This document shows, in pieces, positions 1 to 64,000 of a stretch of 64,000 nucleotides of DNA (its first letter is position 1; each line of letters starts with the position of its first letter). The position numbers and the translations under genes are program-made. Below the pieces are notes generated by a model, which searched no databases, had not been told where the DNA came from, and worked only from the letters and a program-made list of their open reading frames with translations. Origin of the DNA: Catenuloplanes niger (GTDB lineage: Bacteria > Actinomycetota > Actinomycetes > Mycobacteriales > Micromonosporaceae); assembly GCF_031458255.1 (NCBI RefSeq), contig NZ_JAVDYC010000001.1, forward strand, positions 5,093,001-5,157,000, in the 5' to 3' direction.

Positions 1-1
1 G

Positions 2-847
2 GCCAAGGCCGAGGCCGTCGAGGGCGGCAAGGTCAAGGTTTCCTGGAAGCCGCCGACCAGCACCGCGCTCGCCATCACCAGCTACACGGTGAAGTCGAAC
101 CCGGCCGGTAACTCCTGCGAGATCCTGGCCTCGGCCACCCCGCTGGAGTGCACCTTCGACACCGCCACGGCGGGTACGAAGTACATGATCTGGGCGAACA
201 CCGCCGCCGCGGGCAGCTCCGAGGTGACCATCGACGGCCCGGGCACCGTGCCGGGCGGCAAGCCGGGCATCCCGGCCGACGTCAAGGTGACCAACGTGGC
301 GCAGGGCCTGCGGGTCGAGTGGAACGGCGTCACCGGTGCCACCAAGTACCAGGCGATGGCCGTCGCCGCCGGCAAGTCGTTCTGGTGCGCCGCGGTCGGT
401 GCCGAGAACAAGGTCTGCACCATCCGCGGCCTGATGGGCGGCACGCAGTACACGGTCACGGTCCGCGCGGTCAACGGTGCGGTCAACGGCGACTGGTCCA
501 CGGGTGTCACCGGTACGCCGGACGCCGCCCTGCCGACCATCGTGTGGCCGGCGATCTCGCCCGCCGGTGGCGGCCTGTCGAGCAGCGGTGGGTACGTCCT
601 GTACCGCAACTCGCGGACCACCATCACCGGCTACGGCTTCAAGCCGGGCGAGTCGGTCTGGCTCTACCTGTACTCGGGCAGCATGAAGGTCCGGGTCGGC
701 GGCGCGACCGCGAAGGCGGACGGCACGTTCGCCTCGGCCATCCAGATCCCGGCGAACGCCACCAAGGGCGGCAAGCGCGTCCTGGCCGGCGGCTGGGACA
801 AGGACGGCAAGGTGCGCTGGCAGAACGCGTACCTGACGATCAAGTAA
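2..847 (+). CDS. Fibronectin type III repeat protein, 3' part only
   Basis: The reading frame is open from base 2 to a TAA at 845-847, so the 5' end lies outside the window; 281 residues are visible. Residues 1-80 are the end of one Fn3-like beta-sandwich and residues about 89-175 are a second, with the VEWNGV and YTVTVRAVN strand signatures. The last 100 residues form another beta-rich module containing YGFKPGESVWLYLYSG, which resembles Ig-like surface modules. Fn3 repeats in actinomycetes usually sit in exported wall-associated or polysaccharide-binding proteins. Export is inferred, because the N-terminus is not visible. No catalytic domain or membrane anchor is seen in this part. Confidence 0.75.
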   Translation, partial: AKAEAVEGGKVKVSWKPPTSTALAITSYTVKSNPAGNSCEILASATPLECTFDTATAGTKYMIWANTAAAGSSEVTIDGPGTVPGGKPGIPADVKVTNVAQGLRVEWNGVTGATKYQAMAVAAGKSFWCAAVGAENKVCTIRGLMGGTQYTVTVRAVNGAVNGDWSTGVTGTPDAALPTIVWPAISPAGGGLSSSGGYVLYRNSRTTITGYGFKPGESVWLYLYSGSMKVRVGGATAKADGTFASAIQIPANATKGGKRVLAGGWDKDGKVRWQNAYLTIK

Positions 848-860
848 GCACGGAACCAGG

Positions 861-897
861 GGAGCGCCCCGTCGGCCACACGGCCGGCGGGGCGTTC
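861..897 (+). terminator. Hairpin downstream of the Fn3 gene
   Basis: A GC-rich inverted repeat (GGAGCGCCCCG on the left, CGGGGCGTTCC on the right, with an inner CGGCC/GGCCG pairing) begins 13 bases after the stop codon. There is no T-tract, as is common in high-GC actinomycetes, so it is called a terminator from position and stem strength only. Confidence 0.6.
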
Positions 898-1016
898 CGC
901 GTCCCCGGCCGGGTCCCGGGCGCCGGAACGAGAATGAACAGCGGTTGGGCTTCCCCTGAGCTGTCGGGACATGTCAGCCTGCTCGACGGCGTACCCGCGT
1001 CCGGTCCTGAGGAGAG

Positions 1017-2072
1017 ATGGTCTTGTCTTTGTCTGGTGTTCTTCGCGGTGGCGCGGCCGTCGCGGTCGCGCTCCTGGCCACGGCCGGGTTCGGCGCTCCG
1101 GCCCGGGCCGGAGCGGCGCTGCCCACGGTGGACTACGTGGCGCTCGGCGACTCGTACGCGGCCGGCGTCGGCGCCGGGACACCGCTCGACGCCTGCCGGA
1201 ACACGGCCGGTGCCTACTCCCGGCTGTGGGCGGCCGCCGACGCGAAGCAGGTCCGGCTGACCGGTGCCGCCTGCAGTGGTGGCAAGGCGGCCGACGTGCT
1301 CACCGCGGCCGCCGCGATCAGCGACGAGACCGATCTGGTCAGCATCACGGCCGGCGCGAACGACCTGGGCGTGACCGGCGCGTTCGCGGCCTGCATGACG
1401 CCGGGCCGGGAGGCGGACTGCGCGGCGGCGCAGGCCGCGATCGAGACCGCGCTGCAGACCACGCTGCCGGCCGCGGTCGGCACCGTGCTGACCACGGTCA
1501 AGGAGAAGGCGCCGAAGGCGAAGGTCGTGCTCACCGGCTATCCGCAGCCGTTCTCGCCGGCCGGCACGTGTACCGGCCCGAACATCCCGGTGGAGATCCG
1601 GGCGCTGGGCAACCGCGTGATGGCCGGGCTGAACGCGGTGCTGGCCGCGCAGGCGAAGCTGGCCGGCGTGGCCTACGTGGACGTCGAGGACGCGTTCGCC
1701 GGTCACGAGATCTGCTCGGCGGCGCCGTGGGTGGTCGGCGTCGAGGGCCAGGCCGACGGCACGATCCTGCACCCGAACCTGGCCGGCCAGACCGAGGGTT
1801 ACCTGCCGCCGTTCACGAGGGCGGTCGGCACGCCGCAGGACGTGGCGCAGTGGATCGCGGAGCGGGACGCGCCCGCCTCGCCGTCGCCCGCGCCGACCGG
1901 GAGCGCGTCGCCGGCGCCGTCGGTCACCACCTCCGCGGTCGCGGCGCCGCCGAGGGACGACACCCCGACGCTGCCGATCACCGGTCCGGACGTGGTGCTG
2001 ACCGTGCTCGCGGGCGTGGCGCTGGTCGGCGTCGGCTCGGCGGTGTTCCTGCTGGCGCGCCGCGCGCGGTAA
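1017..2072 (+). CDS. Secreted SGNH/GDSL hydrolase with LPxTG wall anchor
   Basis: The 351-residue protein begins with a signal peptide of about 32 residues and continues into an SGNH hydrolase fold. Block I is ALGDSYAAG (catalytic Ser46), block III is the GANDLG segment, and block V is DGTILHPN with the catalytic His. These features indicate an esterase or lipase acting outside the membrane. After an Ala/Pro/Ser linker (about 285-315) the protein ends in LPITG at residue 319, a hydrophobic stretch and ARRAR. That is a complete sortase sorting signal, so covalent attachment to the wall is predicted. The ATG follows a GAGGAGAG ribosome site. The substrate cannot be read from sequence. Confidence 0.88.
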   Translation: MVLSLSGVLRGGAAVAVALLATAGFGAPARAGAALPTVDYVALGDSYAAGVGAGTPLDACRNTAGAYSRLWAAADAKQVRLTGAACSGGKAADVLTAAAAISDETDLVSITAGANDLGVTGAFAACMTPGREADCAAAQAAIETALQTTLPAAVGTVLTTVKEKAPKAKVVLTGYPQPFSPAGTCTGPNIPVEIRALGNRVMAGLNAVLAAQAKLAGVAYVDVEDAFAGHEICSAAPWVVGVEGQADGTILHPNLAGQTEGYLPPFTRAVGTPQDVAQWIAERDAPASPSPAPTGSASPAPSVTTSAVAAPPRDDTPTLPITGPDVVLTVLAGVALVGVGSAVFLLARRAR

Positions 2073-2080
2073 CCGTTCCG

Positions 2081-2115
2081 GCGAAAAAGGGCCCCTGCCG
2101 GGGGCCCTTTTTCGT
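2081..2115 (+). terminator. Strong Rho-independent terminator
   Basis: A perfect stem (GAAAAAGGGCCCC at 2083-2095 and GGGGCCCTTTTTC at 2101-2113) lies just after the SGNH hydrolase gene. It has A and T tracts on both sides, so it could work in either direction. It is the most classical terminator in the window. Confidence 0.9.
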
Positions 2116-2139
2116 GGGCAAGGCATCGATGGTCACAAC

Positions 2140-2159
2140 TTGACTTCGTTTGGAGTCAA
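2140..2159. promoter_or_regulatory. Inverted repeat upstream of the GH12 gene
   Basis: TTGACT and AGTCAA face each other across an 8-base spacer. TTGACT is also a plausible -35 hexamer, so a repressor bound here would block the promoter. The site lies 54 bases before the GTG start of the glucanase. The cognate regulator is not recognisable in the window. Confidence 0.4.
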
Positions 2160-2212
2160 AACTAACCTGGGGCGCGATTCGTCTTACTGGTCCGAAATAC
2201 GGAGGTGTGATC

Positions 2213-2905
2213 GTGTTGCGTACCGCACGTCTCGCCGTCGGCGCGCTCGTCCTCGCGCTGACGCTCACCGTCGCCGCGCCCGCGCACGCCGCGGTCTGGT
2301 CGTCCAGCGACCGCTGGGGCACCTGGACCAACGGCGGCTACACCCTCTACAACAACATCTGGGGCAGCGGGTACGGCGCACAGACCATCTGGGCGAACTC
2401 GTACAGCAACTGGGGCGTCTGGGCCGACCACCCGAACACCGGCGGCATCAAGTCCTACCCGAACGCCACGAGGTGGGTCGGCAAGCGGGTCAGCGCGCTG
2501 GGCACCACCACGAGCAGCTTCAACGTCACGGTGCCGACCAGCGGCGTCGCGTTCACCACGGCGTACGACATCTGGTCCTCGGACAACGCCCACGAGATCA
2601 TGCTGTGGATGAACAAGTACGGCCCGGTCGGGCCGCTCGGCACGTTTCAGGTCCGGGCGTCGGTCGGCGGCCACACCTGGGACATCTACCGCGGCTCGAA
2701 CGGTGCGAACAACGTCTACTCGTTCATCCGCACCGGCAACACGAACTCCGGCACGGTCGACATCCGCGCGGTCGCCCAGTGGCTGCGCACGAACGGCTGG
2801 TGGGGTGACGTGACCGTGGGCAACGTCCAGTTCGGCTACGAGATCACCAGCGCGGCCGGCGGCAAGGACTTCGTCACCAACTCGTTCTCGGTCACCGCGA
2901 ACTGA
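2213..2905 (+). CDS. Secreted glycoside hydrolase family 12 (endoglucanase/xyloglucanase type)
   Basis: The 230-residue product has a signal peptide (residues 1-26, ending APAHA) and a single GH12 jelly-roll domain. The two catalytic glutamates stand in the expected contexts: nucleophile Glu128 in HEIMLW and acid/base Glu210 in QFGYEIT. GH12 enzymes cleave beta-1,4-glucans such as cellulose, xyloglucan or mixed-linkage glucan. No cellulose-binding module is attached, so this is a minimal secreted enzyme. The GTG at 2213 is preferred because GGAGG lies 7 bases upstream and the signal peptide then begins with a basic N-region. An in-frame GTG at 2207 is too close to the ribosome site. Substrate preference is not readable. 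Confidence 0.9.
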   Translation: MLRTARLAVGALVLALTLTVAAPAHAAVWSSSDRWGTWTNGGYTLYNNIWGSGYGAQTIWANSYSNWGVWADHPNTGGIKSYPNATRWVGKRVSALGTTTSSFNVTVPTSGVAFTTAYDIWSSDNAHEIMLWMNKYGPVGPLGTFQVRASVGGHTWDIYRGSNGANNVYSFIRTGNTNSGTVDIRAVAQWLRTNGWWGDVTVGNVQFGYEITSAAGGKDFVTNSFSVTAN

Positions 2906-2940
2906 CCGGCCGCCGCGCGTCCCACCCGCGCGGCGGCCGG
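2906..2940. terminator. Bidirectional hairpin between convergent genes
   Basis: A perfect 14-bp stem (2906-2919 with 2927-2940, 7-base loop) starts directly after the GH12 stop codon. It fills the gap to the convergent pseI gene, so it can terminate transcription from both sides. Confidence 0.75.
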
Positions 2941-2945
2941 CCCGA

Positions 2946-4001
2946 TCAGACGATGTCCCAGGTCAGCGGCGTGCCCTTGGGGTACGAGGCACGGAACGTG
3001 CGGCCCAGGACCAGATCGATGTCGCCGGGCGGGAGACCACCGGCCGGGCGGATCGAGCGGACGTTGTCCCGGGTGACCAGGTCACCGGCGGCCACGTCCT
3101 CGACCACGTAGAGCGACCGCCGGAAGCGCAGACCCTCCTCCTCGGACTGGTCCGCGCCGATCCGCGGCGAGCCGAGCGCCGCGTGGGCGCGTCGCGCCTC
3201 GACCACCAGCGCGGCCAGCTCCGCGGGTTCCAGCGAGAACTCCGCGTCCACGCCGCCCTCCGCGCGGGACAGCGTGACGTGCTTCTCGATCACGGCGGCG
3301 CCCAGCGCCACGGACGCGACCGCCACGCCGATGCCGGGCGTGTGGTCGGAGAGCCCGGCGATCGTGCCGAACGCGTCCGCGAGCACCGGGATCCGCCGCA
3401 GGTTCGCGGCCTCGACCGGCGCCGGGTAGGTGGCGGTGCAGGAGAGCAGCACCGGGTTCGCGCAGCCGGCGCCGCGCGCGGCCTGGACCGCCGCGTCGAT
3501 CTCCGCCACGCTCGCCATGCCGGTCGACATGATCAGCGGCTTGCCGGTGGACGCGGCCAGCCGGATCAGCGGCAGGTCCACCAGCTCCGACGAGGCGATC
3601 TTGTACGCCGGCGCGTTCAGCTTCTCCAGCAGGTCGATCGCGGTCGGGTCGAACGGGCTGGAGAACGCGGTCAGCCCGCGCTCCCGGGCCCGGTCGAAGA
3701 TCGGCTCGTGCCACTCCCAGGGCGTGTGCGCCCGCTCGTACAGCCGGTAGAGGTTCTCGCCGCCCCACAGCTCGTGGCCGTCGCTGATCCGGAAGCGCGG
3801 GCCGTCCACGTCGATGGTCAGCGTGTCCGCGCGATACGTCTGGATCTTCAGCGCGCTGGCGCCGGCGTCCGCGATCGCGTCCACGATCCGCAGCGCGCGC
3901 GCCAGGTCGCCGTTGTGGTTGCCGGACATCTCGGCGATCACGAACGGCGGGTGCGCCGTACCCACGTGCTGGTGATCGATGCGGATCTGGCGGTCCGTCA
4001 T
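2946..4001 (-). CDS. pseI: Pseudaminic acid synthase (NeuB/PseI family)
   Basis: This 351-residue protein condenses phosphoenolpyruvate with a 6-deoxy-2,4-diamino hexose to give the nine-carbon nonulosonic acid. The NeuB TIM barrel covers about residues 15-280, with FVIAEMSGNHNGD near the start and the family motif GLSDHTPG near 220. A C-terminal SAF/antifreeze-like domain (about 285-351) closes the active site in this family. The sequence and the pseB/pseC neighbours point to the pseudaminic rather than the sialic or legionaminic branch. Its ATG overlaps the stop codon of the upstream acetyltransferase by four bases (ATGA), so the two are translationally coupled. It is the last gene of the minus-strand operon. 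Confidence 0.9.
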   Translation of the reverse strand: MTDRQIRIDHQHVGTAHPPFVIAEMSGNHNGDLARALRIVDAIADAGASALKIQTYRADTLTIDVDGPRFRISDGHELWGGENLYRLYERAHTPWEWHEPIFDRARERGLTAFSSPFDPTAIDLLEKLNAPAYKIASSELVDLPLIRLAASTGKPLIMSTGMASVAEIDAAVQAARGAGCANPVLLSCTATYPAPVEAANLRRIPVLADAFGTIAGLSDHTPGIGVAVASVALGAAVIEKHVTLSRAEGGVDAEFSLEPAELAALVVEARRAHAALGSPRIGADQSEEEGLRFRRSLYVVEDVAAGDLVTRDNVRSIRPAGGLPPGDIDLVLGRTFRASYPKGTPLTWDIV

Positions 4002-4525
4002 GCGGGCTCTTCCTCTCGATAGGCGGCGGCCGTGAGCGCGTACCGCAGGACCGTCTCGGGTTCGCCGTCCACCTCGCGCTGGTACTCGCCGGTGACGGTG
4101 AAGCCGAAGCGTTCGTGCAGCTTGACCACGGCCGAGTTCTTCGCCAGCGCTTCACCGCGCAGCTCGGCGTACCCGGCGGGCCCGAACGCGTGGTCCAGCG
4201 TGGCGATCTCGGTGGCGATCCAGGTGGGCAGCAGCGCGCGGCGCGCCTCCAGCCCGTCCACGTCCAGGTAGAAGCTCCAGTCCGCGCCGTCGCCGGACTC
4301 GTCGAAGATGACCACGCCGACCGGCGTGTCGTCGGCGCAGGCGATCAGCACGTGCCGGGAGTCGTCCGCGGTCACGCGGGCCCACCAGGCCGCGTGCTCG
4401 TCCGGCGCGATCTCGTGGGTGGTGAAGCTGGCCTGGCGGACCACCCGGTGGTTGCGCCACGTCAGGATCAGGTCCCGGTCGTCGTCGCACGCCGGGCGCA
4501 GCTTCACCGTGGGTACGGGGCTCAC
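3998..4525 (-). CDS. pseH: GNAT acyltransferase, PseH-like
   Basis: The 175-residue protein is a single GNAT domain. It starts with the typical LRPACDDDRDLILTWRN segment, contains the VGVVIFDESGDGADWSFYLD beta-strand region, and ends with the KLHERFGFTVTGEY helix-strand of sugar-amine acetyltransferases. By context it should N-acylate the 4-amino group of the UDP-amino sugar made by PseB and PseC. PseH normally uses acetyl-CoA. The divergent acyl-carrier-protein module next door raises the possibility of another acyl donor, which is inference. It overlaps pseI by four bases and follows the upstream gene by 13 bases. Confidence 0.75.
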   Translation of the reverse strand: MSPVPTVKLRPACDDDRDLILTWRNHRVVRQASFTTHEIAPDEHAAWWARVTADDSRHVLIACADDTPVGVVIFDESGDGADWSFYLDVDGLEARRALLPTWIATEIATLDHAFGPAGYAELRGEALAKNSAVVKLHERFGFTVTGEYQREVDGEPETVLRYALTAAAYREEEPA

Positions 4526-4538
4526 ATGTCACTCCTGG

Positions 4539-6257
4539 TCATCGGCCACCTCCGGCGACCTTGCGGACGGTCTGACGGGCGAGGCGCAGCGGCGCGGTGA
4601 CCGCGCGGCCGACCAGGAAGCTGCGCGAGTTCTGGTAGCGGTGCAGGTGACGCTCGTGCTCGCGGTGCGAGGTGCGCACCCGCTCCTCCCACCAGGCGAC
4701 CTCGTCCCGCGCCTCGGCGAGTTCCGCGGCCAGCCGGTCCATCGCGCCGGTCATCGCACGCCAGTCGCGCGCGGCCAGCGCGGTGTGCCGGGCCGTGATC
4801 GAGCCCAGCTCGCAGCGCAGTTCCTGCTCGGCCTGCTCGGGCAGCAGCCAGCGGGCGGCCTGGATCTCGCACTCCAGCGCCACGGCCGCCCGCGCGGCCT
4901 CCCGGGTCAGCGGGCGGCCGGCCGCCGCGCTCAGCGACACGGTCAGGCTCTCCACGTCCAGACTGGCCGGCCACGGGTGCGGCAGCCCGGCGGTGAGCAG
5001 CGTGACCGCGAGGCCGCGCAGCGCCCGGGCCAGCACCTCGTCCACCGGGATCGGCGCGGACAGGTGCCAGGACGGGTCCAGCAGCTCGTGCCGTACGCCG
5101 TCCGTGAGCACGTTGTCGCAGGTGGCGAACGCGAGGTGGCCGCCGGGCGGCGCCGCGGCCAGCCAGTCCGCGTAGCCGCGCAGCAGCCGGCGGACCGCGG
5201 GCAGGTCGTGCTCCGCGCACGCGGCCAGCAGCAGCTCCTCCAGCAGGCGGTCCGGCGCGACCCGGCCGGTGAGCAGCTCCGGCATGCGGGTGACCCGGCC
5301 GACCAGGCGCAGCGCGGCGCCGGAGTCGGAGAGCAGGCGGCGCGACCACTGGCCGTCGTCGGCCCGCTCGTAGGCGACCGCGGTGTCCCAGTGCGCGGCG
5401 TGCGCGCCGCCGGCGATGAACGCGGGCGGCAGCGGCTCGCGTGGGCACACCGGCTGCCGCCCGGCCGCGACCACCCAGGCCGGCGCGAGCTGTGCGCCCA
5501 GCCCGGCGCGCAGCGCGGCCCCGGCCAGCCGGCGCGGGTCGTCCAGCAGCGGCCGGCGGCGGGTGGCCGCACCGAACGCGGCCGCGGCCTCCGCGGCCAG
5601 CAGCGGCACCGTGCCGGAGGCGGCGTCCAGCTCCGGCGTGCGTGCCAGCACGGTCGGCCGAGCCGGATCCGCGAACGCCGCGTAGCTCGGCGCCACATGC
5701 AGCCCCGCCTCGCGCAGCCGCGCCACCAGCGCGCTGTGCCCGACCGGCTCGGCGGCGTCCGGCGCGGGCAGTCCGCCGGCCGCGGTCAGCCGGTGCACCC
5801 CGAGCGGGTTCTCCACGCCGAGCAGCAGCACGCCGGCGTCGGCCACCGCGCCGATCAGCCGGTCCAGCGCGGCCTGCCAGGTCAGCCGGGCACCGTCCGG
5901 GCCGTGCAGCCGGGCCAGCCCGCCGAGCGCCAGCACCAGGTCGTGGCCGGGGTCCGCCGGGAACGCGTCCAGGCTGCCGCAGAGCACCCGGACCCGCGGG
6001 TTGCGCTCGTGCCGGCGGGCCAGCGCCTGCGCGTCCGCGTGCGAGCGGACCAGGCAGGTCACGGCCGCGCACCGGTCGGCGAGCGCGTCGGTCAGTGCCG
6101 TGGTGTGCGGGCCGGCGAGCAGCACCCGGGTGTCCGCGCCCGCGTACGCGCCGGCCAGCAGCTCCAGCGCGGCGCCACCGGCCGCGTGCTCCGCGTCGGA
6201 GCAGGCCATCGCCTCGCCGCCGATGAGCTTCACGGTGGATTGGTCAAGATCTGCCAC
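4539..6257 (-). CDS. Large protein of the nonulosonate operon with degenerate methyltransferase-like N-terminus
   Basis: Function unknown. The 572-residue protein opens with a Rossmann-like stretch (about 35-150: VLLAGPHTTALTDALADRCAAVTCLV, then HDLVLALGGLARL). This recalls class I SAM-dependent methyltransferases but lacks a clear glycine-rich SAM motif. The middle (about 210-470) is alpha-helical and unassigned. Residues about 480-545 are a charged helix likely to form a coiled coil, and the end is basic. No signal peptide or membrane segment is present. The GTG start at 6257 has GAGGG about 8 bases upstream and overlaps the preceding gene by 14 bases. A role in glycan assembly or in modifying the nonulosonate is inferred from position only. 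Confidence 0.6.
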   Translation of the reverse strand: MADLDQSTVKLIGGEAMACSDAEHAAGGAALELLAGAYAGADTRVLLAGPHTTALTDALADRCAAVTCLVRSHADAQALARRHERNPRVRVLCGSLDAFPADPGHDLVLALGGLARLHGPDGARLTWQAALDRLIGAVADAGVLLLGVENPLGVHRLTAAGGLPAPDAAEPVGHSALVARLREAGLHVAPSYAAFADPARPTVLARTPELDAASGTVPLLAAEAAAAFGAATRRRPLLDDPRRLAGAALRAGLGAQLAPAWVVAAGRQPVCPREPLPPAFIAGGAHAAHWDTAVAYERADDGQWSRRLLSDSGAALRLVGRVTRMPELLTGRVAPDRLLEELLLAACAEHDLPAVRRLLRGYADWLAAAPPGGHLAFATCDNVLTDGVRHELLDPSWHLSAPIPVDEVLARALRGLAVTLLTAGLPHPWPASLDVESLTVSLSAAAGRPLTREAARAAVALECEIQAARWLLPEQAEQELRCELGSITARHTALAARDWRAMTGAMDRLAAELAEARDEVAWWEERVRTSHREHERHLHRYQNSRSFLVGRAVTAPLRLARQTVRKVAGGGR

Positions 6258-7167
6258 GGGTCGCCCTCGGATCCGGCGTCGGCTGTGCGGGGATGGGGAC
6301 GTCCTGGGGCCAGCCGAGCAGATCGCGCAGCTCCTCGGGGCCGGCCAGGTGATCGAGTCCGAGCTCGGCGCGGGCCGCCTCGCGCGCGGTACGCGGGTCG
6401 ATCTGCTCGCCGTGCAGCGCGGACCACTGACGGCGCACCCGGGCGTGGCCGCCGTACCGGAGGTCCTCGCCGGACAGCGTCATCGGGTCGCCGTAGACGG
6501 CCGGTTCGCAGCCGGCCGCGATGCCGTGGAAGATCGCGGTGGACAGCCGGTTGGACGCGACCCGGCGGTGCCCGCGCAGCTCGGCGAGCTGCCGGTCGAG
6601 GAACTGCGGGTCGGTGCCGCGCCACTTCAGCCCGCGGCGGCCGTGGCAGATCACCCGGAAGCCGGCCCGCTCGTACCGCGCGCGTACCCGCCGGTCGTCG
6701 TGGTCCTGCCAGTAGAGGCAGACGGTGACCGGCTCGGTCTCCACCGACCGGATCGTGTCGATCAGCGCGTCGTGGTCGCCGCGGACCTGCTGCTTCTCCC
6801 AGCCGTGGAACGGGTACCAGATGGTGCCGGTCCGCCGCATGTCGCCCGGTCCCGGCACGCTCAGCGCCGGCGGGGCCAGCCGGGGCCGTTCCGCGGCCAG
6901 CACCCGTTCCGCGTGCGCGATCAGGTACGCGAACGGCGCGCCGATCACCACGGCCGGCCGCCCGGCCAGCCGCGCCCGCCGGGCCGTGGCCTCCGACCAG
7001 GCGAACGTGGGCCGGCCGGCGACCAGCCGGGTGCCCTCGCCCAGGCCGTCGCCGATGTTCCACCCGTGCTGCAGGTAGCCGGCGATCCGGGGCGGGTTCG
7101 CGTCGTCCAGTCCGCAGTACCGGGCCAGCACGTGCGCGTGGCCGTAGAAGTGGTTCGCGTGGTGCAT
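6244..7167 (-). CDS. Putative GT-B-like protein of the nonulosonate operon
   Basis: The 307-residue protein has no firm family assignment. It begins MHHANHFYGHAHVLARYCG and has two Rossmann-like halves. The first is around GYLQHGWNIGDG and AVVIGAPFAY; the second is around GTIWYPFHGWEKQQ, TVCLYWQDHDD and RVASNRLSTAIFHGIAAGCEPAVYGD. That last segment resembles the sugar-donor site of capsule-type GT-B transferases. In this operon it could transfer the activated nonulosonate, but that is inference. It does not look like PseG, because the MRC-type N-terminus of that hydrolase is absent. The ATG at 7167 is chosen because it overlaps the pseC stop codon by one base (TGATG); a longer in-frame extension would run through pseC. 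Confidence 0.6.
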   Translation of the reverse strand: MHHANHFYGHAHVLARYCGLDDANPPRIAGYLQHGWNIGDGLGEGTRLVAGRPTFAWSEATARRARLAGRPAVVIGAPFAYLIAHAERVLAAERPRLAPPALSVPGPGDMRRTGTIWYPFHGWEKQQVRGDHDALIDTIRSVETEPVTVCLYWQDHDDRRVRARYERAGFRVICHGRRGLKWRGTDPQFLDRQLAELRGHRRVASNRLSTAIFHGIAAGCEPAVYGDPMTLSGEDLRYGGHARVRRQWSALHGEQIDPRTAREAARAELGLDHLAGPEELRDLLGWPQDVPIPAQPTPDPRATRGRS

Positions 7168-8291
7168 CAGCCCAGGACGGCCCGCAGCGCCTCGACGGCC
7201 CGCTCCTGGTCGGCGTCCGTGAGGTCGGTGAAGAGCGGCAGCGACAGCTGCTCGCCGTAGAACCGTTCCGCGGCCGGGCACATCCCGCGCCGGTAGCCGA
7301 GGTCGGCGAAGACCGGATGCAGGTGCACCGGCAGGTAGTTGACCTGCACGCCGATCCCGGCGGCCCGCATCCGGTCGTAGACCTCGCGGCGCCGGCCGTC
7401 CGCGATCCGCACCGGGTAGAGGTGCCACATCGGGTCGGTCCAGGCGCGCTGCACCGGCAGGCCCAGCCCGGGCACGTCCACCAGCATCTCGTTGTAGCGG
7501 GCGACCAGCCGGGCCCGCGCCGCCTTGAACTGGCCGAGGCGGCGCAGCTGGCTCAGGCCGAGCGCGCAGAGCACGTCCGGCAGCCGGTAGTTCAGGCCGA
7601 ACGAGTGCACCTCCTGGTGCCAGCCGCCCTCGTCCGGCGTGCGCATGCGCTCCCGGTCGCGGACCAGGCCCTGGTTGGCGAACCGCCGGGCCCGGCCGAG
7701 CAGCACCGGGTCGGTGGCCGCGACCGCGCCGCCCTCGCCGGTGGTCAGGTTCTTCGTCGGGAAGAACGACAGCGTGGTGACGTCCGCCAGCGAGCCGACC
7801 GGCACGCCGCGGTAGACCGAGCCGATCGAGTGCGCCGCGTCGCCGACCAGCGTCGCGTCCGCGCGCCGGGCCACCTTGGTCAGCGCCTCGTACTCGGCCG
7901 GGTGGCCGGCGTAGTCGACCGCGGTGATCGCCCTGGTCCGGGTGGTGACCGCGGCGTCGACCGCGGCCGCGTCCAGGTTCGCGGTCCCCTCCTCGACGTC
8001 CGCGAAGACGATCGTGGCGCCGTGCAGCGCGGCCGTGGCCGCGGTGGCCGCGAACGTGATCGGCGTGGTGATCACCTCGTCGCCGGGCCGGACCCCGATC
8101 GCCGCGTACGCCGTGTGCAGCGCCGCCGTCCCGGACGTCACCGCCACGCAGCCGGCGCCGCCGAGGTTCGCGGTGAGCGCCGCCTCGAACGCGCCGACGG
8201 TCGGCCCGGTGGTGAGGAAGTCACCCCGGAGCGCGGCCGTGACCGCCGCGATGTCGTCGTCGTCGACGGACTGGCGTCCGTAGGGAAGCAT
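7167..8291 (-). CDS. pseC: UDP-4-keto-amino-sugar aminotransferase (PseC/DegT family)
   Basis: This 374-residue PLP enzyme belongs to the DegT/DnrJ/EryC1/StrS sugar aminotransferases. It carries the N-terminal MLPYGRQSVDDDDI segment, SGTAALHTAY for phosphate binding, VGDAAHSIGS (PLP-nitrogen Asp), and SFFPTKNLTTGEGG with the Schiff-base lysine. In the pseudaminate pathway PseC aminates C4 of the 4-keto sugar produced by PseB. It starts two bases after the pseB stop codon and overlaps the next gene by one base, so pseB, pseC and the following genes are a tight operon. The length is normal for the family and all key residues are present. Confidence 0.9.
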   Translation of the reverse strand: MLPYGRQSVDDDDIAAVTAALRGDFLTTGPTVGAFEAALTANLGGAGCVAVTSGTAALHTAYAAIGVRPGDEVITTPITFAATAATAALHGATIVFADVEEGTANLDAAAVDAAVTTRTRAITAVDYAGHPAEYEALTKVARRADATLVGDAAHSIGSVYRGVPVGSLADVTTLSFFPTKNLTTGEGGAVAATDPVLLGRARRFANQGLVRDRERMRTPDEGGWHQEVHSFGLNYRLPDVLCALGLSQLRRLGQFKAARARLVARYNEMLVDVPGLGLPVQRAWTDPMWHLYPVRIADGRRREVYDRMRAAGIGVQVNYLPVHLHPVFADLGYRRGMCPAAERFYGEQLSLPLFTDLTDADQERAVEALRAVLG

Positions 8292-8293
8292 CG

Positions 8294-9277
8294 TCAGGCA
8301 CCTGTGCCGATCATGTCGCGCAGCTCGTCGATGGAGAGCCACAGGTCGTTGGTGTCGGAGCGGTAGACGAAGTCGTCCGCCACCGGCTCGGCGTCGGCCG
8401 GCGGGGTGTAGCCCCAGCTGGCGATGGTCGGCTGGACCACGTACCGGTCGGGCAGGCGCAGCGTCCGGGAGGCGTCGTCCAGCGAGATCATCTCTTCGTG
8501 CAGCTTCTCGCCCGGGCGGATGCCGATCTCGTACGTGGAGACGTCCGGCGCGACCGCGTTGGCCAGATCGAGGATGCGCATCGACGGGATCCGGGGCACG
8601 TACAGCTCGCCGCCGTTCATCATGTCGAACGACGTGGAGACGAACCGGACGGCCTGGTCCAGCGTGATCCAGAAGCGGGTCATCCGCTTGTCCGTGATCG
8701 GCAGGCTGCGGCCCTCGGCGTGCAGCCTGCGGAAGAACGGGACCACCGAGCCGCGGCTGCCGACCACGTTGCCGTAGCGGACCACCGCGAACCGGGTCGG
8801 GTGGTTCGCCGCGTAGTGGTTCGCCGAGATGAAGATCTTGTCGGCGGTCAGCTTCGTCGCGCCGTACAGGTTGATCGGGCTGGACGCCTTGTCCGTGGAG
8901 AGCGCGACGACCCGCCGCACGCCGCAGTCGATCGCGGCCTCGACCACGTTCTGCGAGCCGTAGACGTTGGTCCGGACGAACTCGAACGGGTTGTACTCCG
9001 CGGTGTCGACCTGCTTGAGCGCGGCCGCGTGCACCACGTGGTCGACGCCGTGCATCGCGCGGGTGAGCCGCTCCCGGTCGCGGACGTCGCCGATGAACCA
9101 GCGCAGCCGCGGGTCGTCGCCCATCAGCTGACGCGTCTCGTACTGCTTGAGCTCGTCGCGGGAGAACACCACGAGCCGCTTCGGGTTCAGGTGGTCGAGG
9201 GCGTAGCGCAGGAACGCCTTGCCCAGCGAGCCCGTACCCCCGGTGATCAGGATTGCCGACCCGGCCAGCACGCTCAC
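8294..9277 (-). CDS. pseB: UDP-N-acetylglucosamine 4,6-dehydratase, inverting (PseB)
   Basis: The 327-residue protein is an extended short-chain dehydrogenase/reductase with the nucleotide motif TGGTGSLG and the catalytic YGATK. Its soluble FlaA1-like length and inverting-type motifs fit PseB, which dehydrates and C5-epimerises UDP-GlcNAc in the first committed step to pseudaminic acid. The large membrane-bound PglF/LegB type is clearly different. The GTG start is 132 bases from the divergent acyl carrier protein gene, so both operons share one control region. It is the first gene of the minus-strand operon. Confidence 0.9.
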   Translation of the reverse strand: MSVLAGSAILITGGTGSLGKAFLRYALDHLNPKRLVVFSRDELKQYETRQLMGDDPRLRWFIGDVRDRERLTRAMHGVDHVVHAAALKQVDTAEYNPFEFVRTNVYGSQNVVEAAIDCGVRRVVALSTDKASSPINLYGATKLTADKIFISANHYAANHPTRFAVVRYGNVVGSRGSVVPFFRRLHAEGRSLPITDKRMTRFWITLDQAVRFVSTSFDMMNGGELYVPRIPSMRILDLANAVAPDVSTYEIGIRPGEKLHEEMISLDDASRTLRLPDRYVVQPTIASWGYTPPADAEPVADDFVYRSDTNDLWLSIDELRDMIGTGA

Positions 9278-9327
9278 GGTGAAAACCCCCTGGTACCTCG
9301 ACTTTGCGGCGCTTTGCCACCCGACCT

Positions 9328-9350
9328 AACGACCAAGCATCTTGATCGTT
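9328..9350. promoter_or_regulatory. Imperfect palindrome in the pseB / ACP divergent promoter region
   Basis: AACGACCAAG and CTTGATCGTT face each other across three bases with one mismatch. It lies about midway between the two divergent starts (pseB at 9277, carrier protein at 9410). One regulator could control both operons from it. No regulator gene for it is adjacent. Confidence 0.4.
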
Positions 9351-9409
9351 CGTTGGACAGGCGGAAGAAAAGCGCCAGAACGCTAAAAATCGCCGCAAAG
9401 GAGTCTTCT

Positions 9410-9652
9410 TTGCCACCCCTGGACCGCCTGCGTGAGGTCTTTCGCGCGTCGCTCGAGCTCCCGGCCGACGCCGCCGTCGACGACCTGGAGTACCGCGGCA
9501 TCGAGAAGTGGGACTCGCTCGCGCACATGGCGCTGGTCGCCGCGCTGGAGCAGGCCTTCGACGTCATGATCGACACGGAGGACGTGCTGGCGATCAGCTC
9601 GTTCGCCGCGGCCCGCAAGGTGCTGGAGCGCCAGGGGGTCGACTTTGACTAG
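9410..9652 (+). CDS. Acyl carrier protein
   Basis: This 80-residue acidic helical protein carries the phosphopantetheine attachment motif WDSLAHM with Ser36. It is a free-standing carrier protein, not part of a large synthase. A TTG start at 9410 is chosen because AAAGGAG sits six bases upstream; no ATG fits the frame. It opens a plus-strand operon with a ketoreductase and an AMP-forming ligase, divergent from pseB. It therefore probably carries an acyl group loaded by the ligase and reduced by the ketoreductase. The primary fatty-acid-synthesis carrier protein would be expected next to fabD/fabF, which are absent here. Confidence 0.85.
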   Translation: MPPLDRLREVFRASLELPADAAVDDLEYRGIEKWDSLAHMALVAALEQAFDVMIDTEDVLAISSFAAARKVLERQGVDFD

Positions 9653-10358
9653 CCGGGTCGCGCTGGTCACCGGCGCGTCCCGCGGCATCGGCCGGGCCGT
9701 CGCCACCCGCCTCGCCGCGGACGGCCACACGCTCTGCCTGCACGCCAGCAGGGCGGAGAACGTGGCCGGCGTCCTCCCGGGCGCGCTCGCGGTCGGCGGC
9801 GACGTCGCGGACGCGGACGCGATGCGGGCGGTGGCCCGGGAGATCTTCACCGCGCACCGCCGCCTGGACGCGCTGGTGATCAACGCGGGTACGCACGACG
9901 CCGCCATGCTCGGCGCGATGCCGGCCGCGGCCGTGGACCGGCTCTTCGCGGTGAACGCGGCCGGTGCCGCGCACACGCTGCAGGCCTCGATCAGCCTGCT
10001 GCGCCGCGGCGACCGGCCGGCCGTCGTGCTGGTCTCCTCCGTCATGGGTACGACCGGAGCCGCCGGCCAGGCCGTCTACGGCGCGACCAAGGCCGCGGTC
10101 GCCGGGCTGGCCCGCGCCGCCGCCAAGGAGCTCGGGCCGCTCGGCATCCGGGTCAACGCGGTCGCGCCCGGCTACGTCGACACGGACATGCTCGCCTCGC
10201 TCTCCGAGACGGCGCGCAAGGAGCGGGTCGCCGCCACCGCGCTCGGCCGGCTCGGCACCCCGGACGACGTCGCCGCGGCCGTTGCGTTCCTGCTCGGCCC
10301 GGACGCCGCCTTCATCACCGGCCAGGTGCTGGGCGTGGACGGCGGGCTGACCGGATGA
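9645..10358 (+). CDS. 3-oxoacyl-ACP reductase-like short-chain dehydrogenase (FabG type)
   Basis: This 237-residue classical SDR has cofactor motif TGASRGIG (near residue 10), INAG near 87, catalytic Ser in SSVMG, and YGATK. It ends with the GQVLGVDGG segment typical of FabG enzymes. It should reduce a beta-keto (or related) acyl group using NADPH, here presumably on the adjacent carrier protein. The TTG start at 9645 overlaps the carrier-protein gene by eight bases and has AGGGGG upstream. The coupling suggests fixed stoichiometry. The product would be a 3-hydroxyacyl-ACP, but the real substrate is unknown. Confidence 0.85.
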   Translation: MTSRVALVTGASRGIGRAVATRLAADGHTLCLHASRAENVAGVLPGALAVGGDVADADAMRAVAREIFTAHRRLDALVINAGTHDAAMLGAMPAAAVDRLFAVNAAGAAHTLQASISLLRRGDRPAVVLVSSVMGTTGAAGQAVYGATKAAVAGLARAAAKELGPLGIRVNAVAPGYVDTDMLASLSETARKERVAATALGRLGTPDDVAAAVAFLLGPDAAFITGQVLGVDGGLTG

Positions 10359-10480
10359 GGCACCTGGCGATCGCATCGCCGGCCGGGCGCCGGCCACGAC
10401 CGCATCGCGGCATGCCGCCCGAGCCCGGCGCGCGTGGGCCGGGCCGGCGGGGCCGCGGCGCCGAGAGGGGCCGGGCATGA
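10355..10480 (+). CDS. 41-codon Arg/Gly/Pro-rich micro-ORF coupled at both ends
   Basis: The 118-base gap between the ketoreductase and the ligase is bridged by one open frame of 41 codons. Its ATG overlaps the upstream TGA (ATGA at 10355-10358), and its own TGA overlaps the ligase ATG (ATGA at 10477-10480). The peptide begins MRHLAIASPAGRRPRPHRG and is very basic. It may be a real small protein, or a translated spacer that passes ribosomes on to the ligase. A chance open frame in GC-rich DNA is also possible, since stops are rare. Confidence 0.35.
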   Translation: MRHLAIASPAGRRPRPHRGMPPEPGARGPGRRGRGAERGRA

Positions 10481-11943
10481 GGCTCACCGACGCGGACCGG
10501 CGGACCGTGCCGGCCCAGGCCGCCGGCTCGGCCGCGACCGGGCTGTCCGACGCGGACGCGGTCACGCTGCCGCACCCGGGCGCCGCGCTGATCGACCCGA
10601 TCGGCGGGCGTGAGCTGAGCGGCTCCGCGCTGATCGCGGCCGTGGACGCGGCCGCCGACCGGTACGCGGACCTGCCCGCCGGCCCGGTCCTCGCGCTGAC
10701 CCGCACGGACATCGACTCGGTCGTCCGCTACCTGGGCGCGGTGCAGGCCCGTCGGCCGGTCGCGCTGATCGACGCGGGACTGCCCGCGGAGACGCTCGGC
10801 GACCTGATCGACCGGTACCGGCCCGGCGTGATCACCGGCGTCGCGGACCGGACCCAGGATCGCCTCACCCCGTACGACGTGCGGGAATGTGCGGTTCTGG
10901 GCCCGCTGTGGGCGGGACCCGGCGGTGCCGAGACGCATCCGGACCTGGCGCTGCTGCTGGCCACGTCCGGCTCGACCGGCAACCCGCGCCTGGTGCGGCT
11001 GTCCCGGCACGCGCTGTTCCGGAACGTGGCCTCGGTGGTCGCGGCGCTCGGCATCGACGCGACCGAGACCACGGTCACCAGCCTGCCGCTGTTCTACACG
11101 TACGGGCTGATGGTCCTGAACACGCACCTGGCCGCCGGCGGGACCGTGCTGCTCGACCCGCGCGGGCTGCTCGACGCCGGGTTCTGGCGTACCGCGGCGG
11201 ACCGGCGGATCACCTCGCTGGCCACGGTGCCGTACCAGTGCGAGATGCTGCGCCGGATCGGGTTCGACCCGCAGACCGTGCCCACGCTGCGCACGCTCAC
11301 CCAGGCCGGCGGGCGGCTGCGCAGCGACCTGGTGGTCGACTTCAGCGCCCGCATGCGTACCGCCGGCGGCGAGCTGATCGTGATGTACGGCCAGACCGAG
11401 GCCGGCCGGATGGCCGTGCTCCCGCCGGGATTCCTGCCGGACGCAGCCGAGTCGGCCGGCGCCGCGATCCCCGGCGGCGCGTTCCTGGTCGACTCGCCGG
11501 ACGTGGACGGCACCGGTGAGATCGTCTACACCGGGCCGAACGTGATGATGGGGTACGCGGACTCCGCCGCCGACCTGGTCCGCGGCGACGACCTGGCCGG
11601 CGTGCTGCCGACCGGCGACGTCGGCCGGGTGGACGAGCGCGGCCTGCTGTTCCTCAGCGGCCGGATCAAGCGGTTCAGCAAGGTCTTCGGCGTCCGGCTC
11701 AACCTGGACGACGTGGAGAGGATGCTGACCGGCCGCGGCCCGGTCGCGGCGGTCAGCGGTGACGACCGGATCGTCGTCTACGCCGAGGCGGCCGACGACG
11801 ACCTGCGCACGGTCATCCGGCACGACCTGGTGAAGCGGACCGGCCTGCACTCCACCGGCTTCGACATCCGCGCGATCGACGCGCTCCCGCTGCTGCCCAA
11901 CGGCAAGATCGACTATCAGGCGTTGAGCGGTCTGGAGCGGTAG
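10477..11943 (+). CDS. AMP-forming acyl ligase (adenylate-forming enzyme)
   Basis: The 488-residue protein is an ANL-family acyl-adenylating enzyme. Its P-loop is LLATSGSTGNPRL near 165, a mid motif reads IVMYGQTEAGRMA near 305, LPTGDVGR lies near 375, and the catalytic lysine is in LLPNGKIDYQAL near the C-terminus. Such enzymes activate a carboxylate to acyl-AMP and pass it to CoA or a carrier protein. The neighbouring carrier protein makes acyl-ACP loading the natural inference. The ATG at 10477 has a GAGAGGGG site upstream. It is the last gene of the operon and is followed by a terminator. Confidence 0.85.
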   Translation: MRLTDADRRTVPAQAAGSAATGLSDADAVTLPHPGAALIDPIGGRELSGSALIAAVDAAADRYADLPAGPVLALTRTDIDSVVRYLGAVQARRPVALIDAGLPAETLGDLIDRYRPGVITGVADRTQDRLTPYDVRECAVLGPLWAGPGGAETHPDLALLLATSGSTGNPRLVRLSRHALFRNVASVVAALGIDATETTVTSLPLFYTYGLMVLNTHLAAGGTVLLDPRGLLDAGFWRTAADRRITSLATVPYQCEMLRRIGFDPQTVPTLRTLTQAGGRLRSDLVVDFSARMRTAGGELIVMYGQTEAGRMAVLPPGFLPDAAESAGAAIPGGAFLVDSPDVDGTGEIVYTGPNVMMGYADSAADLVRGDDLAGVLPTGDVGRVDERGLLFLSGRIKRFSKVFGVRLNLDDVERMLTGRGPVAAVSGDDRIVVYAEAADDDLRTVIRHDLVKRTGLHSTGFDIRAIDALPLLPNGKIDYQALSGLER

Positions 11944-11956
11944 GCCCGCTTCCGAA

Positions 11957-11992
11957 GAAGACCCCGTCGGCCCCTCGACCGGCGGGGTCTTC
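11957..11992 (+). terminator. Terminator after the acyl-activation operon
   Basis: GAAGACCCCG (11957-11966) pairs with CGGGGTCTTC (11983-11992), with CGG/CCG pairing further inside. It starts 14 bases after the ligase stop codon. Confidence 0.75.
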
Positions 11993-12121
11993 GCCTGTCC
12001 GGAGCCGGCAACCGGGTGGGAACCGAGCGCTCACCGCATAGCACCACGTCGATTCATCAAGGGTCCACGCACCCGGCCGAACTTGACCGGCGTAAGCAAC
12101 GCCGACCGAGAGGCCGAATTC

Positions 12122-12598
12122 TTGCGCAACCTGATCCGCTCCGCCGCCCTGACCGCCGTCACCGCCGCCCTCGTGATCGGTGGCACCGCCACCACCGCGA
12201 CCGCCGCCGTGACCCCGGCCACCACGCTGGAGTCCCAGGTCGTCGCCGCCACCAACACCGCACGCACCAAGGCCGGCTGCAAGAAACTCACCACCTCCCC
12301 CGCACTGACCAAAGCCGCCCGCGGCCACTCCTCCGACCAGGCCAAGCACCGCTACTTCTCCCACACCGGCCGCAACGGCTCCACCTTCACCGCCCGCGTC
12401 AAGGCCGCCGGCTACGCCCCCGCCGTCGGCGAGAACATCGCCTGGGGCTACGCCGACACCACCGGCGTCATGACCGGCTGGATGAACAGCCCCGGCCACC
12501 GCAAGAACATCCTCAACTGCAAAGCCACCAAGATCGGCGTCGGCGTCGCCCGCGACACCAACGGCACCATCTACTGGACCCAGGAATTCGGCGGCTGA
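12122..12598 (+). CDS. Secreted CAP-domain (SCP-like/YkwD) protein
   Basis: A 158-residue product with an N-terminal signal peptide (about 1-29, ending TATTATAA) and a single CAP domain. The CAP pocket residues are visible: His in RGHSSDQAKHRYFSH, Glu in GENIAWGY, and the WMNSPGHRKNIL segment with a second conserved His. Bacterial CAP proteins are secreted and often wall- or spore-associated; a defined biochemical role is lacking. The TTG at 12122 is preferred to the TTG at 12083 because GAGAGG lies eight bases upstream and the signal peptide then starts directly. The short perfect hairpin CGGCGT/ACGCCG lies in the leader. Confidence 0.85.
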   Translation: MRNLIRSAALTAVTAALVIGGTATTATAAVTPATTLESQVVAATNTARTKAGCKKLTTSPALTKAARGHSSDQAKHRYFSHTGRNGSTFTARVKAAGYAPAVGENIAWGYADTTGVMTGWMNSPGHRKNILNCKATKIGVGVARDTNGTIYWTQEFGG

Positions 12599-12625
12599 CC
12601 CACACACTTCCCCTCACCCCCCGTT

Positions 12626-12665
12626 GATCAAGGGATCGGCGTCCCCGGACGCCGATCCCTTGATC
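12626..12665. terminator. Long perfect palindrome between convergent genes
   Basis: Two 19-base arms (12626-12644 and 12647-12665) pair perfectly around a two-base loop. It lies between the CAP gene and the inverted ATPase remnant, and should terminate transcription from both sides. Confidence 0.85.
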
Positions 12666-12669
12666 TGTT

Positions 12670-13141
12670 TCAGGCGCCCAGCAGGGCCGCCGGAATGACG
12701 GCGATCCCGTCCGCCCGCCGGTACGCGTCCGGGCCTGTCGTGATCACCGCGGCGTCGAGCAGGTCGGGGCCGAGCCGGTCTCGCAGCCAGCGCAGGTGCT
12801 TCACGTCCTCGTCCGACACGTCGGACGCGAGCTTCACCTCCAGCGCCACCACCCGTCGGGCTCGGATCCCGGTCGACGCTGCGCCGGACCAGGTCCCATG
12901 CCGCGGGCGCCCGCTGCCACTCGTCGATCAGGACCGGCGGTAACGCCCGCTCGAGTCTGCCGGGGTCCGCGGCTGTCAGCTGCCGCTGCGCCGGCTCGTC
13001 CAGCGCGAGGACAGTCTTCGCGCGACGCTGAGCGGTGGCCGTCTTGCCAACGCCTTCGGGCCCTTCCAAGCTGATCGCGGAAAGGCCCTCGAGCAGCTCG
13101 TCCAGCTCGCGATCGACGATGCGCGGATCGTAGCCCCTCAC
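12670..13141 (-). pseudogene. Collapsed AAA_14/DUF4143 ATPase
   Basis: Two ends of an ATP-binding protein survive in different frames. The N-terminal part (from 13141) starts MRGYDPRIVDRELDELLEG. It has the Walker A motif GPEGVGKT, the Walker B-like VLIDEWQRAP, and reads to RRSVDRDP around 12860. The C-terminal part, in another frame to the stop at 12670, reads VALEVKLASDVSDEDVKHL and ends IAVIPAALLGA, as in the DUF4143 tail. Intact family members are about 400 residues, so some 240 residues in the middle are gone and the frame is broken. Intact relatives are ATPases, often toxin-antitoxin- or defence-associated, without a settled function. Confidence 0.8.
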
Positions 13142-13179
13142 CAGCCCAAACTGCCGTCAGCAGGCTTCGAACGCTACCG

Positions 13180-14805
13180 TCAGCCGACACCGAGGGCCAC
13201 CGCCACCTCGGTGCGCAGCGTGGCCAGGGCGGTGGCGGCGCGGTCGCGGGCGGCCGGGACCGGTGCGTCGCCGACCGGCTCGACGACCTCGAGGTAGGCC
13301 TTGAGTTTGGGCTCGGTGCCGGACGGGCGGACCACGACCCGGGCCGAGGCGGTGCGGAGGATCAGCACGTCGGCGTCGGGGAGGAGGTCCTCGGCGGCGG
13401 TGAGCGGCTCGCCGAGCAGCGTGGCCGGGGTGGCGGCGCGCAGCCTCGTCATCATCGTGGCGATCTCGGACAGGTCGCCGACGCGGACCGAGAGCTGGTC
13501 GGTGGCGTGCACGCCGAACTCCGCGGCCAGCTCGTCCAGGCGGTCGGCGAGCGTGCGGCCCTCCCGCTTCAGGGTGAGCGCCAGCGAGGCGGTCAGCAGC
13601 GCGGCCGTGATGCCGTCCTTGTCGCGGACCAGCGCGGGCGCCACGCAGTAGCCGAGCGCCTCCTCGTACCCGAAGACCAGATCGCCGCCGGAGGCGCGGA
13701 CGATCCACTTGAAGCCGGTCAGCGTCTCGTCGTAGGCGCGGCCCCGGGCCGTGCACAGCGCGCGCAGCATCGACGACGAGACGATCGTGGTGGCGAACAG
13801 GCCGTCGGTGCCGCGCCGGATCAGCGCGTCCGCGAGCAGCACGCCCAGTTCGTCGCCGCGCAGCATGCGCCAGCCGGTGGCCGTGGGGATCGCGACCGCG
13901 CACCGGTCCGCGTCCGGGTCGTTCGCGATCGCCAGGTCCGCCCCGGACGACGAGGCCAGCGCCAGCAGCAGGTCGGTGGCGCCCGGTTCCTCCGGGTTCG
14001 GGAACGCCACGGTCGGGAAGTCCGGGTCCGGCGCGGCCTGCGCGGCGACCACCAGCGGCGTGGCGAAGCCGGCGGCCTCGAACGCGGCGGTCAGCACCGG
14101 GCCGCCGACGCCGTGCATCGGGGTGTACGCGACCGTCAGATCGGACGAGCCGGACACCAACGATGCCGCGGCGGTCACGTAGTCCGTCACGATCTCCTCG
14201 GGCAGCACCGTGCCGGGGGGACCCAGCGGCACGTCCACCAGCGGGCCGACGGCCCGGATCGCGGCCGAGATGCCCGCGTCCGCCGGTGGCACGATCTGGG
14301 CGCCGTCGCCGAGCGGACCGCCCAGCCCGTTGCCCAGGTAGACCTTGTAGCCGTTGTCCCGCGGCGGGTTGTGGCTGGCGGTGACCATCACGCCGGCGGC
14401 CGCGCCGAGCCGCCGGACCGCGAACGCGAGCACCGGCGTGGGCAGCGCGCGGGGCAGCAGCAGCGCCTCCCGGCCGGCGCCGGTGGCGACCCGCGCGGTG
14501 CGTTCCGCGAACGCCCGGGAGCCGTGGCGCGCGTCGTACCCGATGACGAGCGGGCCGGTCGCGTCCTGCTCGGCGAGCCAGCGGACCAGGCCGGCGGCGG
14601 CGCCGGTGACGACCGCGAGGTTCATGCCGTTCGGCCCCGCACGCAGCGGCCCGCGCAGCCCGGCGGTGCCGAACGTGAGCGGCCCGGCGAAGCGGTCGGC
14701 CAGCTCGGCCGGGTCGTCCAGAACCGATCGCAGCTCGTTCCGGGTGACCGGATCGGGGTCGTCCGCGATCCACGCCTCGGCCTGTGCGATCAACGAGTTG
14801 CTCAT
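13180..14805 (-). CDS. Phosphohexomutase (phosphoglucomutase/phosphomannomutase)
   Basis: The 541-residue enzyme interconverts hexose 1- and 6-phosphates. The alpha-D-phosphohexomutase signatures are complete: catalytic phosphoserine in TASHNPPRDNG (Ser144), metal loop DPDADR near 300, sugar loop GYEEALGY near 400, and the phosphate-binding RPSGTEPK near the C-terminus. The ATG at 14805 gives the expected length. The frame runs open far upstream into the kinase gene, but that extension has no similarity to the family. It feeds nucleotide-sugar and glycogen/trehalose metabolism, and may support the glycan genes nearby. Confidence 0.92.
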   Translation of the reverse strand: MSNSLIAQAEAWIADDPDPVTRNELRSVLDDPAELADRFAGPLTFGTAGLRGPLRAGPNGMNLAVVTGAAAGLVRWLAEQDATGPLVIGYDARHGSRAFAERTARVATGAGREALLLPRALPTPVLAFAVRRLGAAAGVMVTASHNPPRDNGYKVYLGNGLGGPLGDGAQIVPPADAGISAAIRAVGPLVDVPLGPPGTVLPEEIVTDYVTAAASLVSGSSDLTVAYTPMHGVGGPVLTAAFEAAGFATPLVVAAQAAPDPDFPTVAFPNPEEPGATDLLLALASSSGADLAIANDPDADRCAVAIPTATGWRMLRGDELGVLLADALIRRGTDGLFATTIVSSSMLRALCTARGRAYDETLTGFKWIVRASGGDLVFGYEEALGYCVAPALVRDKDGITAALLTASLALTLKREGRTLADRLDELAAEFGVHATDQLSVRVGDLSEIATMMTRLRAATPATLLGEPLTAAEDLLPDADVLILRTASARVVVRPSGTEPKLKAYLEVVEPVGDAPVPAARDRAATALATLRTEVAVALGVG

Positions 14806-14864
14806 CGTGCCTTGATAGCACGACGCCGGGACCGGAAGATCCGGTCCCGGCGGGTGACGCCGCG

Positions 14865-16835
14865 CTACGACGCGGTGAGCGTGAAGGTCTGCACCGTCTG
14901 GTCGTAGATCGGCTTGCTCTCCTGGAACCGGGCCTCCGTGGTGGTCAGGAAGAACGAGTAGACCTTGCCGCCGGACGCGACGAAGCGCCGGATGCCGTGC
15001 CGGCCGGCGTCGCCCTGGCCGCAGGTGTACTCCAGCTCGATCGCCTCGACGCCGGACATCTCCGCCGGGTTGCGCTGCACCTGCGTGTACGGCTTCGGGC
15101 AGGACGTGGGGTTGTCCGCCAGGAAGTTCTCGGCCGCGGTGACGAACCTGTCCAGGTCGCCGCCGTTCTCCACCGTGATGCGCAGCCGCCGGCCCTTGTC
15201 CTCCGGGTCGGTGAAGTCGACGTAGACCCGCTGCTCCGCGTCGTCGACCCGCCACCCGGCCGGGACGTCGACCGAGATGCCGCGGTTCGCGTACTGCTCG
15301 ACGGGGATCGTGGGGGTGGCCGGCTCGGACGTGGTGGTCTCGTTGCCCGCGATCGGGGTGGGCGTCGGCTCCTCGGTGCCGCCGCCCAGGTTGAACAGCA
15401 CGACGACCAGGATCAGCGCGGCCGCGGTGCCGGCCGCGGCGATCGCCTGGGTGCGGCGGGGCCAGGACCTGACCGTGCCGACCGCCTGGGAGCCGAGCCG
15501 CTTCGCGGAGTCCAGCGCGCCGCCGCCGGTCCCGCGGGACGATCCGCCGCCACCGCCGCCGTACACGCCGCCGCTCTGCGACATCGACGGCATCGCGCCG
15601 GTGGGCGCCATGCCCGGGTGGCTGGGGTAGCTGACGTGCGGCGGGATCGGCGCGGTGGTGTCGTTGTGCGGCTGCCACGGCGCGCCCATCGGCGGCGGGC
15701 CGGCGGGCATGCCGCCGTACGCCGCCGGGGAGACCGGGGACGCGCCGCCGGACTGCTCGCCGGACTGGATCGCGCGGAGCCGGTCGGTCAGCGACTCACC
15801 CGGCGCCAGCATGGCCGGGCCGCCGATCGCACCGCTCGGCGGCGGCTTCGGCGGGGCCTGCGGCGGTGCGGGCGACATCGGCGCGTTCGGGTTCTGCCGG
15901 GGGCGCTGGGCGGGCACCACCGCGTACGGGTCGGTGGCCAGGTGCGGCGGCACGTTGCTGGCCAGCGGGCCGGACAGCAGCTCGCGCAGCAGCCGGCGGG
16001 CGGTGGTGACGTCCATCCGCCGGGCCGGGTCCTTCTCCAGCAGCCCGAGCAGCACGTTCGCCAGGGAGCCGGCGCGGACCGGCTGCAGCGGCGGGTCCTC
16101 GACCACCGAGTGCATGGTCTCGATCGGGTCGCCCTTGTCGAACGGCGGCCGGCCCTCGACGGCCGTGAAGAGCGTCACACCGAGCGAGAACAGGTCGCTG
16201 GGCGGGCCGAAGTCCTGACCCATCGCCCGCTCCGGCGAGATGAAGTGCGGCGAGCCGAGCACCATGCCGGGCGTGGTCAGCTGCACGTCGGTGGGCATGC
16301 GGGCGACGCCGAAGTCGGTGAGCACGCACCGGCCGTCCGCGGCGATCAACACGTTCGCCGGCTTGACGTCGCGGTGCAGCACGCCGGCCGCGTGCGCGAC
16401 CTCGAGCGCGCCGAGCAGCGCGATGCCGATCTTGGCGACCGCGCGCGGCGCCAGCGGCCCGTCCTCGATGATCATGTCGGCCAGCGAGCGCGCGTCCAGC
16501 AGCTCCATCACGATCCACGGGCGGCCGCCCTCGTGCACGACGTCGTAGACCTGGACGACCGCGGGGTGCTGGAGCGCGGCGGCGGCGCGGGCCTCGCGCA
16601 GCGTCCGCTCGTACATCTGGTCCCGGTCGCTGGGGGCGAGCCCCGGGGGCAGGACGACCTCCTTGACCGCGACGTCGCGGCGCAGCAGCGTGTCGGACGC
16701 CCGCCACACGGTGCCCATGCCGCCGTGGCCCACCGCGGTGCGCAGGCTGTACCTGCCGCCGATCGTCGCGCCGGGGACGGCGCGGCCTCCGGTCGGGCCC
16801 ACAGAAGGGCTGTTCCACGTCGGAATCTGTGTCAC
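14865..16835 (-). CDS. Receptor-type Ser/Thr protein kinase (PknB family)
   Basis: The 656-residue protein is a transmembrane Hanks-type kinase. The kinase domain (about 29-290) has glycine loop GHGGMG, Lys58 in VAVKE, catalytic HRDVKPANV and DFGVARM. A Pro/Gly-rich juxtamembrane linker follows. A transmembrane helix lies at about 459-481, and about 175 outer residues start with Thr/Pro and contain ISVDVPAGWRVDD. No PASTA repeats are present, so the ligand differs from classical PknB. The GTG at 16835 is chosen because the domain follows within 30 residues; no strong ribosome site is seen and the start is uncertain. The outer domain resembles that of the second kinase at 42326. Confidence 0.88.
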   Translation of the reverse strand: MTQIPTWNSPSVGPTGGRAVPGATIGGRYSLRTAVGHGGMGTVWRASDTLLRRDVAVKEVVLPPGLAPSDRDQMYERTLREARAAAALQHPAVVQVYDVVHEGGRPWIVMELLDARSLADMIIEDGPLAPRAVAKIGIALLGALEVAHAAGVLHRDVKPANVLIAADGRCVLTDFGVARMPTDVQLTTPGMVLGSPHFISPERAMGQDFGPPSDLFSLGVTLFTAVEGRPPFDKGDPIETMHSVVEDPPLQPVRAGSLANVLLGLLEKDPARRMDVTTARRLLRELLSGPLASNVPPHLATDPYAVVPAQRPRQNPNAPMSPAPPQAPPKPPPSGAIGGPAMLAPGESLTDRLRAIQSGEQSGGASPVSPAAYGGMPAGPPPMGAPWQPHNDTTAPIPPHVSYPSHPGMAPTGAMPSMSQSGGVYGGGGGGSSRGTGGGALDSAKRLGSQAVGTVRSWPRRTQAIAAAGTAAALILVVVLFNLGGGTEEPTPTPIAGNETTTSEPATPTIPVEQYANRGISVDVPAGWRVDDAEQRVYVDFTDPEDKGRRLRITVENGGDLDRFVTAAENFLADNPTSCPKPYTQVQRNPAEMSGVEAIELEYTCGQGDAGRHGIRRFVASGGKVYSFFLTTTEARFQESKPIYDQTVQTFTLTAS

Positions 16836-17060
16836 TGGAAATGCCGCCCGGGGGAGTCGAGGGCCGGAACCAACCCCCCTATCTTGCGGGGTCGCCCGCC
16901 GTGAGGAAAGGTGCGGGGTACCAACTCTCCGGGAACTCGACCCTGTGTGTCCGCCGAGTGGCACTCGGTCTATCTTTCATCGCGGCCGCGCAACGATGAC
17001 GAAACATGTTGTGCGGAATACCTCACCCATCGACGGTGACGGCGGTCATAGGATCGCAAA

Positions 17061-18641
<1,581 letters not shown>

Positions 18642-19057
18642 GAACTTCTCGATCACTCGAACGAGTGGCCTTCGCGGAACCGCGTGCGCGGTGTGCGCTT
18701 GGCCCCATGGGGTACCAAGGACATGGCGGCCGACCATGCCGAATCGCCGATGACGCCCCCTTGACCAGGGGTAATTTTGATCAGTACAACCGCTGGCTGT
18801 CCGGTGTATACGGGACTCGCCCGAAGTGCACTCGTGTCCCGCGACGCCGTTACGCGTTGTAGAAAGGGAGGTGGCGAGTGCCTGCGCGGGACCACGGCGC
18901 AGACGGCGCCCCACCGACCCTCAAGCGTCCTTACCAGCGCTTTCGTGACGGACCGCGACCCGATCACTACCGTAACGAGGTTGCGCAGCGTCACCATGTG
19001 AGGTCTAGGCTGTCCGAGTCAACATCCATCCCCATCAACAGTGATCGAGAATCCGAC
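18642..19057 (+). other. Intergenic leader with a possible alternative start for the M20 gene
   Basis: A 416-base gap without an independent gene. It contains a small CACTCG/CGAGTG hairpin near 18653 and a strong ribosome-site-like GGGAGG near 18868, followed by a GTG at 18878 in frame with the downstream amidohydrolase. There is also a TAGGCT box near 19009 that could be a promoter. If 18878 is used, the amidohydrolase would gain 60 unusual residues at its N-terminus. Confidence 0.5.
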
Positions 19058-20317
19058 GTGACGAGTGCGTTGACGCTGCCCAGCAGCGAGCTGACGTCGT
19101 CCTGGCCCGATACTCCACCCGGGGCCGACCCCCTGCCCGGTCAACTCGACCGATGGCTCGCGTCACGAGGGGCCGAGCTGGTAGCCGTTCGCCGGCACAT
19201 CCACGCGCACCCGGAGCTGTCCTACCACGAGTTCGAGACCGCGGCGCTGGTCGCCCGCGAGCTCGCCGCGGCCGGTCTGCAACCGCGGTTCCTGCCCAAG
19301 GGCAACGGCGTGATCTGTGACATCGGCACCGGCGACCGGGTGATCGCGTTCCGGGCCGACCTCGACGCGCTGCCCATCCAGGACACCAAGGACGTGTCGT
19401 ACCGATCCACGGTCGACGGCGTCATGCACGCCTGCGGTCACGACGTGCACACCACGATCCTGCTCGGGCTCGGGCTGGCGCTGGCCAAGCTGAACCAGGA
19501 GGGGCAGCTGCCCGGCCGGGTGCGGCTGCTGTTCCAGCCCGCGGAGGAGGCGATCCCGTCCGGTGCGCCGCACGTGATCGCGGCCGGCGGGCTCAAGGAC
19601 GTGGCCGCGATCTTCGCGCTGCACTGCTACCCGCAGCTGCCGGCCGGCCTGGTCGGCGTGCGCTCCGGCCCGTTCACGGCCGCGGCGGACACCATCGAGG
19701 TGAAGCTGCGCGGCCCCGGTGGACACACCGCCCGGCCGCACCTGACCACCGACCTGGTGCACGCGCTGGGCCGGGTGATCGTGGACGTGCCCGCGCTGCT
19801 GGACCGCCGGATGGACGCCCGCGCCGGTGTCTCGATGGTCTGGGGCACGGTCAACGCCGGGCATGCCTACAACGCGATTCCCGCCGAGGGCTACGCCAAG
19901 GGCACCATCCGGATCCTCAGCCGGGAGGCCTGGCGGGAGGCGCCCGAGCTGGTCACCCGCCTGATCAAGGACGTGGTGTCGTCGACCGGCGCGGAGGCCG
20001 ACGTGGTCTACACGCGCGGCGTGCCGCCGGTGATCAACGACCGGATGACGTCCGCGCTGATCTCCGCGGCCGCCGGTGCCGCGCTCGGCCCGGAGCGCGT
20101 CGTCGAGGCCGAGATCAGCATGGGCGGCGAGGACTTCGCGTTCTACCTGGAGCAGGTGCCGGGCACGATGATCCGGCTCGGCACCAGCACGCCCGGTTCC
20201 GAGGTCCGCCGCGACATCCACCAGGCCGGGTTCGACGTGGACGAGCGCGCGATCGGCTACGGCATCCGGGTGATGACGCACACGGCCCTGGCCGCGCTCG
20301 CCAGCGGCGCGTTCTAG
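19058..20317 (+). CDS. M20D family amidohydrolase
   Basis: The 419-residue product belongs to the IAA-amino-acid/hippurate/N-acyl-amino-acid hydrolase branch of M20 peptidases. Metal and catalytic segments are visible: VRRHIHAHPELSYHEFET, MHACGHDVHTTILLG, LFQPAEE, HCYPQLPAG, and SMGGEDFAFYLEQVPG near the end. These binuclear zinc enzymes cleave amide bonds of N-acylated amino acids; the substrate is not predictable. The GTG at 19058 leaves a normal N-terminus. The better ribosome site in front of GTG 18878 argues for caution. It stands alone and is convergent with the DUF4349 gene. Confidence 0.85.
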   Translation: MTSALTLPSSELTSSWPDTPPGADPLPGQLDRWLASRGAELVAVRRHIHAHPELSYHEFETAALVARELAAAGLQPRFLPKGNGVICDIGTGDRVIAFRADLDALPIQDTKDVSYRSTVDGVMHACGHDVHTTILLGLGLALAKLNQEGQLPGRVRLLFQPAEEAIPSGAPHVIAAGGLKDVAAIFALHCYPQLPAGLVGVRSGPFTAAADTIEVKLRGPGGHTARPHLTTDLVHALGRVIVDVPALLDRRMDARAGVSMVWGTVNAGHAYNAIPAEGYAKGTIRILSREAWREAPELVTRLIKDVVSSTGAEADVVYTRGVPPVINDRMTSALISAAAGAALGPERVVEAEISMGGEDFAFYLEQVPGTMIRLGTSTPGSEVRRDIHQAGFDVDERAIGYGIRVMTHTALAALASGAF

Positions 20318-20335
20318 AAGATCAAAATCAGTCGA

Positions 20336-20384
20336 GGGTGCGGGTGGCCCGCGCGCCGGCCGGGCGGACGCGCCACCCGTACCC
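20336..20384. terminator. Bidirectional hairpin
   Basis: CGGGTGGC (20341-20348) pairs with GCCACCCG (20372-20379), extended outward by GGGT/ACCC. It separates the convergent amidohydrolase and DUF4349 genes. Confidence 0.6.
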
Positions 20385-20392
20385 GTCGATGA

Positions 20393-21382
20393 TCAGGGGG
20401 CGGACGCCGGCGGGGCCGCGGGCGCGGCGTTCACCGCGACGACGGGACGGCGACGCCGCAGCCGGCGCCACAGCAGCACCAGCGCGAGCACCGGCACGCC
20501 GACGCCGATCGCCCACGGCAGCAGCACGCCGACCACGGTCAGCACCACCGCGCCGAACGTCAGGAACGAGTCCCACCCGTTGCGCAGCCCGACCAGGAAG
20601 CCGCGGTCGTCGGGCTCCTCGGCCGGCGGTGGCGGCGCGGTGTCCTGCACCAGCTCGACCGTGAGCGTGGAGAGCGCGGCCAGGTCCTTGAGCCGGTCCC
20701 GCTTCGCCTCCAGCGACGCCAGCTCGGCCTGCCGCCGGGCCAGCTCGTTCTCCAGCGAGACCAGGTCGTTCAGTGACTTCGCCTGGGCCAGCAGCTTGCG
20801 GGCGCTCTCCACCTGCGCGCGCTGGCTGGCGATCCGCGAGTCCAGGTCGACGACCTCCTCGGTCACGTCCTGCGCGTCGATCTTCCGGCTCTCCTGCTCG
20901 CCGAGCGCGGAGATCTTGCCGAGCACGTCGTAGAACGCGTCCCGCGGGATCCGCAGCGTGATCGTGGCCTTCTCGTACGGCGTGTTCGCGTAGTTCACGT
21001 CCGTGGACCGGGCGTCCGCGCCGACGAAGCCCCCCGCGACCTCGGTCAGCCGGATCGCGGCCTCGGCCTGCGCGTCGACGTCCGTGACCCGGACCGTCAC
21101 CGAGCCGGTGTAGATCACGTCCCGGTTGATCACCGGGGCGCCGCCGCCGGAGCCGGGCGCCGCGCCGGTGCCGTCACCCTTGCCGGTCGTGCCGCCGCCG
21201 CTGCTGTCCTGGGCGCCACCCGCGTCCTGCGGCACCGCGGGCGCGGCGGCCGGTGCCTCGCCGGCGCTACTGGTGGAGGCGTTCTCGGCGCTGTCCGCGC
21301 CGCAGCCGGCGAGGGCCAGCGTGAGCGCCAGACCCGTCGCGCCGAACGCGGCGAGTGCGCGCTGTCGTCGTACCGTGGCCAT
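20393..21382 (-). CDS. DUF4349 lipoprotein
   Basis: A 329-residue lipoprotein with lipobox LALAGC near residue 28 and a Ser/Gly/Pro-rich spacer. A DUF4349 domain (about 85-270) follows, with YTGSVTVRVTDVDAQAE and a long coiled-coil helix pair rich in Arg, Glu and Leu. A C-terminal transmembrane helix and basic tail (LLWRRLRRRRP) end the protein. The family is common in Gram-positive bacteria and is not functionally defined. The topology suggests a protein tethered at both ends to the outer face of the membrane. The ATG at 21382 has GAGGGG upstream. An anti-sigma or envelope-sensing role is sometimes suggested for relatives, but nothing here proves it. Confidence 0.8.
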   Translation of the reverse strand: MATVRRQRALAAFGATGLALTLALAGCGADSAENASTSSAGEAPAAAPAVPQDAGGAQDSSGGGTTGKGDGTGAAPGSGGGAPVINRDVIYTGSVTVRVTDVDAQAEAAIRLTEVAGGFVGADARSTDVNYANTPYEKATITLRIPRDAFYDVLGKISALGEQESRKIDAQDVTEEVVDLDSRIASQRAQVESARKLLAQAKSLNDLVSLENELARRQAELASLEAKRDRLKDLAALSTLTVELVQDTAPPPPAEEPDDRGFLVGLRNGWDSFLTFGAVVLTVVGVLLPWAIGVGVPVLALVLLWRRLRRRRPVVAVNAAPAAPPASAP

Positions 21383-21529
21383 GATTGTCGGATCCCCTCG
21401 TGAGTGCGCGCCGCGGCGGGGCGTGCGTGACCGGTCAGACGCACCCGGCGGATGAACGGGTTCCGTGCGGGAACCTTCGGTAGCGTCACGGTTCGGCCGC
21501 GGGACGGCCACGGCCAGGAGGAGGCGTCG

Positions 21530-22162
21530 ATGCGGATCACCAAGTTCACCCATGCCTGCGTGCGGCTGGAGCGCGACGGCGCGGTGCTGGTCATCGACCC
21601 GGGCGCGTTCAGCGAACGGGCCGCCCTGGACGGTGCGGACGCCGTGCTGCTCACCCACGAGCACATCGACCACGCGGAGCCGGAGCGCATCGCGGACGTG
21701 GTCGAGGAGCGCGGCGTGCCGGTCTTCGCGCACCCGGGCGTGGCGGCCGCGATCCCGGAACTCACCAGTCTGATCACCACGGTGCAGCCGGGCGAGTCGA
21801 TCGAGGTGGCCGGCTTCGCGGTGAGCGCGCACGGCGGCGCGCACCAGATCATCCACCCGGACATCCCCCGGGTGCCGAACCTGGCCTGGCTGGTCGAGGC
21901 GGACGGCACGAACGTCTACCACCCGGGCGACTCGTTCGCGATCCCGGACGCCGACGTGGACACGCTGTTCCTGCCGATCTCCGGGCCGTGGATGCGGATG
22001 GCCGAGGCCGTCGACTTCGGCCGGGAGGTCAACCCGCGGCGGGCGTTCGCGCTGCACGAGGCGCTGCTCAGCGACATCGGGCTGGCCGTGGTCAACCGGA
22101 ACCTGAACCTGCTGCTGGACTTCGAGTACGCCCGGCTCGAGCCCGGGACGACCGTGTCGTGA
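21530..22162 (+). CDS. MBL-fold metallohydrolase
   Basis: A 210-residue metallo-beta-lactamase-fold protein of the UlaG-like/RNase-Z-like small branch. The metal site is visible as LTHEHIDHAEPE near residue 42, later SAHGGAHQIIH, and the conserved NVYHPGDSF aspartate. The substrate is unknown; relatives hydrolyse phosphoesters or lactones. The ATG at 21530 has AGGAGGAGG six bases upstream, which settles the start against the longer open frame. It opens a three-gene operon: its stop overlaps the next GTG (GTGA), and the second gene likewise overlaps the third. Confidence 0.8.
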   Translation: MRITKFTHACVRLERDGAVLVIDPGAFSERAALDGADAVLLTHEHIDHAEPERIADVVEERGVPVFAHPGVAAAIPELTSLITTVQPGESIEVAGFAVSAHGGAHQIIHPDIPRVPNLAWLVEADGTNVYHPGDSFAIPDADVDTLFLPISGPWMRMAEAVDFGREVNPRRAFALHEALLSDIGLAVVNRNLNLLLDFEYARLEPGTTVS

Positions 22163-23376
22163 GCCTCGGCGCGGACCTGCTCCGCCGGCTCTACGCCGAG
22201 CCGCCGGACCGCTTCACGGCCGCCCGGGACGCGGCCGTGGCCGAGGCGCGCGCCCGGGGTGACGTGGCCGGCGCGAAGGAGACGGCGGCGCTGCGCAAAC
22301 CGGTGATCGCGGCGTGGCTGGTCAACCTGCTGGCGATCCGCCGGCCGGACCTGCTGGCCGACCTGGCGGCGCTGGCCGGCGAGATGCGCGCGGCCCAGCG
22401 CGAGCTGCGCGGCGCCGACCTGCGCGAGCTCTCCGGGCAACGGCGGCGGCTGGTGGCGTCGCTGGTCGCGGAGGCGCGCACGCTCGCCGGTGCGGCCGGC
22501 GTGTCGACCGCGAAGCTGCCGCTGACCGAGGTGGAGGACACGCTGACCGCGGCACTGTCCGATGAGGAGATCGCCGCGTCGGTCCGGTCCGGCCGGCTGC
22601 TGCGGCCGGTCTCCTACGCGGGCTTCGGCGAGGTACCCCGGCCCCGCCTGCGCCTGGTCGCGGCACCGGACGCCGAGTCCCCGGAGGTCGACGACCCCGG
22701 TGACGAGGGCGCCGGGGCGGGCCGGGACGGCGCCGGACGGGCGCGCCCCGCGGCCGGGCCGGTATCGGCGACGGGTCGCGCGGACGGGGGCGTGCGCGGC
22801 CGTCGCGGCGGATCCGGGCCGCGGACGCCGGGCGGCTCCGGTGACCCGGCCGTCCGTCCCGCCTCCGCGCCCGGCGTGGACGCGGAGGACGAGCCGGCCG
22901 GCCGTACCGTCATCGCCGGCCGGTCGTCGGCCCGGAAGGCGGAGGCGGCCCGGAAGGCGGAGGACGCCGCGCGGCGCGCGCTGGAGCGGGCCGAGCGGGC
23001 GGCGCTGCGCGACCGGGAGCGGGCCGAGGCCGACCTCGCGACCGCCGAGGGCGCCGAGCGGGCCGCCGTCGCCGCGGTCGCGGACCTCTCCGAGCGGATC
23101 GCCGCGCTGCAGGCCGAGCGGAACGAGGCCGACCACGAGGTCAGCCGGCGCAAGCTGGCGCGCAAGACCGCGGAGCGGGCGGCGAGCGCGGCCCGGCGCC
23201 GGCACGGGGACGCCGCGGCCGCGCTGGAGGCGTCCGGTGCCACCCCGGACCGCGGCGCCGCCGAACCGTTCGTCGAGCCTGCGGCGCCGTTCGCCGACGG
23301 TGGCCGGCGGAAAGGTGCGGCGCGCCGGGGCAGGACTGACCGGGGCGGGCCGGCCAAGGCAGAATCGGGCGCGTGA
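22159..23376 (+). CDS. Conserved hypothetical coiled-coil protein
   Basis: Function not recognised. The 405-residue protein has a folded alpha-helical N-terminal half (about 1-165; LYAEPPDRFTAARDAAVAEA, AWLVNLLAIRRPDLLADLAA). A Gly/Pro/Ala-rich linker (about 170-255) follows, then a long charged heptad-rich helix (about 255-350), probably a coiled coil, and a basic disordered end. There are no membrane segments. It is coupled to the metallohydrolase upstream and to the next gene downstream by four-base GTGA overlaps, so the three products are made together. A partner or scaffold role is only a guess. Confidence 0.7.
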   Translation: MSLGADLLRRLYAEPPDRFTAARDAAVAEARARGDVAGAKETAALRKPVIAAWLVNLLAIRRPDLLADLAALAGEMRAAQRELRGADLRELSGQRRRLVASLVAEARTLAGAAGVSTAKLPLTEVEDTLTAALSDEEIAASVRSGRLLRPVSYAGFGEVPRPRLRLVAAPDAESPEVDDPGDEGAGAGRDGAGRARPAAGPVSATGRADGGVRGRRGGSGPRTPGGSGDPAVRPASAPGVDAEDEPAGRTVIAGRSSARKAEAARKAEDAARRALERAERAALRDRERAEADLATAEGAERAAVAAVADLSERIAALQAERNEADHEVSRRKLARKTAERAASAARRRHGDAAAALEASGATPDRGAAEPFVEPAAPFADGGRRKGAARRGRTDRGGPAKAESGA

Positions 23377-24116
23377 CCCCCGACCAGGCGGCGGCTGCCG
23401 CGAAGGCGCACATACTGCGTCTCGGCGGGGCGTTCGCGGAGGACCCGCTGACGCTGCAGCGCGCGCGGCGGCTCGGTCTCTCCGGCTGGGCGTACTACGT
23501 GGCCGCGCGCGGCGGCGCGCTCGGCGACGTGCGGGCGGACACGGTGGCCGCCGCGCTGGGTTTCATAGCGCCGGACGCGGTCTCGGACGGCTGGGACGCG
23601 GCCGCGACCGTGCTGCCGCCGTCGAAGATAGCGGCCGAGCACCTGGCCGAGTGCGCGCGCTGGGGCGTGGAGCGGCTGTCCACGTTCCCACGGCTGGCCC
23701 GGCTGATCGAGCTGTGCCGGCGGGTGGTGCTGGCCGCGGACCCGGCCGGACTGCCGCTGTTCGCCGCGTGGCGGGCGATGCCGGTGCCGGACCAGCGGGC
23801 CGGCGGCCAGGCCGCGATCCTGCTGCACCTGCTGCGCGAGCACCGCACCGGGGCGCACCTGATCGCCGCCCGGGTGAGCGGTCTGAGCCCGCTGGAGGCG
23901 GTGATCTCCGGGCCCGAGGGCGAGGCGGGGGCGGTGGCGTACGGCTGGCAGCCGCCCTACCCGAAGGTGCCGCCGCTGATCCGGCGGCGGCTCTGGGCGG
24001 ACGCGGTCACCGACCGGATAGCCGGCCAGGCCTACGAGGTGCTTTCCCTGACCGAGCGCGCGGAACTGCTCGGCCTGCTGGAGTCCGCGTCCGCCATCGT
24101 CTGGCCCGACGACTGA
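23373..24116 (+). CDS. Conserved helical protein, SCO6745-like
   Basis: A 247-residue, mostly helical cytoplasmic protein that resembles the SCO6745-type family of actinobacteria (segments LSGWAYYVAARGGALGDVRAD and ALGFIAPDAVSDGWDAA). No catalytic motif can be named. The family occurs widely in actinomycetes without experimental function. The GTG start overlaps the upstream stop by four bases, so it is the last member of the coupled metallohydrolase operon. It ends 15 bases from a convergent gene. Confidence 0.65.
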   Translation: MTPDQAAAAAKAHILRLGGAFAEDPLTLQRARRLGLSGWAYYVAARGGALGDVRADTVAAALGFIAPDAVSDGWDAAATVLPPSKIAAEHLAECARWGVERLSTFPRLARLIELCRRVVLAADPAGLPLFAAWRAMPVPDQRAGGQAAILLHLLREHRTGAHLIAARVSGLSPLEAVISGPEGEAGAVAYGWQPPYPKVPPLIRRRLWADAVTDRIAGQAYEVLSLTERAELLGLLESASAIVWPDD

Positions 24117-24131
24117 CCGGCGGGGGAGCGG

Positions 24132-24590
24132 TCAGTCGGGTTTGGCGGTGCGGGTCGGGCGGGCGCGCAGCTCGGCCACGTAGTCGTCGGGCGCACCGGC
24201 CGCCTGGGCCGCGTTCGCGATCTCGGTCAGGTACCACGAGGTGGGCAGGCCGCCCTCGTACCCGTTGAGCACGTAGACCCACGCGGTGACCTCGCCCTCG
24301 AGGGTGGCGACCCGCACGGTCAGCTTCCGGTAGGTGCCGGAGTTCACCCCCTCGACCTCGTCGAGTTGGGCGGCGTCGAACTCGTCGACGTCGTAGAGGG
24401 CCACGAACACGCGGTCGCCCGGCGACTCCACCACCGTGGTGACGGCGCCCTCCCAACCGAGGACGTCCTCCCCGGCGAAGGTCAGCCGCCACCCCTCCAG
24501 CCACCCGACCCCGATCATGGGCGAGTGCGGAGCGTAAGCATGCATGCGGGCTGGGTCGAGGTTTGAGCCATACGCGGCGTAATGACGCAC
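24132..24590 (-). CDS. Gamma-glutamylcyclotransferase-like protein
   Basis: A 152-residue protein with the GGCT/AIG2 signature YAAYGSNLDPARM at the N-terminus and the conserved acidic loop around DEVEGVNSGTYRKL. The fold converts gamma-glutamyl groups to 5-oxoproline or removes them from amines, and the catalytic glutamate is expected in the DEVEG segment. Actinomycetes use mycothiol rather than glutathione, so the true substrate may be another gamma-glutamyl amine. The GTG at 24590 gives the normal start; no clear ribosome site is seen. It diverges from lpdA. Confidence 0.78.
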   Translation of the reverse strand: MRHYAAYGSNLDPARMHAYAPHSPMIGVGWLEGWRLTFAGEDVLGWEGAVTTVVESPGDRVFVALYDVDEFDAAQLDEVEGVNSGTYRKLTVRVATLEGEVTAWVYVLNGYEGGLPTSWYLTEIANAAQAAGAPDDYVAELRARPTRTAKPD

Positions 24591-24692
24591 GGCGATGACG
24601 ATAGCCCGGCGGACGGTTGGGGGAGAATATGACCGAGCGTGTCGTATCTGGTTTACGGGGAAAAACCAGATCGTGGTCGGGAGGAACTGGGC

Positions 24693-26108
24693 ATGAGCAG
24701 TGCGGTGGCAGGTGGAATCGTCATCATCGGTGGCGGTCCGGCCGGATATGAGGCGGCGCTCGTCGCCGCGCAGCTGGGGGCCGAGGTGACGGTGGTCGAG
24801 CAGGACGGCGCGGGCGGTGCCTGCGTGCTGTTCGACTGCGTACCCTCGAAGACCTTCATCGCCAGTTCGGGCGTGGTGACGGCGTTCCGGGACACGGAGG
24901 AGTTCGGCATCGACTCCGACGGCCTGGAGGCGGTGACCGTGGACGCACCCGCCGTGCACGCCCGGGTGAAGCGGCTGGCGCTGGCGCAGTCGTCGGACAT
25001 CCACGACAAGCTGATCAAGGCGGGTGTGACCATGGTGTCCGGCCGGGCGCGGCTGGGCGACGACACGCTGGGTCACACCCACCGGGTGCTGGTCACGCCG
25101 GACAATGGTGACGCTGAGTATTCAATCGATGCCCGCACGGTTCTGATCGCCACCGGAGCCACGCCGCGTCAGCTCCCGTCCGCGATGCCGGACGGCGAGC
25201 GCATCCTGACCTGGCGGGAGATCTACGACCTGCCGGAACTGCCGGACCACCTGATCGTGATCGGGTCCGGCGTGACCGGTGCGGAGTTCGCCAGCGCCTA
25301 CCTGGCGATGGGAATTAACGTGACGTTGGTCTCCAGCCGGGACCGGGTCATGCCGCACGAGGACGCGGACGCCGCGATGGCGATCGAGCGCGTCTTCCGG
25401 TCCCGCGGCATGAACATCCTGAACAACTCGCGGGCCGAGTCGGTCATCCGCGGCGGCGAGGGCGTCAAGGTGACGCTGGCGGACGGCCGCGAGGTCTTCG
25501 GCTCGCACGCGCTGATGGCGGTCGGCTCGATCCCGAACACCCAGGACCTGGGCCTCGAGGAGTACGGCGTGGAGGTGGCCCGCGGTGGCTACGTCACGGT
25601 CGACCGCACCTCGCGCACGAACGTGCCCGGCATCTACGCGGCCGGCGACTGCACCGGCGTGCTGCCGCTGGCCAGCGTGGCCGCGATGCAGGGCCGGATC
25701 GCGATGTGGCACGCGCTCGGCGACGCGGTCCGCCCGCTGCGCCTGCGCACCGTGGCGGCGAACGTCTTCACCGACCCGGAACTGGCCACGGTCGGCGTCT
25801 CGCAGGACGAGGTGGACTCCGGCCGGGTCACCGCCCGCCAGGTGATGCTGCCGCTGAACGGCAACGCCCGGGCCAAGATGGACGACCTGCACGACGGCTT
25901 CGTGAAGATGTTCTGCCGGCCGAGCGGGCAGGTGATCGGCGGCGTGGTGGTGGCGCCGAAGGCCAGCGAGCTGATCCAGCAGATCGCGCTCGCGGTGGAG
26001 AACAACCTGACCGTGGACCAGCTGGCCCAGACCATCACGATCTACCCGTCGCTGTCCGGGTCGGTCGCGGAGGCGGCGCGCCAGCTCATGCTGCACGATC
26101 TCGAGTAG
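24693..26108 (+). CDS. lpdA: NAD(P)H-quinone dehydrogenase, LpdA-like flavoprotein disulfide reductase family
   Basis: The 471-residue protein belongs to the flavoprotein disulfide reductases. FAD binding is at GGGPAGYE (about 13-20), a CxxxxC pair at Cys44/Cys49 in GGACVLFDCVPSK, the NAD(P) site at GSGVTGAEFAS, and the second FAD motif at GIYAAGDCTG. In true lipoamide dehydrogenases the C-terminus carries a His-Glu dyad in HxHPTxxE. Here the position reads IYPSLSG, so the dyad is lost. That favours the quinone-reductase role described for mycobacterial LpdA over dihydrolipoamide oxidation. The ATG at 24693 has GGGAGG upstream. Confidence 0.85.
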   Translation: MSSAVAGGIVIIGGGPAGYEAALVAAQLGAEVTVVEQDGAGGACVLFDCVPSKTFIASSGVVTAFRDTEEFGIDSDGLEAVTVDAPAVHARVKRLALAQSSDIHDKLIKAGVTMVSGRARLGDDTLGHTHRVLVTPDNGDAEYSIDARTVLIATGATPRQLPSAMPDGERILTWREIYDLPELPDHLIVIGSGVTGAEFASAYLAMGINVTLVSSRDRVMPHEDADAAMAIERVFRSRGMNILNNSRAESVIRGGEGVKVTLADGREVFGSHALMAVGSIPNTQDLGLEEYGVEVARGGYVTVDRTSRTNVPGIYAAGDCTGVLPLASVAAMQGRIAMWHALGDAVRPLRLRTVAANVFTDPELATVGVSQDEVDSGRVTARQVMLPLNGNARAKMDDLHDGFVKMFCRPSGQVIGGVVVAPKASELIQQIALAVENNLTVDQLAQTITIYPSLSGSVAEAARQLMLHDLE

Positions 26109-26192
26109 TCGATCTATGCCGTGACTCACCGGGGCGAAACGTCCCCATATGGCGCTCGGCGAGCCGCGCGGCGCGTACCGTAGAGGGGCCCA

Positions 26193-26221
26193 CGACATCG
26201 GGTCCCCCGTTCTCGATGTCG
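26193..26221. terminator. Hairpin after lpdA
   Basis: CGACATCG (26193-26200) and CGATGTCG (26214-26221) form a stem 85 bases after the lpdA stop. It is probably its terminator, separating lpdA from the threonine-controlled leader. Confidence 0.5.
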
Positions 26222-26280
26222 GGCGTCGGCACCCGCCCAGCCGGTCGCTCGCGATGCCGGCCGGTGACGAGCGGTGCCGG

Positions 26281-26309
26281 GGCCGCCGGCAGGTCCCGTG
26301 CCGGCGGCC
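26281..26309 (+). promoter_or_regulatory. Upstream hairpin of the thrS leader
   Basis: GGCCGCCGGCA (26281-26291) pairs with TGCCGGCGGCC (26299-26309). A third copy of the arm, CGGCCGCCGG at 26321-26330, could compete for pairing. It precedes the leader peptide and may belong to the untranslated leader, or to the promoter if transcription starts later. Confidence 0.4.
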
Positions 26310-26374
26310 CGCTCAGCGGTCGGCCGCCGGAAAACGGCTACGGAAAACGACTCCCGTACGGGTACGGTGCACAC

Positions 26375-26437
26375 ATGCGATACGGCCAGCTGACGACGAC
26401 GCCGGGTTCTCCCCGGCGGCGACTGTTGCTGCGCTGA
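26375..26437 (+). CDS. Threonine leader peptide (20 residues)
   Basis: A complete 21-codon frame encodes MRYGQLTTTPGSPRRRLLLR. Three consecutive ACG threonine codons stand at positions 7-9, just ahead of a terminator hairpin and the threonyl-tRNA synthetase gene. This is the layout of ribosome-mediated attenuation: when charged tRNA-Thr is scarce the ribosome stalls at the Thr run and the downstream terminator is not formed. The run of Arg and Leu codons at the end may add pausing. The ribosome site is weak, as in many leader peptides. Confidence 0.7.
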   Translation: MRYGQLTTTPGSPRRRLLLR

Positions 26438-26450
26438 CGCAGATCGACAC

Positions 26451-26488
26451 ACGCAGGCCCCGGGGCGCTCACGCTCCGGGGCCTGCGT
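26451..26488 (+). terminator. Attenuator hairpin
   Basis: ACGCAGGCCCCGG (26451-26463) pairs perfectly with CCGGGGCCTGCGT (26476-26488). Further inner pairs make a 17-bp stem with a CTCA loop. It begins 13 bases after the leader-peptide stop and ends 52 bases before the synthetase ATG, followed by a weak T-rich stretch. Confidence 0.78.
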
Positions 26489-26540
26489 CGTTCTCTGCTC
26501 CGAGCGGGCGGCCTCGGCCGTACCCCGAAGGAGTCTTGTC

Positions 26541-27746
26541 ATGATCGATCACCGCAGGCTGGGCCGGGAACTCGAACTGTTCGCGACCGACCCGCTGGCC
26601 GGCTCCGGCATGCCGCTGTGGCTGCCGGACGGCGCGGCCGCCCGGCACGCCGTGGAGGAGTACCTGCGCGAGGAGGAACGGCGCGCCGGGTACCAGCACG
26701 TCAACTCGCCGCCGCTCGGCAAGAAGGAGTTGTACCTGACCAGCGGGCACCTGCCGCACTACGCGGACGACATGTTCCCGGTGATGGCGCTCTCCGCCGA
26801 CGACGAGTTCGTGCTGAGACCGTCCGCGTGCCCGCACCACGCGCTGATCTACCGGTCCCGCGGCCGCTCCTACCGGGACCTGCCGCTGCGGATCGCGGAA
26901 CTGGGCGGCATGTACCGGGCGGAACGCTCGGGCGTGCTCGGCGGGCTCAGCCGGGTGCGCGGCATGTGGCTCAACGACGCGCACGTGTTCGCGCCGCTGT
27001 CACAGGTCGCCGACGAGGTCGACCTGGTGCTGCGCATGATCGACAAGGTGCACGCGGCGCTCGGCGTGAAACCGGCCGGCTTCCGCCTGTCGCTGCGCGG
27101 CGACGGCCCGAAATACGTCGGCGAGGGCGCGATGTGGGACCGCGCCGAGGCGATCCTGCGGGACGTACTGCGCGCGTCCGGGCGGGAGTTCGTGGCGGAG
27201 CCGGGCGAGGCCGCGTTCTACGGGCCGAAGATCGACATCCAGGTGGCGGACGCGGCCGGCCGGGAGATGACCCTCTCCACCGTCCAGCTCGACTTCCACC
27301 AGCCGGCCCGGTTCGACCTCTCCTACGTGGACGCGGCCGGTGCCCGCCAGGTACCGGTGATGATCCACCGCAGTCTGGCCGGCAGCATGGAGCGGCTGTT
27401 CGCGTACCTGATCGAGGTGCACGAGGGGGCGTTCCCACTGTGGTACGCCCCCCGCCAGCTCCAGGTGCTGCCGATCTCCGCCGCGCAGGACGACGCGGCA
27501 CGCGAGTTCTGCCGCGCGGCGGTGTACGCCGGGCTCCGCGCGGAGGTGGTGGCGGACGGCTCCGTGTCGTCCCGGGTACGACGCTCCGCACAGCAGCGCG
27601 TGCCGTACGCGGCCATCATCGGCCCGGCCGAGGCGGCATCCGGCGAGGTCTCGCTGCGCCCACGCAACCGGCCCGGCCTCGCCCCGATGCCGGCCGACGC
27701 GGCACTGCGCCGCCTCGTCACCGAGGCGAACCCGCACCTGGCCTAG
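26541..27746 (+). CDS. thrS: Truncated threonyl-tRNA synthetase paralogue (catalytic and anticodon domains only)
   Basis: The 401-residue protein aligns with the C-terminal part of ThrRS. It has the class II catalytic core with motif 2 around RVRGMWLNDAHVF and motif 3 in IHRSLAGSMERLFAYLIE, then an anticodon-binding domain (about 300-401). The three zinc ligands of ThrRS are conserved (Cys97 in RPSACPHH, His148 in NDAH, His276 in VMIHRS), so it should still recognise threonine. The N-terminal TGS and editing domains, about 240 residues in standard ThrRS, are missing. It is probably a stress-induced or resistance-type second copy. The ATG has AAGGAG seven bases upstream. Expression is controlled by the Thr leader. 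Confidence 0.85.
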   Translation: MIDHRRLGRELELFATDPLAGSGMPLWLPDGAAARHAVEEYLREEERRAGYQHVNSPPLGKKELYLTSGHLPHYADDMFPVMALSADDEFVLRPSACPHHALIYRSRGRSYRDLPLRIAELGGMYRAERSGVLGGLSRVRGMWLNDAHVFAPLSQVADEVDLVLRMIDKVHAALGVKPAGFRLSLRGDGPKYVGEGAMWDRAEAILRDVLRASGREFVAEPGEAAFYGPKIDIQVADAAGREMTLSTVQLDFHQPARFDLSYVDAAGARQVPVMIHRSLAGSMERLFAYLIEVHEGAFPLWYAPRQLQVLPISAAQDDAAREFCRAAVYAGLRAEVVADGSVSSRVRRSAQQRVPYAAIIGPAEAASGEVSLRPRNRPGLAPMPADAALRRLVTEANPHLA

Positions 27747-27792
27747 GGACGACACGACCGGCGAACCGAGAAAGCCCGAAACGACAGGGCCG

Positions 27793-27864
27793 TCTTCCCG
27801 CTTCCGGCGTGGTCACTTCGGGCGTGCTCCCGCGGGCACCGGTCGTCGCAGGGCTCCTCCCTGC
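27793..27864 (+). repeat. Dispersed 3'-end element, copy A
   Basis: A 72-base element downstream of the ThrRS gene, in its orientation. It shares its ends (CCCGCTTCCGGCG and CTCCTCCCTGC) and core (CTCCCGCGGGCACCGG) with copies at 60673 (plus) and 31637 (minus). The core can fold as a hairpin around CCCGCGGG. Confidence 0.7.
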
Positions 27865-27926
27865 ACGACGCGTGGTCGGCCGGGAAACACCCCGGCGGCG
27901 GGCCGCGGCATCCGCCGCGACCCGCC

Positions 27927-28007
27927 GCCATCCGTGGGGTGCTGTGGTCCGGCGCCATCCGTGGGGTGCTGTGGTCCGGCGCCATCCGTGAGGTGCTGTG
28001 GTCCGCC
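27927..28007. repeat. 27-bp tandem repeat, three copies
   Basis: Three near-identical 27-base units starting GCCATCCGTGGGGTGCTGTG (27927, 27954, 27981) are followed by a decaying fourth. The unit length is a multiple of three, but no protein-like frame with a start and ribosome site covers it. Confidence 0.9.
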
Positions 28008-28055
28008 GCCACCCGTCGGGCGCCGCGACCCGCCAGGCGCCCGGTGGCGGCGGAT

Positions 28056-28291
28056 GCCGCTTTTCGCCGTTACCCGGTGAGTGCCCAGTGCCGCTTCCCG
28101 TCGTCACCCGGCGGGTGCGGTTCCGCAATGCCGTTTCTCGCTGGTGGGTGCGAGTTCCGTGGTGTTGCTTCCCGCCGTCGTCCGATGGGTGCCGGGTTCC
28201 GGCATTGCCGCTTTGCCGTCGTTCGGCGAGTGCGAGGTGCCGGTGGATGCCATTTCTCGTCGTCGCCCGGCGAGTGCCGTATCCCGGCGAT
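28056..28291. repeat. Degenerate ~40-bp tandem repeat, six copies
   Basis: Units begin at 28056, 28090, 28130, 28167, 28207 and 28249. They share a GCCGCTT-type start, a CGTCGTC middle and a GGCGAGTGC segment, and are 34-43 bases long. The divergence suggests an old array. Confidence 0.7.
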
Positions 28292-28819
28292 TTCCACGGC
28301 CCACCGTCACCCGACGCGGCGCGGTTCGGCTTGCCACGCCTCGCGGCTCGGTTCGGTTCGTGGGTTGCCATGCCGCGTGGCCGGCCATGCGCCACGGCCC
28401 AGCTTGCTTCGCGGCGCGGGTTCCCTCGCGGCCCGGTTGCCATGCGGCGCCGGTTGCCTCCCGTTTCGTCTCGGGCCGCGTCTCGTCTTGCGCCGCGTTT
28501 CGCCTCGGGCCGCGTTTCGTCTCGGGCCGCGTCTCGCGCCGTGCCGTGTCTCGCGGCGCCGCGCCGCGCGGCCAGACGTGCGTCCTGGCGCGGCGATGCT
28601 TCGCGGCGCGGGTTGCCATGCGGTGCGGTTCGCTACCGCCGGGCGGATCCGGTCCCGCAACCGGCACAACCCACCCACGGCCGGCGCCACCGCGGCGCGG
28701 GTTGCTTCGCGGCGCGGCTTGCCATGCGGTCCGGCTCGCCTCGCGGCCCTGGTTGCCGTGCCGCGGGGCTTGCCATGGGTCACGGCGCGGCTTGCTTCGC
28801 GGGCGGGTCCGCGCCGCGC
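28292..28819. other. Low-complexity gene-free stretch
   Basis: 528 bases of shuffled short words such as TTGCCATGC, GGCGCGGGTT, CGTTTCGTCTCGGGCCGCG and CGGCGCG. All plus-strand frames are largely open because stop codons are absent. None has a recognisable protein, a ribosome site or normal codon bias. I see no gene here. Confidence 0.6.
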
Positions 28820-28907
28820 GGGTTGCCACGCGGCGCGGATTGCCACGCCGCGCGGGTTGCCACGCGGCGCGGATTGCCACGCCGCGCGGGTTGCCACGCG
28901 GCGCGGG
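28820..28907. repeat. 34-bp tandem repeat built of 17-bp halves
   Basis: Two identical 34-base units (28820-28853 and 28854-28887) and a partial third. Each consists of two similar 17-base halves starting TTGCCACG. The array runs almost to the stop codon of the ABC permease gene at 28921. Confidence 0.85.
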
Positions 28908-28920
28908 TTATGTCACGGCG

Positions 28921-29748
28921 TTACGCCACGGCGCGGCGGCGGAAGCCGCGGAGGCCGGTGGCCGTGAAGGCGATGCCGAAGCCGGCCAGCGCGAGCAGGG
29001 AGATCCACGGGGCGATGTGCGGGATCTGTGGCATCGACGCGGCCCGGACCGCCTCGGACAGGTAGGTGAGCGGGTTGAACAGCGTGACCACCTGGAACCA
29101 GGGCAGCGACTCCAGTGACTTCCACGGGTACTGGGAGGCGCCGGTGAACATCAGCGGCGTCATGATCACTGCGAACACGATGCTGATCTTCGAGGGTGGC
29201 ACCATCGTGCCGAGCGTGAGCCCGATCGCCGCGCCCACCCAGCCGCCCAGGAGCAGGGCCACGACCAGCAGCGGTACGCCGGCGGTGTGCCACGGCACGT
29301 CGCCGAGCACCAGGAAGCCGATCGGGTACATGATCACCACGGACGCGATCGAACGGATCATCGCGAGCACGATCTTCTCGGCCGCGACCGCCCAGGTGGG
29401 CAGCGGTGCCAGCAGCCGGTCCTCGATCTCCATCGTGAACGAGAACTCCATGATCAACGGGAACGACACGGTCTGCAGCGCGGTCAGGAACGCGGCCAGC
29501 GCCACGATGCCGGGCAGCAGCAGGAGCGAGTACTCCGTCGACACGTACCCGCCGGCGTTGAGCACCTTCGCGAAGACGAAGAGCATGAAGAGTGGCTGGA
29601 GCGCGGTCTGCGCGAGGAAGACCCACAGCTCCTTGCCGGTGACGAAGACGTCCCGCCAGAGGATCGCGGTGAACGCGCTCAACGCGGACGGCCGTGGCGC
29701 GGCCGCGGGTGCGGTCCCGGTCGGCGTGGTGTCGGTCAGCGTGGTCAT
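28921..29748 (-). CDS. ABC-2 type exporter permease
   Basis: A 275-residue integral membrane protein with six predicted helices of the ABC-2 type (from FTAILWRDVFVTGKELWVFL onwards). It carries the conserved mid-loop TMEIEDRLLAPLP typical of drug, polysaccharide or lantibiotic export permeases. It pairs with the ATPase encoded just upstream; the two genes overlap by four bases (ATGA). Together with the MarR gene this is a three-gene regulator-ATPase-permease operon. The substrate is unknown. Confidence 0.88.
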   Translation of the reverse strand: MTTLTDTTPTGTAPAAAPRPSALSAFTAILWRDVFVTGKELWVFLAQTALQPLFMLFVFAKVLNAGGYVSTEYSLLLLPGIVALAAFLTALQTVSFPLIMEFSFTMEIEDRLLAPLPTWAVAAEKIVLAMIRSIASVVIMYPIGFLVLGDVPWHTAGVPLLVVALLLGGWVGAAIGLTLGTMVPPSKISIVFAVIMTPLMFTGASQYPWKSLESLPWFQVVTLFNPLTYLSEAVRAASMPQIPHIAPWISLLALAGFGIAFTATGLRGFRRRAVA

Positions 29749-30830
29749 CGCAGACCCCTTCCGGTCAGGTCGATGAAGACGTCCTCCAGGCTCGGTTCGC
29801 CGATCTGCACGTTCGCCAGCGTGGCCGCGCGCGCGTCGAGCACCGAGACGACCGGGCCCAGCAGGCCGGCCGGCGCACGGTCCAGGTAGAGCCGCAGGGT
29901 GACCGGGTCACCGTCCTGCGGCGCGGCCGGGCCGGGTGGCCGGCCACCACCGCCGCCGCGGGCCGAGGCCGCCGTGGCCATCGCGGCCATCGCGGCCCTC
30001 GCGGGCGGGGCCGGGGCCGCGCCCGCGCCGGGGACCTGCTCGCCCCGGGCCACGCCGTCGATCTCGGCGAGCGCGGCGATCAGCTTCTCCGGGTACTCCC
30101 CGGGCGCGGGCGTCACGCTCAGCTCCAGCACCGCCTGCCCGGTCAGCCGGCGGGTGAGCGCCGCCGGCGTGTCCAGCGCCAGCAGCCTGCCGTGGTCGAC
30201 GATGCCGACCCGGTCCGACATCTCCGCGGCCTCGTCCATGTCGTGCGTGGTCAGCACCACGGTCACGCCGCGGTCGCGCATCTCGCGGACCCGCTCCCAC
30301 AGGAAGATCCGCGACTGCGGGTCCAGCCCGGTGGTCGGCTCGTCCAGGAAGAGCACGGCCGGCTCGTGCATCATCGACCGCGCGATCATCAGGCGCTGTG
30401 CCATGCCGCCCGAGTAGGCGTCGAGCTTCTTGTTCGCCTGCTCGGCCAGCCCGAACTGCTCCAGCAGTTCGTCGGCGCGGGCGTTCCGGTACGCCCGGGA
30501 GAACCCGTGGTAGGCCGCGTGGAAGGTGAGGTTCTGCCGGGGGGTGAGCGACCGGTCCAGGTTGCTGCGCTGCGGCACCACCGCGAACGAGCTGCGCGCC
30601 CGGACCCCGTCGCGGATCACGTCCCGGCCGGCCACGCTCGCGCTGCCGCTGGTCGCCCGCACGCGCGTGGTCAGGATGCCGATGGTGGTCGACTTGCCGG
30701 CGCCGTTCGGCCCGAGCAGGCCGAAGATCTCGCCGGGCGTCACGTCGAAGGTGATCCCGTCGACCGCGTTGACCGGTGCCTTCGGATATCGCTTGACGAG
30801 GTCTTTCACCTCGACCGCGGTGGTGGTCAT
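29745..30830 (-). CDS. ABC exporter ATPase
   Basis: The 361-residue ATPase has Walker [10 protein letters not shown] (near 40), Q-loop VVPQRSNLD, signature YSGGMAQRL, Walker [13 protein letters not shown] and the switch His in TTHDMDEA. After the nucleotide-binding domain (about 1-225) lies a DrrA-type C-terminal region. It holds an unusual low-complexity insert rich in Ala, Met, Gly and Pro (about 270-315: [20 protein letters not shown]). It provides energy for the permease at 28921. It starts one base into the MarR stop (TGATG). Confidence 0.9.
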
Positions 30831-31273
30831 CAGGGTCCTCCATGGGTGGAGATGAGTTCGAGCAGGAACTCGCGGATGATCGCGGCCTTCGCCGGATCGG
30901 TGTCGACCGAGGTCATCGGCGCGTTGAACTCGCGGACCGCGCGGATCGCGGCCAGCGCCTGCCGCCCGGAATCGGTGAGGGCGAGGCGGATGGTGCGCCG
31001 GTCGTCCGGATCTGGTCGGCGGGCCACGTGCCCGGACTTCGCCAGCGTGTCGACGATGCCGGTGAGTGTGGCCGGCTTGAAGAAACAGGCCTGCGCCACC
31101 TGGCTGTGGGTCAGGTCGCCACCGTGCATGCCCAGTGTGGTCAGCACGGCGACGCCAGCCGGGGTCAGGTTGTGGTGCGTGGCCAGGTATCCACCCCACT
31201 GCTGCTGCGCGAGCCGCGCGGCGAGCGCCAGCAGGCTGCCCAGCGGCGCGTTGTGCAATCGGTCGGTGTCCAC
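30830..31273 (-). CDS. MarR family transcriptional regulator
   Basis: The 147-residue protein has the MarR winged helix. The recognition region reads [24 protein letters not shown] and the wing reads [18 protein letters not shown], with the conserved DxRxxxL pattern. It should repress its own ABC exporter operon until a small ligand binds. A matching palindrome (31295-31312) lies 22 bases upstream of the GTG start. The downstream ATPase overlaps its stop by one base. The start has only a weak ribosome site. Confidence 0.9.
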
Positions 31274-31294
31274 CCGGATACCTTAGCCCCCTGA

Positions 31295-31312
31295 TAGTTA
31301 GGTGCCAAACTA
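31295..31312. promoter_or_regulatory. Likely MarR operator
   Basis: TAGTTAGGTGCCAAACTA is an 18-base near-palindrome (TAGTTnGGnnCCnAACTA). Its form is typical of MarR sites. It lies directly upstream of the marR-exporter operon and 67 bases before the divergent 75-residue gene. Confidence 0.6.
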
Positions 31313-31378
31313 CTTAACCGGATTGACCGTACGTCGTCGCGCGGCGTGCAATTGGTCGCAGACCGTATGGGAGGTGCG

Positions 31379-31606
31379 ATGCCGCTGCTACGGATCCAGC
31401 TCGACACGGACCGCAACACCGCCCGCCGCGTGGTCGACCTCCACCGGCGTGGCGGCACCCACCCCGAGTCCCGCGCCGCCGCCGAGGCGGAGGTCTGGCG
31501 CAAGGGCCACACCCCGGCCGCGGCGCCGATCTTCGTCGGCATCACCAACGGCGAGCCGGTCCGGCTGATCTACGACGTGGAGGTCTACCCGGCCGTGACG
31601 CGCTGA
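31379..31606 (+). CDS. Small hypothetical protein (75 residues)
   Basis: Not recognised. The ATG has GGGAGG five bases upstream, so translation is likely. The product begins MPLLRIQLDTDRNTARRVVD and has an Arg/Glu-rich helical middle. It ends in a beta-like segment (PIFVGITNGEPVRLIYDVEVYP). It carries no signal peptide or membrane segment. It is divergent from the MarR operon and shares its control region, so it may respond to the same signal. Dispersed-repeat copy C lies just after it on the other strand. Confidence 0.65.
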   Translation: MPLLRIQLDTDRNTARRVVDLHRRGGTHPESRAAAEAEVWRKGHTPAAAPIFVGITNGEPVRLIYDVEVYPAVTR

Positions 31607-31636
31607 CCGGCTCTCCGCACGCACGCCGGAACCGGC

Positions 31637-31706
31637 AGGGAGGCCGCCCGCGGCCGACCGGTGCCCGCGGGAGCACCGGGACGCGCGCACGCCGGAAGCG
31701 GGACGA
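31637..31706 (-). repeat. Dispersed 3'-end element, copy C
   Basis: Read on the minus strand this 70-base element starts CCCGCTTCCGGCG, carries CTCCCGCGGGCACCGG and ends CTCCCTGC, like the copies at 27793 and 60673. It lies directly after the stop codon of the biotin carboxylase gene and in that gene's direction. Confidence 0.7.
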
Positions 31707-31710
31707 TGAA

Positions 31711-33456
31711 TCAGTCCTTGATGGAACAGATCGGGGCGCCGGCGGTGACCGTGCCGCCGACCGTGGCCGTCAGCCCGGTGACCGTGCCGGCCCGGTGTGC
31801 GTTGAGCGGCTGTTCCATCTTCATCGCCTCGAGCACCACGATCAGGTCGCCCTCCGCGACCGTGTCGCCCTCCGCGACCGCGAGCTTGACGATGGTGCCC
31901 TGCATCGGTGAGGTGAGCGTGTCGCCGCCGGCCGTGGTGGTGGTGCCCCGGGTGCCGCCGCGGCGCGGGGCGGCCCGGCCGGTGCGTGCGGCGGTGGTGG
32001 TGCGGCCGGCCGGCAGGCTCACCTCCAGGCGCTTGCCGTCGACCTCGACGACCAGTGTCTCGCGCTCGGCGGTGTCCGTGCCGGCGCCGGTGCCGCCGGT
32101 GAAGGGCGGGACGCCGCCGGACCACTCGGTCTCGATCCAGCGGGTGTGCACGTCGAACGGCTCGCCGGTGAACGCCGGGTCGCGGACGATCAGGCGGTGG
32201 AACGGCAGCGCGGTGGCCATGCCCTCGACGGTCATCTCGTCGAGCGCGCGGCGGGCCCGCTCCAGCGCCTCGGTCCGGGTCTCGCCGACGATGATCACCT
32301 TGGCGAGCAGTGAGTCGAACGCGCCGCCGATCACGCTGCCGCTCTCGATGCCCGCGTCGACGCGGACGCCGGGACCGGCCGGCAGCACCAGCGACGTGAC
32401 CGTGCCGGGTGCGGGCAGGAAGCCCCGGCCGGGATCCTCGCCGTTGACCCGGAACTCGATCGCGTGCCCGCGCGGCGCCGGGTCCGCGTCGAAGCGCAGT
32501 TTCTCGCCGGCCGCGATGCGGAACTGCTCGCGGACCAGGTCGATGCCGGAGGTCTCCTCGGTGACCGGGTGCTCGACCTGCAACCGCGTGTTGACCTCCA
32601 GGAACGAGACGGTGCCGTCCCGGCCGACCAGGTACTCGACGGTGCCGGCGCCGTGGTAGCCGGCCTCCCGGCAGATCGCCTTGGCCGACTCGTGGATCTG
32701 CGTGCGCTGCCGGTCGGTGAGGAACGGCGCCGGGGCCTCCTCGACCAGCTTCTGGTGGCGGCGCTGCAGCGAGCAGTCCCGGGTGCCGACCACGATCACG
32801 GAGCCGTGCGTGTCCGCGAGCACCTGCGCCTCGACGTGCCGCGGCTGGTCCAGGTATCGCTCCACGAAGCACTCGCCGCGGCCGAACGCGGCCACCGCCT
32901 CGCGGGTCGCGGACTCGAACAGCGCCGGGATCTCCGCACGGGTGCGCGCGACCTTGAGCCCGCGGCCGCCGCCGCCGAACGCCGCCTTGATCGCGACCGG
33001 CAGCCCGTGCTCGTCCGCGAACGCCAGCACCTCGTCCGGGCCGGCGACGGGTGCGGACGTGCCGGGCACCAGCGGCGCGCCGGCACGCCGCGCGATGTGC
33101 CGCGCGGTGACCTTGTCGCCGAGGTCGCGGATCGCGGCCGGTGCCGGGCCGATCCAGGTCAGGCCCGCGTCCAGCACCGCCTGCGCGAACTCCGCGTTCT
33201 CGGACAGAAAACCATAACCGGGGTGTACGGCGTCCGCGCCCGCCCGCGCGGCACGGTCCAGCAGCTTGCCGATGTGCAGGTAGGTCTCGGCGGGCGTGTC
33301 ACCGCCCAGCGCGTAGGCCTCGTCCGCCAGCCGCGCGTGCGGCGCGTCCCGGTCGGAGTCCGCGTAGACGGCCACACTGGCCAGCCCCGCGTCCCGGCAG
33401 GCACGGACGACCCGGACGGCGATCTCGCCCCGGTTGGCGATGAGCACTCTGCGCAC
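31711..33456 (-). CDS. accA: Acyl-CoA carboxylase alpha subunit (biotin carboxylase plus BCCP)
   Basis: The 581-residue protein fuses an ATP-grasp biotin carboxylase to a biotin carrier domain. The carboxylase covers about 1-445: [32 protein letters not shown], glycine loop [12 protein letters not shown], and [16 protein letters not shown]. The carrier domain covers about 510-581, with the biotinylated lysine in [11 protein letters not shown]. It supplies carboxybiotin to beta subunits for acetyl-, propionyl- or longer acyl-CoA carboxylation. In this window the beta subunit (47299), epsilon (42022) and biotin ligase (53377) are all present but separate. Its promoter region is shared with the padR gene. 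Confidence 0.93.
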
Positions 33457-33516
33457 GGCACGCTCCTGGAGATCCCGGCGACAAGTTACTGATCGGAAGT
33501 TTAGTGGCCGGTCAAC

Positions 33517-33532
33517 TAGTCAAGTTTGTTTA
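33517..33532. promoter_or_regulatory. PadR operator, copy 1
   Basis: TAGTCAAGTTTGTTTA matches the perfect palindrome at 34159-34174 in 13 of 16 positions. It overlaps the probable -10 box TATTAC (33531-33536) in front of the padR gene, so binding would autoregulate padR. It is also within the accA upstream region. Confidence 0.55.
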
Positions 33533-33546
33533 TTACGCTTCATGGC

Positions 33547-34158
33547 GTGTCTACCACTCGCCTCATGATCCTCGGTCTCGTGCGCTGGACCCAGCCGGTG
33601 CACGGGTACGACGTCCGCCGCGAACTGCTCAGCTGGAGCGCCGACCGGTGGGCGAACGTGCAGCCCGGCTCGATCTACCACGCGCTCCGCAAGCTCACCG
33701 AGGACGGCATGCTGCGTGAGGTGGCGACGGAACAGGTCGGCGCGCGGCCGGCCCGCACCACGTACGAGCTGACGCCGAAGGGCGAGGACGAGTTCCAGAA
33801 CCTGCTGCGCGGCGCGTGGTGGAACCTGGAGGGCGCGGTCGACCCGTTCTTCGCCGCGTTCTCGCTGCTCCCGGCGCTGCCACGGGAGGAGGCGGCGGCC
33901 GCGCTGCGCAACCGCGCCCGGCTGCTGCGGGCGAACAACGAGAGCCTCCGGGCCGCGATGGAGTCCGGCTGGATGAGCCCGACGTCCGGCAAGCCGCCGC
34001 ACGTGGCCTGGATGTGGCAGCTGCACATGGCCCGGGCCGAGGGCGAGATCGCGTGGTGCGAGCGGATCGCGGGGCTGGTGGAGAGCGGCGAGCCGTACCT
34101 GCCGTCGGCCGCGCCCTGGCCGGAGGGCTGGCAGGGGTTCACCGACGATATTGAGTAA
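33547..34158 (+). CDS. PadR family transcriptional regulator
   Basis: The protein (203 residues from GTG 33547) has the PadR winged helix. Segments are ILGLVRWTQPVHGYDVRREL, PGSIYHALRKLTEDGML with the recognition helix, and TYELTPKGEDEF. A helical C-terminal dimerisation and ligand region (about 95-200) follows. PadR repressors are typically placed next to DrrAB-type exporters, as here. The GTG at 33547 is preferred over a TTG at 33526. A TATTAC -10 box lies so close that the mRNA is nearly leaderless. It is followed by a copy of its own candidate operator and the exporter genes. Confidence 0.85.
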   Translation: MSTTRLMILGLVRWTQPVHGYDVRRELLSWSADRWANVQPGSIYHALRKLTEDGMLREVATEQVGARPARTTYELTPKGEDEFQNLLRGAWWNLEGAVDPFFAAFSLLPALPREEAAAALRNRARLLRANNESLRAAMESGWMSPTSGKPPHVAWMWQLHMARAEGEIAWCERIAGLVESGEPYLPSAAPWPEGWQGFTDDIE

Positions 34159-34174
34159 TAATCAAGCTTGATTA
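34159..34174. promoter_or_regulatory. PadR operator, copy 2 (perfect palindrome)
   Basis: TAATCAAGCTTGATTA is a perfect 16-base palindrome in a locally AT-rich patch, directly after the padR stop codon and about 85 bases before the exporter ATPase start. It matches copy 1 at 33517. Confidence 0.65.
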
Positions 34175-34257
34175 ACCACGTTATATCGCGTTAGCGTGGG
34201 CGCGCGTCCGTCGGACGTGCGCTCATGTCGATGTAACTGGGGGAGTTGAGCGGGGAA

Positions 34258-35199
34258 ATGATCGAGACCAAAGGGCTGCGGAAGTCGTTCCGCACCCGCC
34301 GTGGATCGGTCGACGCCGTGCGCGGCGTCGACCTCTACGTCAAGGCCGGCGAGATCTACGGCTTCCTGGGGCCGAACGGGGCCGGCAAGACCACCACGCT
34401 GCGCATGCTCGCCACGCTGATCGAGCCGGACGGCGGCGCGGCCACGATCGCCGGCGCCGACCTGCTCCGCGCGCCGGGCGAGGTCCGCCGCCGGATCGGC
34501 TACGTGGCGCAGGGCGGCAGCACGAACGACGGCAGCATCGCCCGCCAGGAACTGGTGCTGCAGTCCCGGTTCTACGGCGTGAGCAAGGCCGAGTCCCGGC
34601 GCCGCGCGGACGCCGCGGTGGCCGCGTTCCAGCTCACCGAGTTCGCCGACCGGCCCTGCGCGACGTATTCCGGCGGTCAGCGCCGCCGCGTCGACATCGC
34701 GCTCGGCGTCATCCACCAGCCCCAGGTGGTGTTCCTGGACGAGCCGACCACCGGGCTCGACCCGCAGAGCCGGGTGCACATGTGGGACGAGATCCGCCGG
34801 CTCCGCGACCAGGGCATGACCGTCTTCGTCACCACGCACTACCTGGACGAGGCCGACGCGCTCTGCGACCGGATCTCCATCATGGACCACGGCACGCTGG
34901 TCGCCGAGGGCACGCCCGCCGAGCTCAAGCGCGAGATCGCCGGCGACGTGGTCACCGTCGGGGTGAACGGCTCCACCGCCGTGGCCGCGGCACTGCTGGA
35001 CGGTGCGCCGTACGTGACGAGTCTCGAGCAGACCCCGGCCGGCCTGCGCCTCTACGTCGACGCGGGCGGCACCGCCATCCCGCAGATCATGCGCACGCTG
35101 GACGGCGCCGGCATCGCGCTCGGCACGATCGAGCTGCACCGGCCCAGCCTCGACGACGTGTTCCTGGAGAAGACCGGCCGATCGCTGCGGGAGAGCTGA
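34258..35199 (+). CDS. Daunorubicin-resistance-type ABC ATPase (DrrA-like)
   Basis: This 313-residue ATPase carries Walker A GPNGAGKTT, signature YSGGQRRRVDIA, Walker [13 protein letters not shown] and TTHYLDEAD. The C-terminal DrrA region ends with the conserved LDDVFLEKTGRSL. It powers the permease encoded three bases downstream. Together they form a DrrAB-type exporter for hydrophobic or amphiphilic compounds such as antibiotics. The ATG at 34258 is used; a TTG at 34246 is in frame but its spacing to GGGGAG is too short. The PadR regulator and its palindrome lie just upstream. Confidence 0.9.
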   Translation: MIETKGLRKSFRTRRGSVDAVRGVDLYVKAGEIYGFLGPNGAGKTTTLRMLATLIEPDGGAATIAGADLLRAPGEVRRRIGYVAQGGSTNDGSIARQELVLQSRFYGVSKAESRRRADAAVAAFQLTEFADRPCATYSGGQRRRVDIALGVIHQPQVVFLDEPTTGLDPQSRVHMWDEIRRLRDQGMTVFVTTHYLDEADALCDRISIMDHGTLVAEGTPAELKREIAGDVVTVGVNGSTAVAAALLDGAPYVTSLEQTPAGLRLYVDAGGTAIPQIMRTLDGAGIALGTIELHRPSLDDVFLEKTGRSLRES

Positions 35200-35201
35200 C
35201 C

Positions 35202-35966
35202 ATGAAATTTTTCCGGGACATCTGGCTCGTCTTCCAGAACCAGCTGCGACTGCTGCTGCGCCAGCCGGTCTGGATCTTCATCAACCTGTTCCAGCCGCTC
35301 ATGTTCCTGCTGCTGTTCGCGCCGCTGCTCAAGCCCGCCCTGTCGGCCGGCGGCGCGATCAGCGACGCCGAGGTCTACCGCACGTTCGTCCCCGGACTGC
35401 TGGTCATGCTGGCCATCTTCGGCGGGCTCTTCCAGGGCTTCGGCCTCATCTCCGAACTGCGCGCCGGCGTGATCGAGCGGTCCCGGGTCACCCCGGTCAG
35501 CCGCACCGCACTGCTGCTCGGCCGGTCCCTGCAGGACGTGGTCAGCCTGCTGGTCCAAGCCGTGATCATCACGCTGCTGGCGATGCCGTTCGGCCTCCGC
35601 GTGGCGATCGGCGACCTGCTCCTGGCATACCTGATGCTGGCGCTGATCGCGCTCATGACGTCCGCGCTCTCCTACGGCGTCGCACTGCTGCTCAAGAGCG
35701 AGGACGCGTTGGCCCCGGTGATGAACACGGTGTCCCAGCCGCTGCTGCTGCTCTCCGGCATCCTGCTGCCGCTCACGTTCGCGCCGGTCTGGCTGCAGCG
35801 CGTCGCGGACTGGAACCCGTTCTCCTGGGCCGTCGACGGCACCCGCGCGCTGTTCGCGGGCAACCCCGGCGCGCCCGAGGTCTGGCAGGGGCTCACCATC
35901 ACGCTCGTGCTGGCCGTGCTCGCCACGGCCTGGGCCGCCCGGATGTTCGCGCGCAGCGTCCGCTGA
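35202..35966 (+). CDS. DrrB-like ABC-2 permease
   Basis: The 254-residue membrane protein has six predicted helices, the ABC-2 segment EVYRTFVPGLLVMLAIFGGL, and the cytoplasmic loop LRAGVIERSRVTPVSRTALLLGR. Its end reads FAPVWLQRVADWNPFSWAVDGTRALF, as in DrrB proteins. It forms the membrane channel for the ATPase encoded just before it. The spacing of three bases shows one operon. An MFS gene follows after 18 bases and may be part of the same transcript. Confidence 0.9.
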   Translation: MKFFRDIWLVFQNQLRLLLRQPVWIFINLFQPLMFLLLFAPLLKPALSAGGAISDAEVYRTFVPGLLVMLAIFGGLFQGFGLISELRAGVIERSRVTPVSRTALLLGRSLQDVVSLLVQAVIITLLAMPFGLRVAIGDLLLAYLMLALIALMTSALSYGVALLLKSEDALAPVMNTVSQPLLLLSGILLPLTFAPVWLQRVADWNPFSWAVDGTRALFAGNPGAPEVWQGLTITLVLAVLATAWAARMFARSVR

Positions 35967-35984
35967 CCGATCTACGGTGGACCG

Positions 35985-37385
35985 GTGCGTTTCCACCGTG
36001 ACCGGGCCACGTGGCTGATCTACGTCCAGCTCGGACTGTGGGGCTACTTCCTCTACGGCTTCGGGCCGGTCGTTCCGCTGCTCCGCGACGAACAGGGCAC
36101 CACCGCCGCGGTCGCCGGCCTGCACAGCACCGCACTCGCGGTCGGTGGCCTGCTCAGCGGCGTGCTCTACCCACCGCTGTCCCGCCGTCTCGGCCGGGCG
36201 CGCACCATGTGGTGCGCGCTCGGCGGCGTCACGGCCGCCACGATCCTGCTGATCTCGTTCCGCCCGCTGCCGGTCACGCTCACCGCCGCGACGCTGGCCT
36301 CCATGTGCGGCTGGACGGTGGTGAGCTGCGCGGTCAGCGCCCTCACCGCACGCCACGGCCCGCTCGCCCCGACCGCGATCACCGAGGCCAACGCGGCGGC
36401 GGTCGGCTTCGGCATGATCTCCCCGCTGCTGACCGGGCTCGGCGTACGGCTCTGGGACACCTGGCGTCCCGGCATCGGCGCGCTCATCCTGCTGGTCGCC
36501 ATCACCATCACCACATCCGCGGTACGACGCACCCGCCGCCCGCCCACGCCCGCCCCCTCCGGCATCCGCGGCCGGCCCGGTGGTCCCGCCGCCCAGGCCG
36601 GCCCCGGCGACCTCATCGTGCCTGCCGGTCCTGCCGGTCCTGCCGGGTTTGCGCGTTCTTCCGCGTCAGCCGGTCCTGCGGGCTCCGGCGGGGCCGACGG
36701 TGGGGCCGCGCCTGCCGGGTTCGAGGGCTCGGGTGGTCCGCCCGGTTCCGGCGGCTCGAGTGCCTCCGCCGGGGCCGGAGTCGGGGAAGAGGCCAGGGCC
36801 GGTGCCCGGGTTCCGTCCCAGCGGCTTCCCCGGTCGTACTGGCTGGCCTGGTCCATGCTCTGTGTCACCGGGTCGATCGAGGTCTGCCTGTCGCTCTGGG
36901 CCGCCGACGTCCTCCGCGGCCACGCCGGCATGTCACCCGGCGGCGCCTCCGCCACCGTCGCCGCGATCGTCGGCGGCATGTTCGCCGGTCGCCTCGCCGG
37001 CAGCCGGATCGCGCTGCGCGTCCCGCCGGTCCCGCTGCTGCTCGCCGCACTCGGCGTCTCCGCCATCGGCTTCGTCCTGTTCTGGACGCCGCCGGTCGGC
37101 TGGCTCGCCGCCACCGGCCTGATCGTGCTCGGGTTCGGCAACGCGATGCACTACCCGCTCACCATCTCCCTCGCCCTGGCCGCCGCTCCCGGCCAGGCCG
37201 ACCTCGCGGCCGCCAGGGCCAACTACACCGCCGTGATCGGCTTCGGCGCGGCCCCGCTCCTGCTCGGCGCGCTCTCCGACCACATCGGCCCGCACCCGGC
37301 CTTCCTGCTGCTGCCCGCTCTCATCGTCACGGCCGCGCTGCTCACGCTCCGCCTCCGCCACTCCGTGCCCCCACGGCTCACCTGA
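35985..37385 (+). CDS. MFS transporter with a Gly/Ala/Pro-rich central loop
   Basis: The 466-residue protein has twelve predicted helices in two halves, with MFS-like loops such as PPLSRRLGRARTMWCAL. The loop between helices 6 and 7 (about 185-285) is expanded into a low-complexity stretch. It is full of Gly, Pro, Ala and Ser (PAGPAGPAGFARSSASAGPAG and similar) and is likely disordered on the cytoplasmic side. No substrate can be inferred. The GTG start lies 18 bases after the DrrB-like permease, suggesting joint expression with that exporter. The gene is followed by a long inverted repeat. Confidence 0.8.
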   Translation: MRFHRDRATWLIYVQLGLWGYFLYGFGPVVPLLRDEQGTTAAVAGLHSTALAVGGLLSGVLYPPLSRRLGRARTMWCALGGVTAATILLISFRPLPVTLTAATLASMCGWTVVSCAVSALTARHGPLAPTAITEANAAAVGFGMISPLLTGLGVRLWDTWRPGIGALILLVAITITTSAVRRTRRPPTPAPSGIRGRPGGPAAQAGPGDLIVPAGPAGPAGFARSSASAGPAGSGGADGGAAPAGFEGSGGPPGSGGSSASAGAGVGEEARAGARVPSQRLPRSYWLAWSMLCVTGSIEVCLSLWAADVLRGHAGMSPGGASATVAAIVGGMFAGRLAGSRIALRVPPVPLLLAALGVSAIGFVLFWTPPVGWLAATGLIVLGFGNAMHYPLTISLALAAAPGQADLAAARANYTAVIGFGAAPLLLGALSDHIGPHPAFLLLPALIVTAALLTLRLRHSVPPRLT

Positions 37386-37502
37386 CCACCGTCGCCCGCC
37401 CACCCGGTACGCCGCTCACGGGCGCCGTCGCGCATCCCGTTCCACCCGGATCTGCTCTGCTCACCCACGTGGGACCCGGCGGTTCCGTGATCGTGTTCCG
37501 GC

Positions 37503-37590
37503 CGCGTTTGCTCTGCTTACCTCGGCGATGGCCGGCGCCGGCGTGCGGGCGGCGCTCAAAGTTGCGGCAGGTAAGCAGAGCAAACGCGGC
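37503..37590. repeat. Inverted repeat with perfect 21-bp arms
   Basis: Left arm 37503-37523 and right arm 37570-37590 are exact reverse complements containing TTTGCTCTGCTTACC. The 46-base loop has its own GCCGGCGCCGGC palindrome. It lies between the convergent MFS and methyltransferase genes. A part of the arm, GGTAAGCAGAGC, recurs at 53317-53328. A related word, GCTCTGCTCACC, occurs near 37454. It may act as a bidirectional terminator or be a small repetitive element. Confidence 0.8.
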
Positions 37591-37598
37591 GCGGCCGG

Positions 37599-38264
37599 TC
37601 AGCGGCGGCGGGCGAGGGTGATGCCGTCCGCCAGCGGCAGGATGATCGCGTCGACCCGGTCGTCGGCGGCCACGATGTCGTTGAAGCGTGCGATCGCCCG
37701 GTCCGCGTCGTTGCGCGGGGCCAGTACGTGACCGGCGCGGAGCACGTTGTCGATGATCAGCAGGCCACCCGGGTTCATCCGCGGCACCAGCTCCGCCCAG
37801 TAGGCCGGGTAGCCGACCTTGTCCGCGTCGATGAACACCAGGTCGATGTGCGGCTCCGCGGGCAGCTCCCGCAGCCCGTCCGCGGCCGCCCCGATCCGCA
37901 GCTCGATCTTCTTGTCCACGCCCGCGCGCGTCCAGTACCGGCGCGCCACCGCCGTGTACTCCGCCGAGATGTCGAAGCAGGTCAGCCGCCCGTCCTCGGG
38001 CAGTCCGCGAGCGATCGACAGCGCCGACAGCCCGGTGAACGTGCCCACCTCGACCGCCGTGCGCGCGCCCGTCAGCCTGGTCAGCAGCGTCAGCAGGCCG
38101 GCCTGCTCCGGCGAGACCTGCATGTCCGACTCCCGCGGGCTCAGCGCCGCGTGCGTCTCGGCGATCAGCTCCCGGGTGAGATCGTCCAACGGCATACCAT
38201 GAGCCAGCGCGTACGCGTACAACTCCGGCGAATGCGGCAGCGTCTTGAAATCCATGACGCTCAC
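37599..38264 (-). CDS. SAM-dependent O-methyltransferase
   Basis: A 221-residue class I methyltransferase of the COMT/caffeoyl-CoA type. The SAM site reads AVEVGTFTGLSALSIARGLP, the metal/SAM region has DLVFIDADKVGYPAYW, and LLIIDNVLRAG follows. Such enzymes methylate catechol-like hydroxyls with a divalent metal. The GTG at 38264 leaves nine bases after the maf stop; an ATG at 38255 is an alternative and neither has a clear ribosome site. It is the second gene of a maf operon. Confidence 0.87.
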   Translation of the reverse strand: MSVMDFKTLPHSPELYAYALAHGMPLDDLTRELIAETHAALSPRESDMQVSPEQAGLLTLLTRLTGARTAVEVGTFTGLSALSIARGLPEDGRLTCFDISAEYTAVARRYWTRAGVDKKIELRIGAAADGLRELPAEPHIDLVFIDADKVGYPAYWAELVPRMNPGGLLIIDNVLRAGHVLAPRNDADRAIARFNDIVAADDRVDAIILPLADGITLARRR

Positions 38265-38273
38265 GCTATTGCG

Positions 38274-38918
38274 TCAGGCGGTGGCCCAGAAGTCCGTGAT
38301 GGAGTGACCGAGCTCCGCGACGAGCCGGCGCAGCAGCGGCAACGACAGCCCGACCACGGTCCCGTGGTCGCCCTCGATCCGCTCCACGAACGCGCCACCC
38401 AGCCCGTCGATCGTGAACGAACCAGCGACGTGCAGCGGCTCACCCGTACCCACGTAGGCCTTGATCTCGTCGTCGGACACGTCCGCGAAGTGCACGACCG
38501 TCGCGGCGACACCCTCGGCCACCCGCCCGCCACCCACGTCGACCAGGCTGTGACCGGTGTGCAGCGTCCCGCTCCGCCCGCGCATCGCCTGCCAGCGGCG
38601 CACCGCGTCGTCCGCGTCCGCCGGCTTGCCCAGGATCTCCCCGTCGAAGGCCAGCACCGAGTCACACCCCAGCACCAGCGTCGCCGGACCGGTCCCCGGC
38701 AGCGTCGCCGCCTCCGTCTGCCGCACCCGGTCGGCCACCGCGGCCGCCTTCAGCCGCGCCAGAACCTGGCACAACGTGTCCGCGCTGACCGCCTCCACCG
38801 CCGACTCGTCCACCCCGCTGACGATCACGTCCACATCGATCCCGGCGGACTTCAGGAGGGTACGGCGGGCCGGGCTCGCCGAGCCCAGGATCAGGCGCGG
38901 CCGGTTCGAGATCTGCAC
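38274..38918 (-). CDS. maf: Maf-like nucleotide pyrophosphatase
   Basis: The 214-residue protein has the Maf signatures LILGSASPARRTLL at the N-terminus, VLGCDSVLAFDGEILGKP, and the SFTIDGLGGAFVERIEGD segment. Maf proteins hydrolyse non-canonical or modified nucleoside triphosphates to monophosphates and are linked to septum control. In actinobacteria maf commonly sits in the acyl-CoA carboxylase gene neighbourhood, between the alpha subunit and the epsilon/beta subunits. The same order is kept here with large insertions. It is followed by the O-methyltransferase. Confidence 0.9.
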   Translation of the reverse strand: MQISNRPRLILGSASPARRTLLKSAGIDVDVIVSGVDESAVEAVSADTLCQVLARLKAAAVADRVRQTEAATLPGTGPATLVLGCDSVLAFDGEILGKPADADDAVRRWQAMRGRSGTLHTGHSLVDVGGGRVAEGVAATVVHFADVSDDEIKAYVGTGEPLHVAGSFTIDGLGGAFVERIEGDHGTVVGLSLPLLRRLVAELGHSITDFWATA

Positions 38919-39156
38919 GGCTCCCCACGCTACCGGTAGCCGCGTTTCCCCACCCCAACCGGGCGCGTCACGGATAAATCGGGCAAAAGTTAAACCCGGC
39001 TGTAACGGCGAGGAATCAGGCCCGCAAGATTCCCTCCCTACAGTGCTGGACTCGGGAGGGGCTCAACCGCCACCACCCACGGCCACCCGTCGGGGCGCCT
39101 GGTTCAGGTCCGCGTCGGGCAACGCTGCCCGACCGCCCCGCTGCGGCCACGGTGCT

Positions 39157-39188
39157 CGTTCGGGGTCGCGTCGCCGCGGCCCCGAACG
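39157..39188 (-). terminator. Terminator after the mycosin gene
   Basis: CGTTCGGGG (39157-39165) pairs with CCCCGAACG (39180-39188), 14 bases beyond the mycosin stop codon. The rest of the 38919-39201 gap holds a patch of lower GC near 38990 that may contain the maf promoter; no gene was seen. Confidence 0.7.
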
Positions 39189-39201
39189 CAGCCGATCGCC
39201 G

Positions 39202-40281
39202 TCAGCCGCCGGGCCCACGTCTCCGAACTCGAAGCCGGACGACGAGCAGCGCCACCCCCAGCAAGCTCGCGGCCACCGCCACCACGATCACGGCAACCCG
39301 CCCCGGCGTGTTCCGCTCGGGCGCCGGAGCCGCCTGCCCGCTCGCACCCCCACGCGTCGGCTCCCCCGACGCCTCCAGCGGCGGCACGTCCGCGGTCAGC
39401 GCCGCCACCGGATCCACGATCCCGAACCCGTACTCCGGATCCCGCCCCGGCGCCCCTTTGTCCACCGCCGTCGCCGTCATCCGACGCACCACTTCAGCCG
39501 CCGACAACTCCGGATACCGACTCCACACCAACGCCGCCACCCCCGACACAATCGCCGCCGCCCCCGACGTTCCAGTGCCAGACTGGCCGTTGCTCCCGGA
39601 CTCGCCCAATAATCCAACACCTGGGGCTGCAAGAGAGAGCTTGTCGCCTGTTGCTGATATGGCTGAGACGTTTCCCAATTGATCGGTGGCGCCTACAGCG
39701 ACAACGCCGTCCACGTAAGCCGGGAAACCTATTATGTTCTGTTCTGGTCTATTTCCAGTGCTCGCAACAACTATGATGTCTTTGGATATTGCGTCTTCGA
39801 CGGCTCGCCGTAGATCGCTGTCAGGGCCGCCGGTTGTTGACACGTTTATCACATCGGCGCCGTGGTCTGTAGCCCATCGAATTCCTTCTGTTGTTGCATC
39901 TGTCTGTCCATTCCCGCGCCCGTCCAACACCCTTACGGGGAGGATCTTGGACGCTGGAGATATTCCTTTGTCTCTATCATTTTCGGAGGCGGCAATTAGC
40001 TTCGATATTGCGGTACCATGTCCGTGCTCGTCGGTTGAGCCCTGCGAGTCGTCGCCTTCCACAAACGAGATTCCTGGTAATAGTGCGTGTTCAAGGCTAG
40101 GAATTGGCTCAACTCCCGAGTCAATAACAGCGACTACGACACCGCTTCCTCTCGATATCCGGTGCGCTTCGGTGATATTCAAGTATTCGAGGTGCCACGA
40201 TGTCGCAACGCCTTGGCTTGGCTGTTGTGGAAGCATGAGTATTGCCAGTGTCAGGGAGATTCGCATGGCATGGTGATTCAT
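39202..40281 (-). CDS. mycP: Mycosin-type S8 serine protease (type VII secretion associated)
   Basis: The 359-residue product has a signal peptide (about 1-26) and a subtilisin-like domain with Asp54 in VIDSGVE, His88 in DEHGHGTA and Ser in GTGTSGAAA near 240. A Pro/Gly-rich linker, a C-terminal transmembrane helix (about 328-350) and a basic tail RLRVRRRG follow. This is the mycosin layout, a membrane-anchored protease of type VII (ESX) systems. It overlaps the upstream substrate-like gene by four bases (ATGA). The 5' two thirds is low in GC, whereas the 3' end is typical for the genome. Confidence 0.88.
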   Translation of the reverse strand: MNHHAMRISLTLAILMLPQQPSQGVATSWHLEYLNITEAHRISRGSGVVVAVIDSGVEPIPSLEHALLPGISFVEGDDSQGSTDEHGHGTAISKLIAASENDRDKGISPASKILPVRVLDGRGNGQTDATTEGIRWATDHGADVINVSTTGGPDSDLRRAVEDAISKDIIVVASTGNRPEQNIIGFPAYVDGVVAVGATDQLGNVSAISATGDKLSLAAPGVGLLGESGSNGQSGTGTSGAAAIVSGVAALVWSRYPELSAAEVVRRMTATAVDKGAPGRDPEYGFGIVDPVAALTADVPPLEASGEPTRGGASGQAAPAPERNTPGRVAVIVVAVAASLLGVALLVVRLRVRRRGPGG

Positions 40282-41459
40282 TGGTCAAGCCCAATTGCTG
40301 GCCCAGGATCAACTGCTCTGGGGGTCGGGTCGGCCGTGATAATTTGATTGACGCCGACGTCGGACGCCCACGCGCTATCTGGCTCTCTTGAATCTATTGA
40401 TAGGTCGATTAATTGTCGACTTGATCCAGCAAGCGGCGGCACGAATGGGAAGGTGCTGGCGGTCGAGTTGCTAACTGCGCTCTTGGTTGGTGGAGTGCCA
40501 CTCGATTTAATGGGTCCGTGCGGGAGGGGTGTCGGAGCGCCTATGATCAAGCCGTTCTTTAGAGTCTCTGTTGGTCTATGCCTGCTGTTTGGGTTCGGTA
40601 TCGGGCTGGGCGTGCCAATAATGTTAGAGGACGGGTTCGTGGAAATTTGCTGAATATTGTGTGTGTAGTCGGATCGTGGGTTGGTAGTAAATTGTCCTTG
40701 AGGTGACGTAGTGGCGTGACTAAGGATTGGCCCACCGACAGTCTCGTTCGACCCTTGTTGGCTTCCTGGCCCGGTGGCATCAGTCACGAGGCTTGATTGC
40801 GTTGCCTGCGGCAAGGGAATGACTGTCGGTATTGAGGGTGGCGCCATTCCATTGTCGAGTGGAGTGAATACGGGAGAGCGATTCTCATATTTCGGCGCAA
40901 TCTGCAGTGCTGCGGTCGCTTCGATGAGTTCCTGGCTGGCGCGGTACATCACTGATCGGGCGATTGCGGTCAGCTCCGCTTGTCGTCGTTCGGTGTCCGG
41001 GGCGGCCATGAAGGCTGCGGCGCCCGCGCGGCCGTTGGAGGCGGAGGTCATTTCCTGTCGCGCGGCTTCGGCGGCGGTGTTGGTTGTGTATTCGTCGAAG
41101 ATGGGGCGCAGCCTGGTTTGGGCCTCGGAGACGATGGTGAGGGCGGCGGTGTAGGCCGTGTAGTTGGCGACGCTTGCGTCGAGGGTGGCCTGGGCGTTGG
41201 CGATGTCGGTGTCGAAGCGGGCCAGGTAGATCGCGGCGGCGGGGCTTCGGGTGGGGTTCCAGGCGATGGCCAGGTTGTCGCGGTAGGTGCGCATGCGTGC
41301 CACGTGCTCGGACAGCAGTTCCGTGGTGCGGCGCCAGCCGGCCAGGTGTGGGGCGTACGCGTCGGGGGTGTGGTGGGCGACGGCGGCCCACATGAACGGT
41401 ATGTCCCGATGGTGCCACGGGGTGCCGGTCCAGTCGGGGCGGCCGTTGTCGATCGCCAT
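40278..41459 (-). CDS. WXG/PPE-like type VII secretion protein with Pro/Ser/Asn tail
   Basis: A 393-residue protein. Its N-terminal half (about 1-180) is a long helical hairpin typical of ESX substrates (HTPDAYAPHLAGWRRTTELLSEHV, and a second long helix rich in Ala and Glu). Its C-terminal half is rich in Pro, Ser, Thr and Asn and probably disordered. The WXG/PPE assignment rests on shape and context, not on a clear motif. It follows the smaller ESX-like gene by two bases and overlaps the mycosin gene. The tail-coding part lies inside the low-GC patch, while the helical part is at normal GC. Confidence 0.7.
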   Translation of the reverse strand: MAIDNGRPDWTGTPWHHRDIPFMWAAVAHHTPDAYAPHLAGWRRTTELLSEHVARMRTYRDNLAIAWNPTRSPAAAIYLARFDTDIANAQATLDASVANYTAYTAALTIVSEAQTRLRPIFDEYTTNTAAEAARQEMTSASNGRAGAAAFMAAPDTERRQAELTAIARSVMYRASQELIEATAALQIAPKYENRSPVFTPLDNGMAPPSIPTVIPLPQATQSSLVTDATGPGSQQGSNETVGGPILSHATTSPQGQFTTNPRSDYTHNIQQISTNPSSNIIGTPSPIPNPNSRHRPTETLKNGLIIGAPTPLPHGPIKSSGTPPTKSAVSNSTASTFPFVPPLAGSSRQLIDLSIDSREPDSAWASDVGVNQIITADPTPRAVDPGPAIGLDQ

Positions 41460-41461
41460 GG

Positions 41462-41878
41462 TCAGAGCACCGTCCCGGGGTTTCCGTCGGGGGTTGCGCC
41501 GGTGGCGTCCAGGGCCTCTCGGACGTCCTGTGCCCGGGCGGCGGAGAAGGCGTCGGCGTCGGCGTAGCGGGTGCTGATGTCGGCGGCGGCGTTCGCGAGG
41601 CTGGTGTAGCCCTGGATGTACCAGTAGACGTTGTCGGTGGCGGCGTGCGTGGCGGCGCGGTGGGCCTCCAGGAAGCGCAGGTGTTCCGCGAAGGCCTCGG
41701 CCGGCTGGGGGTGGTCCGACTCCATGTCGGCGATCACGCGGGAGGCGTGCGGGAGGTAGTTGTCCTGGATCTCGGCGGTCAGGCCGCGGGCGAACTGGGA
41801 CATCGCCTCGATGTCGGCCTCGATCCGGCCGTAGTCGCGCAGCCACGCCGGGCCCAGGTCCTCGTCGGGGGCCGCCAT
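41462..41878 (-). CDS. Small ESX/EspC-like helical protein
   Basis: The 138-residue protein is almost entirely alpha-helical (WLRDYGRIEADIEAMSQFARGL, then FAEHLRFLEAHRAATHAATDNV and YTSLANAAADISTRYADADAF). It matches the size and shape of WXG100/EspC-type secretion partners, without a textbook WXG turn (a W-Y-I-Q-G is present near 90). The ATG at 41878 has GGGGAGG six bases upstream, which settles the start. It is the first gene of the cassette (small helical protein, PPE-like protein, mycosin) and could pair with the second gene product. Confidence 0.7.
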   Translation of the reverse strand: MAAPDEDLGPAWLRDYGRIEADIEAMSQFARGLTAEIQDNYLPHASRVIADMESDHPQPAEAFAEHLRFLEAHRAATHAATDNVYWYIQGYTSLANAAADISTRYADADAFSAARAQDVREALDATGATPDGNPGTVL

Positions 41879-41891
41879 CTGACTCCTCCCC

Positions 41892-41925
41892 ACGCGCCAG
41901 GAATCGAGACGCGCCAGGAATCGAG
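41892..41925. repeat. 17-bp direct tandem repeat upstream of the ESX cassette
   Basis: ACGCGCCAGGAATCGAG occurs twice head to tail (41892-41908, 41909-41925), 14 bases before the first cassette gene. It may be a binding site pair or a recent slippage duplication. The rest of the region to 42021 shows no gene. Confidence 0.85.
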
Positions 41926-42021
41926 ATTAGCCAATCCCGGTCGCCGCTTGGGGGCACCTCGAGGGTGCGCGGCGAATTGTCCGGAGGATGCGATTTCTCA
42001 CATGGGATGGTTACTCGTGTG

Positions 42022-42222
42022 TCACCGGGGCAGTGCGGAGCGTCGCCAAGGCGGTGTGTAGCCGGGGCGTGTGGAGCGTGCCCACCACGACGGCGAGCGG
42101 TCGGGATCCGCCGGCTCGGGCCGTGTCAGCGCACGCAGTGCGCCCACCAGTGCGGCGATCTCCTGGGGGTTGGGCGTACCGCGGAGGATCGTGAGATCTG
42201 GAGCACGGTTGCCGGAGTGCAT
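42022..42222 (-). CDS. accE: Acyl-CoA carboxylase epsilon subunit
   Basis: A 66-residue protein that matches the actinobacterial ACC-epsilon pattern. The start reads DLTILRGTPNPQEIAALVGALRAL, where the family has V-RG-P-PEE-AAL, and the end reads SPSWWARSTRPG with the closing WRRSALPR. Epsilon subunits bind the beta subunit and stabilise the holoenzyme. The gene normally lies beside the beta subunit; here it is 5 kb away from it (47299) and alone, next to a divergent kinase gene. No strong ribosome site is visible. Its small size makes it easy to miss. Confidence 0.75.
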   Translation of the reverse strand: MHSGNRAPDLTILRGTPNPQEIAALVGALRALTRPEPADPDRSPSWWARSTRPGYTPPWRRSALPR

Positions 42223-42325
42223 TAGGCCAGACTAAGGCCAGAACGCTTGATAACAAACTGATGCGTGTCTCCCTCGACGTGGGTCAATTGGTGTGATGAG
42301 GGCGGGTGCGGGTACGTTCCTCTGG

Positions 42326-45300
42326 ATGTCTGCCCCCGAACTGATCGCGAACCGATACCGGCTGCTCCGGCCGCTCGGCCAGGGGGGCATGGGCCGGGTC
42401 TGGCTGGCCCGCGACGAGGTGCTGCACCGGGACGTCGCGATCAAGGAACTGGTCCCGCCGCCCGGGCTGACCGTGGACGAGCGCCGTGAGATGCGGGAAC
42501 GGTCGCTGCGCGAGGCGCGCGCGATCGCCCGCCTGAACAACATCAACGTGGTACGTGTCTTCGACGTGCTCCGCACGGACGGCGACCCGTGGATCGTCAT
42601 GGAGTACGTCGCCTCACGCTCGCTGCAGGACATCCTGGCGGACGTGGGTCCGGTGCCGCCGGCGCGCGGCATCGAGATCGGGCTCGGGATGCTCAACGCG
42701 CTCCGGGCCGCGCACCGCGCCGGGGTCGTGCACCGCGACGTCAAGCCGGGCAACGTGCTGATCGGTGAGGACGGCCGGGTCGTGCTCACCGACTTCGGTC
42801 TGGCCACCGTGCCCGGCGACCCGAATGTGACCCGCACCGGCCTGGTGCTGGGTTCCCCGGCCTACATCGCGCCGGAGCGCGCCCGGGACGGCACGGCCGG
42901 TCCGCAGGCCGACCTGTGGTCGCTCGGCGCCACGCTCTACGCCGCGGTGGAGGGGCAGTCACCGTACGCGCGCCCGTCCGCGATCGGCACGCTCGCCGCG
43001 CTGGCCACCGAGCCGCCGCCGGTCGCGCGCAACGCGGGACCGCTGCGCCCGGTGCTGGCCGGGCTGCTGCGCAAGGACCCGACGGAGCGGCTCTCCGCGG
43101 AGGAGGCCGAGCGCATGCTGATGCGCGCGGCCGGCCGGAAGTCGCGTGCGCCGCTGAACCTGTGGCAGACGCCACGTCGCGGCCCCGGCGGCACCCGGGT
43201 CGGCGGGGACACGCAGTCCTCGCCCGCGGTACCCGCGCCGCGCCCGCCGATGACGACGGGTCAGCGGTCCTCGATCGCGCCGGTCACCGGCTCGCACCCG
43301 CCGATCTTCTCCAAGGGCCGCGCGGCCGCCGCGGAGAACAAGCCGCCGCTGGACGCCACCCGGCTCGACGGCACGCCGGTCGGCGACGCCACCACGCGCA
43401 TCCCGGACCGGGACGCGACCACCCGGATCGATCCGCGCAAGCTGTCCCGGACCGAGTCCCCGCAGCAGGACGCGACCACCCGCATCGATCCGCGCAAGCC
43501 GTCCCGGACCGAGCCGCCGCAGCAGGACACCACCACCCGGATCACCGGCGGTCACCTGCTCGGCGGTCGCGACGCGACCACCCGCATCGACCCGCCCAAG
43601 CGGCCCGGAGCTGCCGGAACGTCGGTTTCGGTCACCCCGGGCGCCGGCGCGCCGGGCGGCGGTTCACAATCGAATGCATCCGGCGGTACGACCACGCCGG
43701 ACGAGACCACCGTCGTGCCGCCCCTCTCGGGCGCCGACGCTTCGAGGCCGGGCTCCATCAAGCCGGGCTCCGCCGAGCCGGACGCGGCTGACCCGGGTGC
43801 AGCCGGAGTCGCCGCGTCCGGCTCGGCCACCGCCCCGGCTGTCCGGAACAACCCCCGGATCGACCCGCTGGGTACGGGTGCCAGCGGCGCGTTCCCGGTG
43901 ATCAGCGGCTTCGGCGGCCGCACGGCCGGCCCGACGTTCGGCACCGGCCTGCCCGGCATCACCGCCGTCCCGGTGTCCGGCCCGTCGGCCACCGCCGAGA
44001 GCGCGGGTCGCACCGGAACCGGCACGGCCGCCGCGGACGAGCCGGCATCGACCGACGGCGCGGACGCCACCGAGCGGCCCGGAGCCGCCGGCCAGCCGCG
44101 CTCCGCGGACGAGCCGGACCGCACGGGCGAGCCCGGTGCCGGGGACCGGCCGGGGACGGCGGACCAGGCGGGATCCGGAACCGAGCCTGCCGACACGGCG
44201 AGTGCGGCGGCGGACGACGCCGGCGAGACCACGGCCGAGACCGACGGTGCGAAGGACGACACCGAGGGCGAGCCGGCCGCGACCGATGCCGCCGAGGCGG
44301 GGACGGCCGAGCGCGGCGGCGAGACGATCAGCGTCACCGGAGCCACGGTGACCGGGTCCGCCGACGCCGAGGACGCCGCCGCACCGGACGACACCGACGG
44401 CACCACGATCATCCGATCCGGCCCGGCGGACGCCACCAGCGTGATCAGCGCGCCGGCCGGGGCCGGTGCTCCCACCCGTACCCCCGGTGGGTCCGACGGG
44501 TCGTCCGGCGACAGCGACTGGGCGCGTGCCGCCTGGGCGCGCACCAACCCGGACGCCACCGCGGTGGTCCCGCAGAACCCGGTGCCGTCGCAGGCCGCGA
44601 AGACCGGCCGCCCGAACCGGGGCGACGCGAAGAAGACGCTGGGCGCGCCGCTGGCCCGGTTCGCCCGGTCCGCGCCGCGCGACGACTACGACGACCGCAC
44701 CCAGGTGGTCGGCTCGCCGTCGGCCGGCTACGACGACTACGACGAGAAGCCGGCGCGGAGCGGTCCGGGCCGGCTGGCCGCCGATCCGCGCCTGTGGGTG
44801 GTGATCGCGCTGGTCATCGCCGTGATCGTCGCGGTGGCGCTGATCGTGCCGCGGCTGACCGGCGACGACGGCGGGGAGAACGCGGCGCCGACCCCGACCA
44901 CGGCGGCGCCGTCGGCCGCGCCGAGCAGCGCGGCTCCGCGTCCGACCGGCAGCCCCGCGCCGGGCGTGCCGGCGTTGACCATGCCGGCCGGCTGGCGCAC
45001 CTACGACAGCCCCAAGGGCTGGTCGGTGCCGATCCCGAACACGTGGGAGGTGCGGGACTACGGCACGCACATCGAGTTCCACGAGGGCAACGGCGGCGGC
45101 CGGGTCATGCTGATCACGCAGATCCAGAACCCGGCGCCGGACGCGAAGGCGGCGGTCATCGGGATCGAGCAGGAGCGCCGGTTCGAGTGGGAGCAGTACC
45201 AGCTCATCAAGATCGAGAGCGTGGACTACTTCGACAGCGCCGCCGACTGGGAGTTCGCGTACGGGCCGCCCGGTAACTACCGCAACCACGTGCTGATCCG

Positions 45301-45430
45301 GCACTTCGTGACCGCACCGGACCGGGCATACCAGATCTACTGGGGTACGCCGGACAACGTGTGGAACGACGAGGAGAACCAGCGCCAGTTCGAGCTGATC
45401 GTGGCGCTCTTCAAGCCGGACAAGGACTGA
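42326..45430 (+). CDS. Receptor-type Ser/Thr protein kinase with Thr-motif array
   Basis: The 1034-residue kinase has its catalytic domain at about 8-265: GQGGMG, VAIKELVPPPG, HRDVKPGNVLI, DFGLATV, GSPAYIAPER. An unusually long disordered region (about 280-805) follows. It has repeats of DATTRI (about 354-425) and related words DETTVV, DGTTII, DATSVI, DATAVV and DRTQVV. A transmembrane helix lies at about 817-840, and about 190 outer residues carry PAGWRTYDSPKGWSVPIPNTW. There are no PASTA repeats. The ATG at 42326 is chosen because TACGTT lies nine bases upstream, as in leaderless genes. A GTG at 42293 is also possible. Confidence 0.88.
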   Translation: MSAPELIANRYRLLRPLGQGGMGRVWLARDEVLHRDVAIKELVPPPGLTVDERREMRERSLREARAIARLNNINVVRVFDVLRTDGDPWIVMEYVASRSLQDILADVGPVPPARGIEIGLGMLNALRAAHRAGVVHRDVKPGNVLIGEDGRVVLTDFGLATVPGDPNVTRTGLVLGSPAYIAPERARDGTAGPQADLWSLGATLYAAVEGQSPYARPSAIGTLAALATEPPPVARNAGPLRPVLAGLLRKDPTERLSAEEAERMLMRAAGRKSRAPLNLWQTPRRGPGGTRVGGDTQSSPAVPAPRPPMTTGQRSSIAPVTGSHPPIFSKGRAAAAENKPPLDATRLDGTPVGDATTRIPDRDATTRIDPRKLSRTESPQQDATTRIDPRKPSRTEPPQQDTTTRITGGHLLGGRDATTRIDPPKRPGAAGTSVSVTPGAGAPGGGSQSNASGGTTTPDETTVVPPLSGADASRPGSIKPGSAEPDAADPGAAGVAASGSATAPAVRNNPRIDPLGTGASGAFPVISGFGGRTAGPTFGTGLPGITAVPVSGPSATAESAGRTGTGTAAADEPASTDGADATERPGAAGQPRSADEPDRTGEPGAGDRPGTADQAGSGTEPADTASAAADDAGETTAETDGAKDDTEGEPAATDAAEAGTAERGGETISVTGATVTGSADAEDAAAPDDTDGTTIIRSGPADATSVISAPAGAGAPTRTPGGSDGSSGDSDWARAAWARTNPDATAVVPQNPVPSQAAKTGRPNRGDAKKTLGAPLARFARSAPRDDYDDRTQVVGSPSAGYDDYDEKPARSGPGRLAADPRLWVVIALVIAVIVAVALIVPRLTGDDGGENAAPTPTTAAPSAAPSSAAPRPTGSPAPGVPALTMPAGWRTYDSPKGWSVPIPNTWEVRDYGTHIEFHEGNGGGRVMLITQIQNPAPDAKAAVIGIEQERRFEWEQYQLIKIESVDYFDSAADWEFAYGPPGNYRNHVLIRHFVTAPDRAYQIYWGTPDNVWNDEENQRQFELIVALFKPDKD

Positions 45431-45504
45431 CGTTCCTCGCTTTCCGCATGCGTAGATCTGCCACCCGGCGGGTATCCACCGTGCAACGGAGAGAGGAGGA
45501 CGAC

Positions 45505-45750
45505 GTGAGCTACTACAAGCGGCACTGCACCAGGACCGCCGTCGCGATGTGGACGATCGCCGCCACCGCGTTGACCGTGGCGAGTGCCAGCACAGCGTTG
45601 CTGATAGCGCTCTCGGCGATCGTCATTATTTCCGTGGCCGCGGTCGGGTCATGGTTTCTGCTGCACCGGGCGGTGCCGCAGCGGGTGCGGGATTCCGTGC
45701 CCGTGGGAACGCCGATGCGGGTTCCCGTCGGCGCACGCCGTCAGGCCTGA
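45505..45750 (+). CDS. Small membrane protein (81 residues)
   Basis: Not recognised. The GTG start has GGAGAGAGGAGG in front, so it should be well translated. The protein begins with a basic Tyr-rich segment (MSYYKRHCTRTA) and has one long or two short hydrophobic helices (about 13-55: ATALTVASASTALLIALSAIVI and ISVAAVGSWFLL). It ends in a basic cytoplasmic tail. It lies 74 bases after the kinase gene and may be co-transcribed with it. A convergent terminator follows. Confidence 0.7.
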   Translation: MSYYKRHCTRTAVAMWTIAATALTVASASTALLIALSAIVIISVAAVGSWFLLHRAVPQRVRDSVPVGTPMRVPVGARRQA

Positions 45751-45765
45751 AACGCCACACGCCGA

Positions 45766-45804
45766 AACGGCGACAGCCGGACGATGAGGTCCGCTGTCGC
45801 CGTT
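45766..45804. terminator. Bidirectional terminator
   Basis: AACGGCGACAGC (45766-45777) pairs perfectly with GCTGTCGCCGTT (45793-45804) between two convergent genes. Confidence 0.85.
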
Positions 45805-45829
45805 CGTCGTTCCCGGCGCTGTCCGCCGG

Positions 45830-46255
45830 TCAGAGCAGGTCGAGGTCCAGGTCGACGTCCAGGTCGATCTCGACGTCCAGGTCCAGGTCGATGTCGACGT
45901 CGTTCAGGACGCCGTCGTCGTCCCAGTCCCGGTCGCCGTTGTCGCCACCGTTGCCGTCGTTGCCGCTGTCACTGTCGCTGTCGTCGCTGGTGTCGTCCAG
46001 CGCGTCCGCGACCGCGTCGACGTTGTCCTCGCTGCACTCGTAGTCGTGCGCGGCCAGCCACTTGAGGATCAGCCACTTGAGCTTGGCCTCCGCCGCGTCC
46101 TCGTCGCCGGAGGACTGCGAGTAGCCGCCGTGCGAGTTCCCGTGACCGTGCGAGCCGTGCGCGGACGCGGCACCGGCGGTACCGAGCGCCATCCCGGTGA
46201 AGAGCACCGAGCCGGCAGCGAGCACGGCCAGACGGCGAAGCTTGGTGTTACGCAT
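45830..46255 (-). CDS. Secreted acidic protein with alternating Asp/Leu tail
   Basis: The 141-residue protein has a clear signal peptide (about 1-32, MRNTKLRRLAVLAAGSVLF, ending ASA) followed by a His/Gly/Ser-rich segment. Next come a helical domain (about 55-90, AEAKLKWLILKWLAAHDYEC) and a Ser/Asp/Asn/Gly-rich stretch. From residue about 119 the chain alternates Asp or Glu with Ile, Leu or Val to the end. Such a pattern would make one very acidic face and one hydrophobic face of a beta strand. Calcium binding or self-assembly is a reasonable guess, but no known family is recognised. The coding DNA of the tail is itself a hexamer-like repeat. Confidence 0.75.
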   Translation of the reverse strand: MRNTKLRRLAVLAAGSVLFTGMALGTAGAASAHGSHGHGNSHGGYSQSSGDEDAAEAKLKWLILKWLAAHDYECSEDNVDAVADALDDTSDDSDSDSGNDGNGGDNGDRDWDDDGVLNDVDIDLDLDVEIDLDVDLDLDLL

Positions 46256-46409
46256 GATTGTCGTTCCCCCGTGGGTGTCGATTCGTGTGAGCCTCAGCGC
46301 GGCCGGGTGCGGTCCGGTGATGCTCGCCCTGGCCGACTATGCCGCCTGCGCCCGGATCGTTGCGGGAAACGAAGGACATTCGGCCGGTACGCGAGAACTC
46401 CGCACTTCC

Positions 46410-46445
46410 TTCCCAGGAGTCTCCGGCTTCCCAGGAGTCTCCGGG
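46410..46445. repeat. 18-bp tandem duplication in front of the M50 gene
   Basis: TTCCCAGGAGTCTCCGGC occurs at 46410-46427 and, with one change at the last base, again at 46428-46445, ending 11 bases before the -10 box. It could act as a double activator site covering the -35 region. Confidence 0.85.
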
Positions 46446-46455
46446 CATCCTGAGC

Positions 46456-46461
46456 TAGGCT
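46456..46461 (+). promoter_or_regulatory. -10 box TAGGCT of a leaderless gene
   Basis: TAGGCT stands eight bases before the GTG at 46470, which would place the transcript start on or next to the start codon. Confidence 0.55.
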
Positions 46462-46469
46462 CGCGAGCT

Positions 46470-47210
46470 GTGTCGATCGACAGCCTGACTGATCTGCGGG
46501 ACCAGCTCCTCGGTGCGCAACCGGACCCGCCGTTCCTGCTCGTCCTCATCACGGCGCTGATCGCGCTGGCCGTGGTGTTCGTGCGCGTCACCTGGCGGGT
46601 GGGCCGCAACGCGATCACGATCGCGCACGAGGGCGGGCACGCGCTCGCCGCCGTGCTCACCGGTCGCCGGCTGACCGGCATCAAGCTGCACTCGGACACG
46701 TCCGGGCTGACTCTCTCGGCCGGCCGGCCGACCGGACCGGGCATGACGTTCACGCTGCTGGCCGGCTATGTGGCGCCGTCACTGATCGGTCTGCTCGGCG
46801 CGTGGCTGCTCGGCGGCAACCGGATCACGCTGCTGCTGTGGGTCACGGTGGCCGCGCTGCTGGCGATGCTGATCATGATCAGGAACGTCTACGGGATCGT
46901 CTCGATCCTGGTCACCGGCGCGATCGTGCTGGGCGTCTCCTGGTACGCCGAGCCGGAGGTGCAGGCCGCGTTCGCGTACACCGGCGTGTGGTTCCTGCTG
47001 ATCGGCGGCGTCCGCCCGGTCTTCGAGCTGCAGTCGATGCGCAGCTGGGGCCGGATGCCGCAGTCGGACGCGGACCAGCTGGCCGGCATCACCCGGGTGC
47101 CGGCGATCTTCTGGGTCGGCGTGTTCCTGGCCGTGAACCTGGCCGCGCTGGTCGGCGGCGTGCTGCTGCTCGCCGGCACCTACCTGCCGGAGCTGCCGGC
47201 CCTCGGCTAG
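46470..47210 (+). CDS. M50-like membrane metalloprotease
   Basis: A 246-residue membrane protein with about six helices and the zinc motif HEGGHALAAVLTGR (HExxH) near residue 51, in the second helix region. It has the hallmark short loop RRLTGIKLHSDTSGLT of M50 peptidases. The family carries out intramembrane proteolysis, but the second motif (NxxPxxxxDG) cannot be seen clearly, so activity is not certain. A GTG start at 46470 is preferred because a TAGGCT box sits just upstream and no ribosome site is present (leaderless mode). It is convergent with the carboxylase beta gene. Confidence 0.78.
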   Translation: MSIDSLTDLRDQLLGAQPDPPFLLVLITALIALAVVFVRVTWRVGRNAITIAHEGGHALAAVLTGRRLTGIKLHSDTSGLTLSAGRPTGPGMTFTLLAGYVAPSLIGLLGAWLLGGNRITLLLWVTVAALLAMLIMIRNVYGIVSILVTGAIVLGVSWYAEPEVQAAFAYTGVWFLLIGGVRPVFELQSMRSWGRMPQSDADQLAGITRVPAIFWVGVFLAVNLAALVGGVLLLAGTYLPELPALG

Positions 47211-47212
47211 GC

Positions 47213-47249
47213 CGTCCGGCGCACCGTCGCCGCAAGCCCCGGCCGGACG
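47213..47249. terminator. Short hairpin between convergent genes
   Basis: CGTCCGGC (47213-47220) and GCCGGACG (47242-47249) pair across a 21-base loop between the M50 gene and the carboxylase beta gene. Confidence 0.4.
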
Positions 47250-47298
47250 CGGGGCGCCGGGTGTTTCGGCCGGGACGCGGCGATGCCCGAAGGACCTT

Positions 47299-48864
47299 CT
47301 ACAGCGGGATGTTGCCGTGCTTCTTCGGCGGCAGCGTCTCCCGCTTCGTGCGCAGCGCACGCAGGCCGCGGATCAGGTGGGCGCGGGTCTCCGACGGCTT
47401 GATCACCGCGTCCACGTAGCCCCGCTCCGCCGCCGTGTACGGGTTCGCCAGCGTGTCCTCGTAGTCCGCGACCAGCTCCGCGCGCAGCGCCGCCGGATCG
47501 CCGGCCTCGGCCAGCTCGGAGCGGTAGAGGATGTTCACCGCGCCCTGCGCGCCCATCACCGCGATCTGCGCGGTCGGCCAGGCCAGGTTCAGGTCCGCGC
47601 CCAGATGCTTCGAGCCCATCACGTCGTAGGCGCCGCCGTACGCCTTCCGCGTGATCACGGTCAGCTTCGGCACGGTGGCCTCCGCGTACGCGTACAGCAG
47701 CTTTGCGCCGCGCCGGATGATCCCGTCCCACTCCTGGCCGGTGCCGGGCAGGAAACCGGGCACGTCCACCAGCGTCAGCACCGGGATGTTGAACGCGTCG
47801 CAGGTCCGCACGAACCGGGCCGCCTTCTCCGACGCCGCGATGTCCAGGCAGCCGGCCAGGTGCGTCGGCTGGTTCGCCACCACGCCCACCGGGCGGCCCT
47901 CGACCCGGCCGAACCCGACCACGATGTTCGGCGCGTAGAGCGGCTGCACCTCCAGGAAGTCGTCGACCAGCCGCTCGATCACGGCATGCATGTCGTACGG
48001 CTGATTCGCCGAGTCCGGGACGAGCGTGTCCAGCACGTCGTCCGGGGCCAGGTCCGCGTCCGCGTCGAAGACCGGCGGATCGTCCAGGTTGTTCGACGGC
48101 AGGTAGGAGAGCAGCGCCTTCACGTACTCGATCGCGTCCTCCTCGTCGGACGCGAGATAGTGCGCGTTGCCGCTGGTCGTGTTGTGCGTGCGCGCCCCGC
48201 CCAGCTCCTCCATGCCGACGTCCTCGCCGGTCACCGTCTTGATCACGTCCGGCCCGGTGATGAACATGTGCGACGTCCGGTCGACCATCACGGTGAAGTC
48301 GGTGACCGCGGGGGAGTAGACCGCCCCGCCCGCGCACGGGCCCATCACCAGCGAGATCTGCGGGATCACGCCGGACGCGCGCACGTTCCGGAAGAAGATC
48401 TCGCCGTACAGGCCGAGGCTGACCACGCCCTCCTGGATCCGCGCGCCACCGGAGTCGTTGATGCCGATCACCGGGCAGCCGGTCTTCATCGCCAGGTCCA
48501 TCACCTTGACGATCTTCTCGCCGAACACCTCGCCCAGCGAACCGCCGAAGACCGTGAAGTCCTGCGCGAACACGCACACCTGCCGGCCGTCGATCGTGCC
48601 GTAGCCGGTGACCACGCCGTCCCCGTACGGCCGGTTGCGCTCCTGCCCGAAGTTCGTCGAACGGTGCCGGGCCAGCGCGTCCAGCTCGACGAAGGACCCC
48701 TCGTCGAGCAGCAGCGCGATGCGCTCCCGAGCCGTCCTCTTGCCGCGCGCGTGCTGCTTCTCGACCGCGCGTGCCGAGCCCGCGTGCACGGCCTCCTCGA
48801 CGCGGCGATCCAGGTCGGCCAGCCGGCCCGCGGTGGTGTGCGGATTGACGTCGGTGTCGGTCAC
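47299..48864 (-). CDS. accB: Acyl-CoA carboxylase beta subunit (carboxyltransferase)
   Basis: The 521-residue protein shows both crotonase-fold halves of a PccB/AccD-type carboxyltransferase. N-terminal segments are [20 protein letters not shown] and [13 protein letters not shown], with the [12 protein letters not shown] oxyanion loop. The C-terminal half has [21 protein letters not shown] and the [17 protein letters not shown] motif. It transfers carboxyl from the biotinylated alpha subunit to propionyl-CoA or a similar acyl-CoA. The GTG at 48864 is favoured: TACGAT seven bases upstream makes it leaderless, whereas the open frame continues without similarity. No epsilon gene adjoins it; the accE candidate is at 42022. 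Confidence 0.93.
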
Positions 48865-48994
48865 ACCTCGGATCGTATGACCAATCCGGGCGGCGCGGGT
48901 TACCCGGATTCGCGCGGCTTCGCTCAATCGTTCGGGGGCGTACCGCCGACATTGCCCGTTTCGTTACACGTGGCGTGACGACAGGGACCCCGCG

Positions 48995-51900
48995 GTGACG
49001 TACTACGGCGTCGCCCTCATCGCCGGCGGCCTGGCCGCTCTCATCGCGCTCAGCCTCGCGTTGCGCGCGGCGTCCCGTGCCGCGGCCCGTCGCCGCGAAG
49101 GGTTCGACGAGTCGCTCAGCGACGACGAGCAGCGCATCGAGTCGGCCCGCCGTGCCGCGCACATCCCGGCGCGCGAACTGCCGCACCTCGCCGCCGCCGA
49201 GGCCGCGCGCCGCGCCAACACCCCGGCCCGCCGGTCCCGCGGCAAGGTCGTCCACCCCCGCGCCGAGCAGCGACGCCGGATCACCGCGCCGACCATCCTG
49301 ATCCCGGTCGTCTCCGAGCTCACCCAGCTCCTCCCGGCGATCGGGCGCCGCCCGCACGGACGGCACACGGCCTCCCGGCCGCGCACCACCACACCCAGAG
49401 ACCCGCGACGGTACGACGAGACGCCGTCGCCCGCGACCCCGGAGCCCCCGCTGACGAACGCCTCGGACTTCGAGCCCGCCACCGGTTCCGTCGACGGCCG
49501 CTGGGGCACGCGCACGGCACGCTCCTACCCGGACGCCGAGACGTACGGCCCCGGCTCGTACGCGGCCGCCGGATACGGCGACGGCACGCCCGGCCTGCGG
49601 CCGAGTGCCCCCGGAAACGACGCCCGGCCGGCGGTGTCCCGTCCGTCGCCGGGGCCGGCGGTCCCGGCCGGTTCCGGCGGGACGGGTGCCACTGGTACGC
49701 CGGCGGTGCCCGGGCCGGCGACCGGGGTGCGGCCCGGTGCGCCGCAGGGACGCAACGGTGACGACACGGTCGCGCGGCCGGTGCGCCCGCGGCCCGCGCC
49801 ACGCCCGGCGCCGGACGCGGCGACGCTGTCCTACTGGCCGGACGCCGCGGGGACCGCGGACGCCGGCGAGGACTCCGGCGCGTTCGCGGCCGTCCGCCCG
49901 GTCTCCGGCGCGCACGACGCCGGCGCGGCGCGGTACGACACGTCGCGCGGGTACGAGCCGCCGGCCGGCTCCCGGGTGGCGGACGGCTACCGGACGACGG
50001 ACGGTTACCAGGCGGCAGGCGGCTACCGGGCCGCGGATGGTTACGACGTGCCGGGCGGCTACGACGCCTCCGGTGGACCCGGTTCTTCGGGTGGGCACGG
50101 CGCTTCCGGTGATCACCGGGCGCCGGGGAACCGGGACGCGTCCGGTGGTTACCCGGTGCCCGGTGGCCGGCCGGTGCCGGGAGCCGGGCGGCCGGGCTGG
50201 CCGGCGGGCACGCCGGACCCGGCCTACGACACCGACGGATACGGCGAGGCACCCGGTCAGCGGGGCGGCGCGGCCGGTGAGCGATACGACGCCGCGGCCG
50301 CGAACGGCTACGGCGACGGGCGGGCGACCCCGGCCGACGCCACCGCGGACGCCGGGCGGCGCGACGCCACGGACCGGTTCGACGACTACGGTGCCACCGG
50401 GCCGGCGGACGACCACTATGGACCGGGCTACGGCGACCCGTACGGCCCGGTGCGGGCCGAGCGCGGCACGCCGGTCCGGGGCGGGGCCCACGACGGTGCG
50501 CGCGACGAGCGGGGCGGGGCGGCCGCCTACCGCCCGGCCACCGGCGCGGACGCCGGTCGTGGTGGCTACCCGGAGGGCACGCCCACCGGCACCGGGTACC
50601 GCGACGCGGGCGCGACCGGGGCGGGATATCGGGACGCGGGTGGCGGCACCGGCGCGGGCGGGGCGGCGTACCGGGACGTCACCGGTCCGGCCGGCTACGG
50701 CAACGGCACCGGTGGCGCGATCCCGGGCGACGACTACGCGGCCGTCCCGCGCGGCGACCGTGGCGCGGCCCGCGGCGCCGGCCCGAACGGCTTCGGTGCG
50801 AGTGGTGCCGCCCCGCGCGGCGGATACGACGACGGTGCTTCGCGTGGCGATCGTGGCGATCGTGGTGCGGGCTCGGGTCGCGGACCCGAGCCCGGCTTCG
50901 GTACCCGCGGTGCCGCGGACGGCTTCGGCGCGGCCGGCGAGTACCCGGCCGGCGAGTACTCAGGCGGTGAGTACCCAGGCGGTGAGTACCCAGGCGGCGA
51001 GTATGCGGCCGGAGACTCTCCGGCGGGCGGCGACGGCCGGCGGCACGGCGGCTACGGTGCCGGGTTCACGGACGCGGCGACCGTGGTGCGGGCGCCGGCC
51101 CTGCCGGTCGCCTGGGACGCGCCGGACCACCGGCCCGGTGGCGAGGAACGGCGGTCCGTGGGCGGGTTCGACGCCGCCGTGGACCGCAACGACTTCGCGG
51201 ACAACGCCCGTCGCCGGCGCGCGGCCGGCACCGGGCTCCCCGCTCCCGGCCTCGACGCCGTCCCGGCCTGGGAGGCGAGCACCCAGCGAAACGAGCGGGC
51301 GCCGCGTGCGGCCGCCGCCGTCATGGACCCGCTGACGAGCGGCGAGCTGGCCGCCGCCCGCGAGCAGGCCGGTGGCCGCTCCCGGCGGGCCGGCCGGGAC
51401 CTCGCACCGGACCGGGGCTTCCCGGCGCCCGGTCAGTTCACCGCGGCCGGCGAGCCGGCCGCACGCCGCGACGCGACCACGGGATGGGACTTCACGAACG
51501 CACGGGAGGTCACGCCGCTCACGCCGGCCACCCGCACCGGCGGCCGCGACCTGACCGCCGAACGGAACCCGGCGGTACGGGACCCGGCCACCAACCACGA
51601 CGTCACCACGGCCGCTGGCATGGCGACCCGCGCTGACGTGGCCACGGCCGCTGACATGACCTCGCGCGCTGACATGACCTCGCGCGCCGACATGGCCACG
51701 CGCGCCGGTATGGCAACGGGGGCCGATATGGCCTCGCGCGCTGACATGGCCATGCGAGCCGACATGGCTACGCGGGCCGACATGACGTCGCGGGCCGATA
51801 TGGCCTCGCGCGCCGACATGACCACGCGCGCCGACATGACCACGCGCGCTGACATGGCCGCGCGCGGGGAGGTGAGCACACGCGAGGAGATGAGCGCCCG

Positions 51901-53059
51901 CGGTGACGTGACCACCGGTGGCGACGTGATCGTGGGGCGGGACGCCCCCGCGGGCCGGGAGCTCGCGGCGGGCCGGGAGCCCGCCGTGGACCGGACCACG
52001 GCGGTGTTCGGTGACCTGGCCGCGGGCCGGGATCTGCCGGCCGGGCGCGGCTACCCGGACACCCGTGATCGGGCGGCCGGTGCGCCTCTGTGGACCGGTG
52101 CCGGTGCGCCGGCCGGCGACCGTGACCTGACCGGGCACCGGCCCGCCACGACCGGCGGCGCGGACGCGGCGTGGGGCCACGGGTCCGCTACGGCCGGCGG
52201 TGCGGACGCGGCGTGGGGCCACGGGGCTGCCTCGACGGCGCACCGCGCCCCGAACACCGGCCGGACGCCGACCGGCACCGGTACGCCGTGGAACGGCCCC
52301 GCCGACTGGCCCGGCTCGAACGGCTGGCCCGCGTCGGAGAACCGGTCCGGGGCCGACGGCTGGACGGCCGCGGAGGGCCGGACCGGCTCGGACGGGTGGG
52401 CCGCCTACGAGGGCCGCACCGGTTCGACCACGCGTCCGGGCGCCGTGAACCGGGACCTCACCGGCCGTGGCGCGGCGGCGGGCGAGAACCACGACCTCCC
52501 CGGCCGGGACGCGGCACCGGGCAGGAACCACGACCTCACCGGCCGTGGTGCGGTGCCGGGCGAGAACTACGACTTCGCCGGCCGTGGCGCGGCGCCGGGC
52601 CGGAACGCCGGCGTCCGCGGTCCGGTGCCCGGACAGGCCGGTGCCCGCGACGGCGAGCCGTACGCGGCGCGGCCCGAGGGCCGGGCGGACCAGCCCGGCG
52701 CCGCCGCTGCCGCGCAGCCGGGCACCGCCGGCCGGCGTCCGGCCGACGCGCAGTCCCCGGTCCGGCGGGCCGGTGTGTCCGCGCAGCCGGCAGGTGCCGT
52801 GGAGAGCACACCGAGCCGGGCCGGCCGCAAGGGCTTCGCGAACCTCGGTGATCTCGCCGAGCTGGCGCGGATCGCCGCGCTCGCCGAGCGCTCCGGATCC
52901 CGGGACAGCCGACCGCGCGACCTGCCCACGCGGCAGAGCGTCTCGCTGAGCCTGCCCCGGCCGGCCGCGGCCGCCGTCGCGGCGCAGCTGCCGGAGTCCG
53001 CGCCGAGCGCGCCTAGCCCTCGGTCGACGATCTACTCCAGCCGGCACGCGGCCGGCTGA
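48995..53059 (+). CDS. Giant low-complexity membrane-anchored protein
   Basis: A single 1354-residue frame. The N-terminus has one transmembrane helix (about 4-26, GVALIAGGLAALIALSLAL) and a basic helical segment to about 110. The next 1150 residues are disordered and very rich in Gly, Ala, Arg, Asp, Thr and Pro, with several repeat families. These are G-Y-x-x-x-(D/G)-G near 327-365, GGEYP near 647-672, and a long ADMTSR/ADMATR hexapeptide array near 870-978. GRGAAxGxNHDL repeats follow near 1155-1208. The last 75 residues (FANLGDLAELARIAALAER and on) look folded and may be the functional end. The frame is kept open over 4 kb with normal GC3, so it is coding. Function unknown; a scaffold or condensate-forming role is speculation. 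Confidence 0.72.
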   Translation: MTYYGVALIAGGLAALIALSLALRAASRAAARRREGFDESLSDDEQRIESARRAAHIPARELPHLAAAEAARRANTPARRSRGKVVHPRAEQRRRITAPTILIPVVSELTQLLPAIGRRPHGRHTASRPRTTTPRDPRRYDETPSPATPEPPLTNASDFEPATGSVDGRWGTRTARSYPDAETYGPGSYAAAGYGDGTPGLRPSAPGNDARPAVSRPSPGPAVPAGSGGTGATGTPAVPGPATGVRPGAPQGRNGDDTVARPVRPRPAPRPAPDAATLSYWPDAAGTADAGEDSGAFAAVRPVSGAHDAGAARYDTSRGYEPPAGSRVADGYRTTDGYQAAGGYRAADGYDVPGGYDASGGPGSSGGHGASGDHRAPGNRDASGGYPVPGGRPVPGAGRPGWPAGTPDPAYDTDGYGEAPGQRGGAAGERYDAAAANGYGDGRATPADATADAGRRDATDRFDDYGATGPADDHYGPGYGDPYGPVRAERGTPVRGGAHDGARDERGGAAAYRPATGADAGRGGYPEGTPTGTGYRDAGATGAGYRDAGGGTGAGGAAYRDVTGPAGYGNGTGGAIPGDDYAAVPRGDRGAARGAGPNGFGASGAAPRGGYDDGASRGDRGDRGAGSGRGPEPGFGTRGAADGFGAAGEYPAGEYSGGEYPGGEYPGGEYAAGDSPAGGDGRRHGGYGAGFTDAATVVRAPALPVAWDAPDHRPGGEERRSVGGFDAAVDRNDFADNARRRRAAGTGLPAPGLDAVPAWEASTQRNERAPRAAAAVMDPLTSGELAAAREQAGGRSRRAGRDLAPDRGFPAPGQFTAAGEPAARRDATTGWDFTNAREVTPLTPATRTGGRDLTAERNPAVRDPATNHDVTTAAGMATRADVATAADMTSRADMTSRADMATRAGMATGADMASRADMAMRADMATRADMTSRADMASRADMTTRADMTTRADMAARGEVSTREEMSARGDVTTGGDVIVGRDAPAGRELAAGREPAVDRTTAVFGDLAAGRDLPAGRGYPDTRDRAAGAPLWTGAGAPAGDRDLTGHRPATTGGADAAWGHGSATAGGADAAWGHGAASTAHRAPNTGRTPTGTGTPWNGPADWPGSNGWPASENRSGADGWTAAEGRTGSDGWAAYEGRTGSTTRPGAVNRDLTGRGAAAGENHDLPGRDAAPGRNHDLTGRGAVPGENYDFAGRGAAPGRNAGVRGPVPGQAGARDGEPYAARPEGRADQPGAAAAAQPGTAGRRPADAQSPVRRAGVSAQPAGAVESTPSRAGRKGFANLGDLAELARIAALAERSGSRDSRPRDLPTRQSVSLSLPRPAAAAVAAQLPESAPSAPSPRSTIYSSRHAAG

Positions 53060-53162
53060 TCGCACCGCCGTCCGGGCGGCCGGCTGATCGCACCACCCCG
53101 TCCGGGCGGCCGACTGGTTGCACCGCCGTCCGGGCGGCCGACTGACCACACCACCGTTCGGG
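53049..53162. repeat. 28-30 bp tandem repeat starting at a stop codon
   Basis: Four units (53049-53076, 53077-53106, 53107-53134, 53135-53162) share CGGCCGnCTG, CACCnCC and GTCCGGG. The first unit contains the stop codon of the giant gene (CGGCCGGCTGA), so the array looks like duplicated gene-end DNA. Confidence 0.8.
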
Positions 53163-53172
53163 CGGCCGCCCA

Positions 53173-53216
53173 GCACGTCTGCCGGCCCGGCCCGGCACGT
53201 CTGCCGGCCCGGCCCG
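53173..53216. repeat. 22-bp direct tandem repeat
   Basis: GCACGTCTGCCGGCCCGGCC is the first part of a 22-base unit that occurs twice without change (53173-53194, 53195-53216). The rest of the gap to 53364 holds the GGTAAGCAGAGC word (53317-53328) shared with the inverted repeat at 37570, and a TCAATATTGA palindrome (53303-53312). Confidence 0.85.
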
Positions 53217-53364
53217 GCGCTCGGCGCGAGGCCGGGCCCGCGCCCGCCGCCGGGCTCGCCTGCCCGACCCGCCCGCCCACGGCGGCCCGGCAGGCCGGTG
53301 CCTCAATATTGAGCCCGGTAAGCAGAGCCGGGCGGGCGACCGGGCCGGGGTGGGCCGGGGGCCG

Positions 53365-53370
53365 TAGGCT
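53365..53370 (+). promoter_or_regulatory. -10 box TAGGCT of the biotin ligase gene
   Basis: TAGGCT ends six bases before the ATG at 53377. A leaderless transcript is expected. Confidence 0.6.
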
Positions 53371-53376
53371 GGGCGG

Positions 53377-54255
53377 ATGTCGTTCGCCGCGGGCGGGAGC
53401 CCGTACTCGGATCTGGGCCGGCCGCCGCTGAACGAGCGGGCGCTGCGCCGGGCGCTGCTGACCCCGGGTGCGCTGTGGCGCCGGCTGGAGGTGCGGGCCG
53501 AGACCGGCTCGACGAACGCGGACGTGGCCGCCGCGGCCCGGGACGACGAGCCGGAGGGCCTGATCGTGGTGGCCGAGCGGCAGATTGCCGGGCGTGGGCG
53601 GCTCGGCCGCACCTGGGAGTCGCCGGCCCGCGCCGGACTGTCGCTGAGCGTGTTGCTGCGGCCGAACGTGCCGGACGAGGCGCGCGGCTGGGCGGCGGTG
53701 CCCACGGCGGCGTACGGCTGGCTGCCGTTGCTCGCCGGGGTGGCGCTGTGCGCGAGCGTGCACCGGGTGACCGGCCTGGACGCCTCGCTCAAGTGGCCGA
53801 ACGATCTGCTGGTCCCGGTCGGCGACGGTGAGGGGAAGACGGCCGGGATCCTGGCCGAGGGCGTGTCCGGCGCGGTGGTGCTGGGCGTCGGGCTGAACGT
53901 GAGCCTGCGCGCGGACGAGCTGCCCGACCGGCCCACCGGTCCGCCGGCCACGTCGCTGGTGCTGGCCGGCGCGCCGGACGCGGACCGGGAGCCGTTGCTC
54001 AAGGCGTTCCTGCGGAGCCTGGCGGACTGGTACGCGCGCTGGCGGGAGGCCGGCGGCGACGCGGAGGCGAGCGGGCTGCGGCAGGCCTACCGGGAGAGCT
54101 GCGGCACGATCGGCAAGCGGGTGCGGGTGCTGCTGCCGGACGGGGCGGAGGTGTCCGGCTTCGTGACCGGTGTCGACGACGACGCGCGGCTGCTGGTCCG
54201 CACGCCCGCCGGTGACCGCCCGCTGGCCGCCGGTGACGTCGTGCATCTGCGCTGA
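53377..54255 (+). CDS. birA: Biotin--[acyl-CoA carboxylase] ligase
   Basis: The 292-residue enzyme has the BirA catalytic signature GRGRLGRTWESPAR near residue 72, the KWPNDLL motif with the catalytic lysine near 148, and KTAGILAEG near 161, plus a C-terminal beta domain. It makes biotinyl-AMP and biotinylates the lysine of the alpha subunit at 31711. No N-terminal helix-turn-helix is present, so it is not a repressor. The gene is leaderless behind TAGGCT. It is followed by a PH-domain gene, an order common around actinobacterial carboxylase genes. Confidence 0.92.
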   Translation: MSFAAGGSPYSDLGRPPLNERALRRALLTPGALWRRLEVRAETGSTNADVAAAARDDEPEGLIVVAERQIAGRGRLGRTWESPARAGLSLSVLLRPNVPDEARGWAAVPTAAYGWLPLLAGVALCASVHRVTGLDASLKWPNDLLVPVGDGEGKTAGILAEGVSGAVVLGVGLNVSLRADELPDRPTGPPATSLVLAGAPDADREPLLKAFLRSLADWYARWREAGGDAEASGLRQAYRESCGTIGKRVRVLLPDGAEVSGFVTGVDDDARLLVRTPAGDRPLAAGDVVHLR

Positions 54256-54371
54256 CCGCGGGCTCAGGTCCGTACCGGCGAACGGCTGGTTTTCGGATGA
54301 TCGTGACCCTGCGTCGGACGTTTGGTACGCACGCGCTACCGTGCTGCGCAAATCCCCTAGAGGAGGATGCC

Positions 54372-54914
54372 GTGGCCTTTCCGGAGGACGTGCTCACCAG
54401 TGACGAGCACGTCGTGTTGCACCTTCACCCGCACTGGAAGGCGCTGATCGGGCCGGTGGCCGTCACCGTGCTCGCGGTCGCGGCCGTCGGCGCGAGTTTC
54501 CTGCTGCCCGAGGGCTGGCTGATCGGCCAGCTGGCGATCGTCGTGGTGGCGGTCGTGCTCGTGGGCTGGCTGGCGCTCTGGCCGTTCCTGGTCCGGCGGA
54601 CCACGCACTACGTCTTCACGAACGAGCGGGTGCTGCTGCAGAAGGGCGTGCTCAACCGCGACCGGCGGGACATCCCGCTGTCCCGGGTGAACGACCACTC
54701 GATGACGCAGCGCTTCGTCGAGCGGCTGCTCGGCTCCGGCACGCTGACCATCGAGTCGGCCGGGGAGCGCGGCCAGTCCGTGCTGACCGACATCCCGCGC
54801 ATCGAGCAGGTGCAGACCACGCTGTACGAGCTGGTCGAGGCGGACCGGGACAAGCACACGCTCGGCGACGACGAGCTGCGGGACGCGCTGAGGACGCAGG
54901 GGAACCCGGCCTAG
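54372..54914 (+). CDS. Membrane protein with bacterial PH domain
   Basis: The 180-residue protein has two transmembrane helices (about 27-48 and 53-77: VAVTVLAVAAVGASFLL and LAIVVVAVVLVGWLALW). A bacterial PH domain (YdbS/bPH2 type, about 85-165) follows, with HYVFTNERVLLQKGVLNRDRRDIPLSRVND. Such proteins are common and their ligand is unknown. The GTG at 54372 has AGGAGG five bases upstream. It overlaps the convergent hot-dog gene by four bases. Confidence 0.85.
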   Translation: MAFPEDVLTSDEHVVLHLHPHWKALIGPVAVTVLAVAAVGASFLLPEGWLIGQLAIVVVAVVLVGWLALWPFLVRRTTHYVFTNERVLLQKGVLNRDRRDIPLSRVNDHSMTQRFVERLLGSGTLTIESAGERGQSVLTDIPRIEQVQTTLYELVEADRDKHTLGDDELRDALRTQGNPA

Positions 54915-55402
54915 CGGGCCGGTCTGCGCACGAACCAGCCACGGAACCGGAGGCGGAGCACGTCCTCCTCCGGGTATCCGGCGGCGTCGAGGCGGCTCAT
55001 CGTCCCCTCGAGCGTGACGGTGCCGAGGCCGGGCCGCGCGTCGGACGGCCGGCGGCCGAGCACCTCCAGGCGGGTGCCGAGCCGGTCCCCGCCGCGGACC
55101 GGGGCGAGCCAGCGCAGCTCCTCGATGCCCGGTGAGGCGTCCGCGGCGGCGCGCTGGAGCAGATGCTCGACGTACGCGCGCATGAACAGGCTCGCGGTGA
55201 ACCAGCCGCTCGCGATCAGGCCCCGGTACGGGCTGCGGGCGGCCAGGTCGCCGTCGACGTGGTACCACTGCGGGTCGAACCGCTCCGCGAACGTGATCAT
55301 CTCGATCTCGTCGACGGCCGTCACCCCGAGGTCGAACACCAGCCCCGGGGTGAGGTCCTCGAAGAACACGTCCGCCGGCTCACCCGTGCCGGACCGGATC
55401 AC
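54911..55402 (-). CDS. MaoC-like hot-dog fold protein
   Basis: The 163-residue protein has the MaoC/(R)-hydratase pattern. FFEDLTPGLVFDLG stands near the start, and the catalytic region FAERFDPQWYHVDGDLAARSPYRGLIASGWF carries the Asp/His pair in D-x-x-x-x-H. A closing beta region follows. The family hydrates enoyl thioesters or acts as a thioesterase. The substrate is not evident. It is the last gene of a sigma factor-GtrA-GtrA-hot-dog operon, starting eight bases after the GtrA gene. Confidence 0.85.
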   Translation of the reverse strand: MIRSGTGEPADVFFEDLTPGLVFDLGVTAVDEIEMITFAERFDPQWYHVDGDLAARSPYRGLIASGWFTASLFMRAYVEHLLQRAAADASPGIEELRWLAPVRGGDRLGTRLEVLGRRPSDARPGLGTVTLEGTMSRLDAAGYPEEDVLRLRFRGWFVRRPAR

Positions 55403-55410
55403 GGTCCCGG

Positions 55411-56049
55411 TCAGGACGTCGGGTTCGGGACGGGGGTGTTGCTATCCGCGGTCCGCTGCTGAGGGGCGACCGCGGTGACGCCGTTTGGGCGGGCGTCCGC
55501 GCCCTCGTCGTCGTCCTGGTGGGTCGAGTGCTCGGCCAGTTCCGCGGTGAGGTCGAGGTCGGCCATCGCCTGCGGGTCGATGTCGTCGATGTGCAGGTGG
55601 TCGACCTGGCCGGCCGGGACCTTGCGGAACACGAACGTGCGGTACGACCAGAACCGGAACAGCGTGCCGAGGATCTGGCCGCCGAACTTGGCGATGTTGA
55701 GCGCCAGCAGTGTCTCCAGGCCGAGCCCGTACTTGAACGCGGCGAGCACACCGGACTCGATGCCGAGCGCGACCGCGTTGAAGAAGAAGAAGAGCACGTA
55801 CTCACGGCGCATGCTCGACTTCGGGCGGTCACGGTACGTCCAGTGCCGGTTCATCAGGTACGACGTGAGGGTCGCGATGCCGGTCGCGACGACGTTCGCC
55901 TTCAGCTGCCCACCCTGCATCACGGTCAGGATGAGGATGTTGAAGATGGCGAAGTTGATTCCGAAGTTGACGCCGCCGACGATGCCGAACTTGGCCGCCT
56001 CGCGGATCAGCTTCTGCCACCGTTCCGGCAGCAGACGGAGAAGACGCAT
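55411..56049 (-). CDS. GtrA family membrane protein (longer paralogue)
   Basis: The 212-residue protein has the four-helix GtrA domain (about 15-150: FGIVGGVNFGINFAIFNIL and ATLTSYLMNRHWTYRDRP, ending FWSYRTFVFRK), followed by an acidic disordered tail. GtrA proteins are flippase-like helpers that move lipid-linked sugars for surface glycan modification. A second GtrA gene lies 70 bases upstream. The two share the FRFWSYRTFVF or VRFWSYRTFVF end but differ in tail and helices, so they are ancient duplicates. Confidence 0.88.
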   Translation of the reverse strand: MRLLRLLPERWQKLIREAAKFGIVGGVNFGINFAIFNILILTVMQGGQLKANVVATGIATLTSYLMNRHWTYRDRPKSSMRREYVLFFFFNAVALGIESGVLAAFKYGLGLETLLALNIAKFGGQILGTLFRFWSYRTFVFRKVPAGQVDHLHIDDIDPQAMADLDLTAELAEHSTHQDDDEGADARPNGVTAVAPQQRTADSNTPVPNPTS

Positions 56050-56119
56050 TCGGCCACCTTACGACAGGTTGTCGGGTGCGAGCGGGGGACCGGTCGGTAG
56101 CAAATTCATTGCGGTGTCC

Positions 56120-56599
56120 TTAGTCACGTTCCGTACTTTCCGCAGGTACGGGCGGTGGCGTCGTCGCTACGAAGACGAACGTCCGGTACGACCAGAACCG
56201 GACGAGTGTGCCGAGCGCCGTGCCCAGGAACTGCGCAGAGATGTAGTCGGCGGCCTCGGTCTGAAAAACCGGCCAGACCGAACCGAGCCCGTAATGGGTC
56301 AGCGCGAGTGTGCCGAGCGCCACACCAATTCCGACCAGGTTGAAGAAGAAGTAGAGCCCGTACTCGCGGGCGAGGCCGGACCGCTCCCGGTGTCGCCAGG
56401 TCCAGAAGCGGTTGCCGAAGAACGCGAGCGTGGCGGCGATCGACGCGGCGATCGCCTTGGCCGTGAGCGTCTCCATCCCGAGGCCCTGCAGACAGAACGC
56501 GTAGATCGCGAAGTCGACCACGAACGCGATGCCGCCCACCACGCCGAACTTGCCGATCTCCTGGACGAGGTGGCCGAAGCGTGCCCACAGCTTGTGCAT
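56120..56599 (-). CDS. GtrA family membrane protein
   Basis: A 159-residue protein with the GtrA four-helix fold (IGKFGVVGGIAFVVDFAIYAFCL, then ATLAFFGNRFWTWRHRERSGL) and the FWSYRTFVF end. It probably assists polyprenyl-linked sugar translocation in wall-glycan decoration. It starts 13 bases after the sigma factor gene, suggesting shared control. The end is a short Pro/Glu tail. Confidence 0.88.
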   Translation of the reverse strand: MHKLWARFGHLVQEIGKFGVVGGIAFVVDFAIYAFCLQGLGMETLTAKAIAASIAATLAFFGNRFWTWRHRERSGLAREYGLYFFFNLVGIGVALGTLALTHYGLGSVWPVFQTEAADYISAQFLGTALGTLVRFWSYRTFVFVATTPPPVPAESTERD

Positions 56600-56612
56600 C
56601 CGGCCAGGGTAC

Positions 56613-57419
56613 TCAGGCGCGCGCGTGCCGCACGCGGACCCGGCATCGACCGCCGTTGACCTCGCTCAGCTCGCCCACCCGCAGCGCGCACTGCCGGCAG
56701 CGGGCGAGGTGGTGGCCCACCTTGGTGCGCTCCCGCGCGGAGAGCCGGGCGCGCAGGTAGCCGCCGAGCCGGTCGCTGGTCCACCGGCAGTCCGCGGACG
56801 CCGCGCCGGCCAGGTGCTCGCGCAGGTAGCCCTGGCGCAGCCCCTCCCGCGCGCGGTGGGCGAGCACCGCGGCCGCGTTGGGCGTGAGGCCGAGCAACGG
56901 TGCGACCTGGCTGGGCGTGGCGCCCTCCACCTCGGTGCGCCACAGCACCTCGCGCCAGCGGGCCGGCAGCTTGCGGAACGCGCGGGCCGCGTACGCCTGC
57001 TCCAGCGCGGCCAGCGTGGGGTCGGGGAACGGCTCGCTCACGTCGTACCGCGTCAGGTCGTCGGTGAACTGCAGCCGCCGGTCCCGGCGGACGCGGTGGT
57101 AGCAGACGTGCCGCAGCGTGGTGCTCAGGTAGGCGCGGAACGCGAGCTGCGGCCCCTGGCCGGCGCGCAGCTTCGCCAGCACCTTGGCGAACGTCTCGGC
57201 GACCAGGTCCTCGACGTCGGCCGGGTCGCGGACCAGCGTGCGGGCCAGCGCGCGGGCCGCGTCCGAATGACGTTCCCAGAGCGTGCCGTAGGCGTCCGGG
57301 TCGCCGGCGCGGACCGCGTCGAGCAGGGCCGCGTCCTCGACCGCGGAGTCCAGGGACTCCAGGCCCAGCGAGGGCTCCGCGGGTTTGGACGGTGAGTCGG
57401 AAGAGTGATCAGTGCCCAT
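56613..57419 (-). CDS. ECF-type sigma factor with fused C-terminal zinc finger
   Basis: The 268-residue protein has sigma region 2 (about 30-105, with VEDLVAETFAKVLAKL) and region 4 (about 140-195, LPARWREVLWRTEVEGATPSQVAPLLGLTPNAAAVLAHRAR). The C-terminal end (about 205-255, including CRW and HHLARCRQCA) has the H-x3-C-x2-C pattern of anti-sigma zinc fingers. Normally that finger belongs to a separate anti-sigma protein; here it is part of the sigma factor itself. The ATG at 57419 has AGGAGG seven bases upstream. It heads the GtrA operon. Confidence 0.88.
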   Translation of the reverse strand: MGTDHSSDSPSKPAEPSLGLESLDSAVEDAALLDAVRAGDPDAYGTLWERHSDAARALARTLVRDPADVEDLVAETFAKVLAKLRAGQGPQLAFRAYLSTTLRHVCYHRVRRDRRLQFTDDLTRYDVSEPFPDPTLAALEQAYAARAFRKLPARWREVLWRTEVEGATPSQVAPLLGLTPNAAAVLAHRAREGLRQGYLREHLAGAASADCRWTSDRLGGYLRARLSARERTKVGHHLARCRQCALRVGELSEVNGGRCRVRVRHARA

Positions 57420-57563
57420 TGCTTGCCTCCTGGTGACGGGGTTGGGGAGGTACGCCTGGGATGTCGGTTGACTCCGAGCTTATGGCAAAAAGTCCGGATT
57501 GTGCAGACCCGGCCTCTCCCCGAAAGTTCTTGCGCGCAACTGCGCGCCCGGCCATAGAAACCA

Positions 57564-57607
57564 CCGTGAAAGTGCAGCAGTACCGCTGTTTGTGCACTTG
57601 TTCACGG
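57564..57607. promoter_or_regulatory. Long imperfect hairpin upstream of pckG
   Basis: CCGTGAAAGTGCA (57564-57576) pairs with TGCACT (57593-57598) and, after a two-base bulge, TTCACGG (57601-57607). The pairing is 13 bp in total around a 16-base loop. It lies in the 57420-57743 gap, 137 bases before pckG, and may be an operator or part of its leader. The gap holds no other gene. Confidence 0.4.
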
Positions 57608-57743
57608 AAAACACGCGCTGAACTGAAACGTCATTCGCCTTACGCTGTGGAGAACTCCCGTGACGGACCCAGGCGTGCGCGAACGTGCTTACGCCCGGTC
57701 TCCGTACACGCGAACGGTCAACGTCGACCTAAGGAGATCAGTG

Positions 57744-59537
57744 ATGTCAGCCCCCACCACCGACCACCGTGATCTGTTGACCTGGGTCCGCCAGGTCGCC
57801 GACCTCACCCAGCCCGACCGCGTCGTCTGGTGCGACGGGTCCGACGACGAGTACCGCCGGCTCACCGACGAGCTGGTCGGAACGGGCACGCTGGTCCGGC
57901 TCAACCCGGATCACCGTCCCGCGTCGTTCTGGGCGCGCACCGACCCGTCCGACGTGGCCCGGGTCGAGGAGCGCACGTTCATCTGCTCGGCCGACGAGGC
58001 CGACGCCGGCCCCACCAACAACTGGGTCGCGCCGGACGAGATGAAGCGCACGATGACGGAGCTGTACCGCGGCGCTATGCGTGGTCGTGCCATGTACGTG
58101 ATCCCTTTTTGTATGGGTCCCTTGGACGCCGAGGATCCCAAATTCGGGGTCGAAATCACGGACAGCGCGTACGTCGTGGCCTCCATGCGCATCATGACGC
58201 GCATGGGCAGCGCGGTGCTGGCGGCGATGGGGTCGGACGCGCGGTACGTCCGGGCGCTGCACTCCGTCGGCGCGCCGATCGAGCCCGGCGACGCGGACGT
58301 GCCGTGGCCGTGCAGCCGGACGAAGTACATCTCGCACTTCCCGGAGAGCCGGGAGATCTGGTCGTACGGCTCCGGCTACGGCGGCAACTCGCTGCTCGGC
58401 AAGAAGTGCTACGCGCTGCGGATCGCCGGCGTGCTCGCCCGCGACGAGGGCTGGCTGGCCGAACACATGCTGATCATCAAGGTGACCTCGCCGGAGGGGC
58501 GGGTGCGGCACATCGCCGGCGCGTTCCCGTCCGCCTGCGGCAAGACCAACCTGGCCATGCTCGACCCGGTGCTGCCCGGCTGGAAGGTCGAGACGATCGG
58601 CGACGACATCGCCTGGATGCGCTTCGGGCCGGACGGCCGCCTCTACGCGATCAACCCGGAGTTCGGGCTGTTCGGCGTGGCACCCGGCACGGACTGGACG
58701 ACGAACGCGAACGCGATGCGCACGCTCGCCCGCGGCAACGCGATCTTCACGAACGTCGCGCGCACCGACGACGGCGACGTCTGGTGGGAGGGCATGGGCG
58801 ACCCGCCGGCGCACCTCACGTCCTGGACGGGCGAGTCCTGGACGCCGTCGTCCGGGACACCCTCGTCGCATCCGAACAGCCGGTTCTGCGTGCCCATCGG
58901 CCAGTGCCCGACACTGGCCGCGGAGTACGACGATCCGCACGGCGTGCCGATCGACGCGATCCTGTTCGGCGGGCGGCGCAAGACCACGGTGCCGCTGGTC
59001 GCGGAGGCGCGCGACTGGACGCACGGCGTCTACCTCGGTGCCACGCTCTCGTCCGAGACCACCGCGGCCGCGGCCGGCGAGGTCGGCGTGGTGCGCCGCG
59101 ACCCGATGGCGATGCTGCCGTTCATCGGCTACCACGCCGGTGACTACGTCAACCACTGGCTCTCGCTGGGGAAGTCCGCCCCGGACGCGGCACTGCCGAA
59201 GATCTTCTACGTCAACTGGTTCCGCCGCGACGACGACGGCGGTTTCCTCTGGCCCGGCTTCGGGGAGAACATCCGGGTGCTCAAGTGGATCACCGAGCGC
59301 CTGGACGGGCGGGGTGCCGCCGTGGAGAGCCCGATCGGCCTGCTGCCACCGCCGTCCGCGATCGACGTCACCGGCCTGTCCCTCCCGCCGGGTGCGCTGG
59401 AGGCCGCACTCGCGGTCGACCCGGACGAGTGGCGCGCGGAACTCCCGCTGATCACCGAGTGGTTCGAGCGGTTCGGCGACAAGCTGCCGGCCGCGCTCTG
59501 GGCGGAACTGGACGCGCTCCGGGCCCGCCTGGGCTGA
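57744..59537 (+). CDS. pckG: GTP-dependent phosphoenolpyruvate carboxykinase
   Basis: The 597-residue enzyme converts oxaloacetate and GTP to PEP, CO2 and GDP, the gateway to gluconeogenesis. Family features are all visible: [30 protein letters not shown], then the P-loop [12 protein letters not shown] with the reactive cysteine. IGDDIAWM and the [13 protein letters not shown] nucleotide region follow. Full length is normal for the GTP-type family. The ATG at 57744 has AAGGAG seven bases upstream; a GTG at 57741 is in frame but too close. It is preceded by a hairpin-containing leader and followed by a repeat array. Confidence 0.95.
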
Positions 59538-59554
59538 GCCGGCCCGTCCCGCGC

Positions 59555-59680
59555 GCCCGGCCTGGGCCGCGCGCCCGGCCTGGGCCGCGTGCCCGGCCTG
59601 GGCCGCGTGCCCGGCCTGGGCCGCGTGCCCGGCCTGGGTCGCGTGCCCGGCCTGGGTCGCGTGCCCGGCCTGGGTCGCGT
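59555..59680. repeat. 18-bp tandem repeat, seven copies
   Basis: Seven units of the form GCCCGGCCTGGGCCGCGT (with C/T variation) run from 59555 to 59680 and decay after. The end of pckG itself reads GCCCGCCTGGGCTGAGCC, which is similar, so the array may have grown from the gene end. The rest of the gap to 59859 has a possible promoter only. Confidence 0.9.
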
Positions 59681-59859
59681 GCTCGGCCGGTCCGGGCGCG
59701 GCTCGGCTGATCCGCCGTGCGGCCGGGGGACGTCCGACCACTCGGGCGTCCCCCATGTGGCCGGATTGTGACGTTTTTAGAGCCGCGCAAAGGCGGACGA
59801 AAGCCGCTAATCTCAGGAACCGGTGCCCGTCCGGCCCTGGCGTCACTTGCCACGATGGC

Positions 59860-59865
59860 TAGGCT
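59860..59865 (+). promoter_or_regulatory. -10 box TAGGCT of the cis-prenyltransferase gene
   Basis: TAGGCT ends eight bases before the ATG at 59874; two in-frame GTG codons (59868, 59871) lie between. Leaderless expression is likely. Confidence 0.55.
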
Positions 59866-59873
59866 GCGTGGTG

Positions 59874-60644
59874 ATGAATCTGCGGGACCTTGTCTACAGC
59901 GCCTACGAGCGGCGGCTGACCAGCAAACTGGTCGGCAAGCCGGTGCCCAGGCACGTGGGCGTCATCGTCGACGGCAACCGCCGGTGGGCCAAGGAAATGG
60001 GTTTCATCGACCCGAACGACGGCCACCGCGTCGGCGCCGAGCGCATCAAGCACCTGCTCGACTGGTGCGACCAGGCCGGCATCGAGCACGTCACGCTCTA
60101 CCTGCTGGCCACCGACAACCTGCGGCGCCCCGCCAAGGAACTCGACCCGCTGCTGCGCATCATCGAGGTTCTCGGCACCGAGCTCGCCGAGGACGGCAAC
60201 CCCTGGCGCCTGCGCATGGTCGGCGCACTCGACCTGCTCCCGGCCGAGACCGCCACCACGCTCAAGGCCGCCCAGGAGAAGACCCGCACCCGCTCCGGCG
60301 GCGTCGAGGTCAACTTCGCGGTCGGCTACGGCGGCCGCCGCGAGATCGCCGACGCGGTCCGGTCCCTGCTCTCCGAGCACGCCCGCGCCGGCGGCACCAT
60401 CGAGGAACTGGTCGAGGTCCTCGACGTCGACCACATCGCCGAACACCTCTACACCAAGGGCCAGCCCGACCCCGACCTGATCATCCGGACCAGCGGGGAG
60501 CAGCGCCTCTCCGGCTTCCTGCTCTGGCAGTCGGCCCAGTCCGAGTTCTACTTCTGCGACGCCAACTGGCCGGAGTTCCGCCGCACCGACTTCCTCCGCG
60601 CCCTCCGCGCCTACGGCGACCGCCAGCGCCGCTTCGGCGCCTGA
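59874..60644 (+). CDS. uppS: Isoprenyl (cis-prenyl) diphosphate synthase
   Basis: The 256-residue protein has all cis-prenyltransferase regions: HVGVIVDGNRRWAKEMGF with the catalytic Asp, the LLATDNLRRP loop, and NFAVGYGGRREIADA. The end reads PDLIIRTSGEQRLSGFLLWQSAQSEFYF. It extends farnesyl or geranyl diphosphate with cis-isoprene units to give short or long polyprenyl diphosphates for lipid carriers; chain length is not readable. The ATG at 59874 follows a TAGGCT box and two GTG codons. It shares no operon with its neighbours. Confidence 0.92.
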   Translation: MNLRDLVYSAYERRLTSKLVGKPVPRHVGVIVDGNRRWAKEMGFIDPNDGHRVGAERIKHLLDWCDQAGIEHVTLYLLATDNLRRPAKELDPLLRIIEVLGTELAEDGNPWRLRMVGALDLLPAETATTLKAAQEKTRTRSGGVEVNFAVGYGGRREIADAVRSLLSEHARAGGTIEELVEVLDVDHIAEHLYTKGQPDPDLIIRTSGEQRLSGFLLWQSAQSEFYFCDANWPEFRRTDFLRALRAYGDRQRRFGA

Positions 60645-60672
60645 CGACCGAAGACCTGCCGGACCCGATTGC

Positions 60673-60744
60673 TTTTCCCGCTTCCGGCGGCTCGTCTTCC
60701 GCATGCTCCCGCGGGCACCGGTCGTCGCTGGCGCTCCTCCCTGC
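60673..60744 (+). repeat. Dispersed 3'-end element, copy B
   Basis: A 72-base element 28 bases after uppS, in its direction. It has the same ends and core as copies A (27793) and C (31637). Confidence 0.7.
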
Positions 60745-61337
60745 CGGTCCCGCCCCACAAGCCCGAACCCCCGCGCCCGGCCCGCGCCCGCGTCCGGCCC
60801 GCGCCCGCGCCCGCGCCCGCGTCCGGCCCGCGCCCGAACGAGCGGATTGCGATTCGCGATTCGCCGGTGATCCGCGCGCGGGCCGCGGGTGTCCGAAATT
60901 TCGGTATATAGCGTTTTGCGGCGTGACAGTGTGCGGGCCGCTGAAGGGGTCTCGCACCGGTCCGGGAACGCGGCGCGCTGTCGGGCCCGAGTGGTCAGTC
61001 AGTGCGGTAAGAAAGGTTCATTCGGGAAGCCGGCCACGTTTCCGCTGGGCTGATAGATCGCTCAGCCGCGAACGGTGGCATGGCACGGCGACAGCGATCG
61101 CGAGCCGAGCCGGATATGACGATATTTCCGACGCGTGGCGCCCGAGCCTGAGCTTTCGGCCGGCATTCCGTGGTGTCGTCCTGCTTGATGGGGGATGACG
61201 TGTGGCAAGTCGTTGCCATCCGAGCCGGATGACGACGATCCGCCACACGGCATCCACGAAGTCGGGAGTTCCACAAAGCCGGTCGCAGGCGGGAGGGACG
61301 CCGGTGTGCCGAGGCGCGGCCGGCTACGCCGGGGTGC
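60745..61337. other. Gene-free intergenic region
   Basis: 593 bases. The first 100 are GCGCCCGCGTCCGGCC-type low-complexity repeats. The remainder, with somewhat lower GC and patches such as GGTATATAGCG near 60901, has normal-looking sequence but no frame with a start, ribosome site and recognisable protein. I see no supported gene here. Confidence 0.5.
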
Positions 61338-61441
61338 GGCCGGCAGAAAGGCCGGCATGGCCCGGCCGGCGGAAAGGCCGGTGTGGCCGGACCGGCGGAA
61401 AGCCGGTGTGGCCGGACCGGCGGAAAGGCCCGGTGTGCGGC
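61338..61441. repeat. 25-27 bp tandem repeat, four copies
   Basis: Units of the form CCGGCGGAAAGGCCGGTGTG repeat about four times with small changes, between the gene-free region and the otsB stop codon (61493). The arms CCGGC/GCCGG can fold, so the array may also act as a terminator for otsB. Confidence 0.8.
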
Positions 61442-61492
61442 CGGGTTGGGGCACCGGCCTCTCGGGAACGGGAGGCCGGGGCGGCGTGCGGG

Positions 61493-62305
61493 TCAGGCGG
61501 CGTTGGCCTGGAGGATCTTGACGGCGTCGGCGAGGAACGCGCCGACCGCCACCGGGGACTCGATGGTGAAGTCGGCGGCGTCGGAGACTTCCTGGCCGGT
61601 CTCGTCGGAGCTGGCCACGGCCACGCAGACGCCGAGGAAGCCGGGCTCGACGGCAGTGCGGGCGCGGAGTGCGTCGAAGGCCTTGATGTCGGAGACGTCG
61701 TCGCCGAAGTACCACGCGCAGCCGACGGAGAGCACGGCCTCGCTGATCACGAAGCCCTTGTCGCGGTCGACCGGGGGCTTGAGCTCGATGACCTTGCGGC
61801 CGAGCTGGACCTTGAGGCCGCGGCGCTCGGCCTCGGCGTGTGCCCAGGCCTCGATCTCGGCGGCGTGCTCGGGGGTCTTGCGCCAGTGCAGCGCGACGGA
61901 GAGGCGCTTGAACTCGACGTAGGCCTTGTCGCCGAGGGTGGTGCGCGCGTCGGACGCGACCTCCTCGACGACCGGGACCCAGGGGAGCGCGGCCGGCTCG
62001 GTGACCGTCTCGCCCTTGCCGTGGCTGCGCTCCAGCCCGTACAGCCCGAAGAGGTCGACCTCGGACAGGGTGCCGAAGCGGGCGCGCAGGAAGTCGACCG
62101 GGCGCGCGGAGACGATGGCGACGCGGCGGACGAGGCGGGAGAGTGCGTCGAGCGCCTCGAGCACCTCGGGCACCGGCTCGGACGCGCCGGGGTCGTCGGT
62201 GATCGGCGACAGGACGCCGTCGAAGTCGAAGAAGAGGGCGCAGTCAGCCGCTCGGCTCGCGGTGGCCTGCCAGGCCTCGGTGGGGGTTACTCGGTTCGAC
62301 GACAC
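61493..62305 (-). CDS. otsB: Trehalose-6-phosphate phosphatase
   Basis: The 270-residue HAD enzyme has the nucleophile motif LFFDFDGVLSPI near residue 26, motif II in VAIVSARP, the substrate region ELKPPVDRDKG, and motif IV in YFGDDVSDIKAFDAL. It removes phosphate from trehalose 6-phosphate to give trehalose, an osmo- and stress-protectant. The partner synthase OtsA is not in the window. The GTG at 62305 follows a TACGCT box by seven bases, fitting leaderless expression. Confidence 0.9.
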   Translation of the reverse strand: MSSNRVTPTEAWQATASRAADCALFFDFDGVLSPITDDPGASEPVPEVLEALDALSRLVRRVAIVSARPVDFLRARFGTLSEVDLFGLYGLERSHGKGETVTEPAALPWVPVVEEVASDARTTLGDKAYVEFKRLSVALHWRKTPEHAAEIEAWAHAEAERRGLKVQLGRKVIELKPPVDRDKGFVISEAVLSVGCAWYFGDDVSDIKAFDALRARTAVEPGFLGVCVAVASSDETGQEVSDAADFTIESPVAVGAFLADAVKILQANAA

Positions 62306-62342
62306 GCCGGTCAGCGTACCCGCAGATATCCGTCACGACCGA

Positions 62343-62403
62343 GTGAACAGGGGCTCATTCACTGCGCCGAAAATCAGTCTTGACAGTACGTGAATGTCTT
62401 CAC
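62343..62403. promoter_or_regulatory. Paired GTGAA/TTCAC palindromes around a TTGACA box
   Basis: GTGAA and TTCAC face each other at 62343-62362 (10-base spacer) and again at 62390-62403 (4-base spacer). Between them lies TTGACA (62380-62385), a good -35 hexamer for the downstream PhoH gene. A regulator binding both sites could block or loop the promoter. The 235-base gap after it shows no gene. Confidence 0.45.
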
Positions 62404-62640
62404 TCATCGCTGGCCAGCACCTACAGGGCGGGAAAACGTAACCTTGTGCATCTGGTCGTAGTCGCATTGTGCAGTTAGCGTCTTACTCACGGCACGGGGT
62501 TTTCCCGAGCCGGCCGGCCCGGCCCGGACCTGCGACGGAGTGCGCCACGGGGCCCGCATCCGACCCCGTGACATGCAAGGGCCACCGGTGGAGGCGGATT
62601 GCGGGTGGGGTTCGGGTGCACGCCCGTTCGGAGCAGGCCT

Positions 62641-64000
62641 GTGACGATTCGTCCAACCACTTCTCGGGCCGATCACGACCCGACCGCCCTCCCCGTGACC
62701 GAGTCCGCAACCGACGCCAGCGAGCACCACGAGGCGGCGGGAAGCACGGACGGGGAGCCTCCTCAAGCCCGGTCCGTCCAGGTTTTCGTCCTGGACACGT
62801 CGGTGCTGCTGTCCGATCCCGCGGCCTTCCACCGCTTCGCGGAGCACGAGGTGGTTCTGCCCCTCGTCGTGATCACGGAGCTGGAGGGCAAGCGCAGCCA
62901 TCCGGAACTGGGCTGGTTCGCGCGGCAGTCGCTGCGGCTCCTCGACGATCTGCGGGTCAAGTACGGGCGGCTGGACCAGCCCGTGCTCGCCAATGACGCC
63001 GGGGGCACGCTGCGCGTCGAGCTGAACCACTCGGACGACTCGATCCTGCCGCACGGCTTCCGGAACGAGTCGAACGACGCCCGCATCCTCTCCGTGGCGC
63101 TCAACTTCGCGGCCGAGGGCCGCGAGGTGACGCTGGTCTCCAAGGACATGCCGCTGCGGGTCAAGGCGGCGTCCGTCGGTCTGGTGGCGGACGAGTACCG
63201 CCACGGTCAGGCGATGGACGCGACCTGGACCGGCATGTCCGACCTGGAGCTCTCCGAGGGTGAGGTGCAGCGGCTCTACTCCGGTGAGGCGCTCGAGCTG
63301 GACGAGGTGGCGGGAAAGCCGGTGCACACCGGTCTTGTCGTGCACTCGCCGCGCGGCTCCGCGCTGGCGCGCGTGATGCACGACCGGACCGTGAAGCTGG
63401 TGCGTGGTGATCGGGAGGCGTTCGGGCTGCGCGGCCGGTCGGCCGAGCAGCGGATCGCGCTGGACCTGCTGCTGGACGAGTCGATCGGCATCGTGTCGCT
63501 GGGCGGCCGGGCCGGCACCGGCAAGTCGGCACTGGCACTCTGCGCGGGCCTGGAGGCCACCATGGAGCGGAACCGGCACAAGAAGGTGGTGGTCTTCCGC
63601 CCGCTCTACGCGGTCGGCGGGCAGGAGCTGGGATATCTGCCCGGGTCCGAGTCGGAGAAGATGTCGCCCTGGGCGCAGGCCGTCTTCGACACGCTCGGCG
63701 CGGTGGTGCACGAGAACGTGATGGAGGAGGTCCTGGCGCGCGGCATGCTCGAGGTGCTGCCGCTGACCCACATCCGTGGGCGGAGCCTGCACGACGCGTT
63801 CGTCATCGTGGACGAGGCGCAGTCGCTGGAGCGGAACGTGCTGTTGACCGTGCTGTCCCGGATCGGTCAGGGCTCGCGGGTGGTGCTCACCCACGACGTC
63901 GCGCAGCGTGACAATCTGCGAGTGGGTCGTCACGATGGGGTCACGGCCGTGATCGAGGCGCTGAAGGGTCACCCGATCTTCGCCCATGTGACGCTGACCC
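62641..64000 (+). CDS. PIN-PhoH fusion protein (PhoH2 type), 5' part
   Basis: The frame is open to the window end (453 residues visible). It has a PIN ribonuclease domain (about 40-180: [22 protein letters not shown], then [11 protein letters not shown] and [12 protein letters not shown]) with the acidic metal residues. A PhoH ATPase domain follows from about 260: Walker [14 protein letters not shown] and Walker [10 protein letters not shown]. PhoH2-type proteins are RNA helicase/RNase toxins or RNA processors. The GTG at 62641 has GGAG nine bases upstream. An in-frame GTG at 62695 would drop 18 residues. The C-terminus lies outside the window. Confidence 0.9.

Follow-up and report, generated by a model that had tools for sequence, protein, structure and literature searches.

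In the window, the whole 64,000-nt stretch of Catenuloplanes niger DNA that was analysed, we found a gene for a spare threonyl-tRNA synthetase (ThrRS) that is apparently switched on by ribosome stalling at the threonine codons of an upstream leader. The best explanation, to which we give a probability of roughly three in four, is that a WhiB7-type promoter and a threonine attenuator together drive a short, ACG-free ThrRS gene that would stay translatable in shortage and restore Thr-tRNA. The order along the DNA is a leader open reading frame (ORF) encoding MRYGQLTTTPGSPRRRLLLR, a first hairpin (hairpin 1), a terminator-like hairpin of 17 pairs and then a ThrRS devoid of an editing domain. A preliminary description of this DNA had delimited the feature to 26375-27746; it starts further upstream, the promoter at 26330-26368 being part of it. 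The predicted WhiB7-type promoter, the probably leaderless character of the leader and the threonine-poor coding sequence free of ACG go beyond that description.

The leader ORF extends from ATG to TGA at 26375..26437 (+ strand, 20 codons) and, as had been described, carries three consecutive threonine codons, ACG ACG ACG, at 26393..26401 (+). At all 54 short-ThrRS loci the leader consisted of three threonine codons and then proline, and these putative sensing codons were ACG in 51, 54 and 54 of the 54 loci at positions 1 to 3. Thr-Thr-Thr-Pro leaders were also present at 19 of 20 named loci, a set that includes Micromonospora, Plantactinospora, Streptomyces, Kitasatospora, Amycolatopsis, Actinocrispum, Nocardia, Rhodococcus and Antribacter and whose species may overlap with those of the unnamed set, which brings the count to 73 of 74. 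A leader arising by chance was ruled out by comparing this figure with full-length thrS loci, none of which (0 of 38) showed a threonine-run leader with a start codon and a -10 box in a rough control that relied on gene starts estimated from where the match lay. At the exceptional named locus (L079, Streptomyces sp. ms191), the terminator-like hairpin and the ribosome binding site are still present within 300 nt before the match, and the leader and hairpin 1 are missing; this locus is possibly a natural constitutive mutant. Pairing of ACGACGACG with the hairpin tail was considered as a separate reason for ACG conservation. Their complementarity showed some excess (mean 4.15 vs 3.08 shuffled) and reached at least 6 in 9 of 52 loci, compared with 1.4 on average and a maximum of 6 in shuffles (L016 and L051, where the script misplaced the terminator, were dropped), but it was too patchy to account for the conservation.

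Upstream of the leader we predicted a promoter composed of a WblC/WhiB7-type box, GAAAAC (consensus GAAAWY), at 26330..26335 (+), 3 nt before a weak -35 position at 26339-26344, and a -10 box, TACGGT (consensus TANNNT), at 26363..26368 (+), with an 18-nt spacer and 6 nt to the leader start codon. The arrangement conforms to GAAAWY-N3-(-35)-16..19-TANNNT, and the start site is likewise predicted; the WblC consensus, as described in the available part of the source, comprises the GAAAWY box, a TANNNT -10 element and a start 7 or 8 bp after it (PMC7157823). In 54 of 54 loci a TANNNT ended 6-9 nt before the leader start codon (4-9 nt being allowed), while shuffled upstream sequences placed a -10 box in 2.5 loci on average and 9 at most (200 rounds); the leader is therefore probably transcribed leaderless. 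The strict GAAAWY box at the published spacing was found in 17 of the 54 loci, the window included, and in 0 of 200 shuffles, and a loose rule added weaker variants in 17 further loci. It was missing from 37 of the 54, all four congeners of the window among them. The genome of the window encodes a WhiB-family protein (L070) with RKRPRGRPRK near its end, and we take an RGRP AT-hook in such a protein to be the mark of WhiB7. Five loci of one family (L047, L051, L054, L056 and L062, family f34) share an inverted repeat, ATCCTA...TAGGAT, with a few variants, roughly 75-100 nt upstream of the threonine codons and before the promoter, which is possibly an operator.

Hairpin 1, CGCCGGG-TTCTC-CCCGGCG (26400..26418, +), stands directly after the threonine codons, and a ribosome stalled there would mask its 5′ arm. 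The second hairpin, ACGCAGGCCCCGGGGCG-CTCA-CGCTCCGGGGCCTGCGT (26451..26488, +), has 17 pairs, one of them G-U, and a CTCA loop, and ends 52 nt upstream of the ThrRS start at 26541. The predicted fold of 26376-26500 was 6.4 s.d. below dinucleotide shuffles. What had been described as a 17-bp terminator is thus present as a 17-pair hairpin; its tail, CGTTCTCTG, is a weak T tract with 4 T in 9, and the list of a consensus terminator scan does not include it, so that "terminator-like" is the safe word.

To look for an antiterminator, transcript prefixes ending with the terminator 5′ arm were folded twice, once complete and once lacking the bases that a stalled ribosome would cover, and pairs between the hairpin 1 loop plus 3′ region and the terminator 5′ arm were counted, with a threshold of at least 5; these prefix folds represent equilibrium, not kinetics. 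An antiterminator was predicted in 53 of 54 loci when the stalled-ribosome part was removed and in 16 of 54 without removal, the single miss in the stalled state being L051, one of the two loci with a misplaced terminator. Among the 23 loci of the window's type it formed in 23 of 23 when stalled and in 1 of 23 (L006, a congener) when unstalled, so that 22 of 23 are predicted to switch. The 31 Streptomyces-like loci gave 30 stalled and 15 unstalled, with switching predicted in 15 of 31 and an antiterminator without a stall as well in 15. In the stalled window, the 5′ side of the proposed antiterminator (26411..26420, +) overlaps the 3′ arm of hairpin 1 and the 3′ side (26457..26465, +) lies inside the 5′ arm of the terminator-like hairpin; the prefix fold pairs 26411-26416 with 26460-26465 and 26418-26420 with 26457-26459. 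The window scored 10 antiterminator pairs when stalled vs 3 when unstalled, with hairpin 1 whole in the unstalled state. In prediction, then, terminator and antiterminator are mutually exclusive and a stalled ribosome frees the antiterminator, and the prefix folds fit a classical attenuator. The antiterminator arms vary little, and in L019 and L029 they change jointly from the common form; in the Streptomyces-like alignment the terminator and antiterminator columns are nearly invariant and covariation is uninformative. Together, leader conservation and prefix folds support the threonine-specific attenuator of the preliminary description, while termination itself, at a weak T tract, is a step that we infer.

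The Shine-Dalgarno sequence of the ThrRS gene, AAGGAG at 26528..26533 (+), is partly paired in predicted folds, and in the read-through fold of the window its GGAG pairs with an upstream CTCC. This pairing, if real, would speak against the attenuator model; the fold was no more stable than shuffles. We also weighed the possibility that control is mainly translational, the hairpin altering access to the ribosome binding site without termination. The T tracts are weak, and the S. lividans authors, in the accessible part of their report, call termination unclear (PMC8079986). In the 30 aligned Streptomyces-like leaders (alignment A2, 30 of 54 loci, leaving out L049 with its unrecognised start codon; alignment A3 has 23 of 54), the hairpin loop GGCGAGTG pairs with the downstream CACTCGCC in 95.8% of cells (31-59% when slid). 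An alternative helix, paired in 88.3% of cells, would cover the Shine-Dalgarno sequence and compete with this pairing. The covariation score of the GGCGAGTG-CACTCGCC pairing was reached by 2 of 500 shuffles, and 2 pairs and 6 cells had changed on both sides; as many changed cells turned up in 0 of 500 shuffles, as many changed pairs in 72. The helix over the Shine-Dalgarno sequence showed no covariation beyond shuffles (114 of 500), and the loop-downstream layer was not seen in the window, where folds downstream of the hairpin were no more stable than shuffles. These data suggest that translation is gated as well in the Streptomyces-like group; that it is the main level of control appears unlikely to us.

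A T-box or another known RNA family was ruled out by an Rfam scan of the window, which gave no match at gathering score; the 14 low-score matches of the leader, all below their families' gathering scores, included no T-box. Use of the same leader before other genes was rejected as well. The hairpin pattern has two other matches in the genome, both within long open frames, and a covariance model of the element, built from 33 of the 54 leaders, matched 16 of 118 genomes, 15 of the matches adjoining a short thrS by coordinates. The sixteenth (L273) is without hairpin 1 and looks like chance.

The gene downstream of the attenuator (26541..27746, +) codes for a short ThrRS of 401 aa with catalytic and anticodon-binding domains. 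Pfam returned PF00587 and PF03129 only, in agreement with the reduced architecture initially described, and TIGR00418 matched with 421.2 bits (cut-off 383.65) over model positions 172-563 of 565. An N-terminal editing domain, tRNA_SAD, is typical of most bacterial TIGR00418 members; Pfam did not find it in the short ThrRS, and it is present in a full-length ThrRS of the same 9.74-Mb genome (G000:C1:6728513-6729679), which shares 44% identity over the common part. The full-length thrS that the spare-enzyme reading presupposed therefore exists. Zinc ligands, which had been described as kept, are C97, H148 and H276 in the window enzyme, corresponding to E. coli C334, H385 and H511. In a comparison of 73 short enzymes (L025, in two frames, was left out), these three were invariant, as were the equivalents of R363, E365, D383, F461, Y462, G463, K465, T482, Q484, D486, R512 and R520 (E. 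coli numbering); those of Y313, Q479 and S517 vary. D383 is among the threonine-binding residues. The short ThrRS aligns over nearly its full length with solved ThrRS structures including 1evk, the E. coli enzyme (PMC11252418).

It is improbable, in our judgement, that the short protein has ceased to charge tRNA-Thr with threonine and serves another amino acid or acceptor. There is precedent for truncated synthetase paralogues that took on new roles (as described in the available part of PMC4787780), and substitutions at M332, N333 and A513 run through nearly the whole short-enzyme clade. Such a change of function is opposed by the zinc ligands and the counterparts of R363, D383, T482, Q484 and R520, invariant in 73 of 73, by the TIGR00418 match above cut-off and by the threonine-codon leader in 73 of 74 loci. 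More remote still is a spare ThrRS for zinc shortage, after the pattern seen in Anabaena, where one of two ThrRS has impaired proofreading and is induced under low zinc (PMC4787780, from the part available), since the control region here is a threonine leader behind a WhiB7-type box and the zinc ligands are kept. The preliminary description had counted the absence of editing as a price. That cost is only one possibility, given that the full-length enzyme could edit in trans, for which Anabaena offers a precedent (PMC4787780). Of its interpretation, the threonine attenuator, the conserved zinc ligands and the presence of a full-length thrS elsewhere were upheld by comparison and prediction, and other active-site positions are invariant as well.

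The best named matches of the short ThrRS were from Plantactinospora (69% identity) and Micromonospora (66%), of the family Micromonosporaceae. Short ThrRS genes were found in 26 of 61 relatives searched (in G005 in two pieces) and, when 246 genomes from the class were examined, in 40 of them at a score of at least 620 bits, plus one partial (G146); among the matches listed, full-length enzymes scored at most 471 bits. From the 246-genome set, 29 loci and the window's own were read. In a quick tree without bootstrap, 45 of the 74 short proteins formed one clade (SH-aLRT 100). Next to this clade stood the full-length ThrRS of a Gemmata, within a larger group that includes Bacillota and lies away from the actinobacterial main enzyme. 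A recent duplication of the resident thrS was ruled out by this separation. Three loci from the window's family and from Nocardia (L021, L023, L084) fell among the Streptomyces-like enzymes and had the same leader type, which suggests that leader and gene were transferred together between families. In G005 and G027 the short ThrRS is split into two frames, which may reflect gene decay in some lineages or assembly errors. Downstream of the ThrRS gene in the window, at about 28780-28920, gttgccacgcggcgcgg-like units are repeated in a GC-rich stretch of low complexity.

The most unexpected result was that the short genes avoid ACG, the codon of the leader, and are poor in threonine altogether. 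The window gene has 5 threonine codons, all ACC. In 41 genomes, ACG made up 1 of 252 threonine codons in the short genes vs 151 of 656 in the matching domains of their full-length partners; 40 of 41 short genes and 3 of 41 full-length genes had no ACG, and threonine content was 1.5% vs 4.1%, lower in 40 of 41 pairs, which share descent and are not 41 independent events, so that test values overstate certainty. The exception was L061, with 27 threonine codons, all of them ACC. Counting all 54 short genes, 50 were free of ACG, and in the separate set of 20 named loci ACG amounted to 3 of 208 threonine codons (17 of 20 genes without it). Surrounding genes gave another picture: ACG was 718 of 2302 threonine codons in 95 neighbouring open frames of the named loci, picked by composition, one of which was without ACG, and 103 of 274 in 11 window genes, the short gene included. 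Other codons differed little between short and full-length genes (GCG 0.44 vs 0.47, CCG 0.67 vs 0.71, TCG 0.42 vs 0.47, CTG 0.66 vs 0.68), and GTG, CGG and GGG were somewhat higher in the short gene. High expression as the cause was rejected, several codon families being less biased than in full-length thrS (AAA 22.4% vs 0.5% of lysine codons, the full-length side comprising 35 of the 41 genes). Among the tRNA places found in the genome there is one tRNA-Thr gene each for GGU, CGU and UGU, and ACC and ACG are accordingly read by different tRNAs. According to selective-charging theory, a leader employs the codon whose tRNA is the first to become uncharged, whereas charge can persist on other isoacceptors; in E. 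coli the codon of the thr leader is ACC (available part of PMC1183508). The split between ACG in the leader and ACC in the gene fits this theory, and the short gene looks built for translation when charged tRNA-Thr is short.

Putting these elements together, we propose that transcription from the WhiB7/WblC-type promoter, to which WhiB7 would bind, starts with the A of the leader's ATG and that a ribosome translates the three ACG codons. With charged tRNA-Thr plentiful, the ribosome would pass, hairpin 1 would form and the 17-pair hairpin would end transcription. If the ACG-reading tRNA is uncharged, the ribosome would stall on top of the hairpin 1 5′ arm, leaving the 3′ arm free to pair with the terminator 5′ arm, and transcription would enter the short ThrRS gene. 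With few threonine codons and, in the window, no ACG, its message would still be translatable in shortage, and the new enzyme would help to restore Thr-tRNA beside the full-length, editing enzyme as the main ThrRS. The leader ACG codons may be served by tRNA-Thr(CGU), perhaps also UGU, and a gene purged of ACG and of most threonine would be translated almost only via tRNA-Thr(GGU), which theory lets stay charged. We tentatively extend this to a rescue synthetase exempt from the very shortage it senses and, with the WhiB7-type promoter and an altered borrelidin-contact pocket, to a general actinobacterial defence against natural ThrRS inhibitors, an idea we hold at well under even odds.

That pocket bears on a reading that overlaps with the attenuated rescue gene and differs in what was selected: the short enzyme would mainly be an inducible ThrRS resistant to inhibitors such as borrelidin-like products, comparable to the auxiliary TrpRS of Streptomyces coelicolor, and the attenuator would sense the effect of the drug. 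Four positions equivalent to borrelidin contacts are altered in the short enzymes: at M332 all 73 have S, A or G (all 26 others have M), at A513 71 of 73 carry S or G, at Q381 all 73 have L, and at L489 71 of 73 carry Q, K or R. At position 489 the window's short enzyme has Q and the full-length enzyme of its genome L. Human M411, Q460, L567 and A592 belong to the borrelidin contacts that differ in archaeal ThrRS with resistance, and E. coli L489 mutants are borrelidin-resistant (accessible part of PMC4389257); the correspondence of A592 with A513 is our own match. The WblC regulon, for its part, counters translation inhibitors (PMC7157823, available text). Some of these residues occur in full-length enzymes too, L489 being Q and Q381 being M in 3 of 6 actinobacterial ones, Q381 being L in 3 of 20 others and A513 being G in 2 of those 20. 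Human L567R, at the place of L489, is inactive (available text of PMC4389257), and threonine-poor, ACG-free coding also fits plain starvation. An obafluorin-type change (G463S) was ruled out, G463 being kept in 73 of 73. Judged from these residues, resistance of the short enzyme to a ThrRS inhibitor, raised in the preliminary description, is plausible; that it was the main target of selection we consider possible and the less probable reading.

The rescue gene under threonine attenuation would amount to a natural, widely kept test of selective-charging theory, in which the leader and the coding sequence use different threonine codons at nearly all loci. On a single gene it would combine two signals of stress, one for translation in general through WhiB7 and the other uncharged tRNA-Thr, and it hints that soil bacteria that make antibiotics may have an intrinsic defence against inhibitors of ThrRS. 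Already known are the thrS leader of S. lividans, the control of thrS2 by WblC and an attenuated auxiliary TrpRS; in the open-access literature, with few subscription papers covered, we came across no account of the antiterminator, of the ACG split or of the low threonine content. Vecchione and Sello reportedly showed that the auxiliary TrpRS1 of S. coelicolor is under ribosome-mediated attenuation and confers indolmycin resistance; there, as here, a second synthetase follows a leader with its own codons, for tryptophan instead of threonine. The thrS2 gene of S. coelicolor is presumably SCO3778 and encodes, we assume, a short enzyme. Listed in the WblC regulon, this second thrS is WblC-activated and has the consensus box, -10 and start as predicted here, and the available text mentions no attenuator such as the one described here (PMC7157823). 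The actinobacterial trp, trpS and leuS attenuators also combine a leader peptide with competing hairpins before aminoacyl-tRNA synthetase genes; a thrS attenuator is not among them, the word thrS being absent from the accessible text (Seliverstov 2005, PMC1262725). In Anabaena an accurate constitutive ThrRS (T1) is paired with an induced one of impaired proofreading (T2), and the heterodimer edits in trans; according to the part of the source available, induction follows zinc shortage, unlike the threonine leader found here (PMC4787780). ObaO and the ThrRS of borrelidin producers resemble the present enzymes in being additional or modified ThrRS whose inhibitor pocket differs (PMC11252418, PMC4389257, in their available parts); ObaO has S at G463 (PMC11252418), where the short enzymes have G in 73 of 73, and the residue numbers given for the borrelidin producer's enzyme imply a longer protein than the short ThrRS (PMC4389257). 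A further counterpart is thrL-thrS of Streptomyces lividans TK24 (SLIV_19412/SLIV_19410). Its leader has two threonine codons vs three here, and the accessible part of the report describes neither an antiterminator nor a WblC box and contains no analysis of codon pattern or enzyme; in that report the leader, MKRVRPFLETTPGFVPAR, precedes thrS and is transcribed leaderless (PMC8079986). It resembles the Streptomyces-like leaders described here, and from this leader we infer that SLIV_19410 is a short enzyme.
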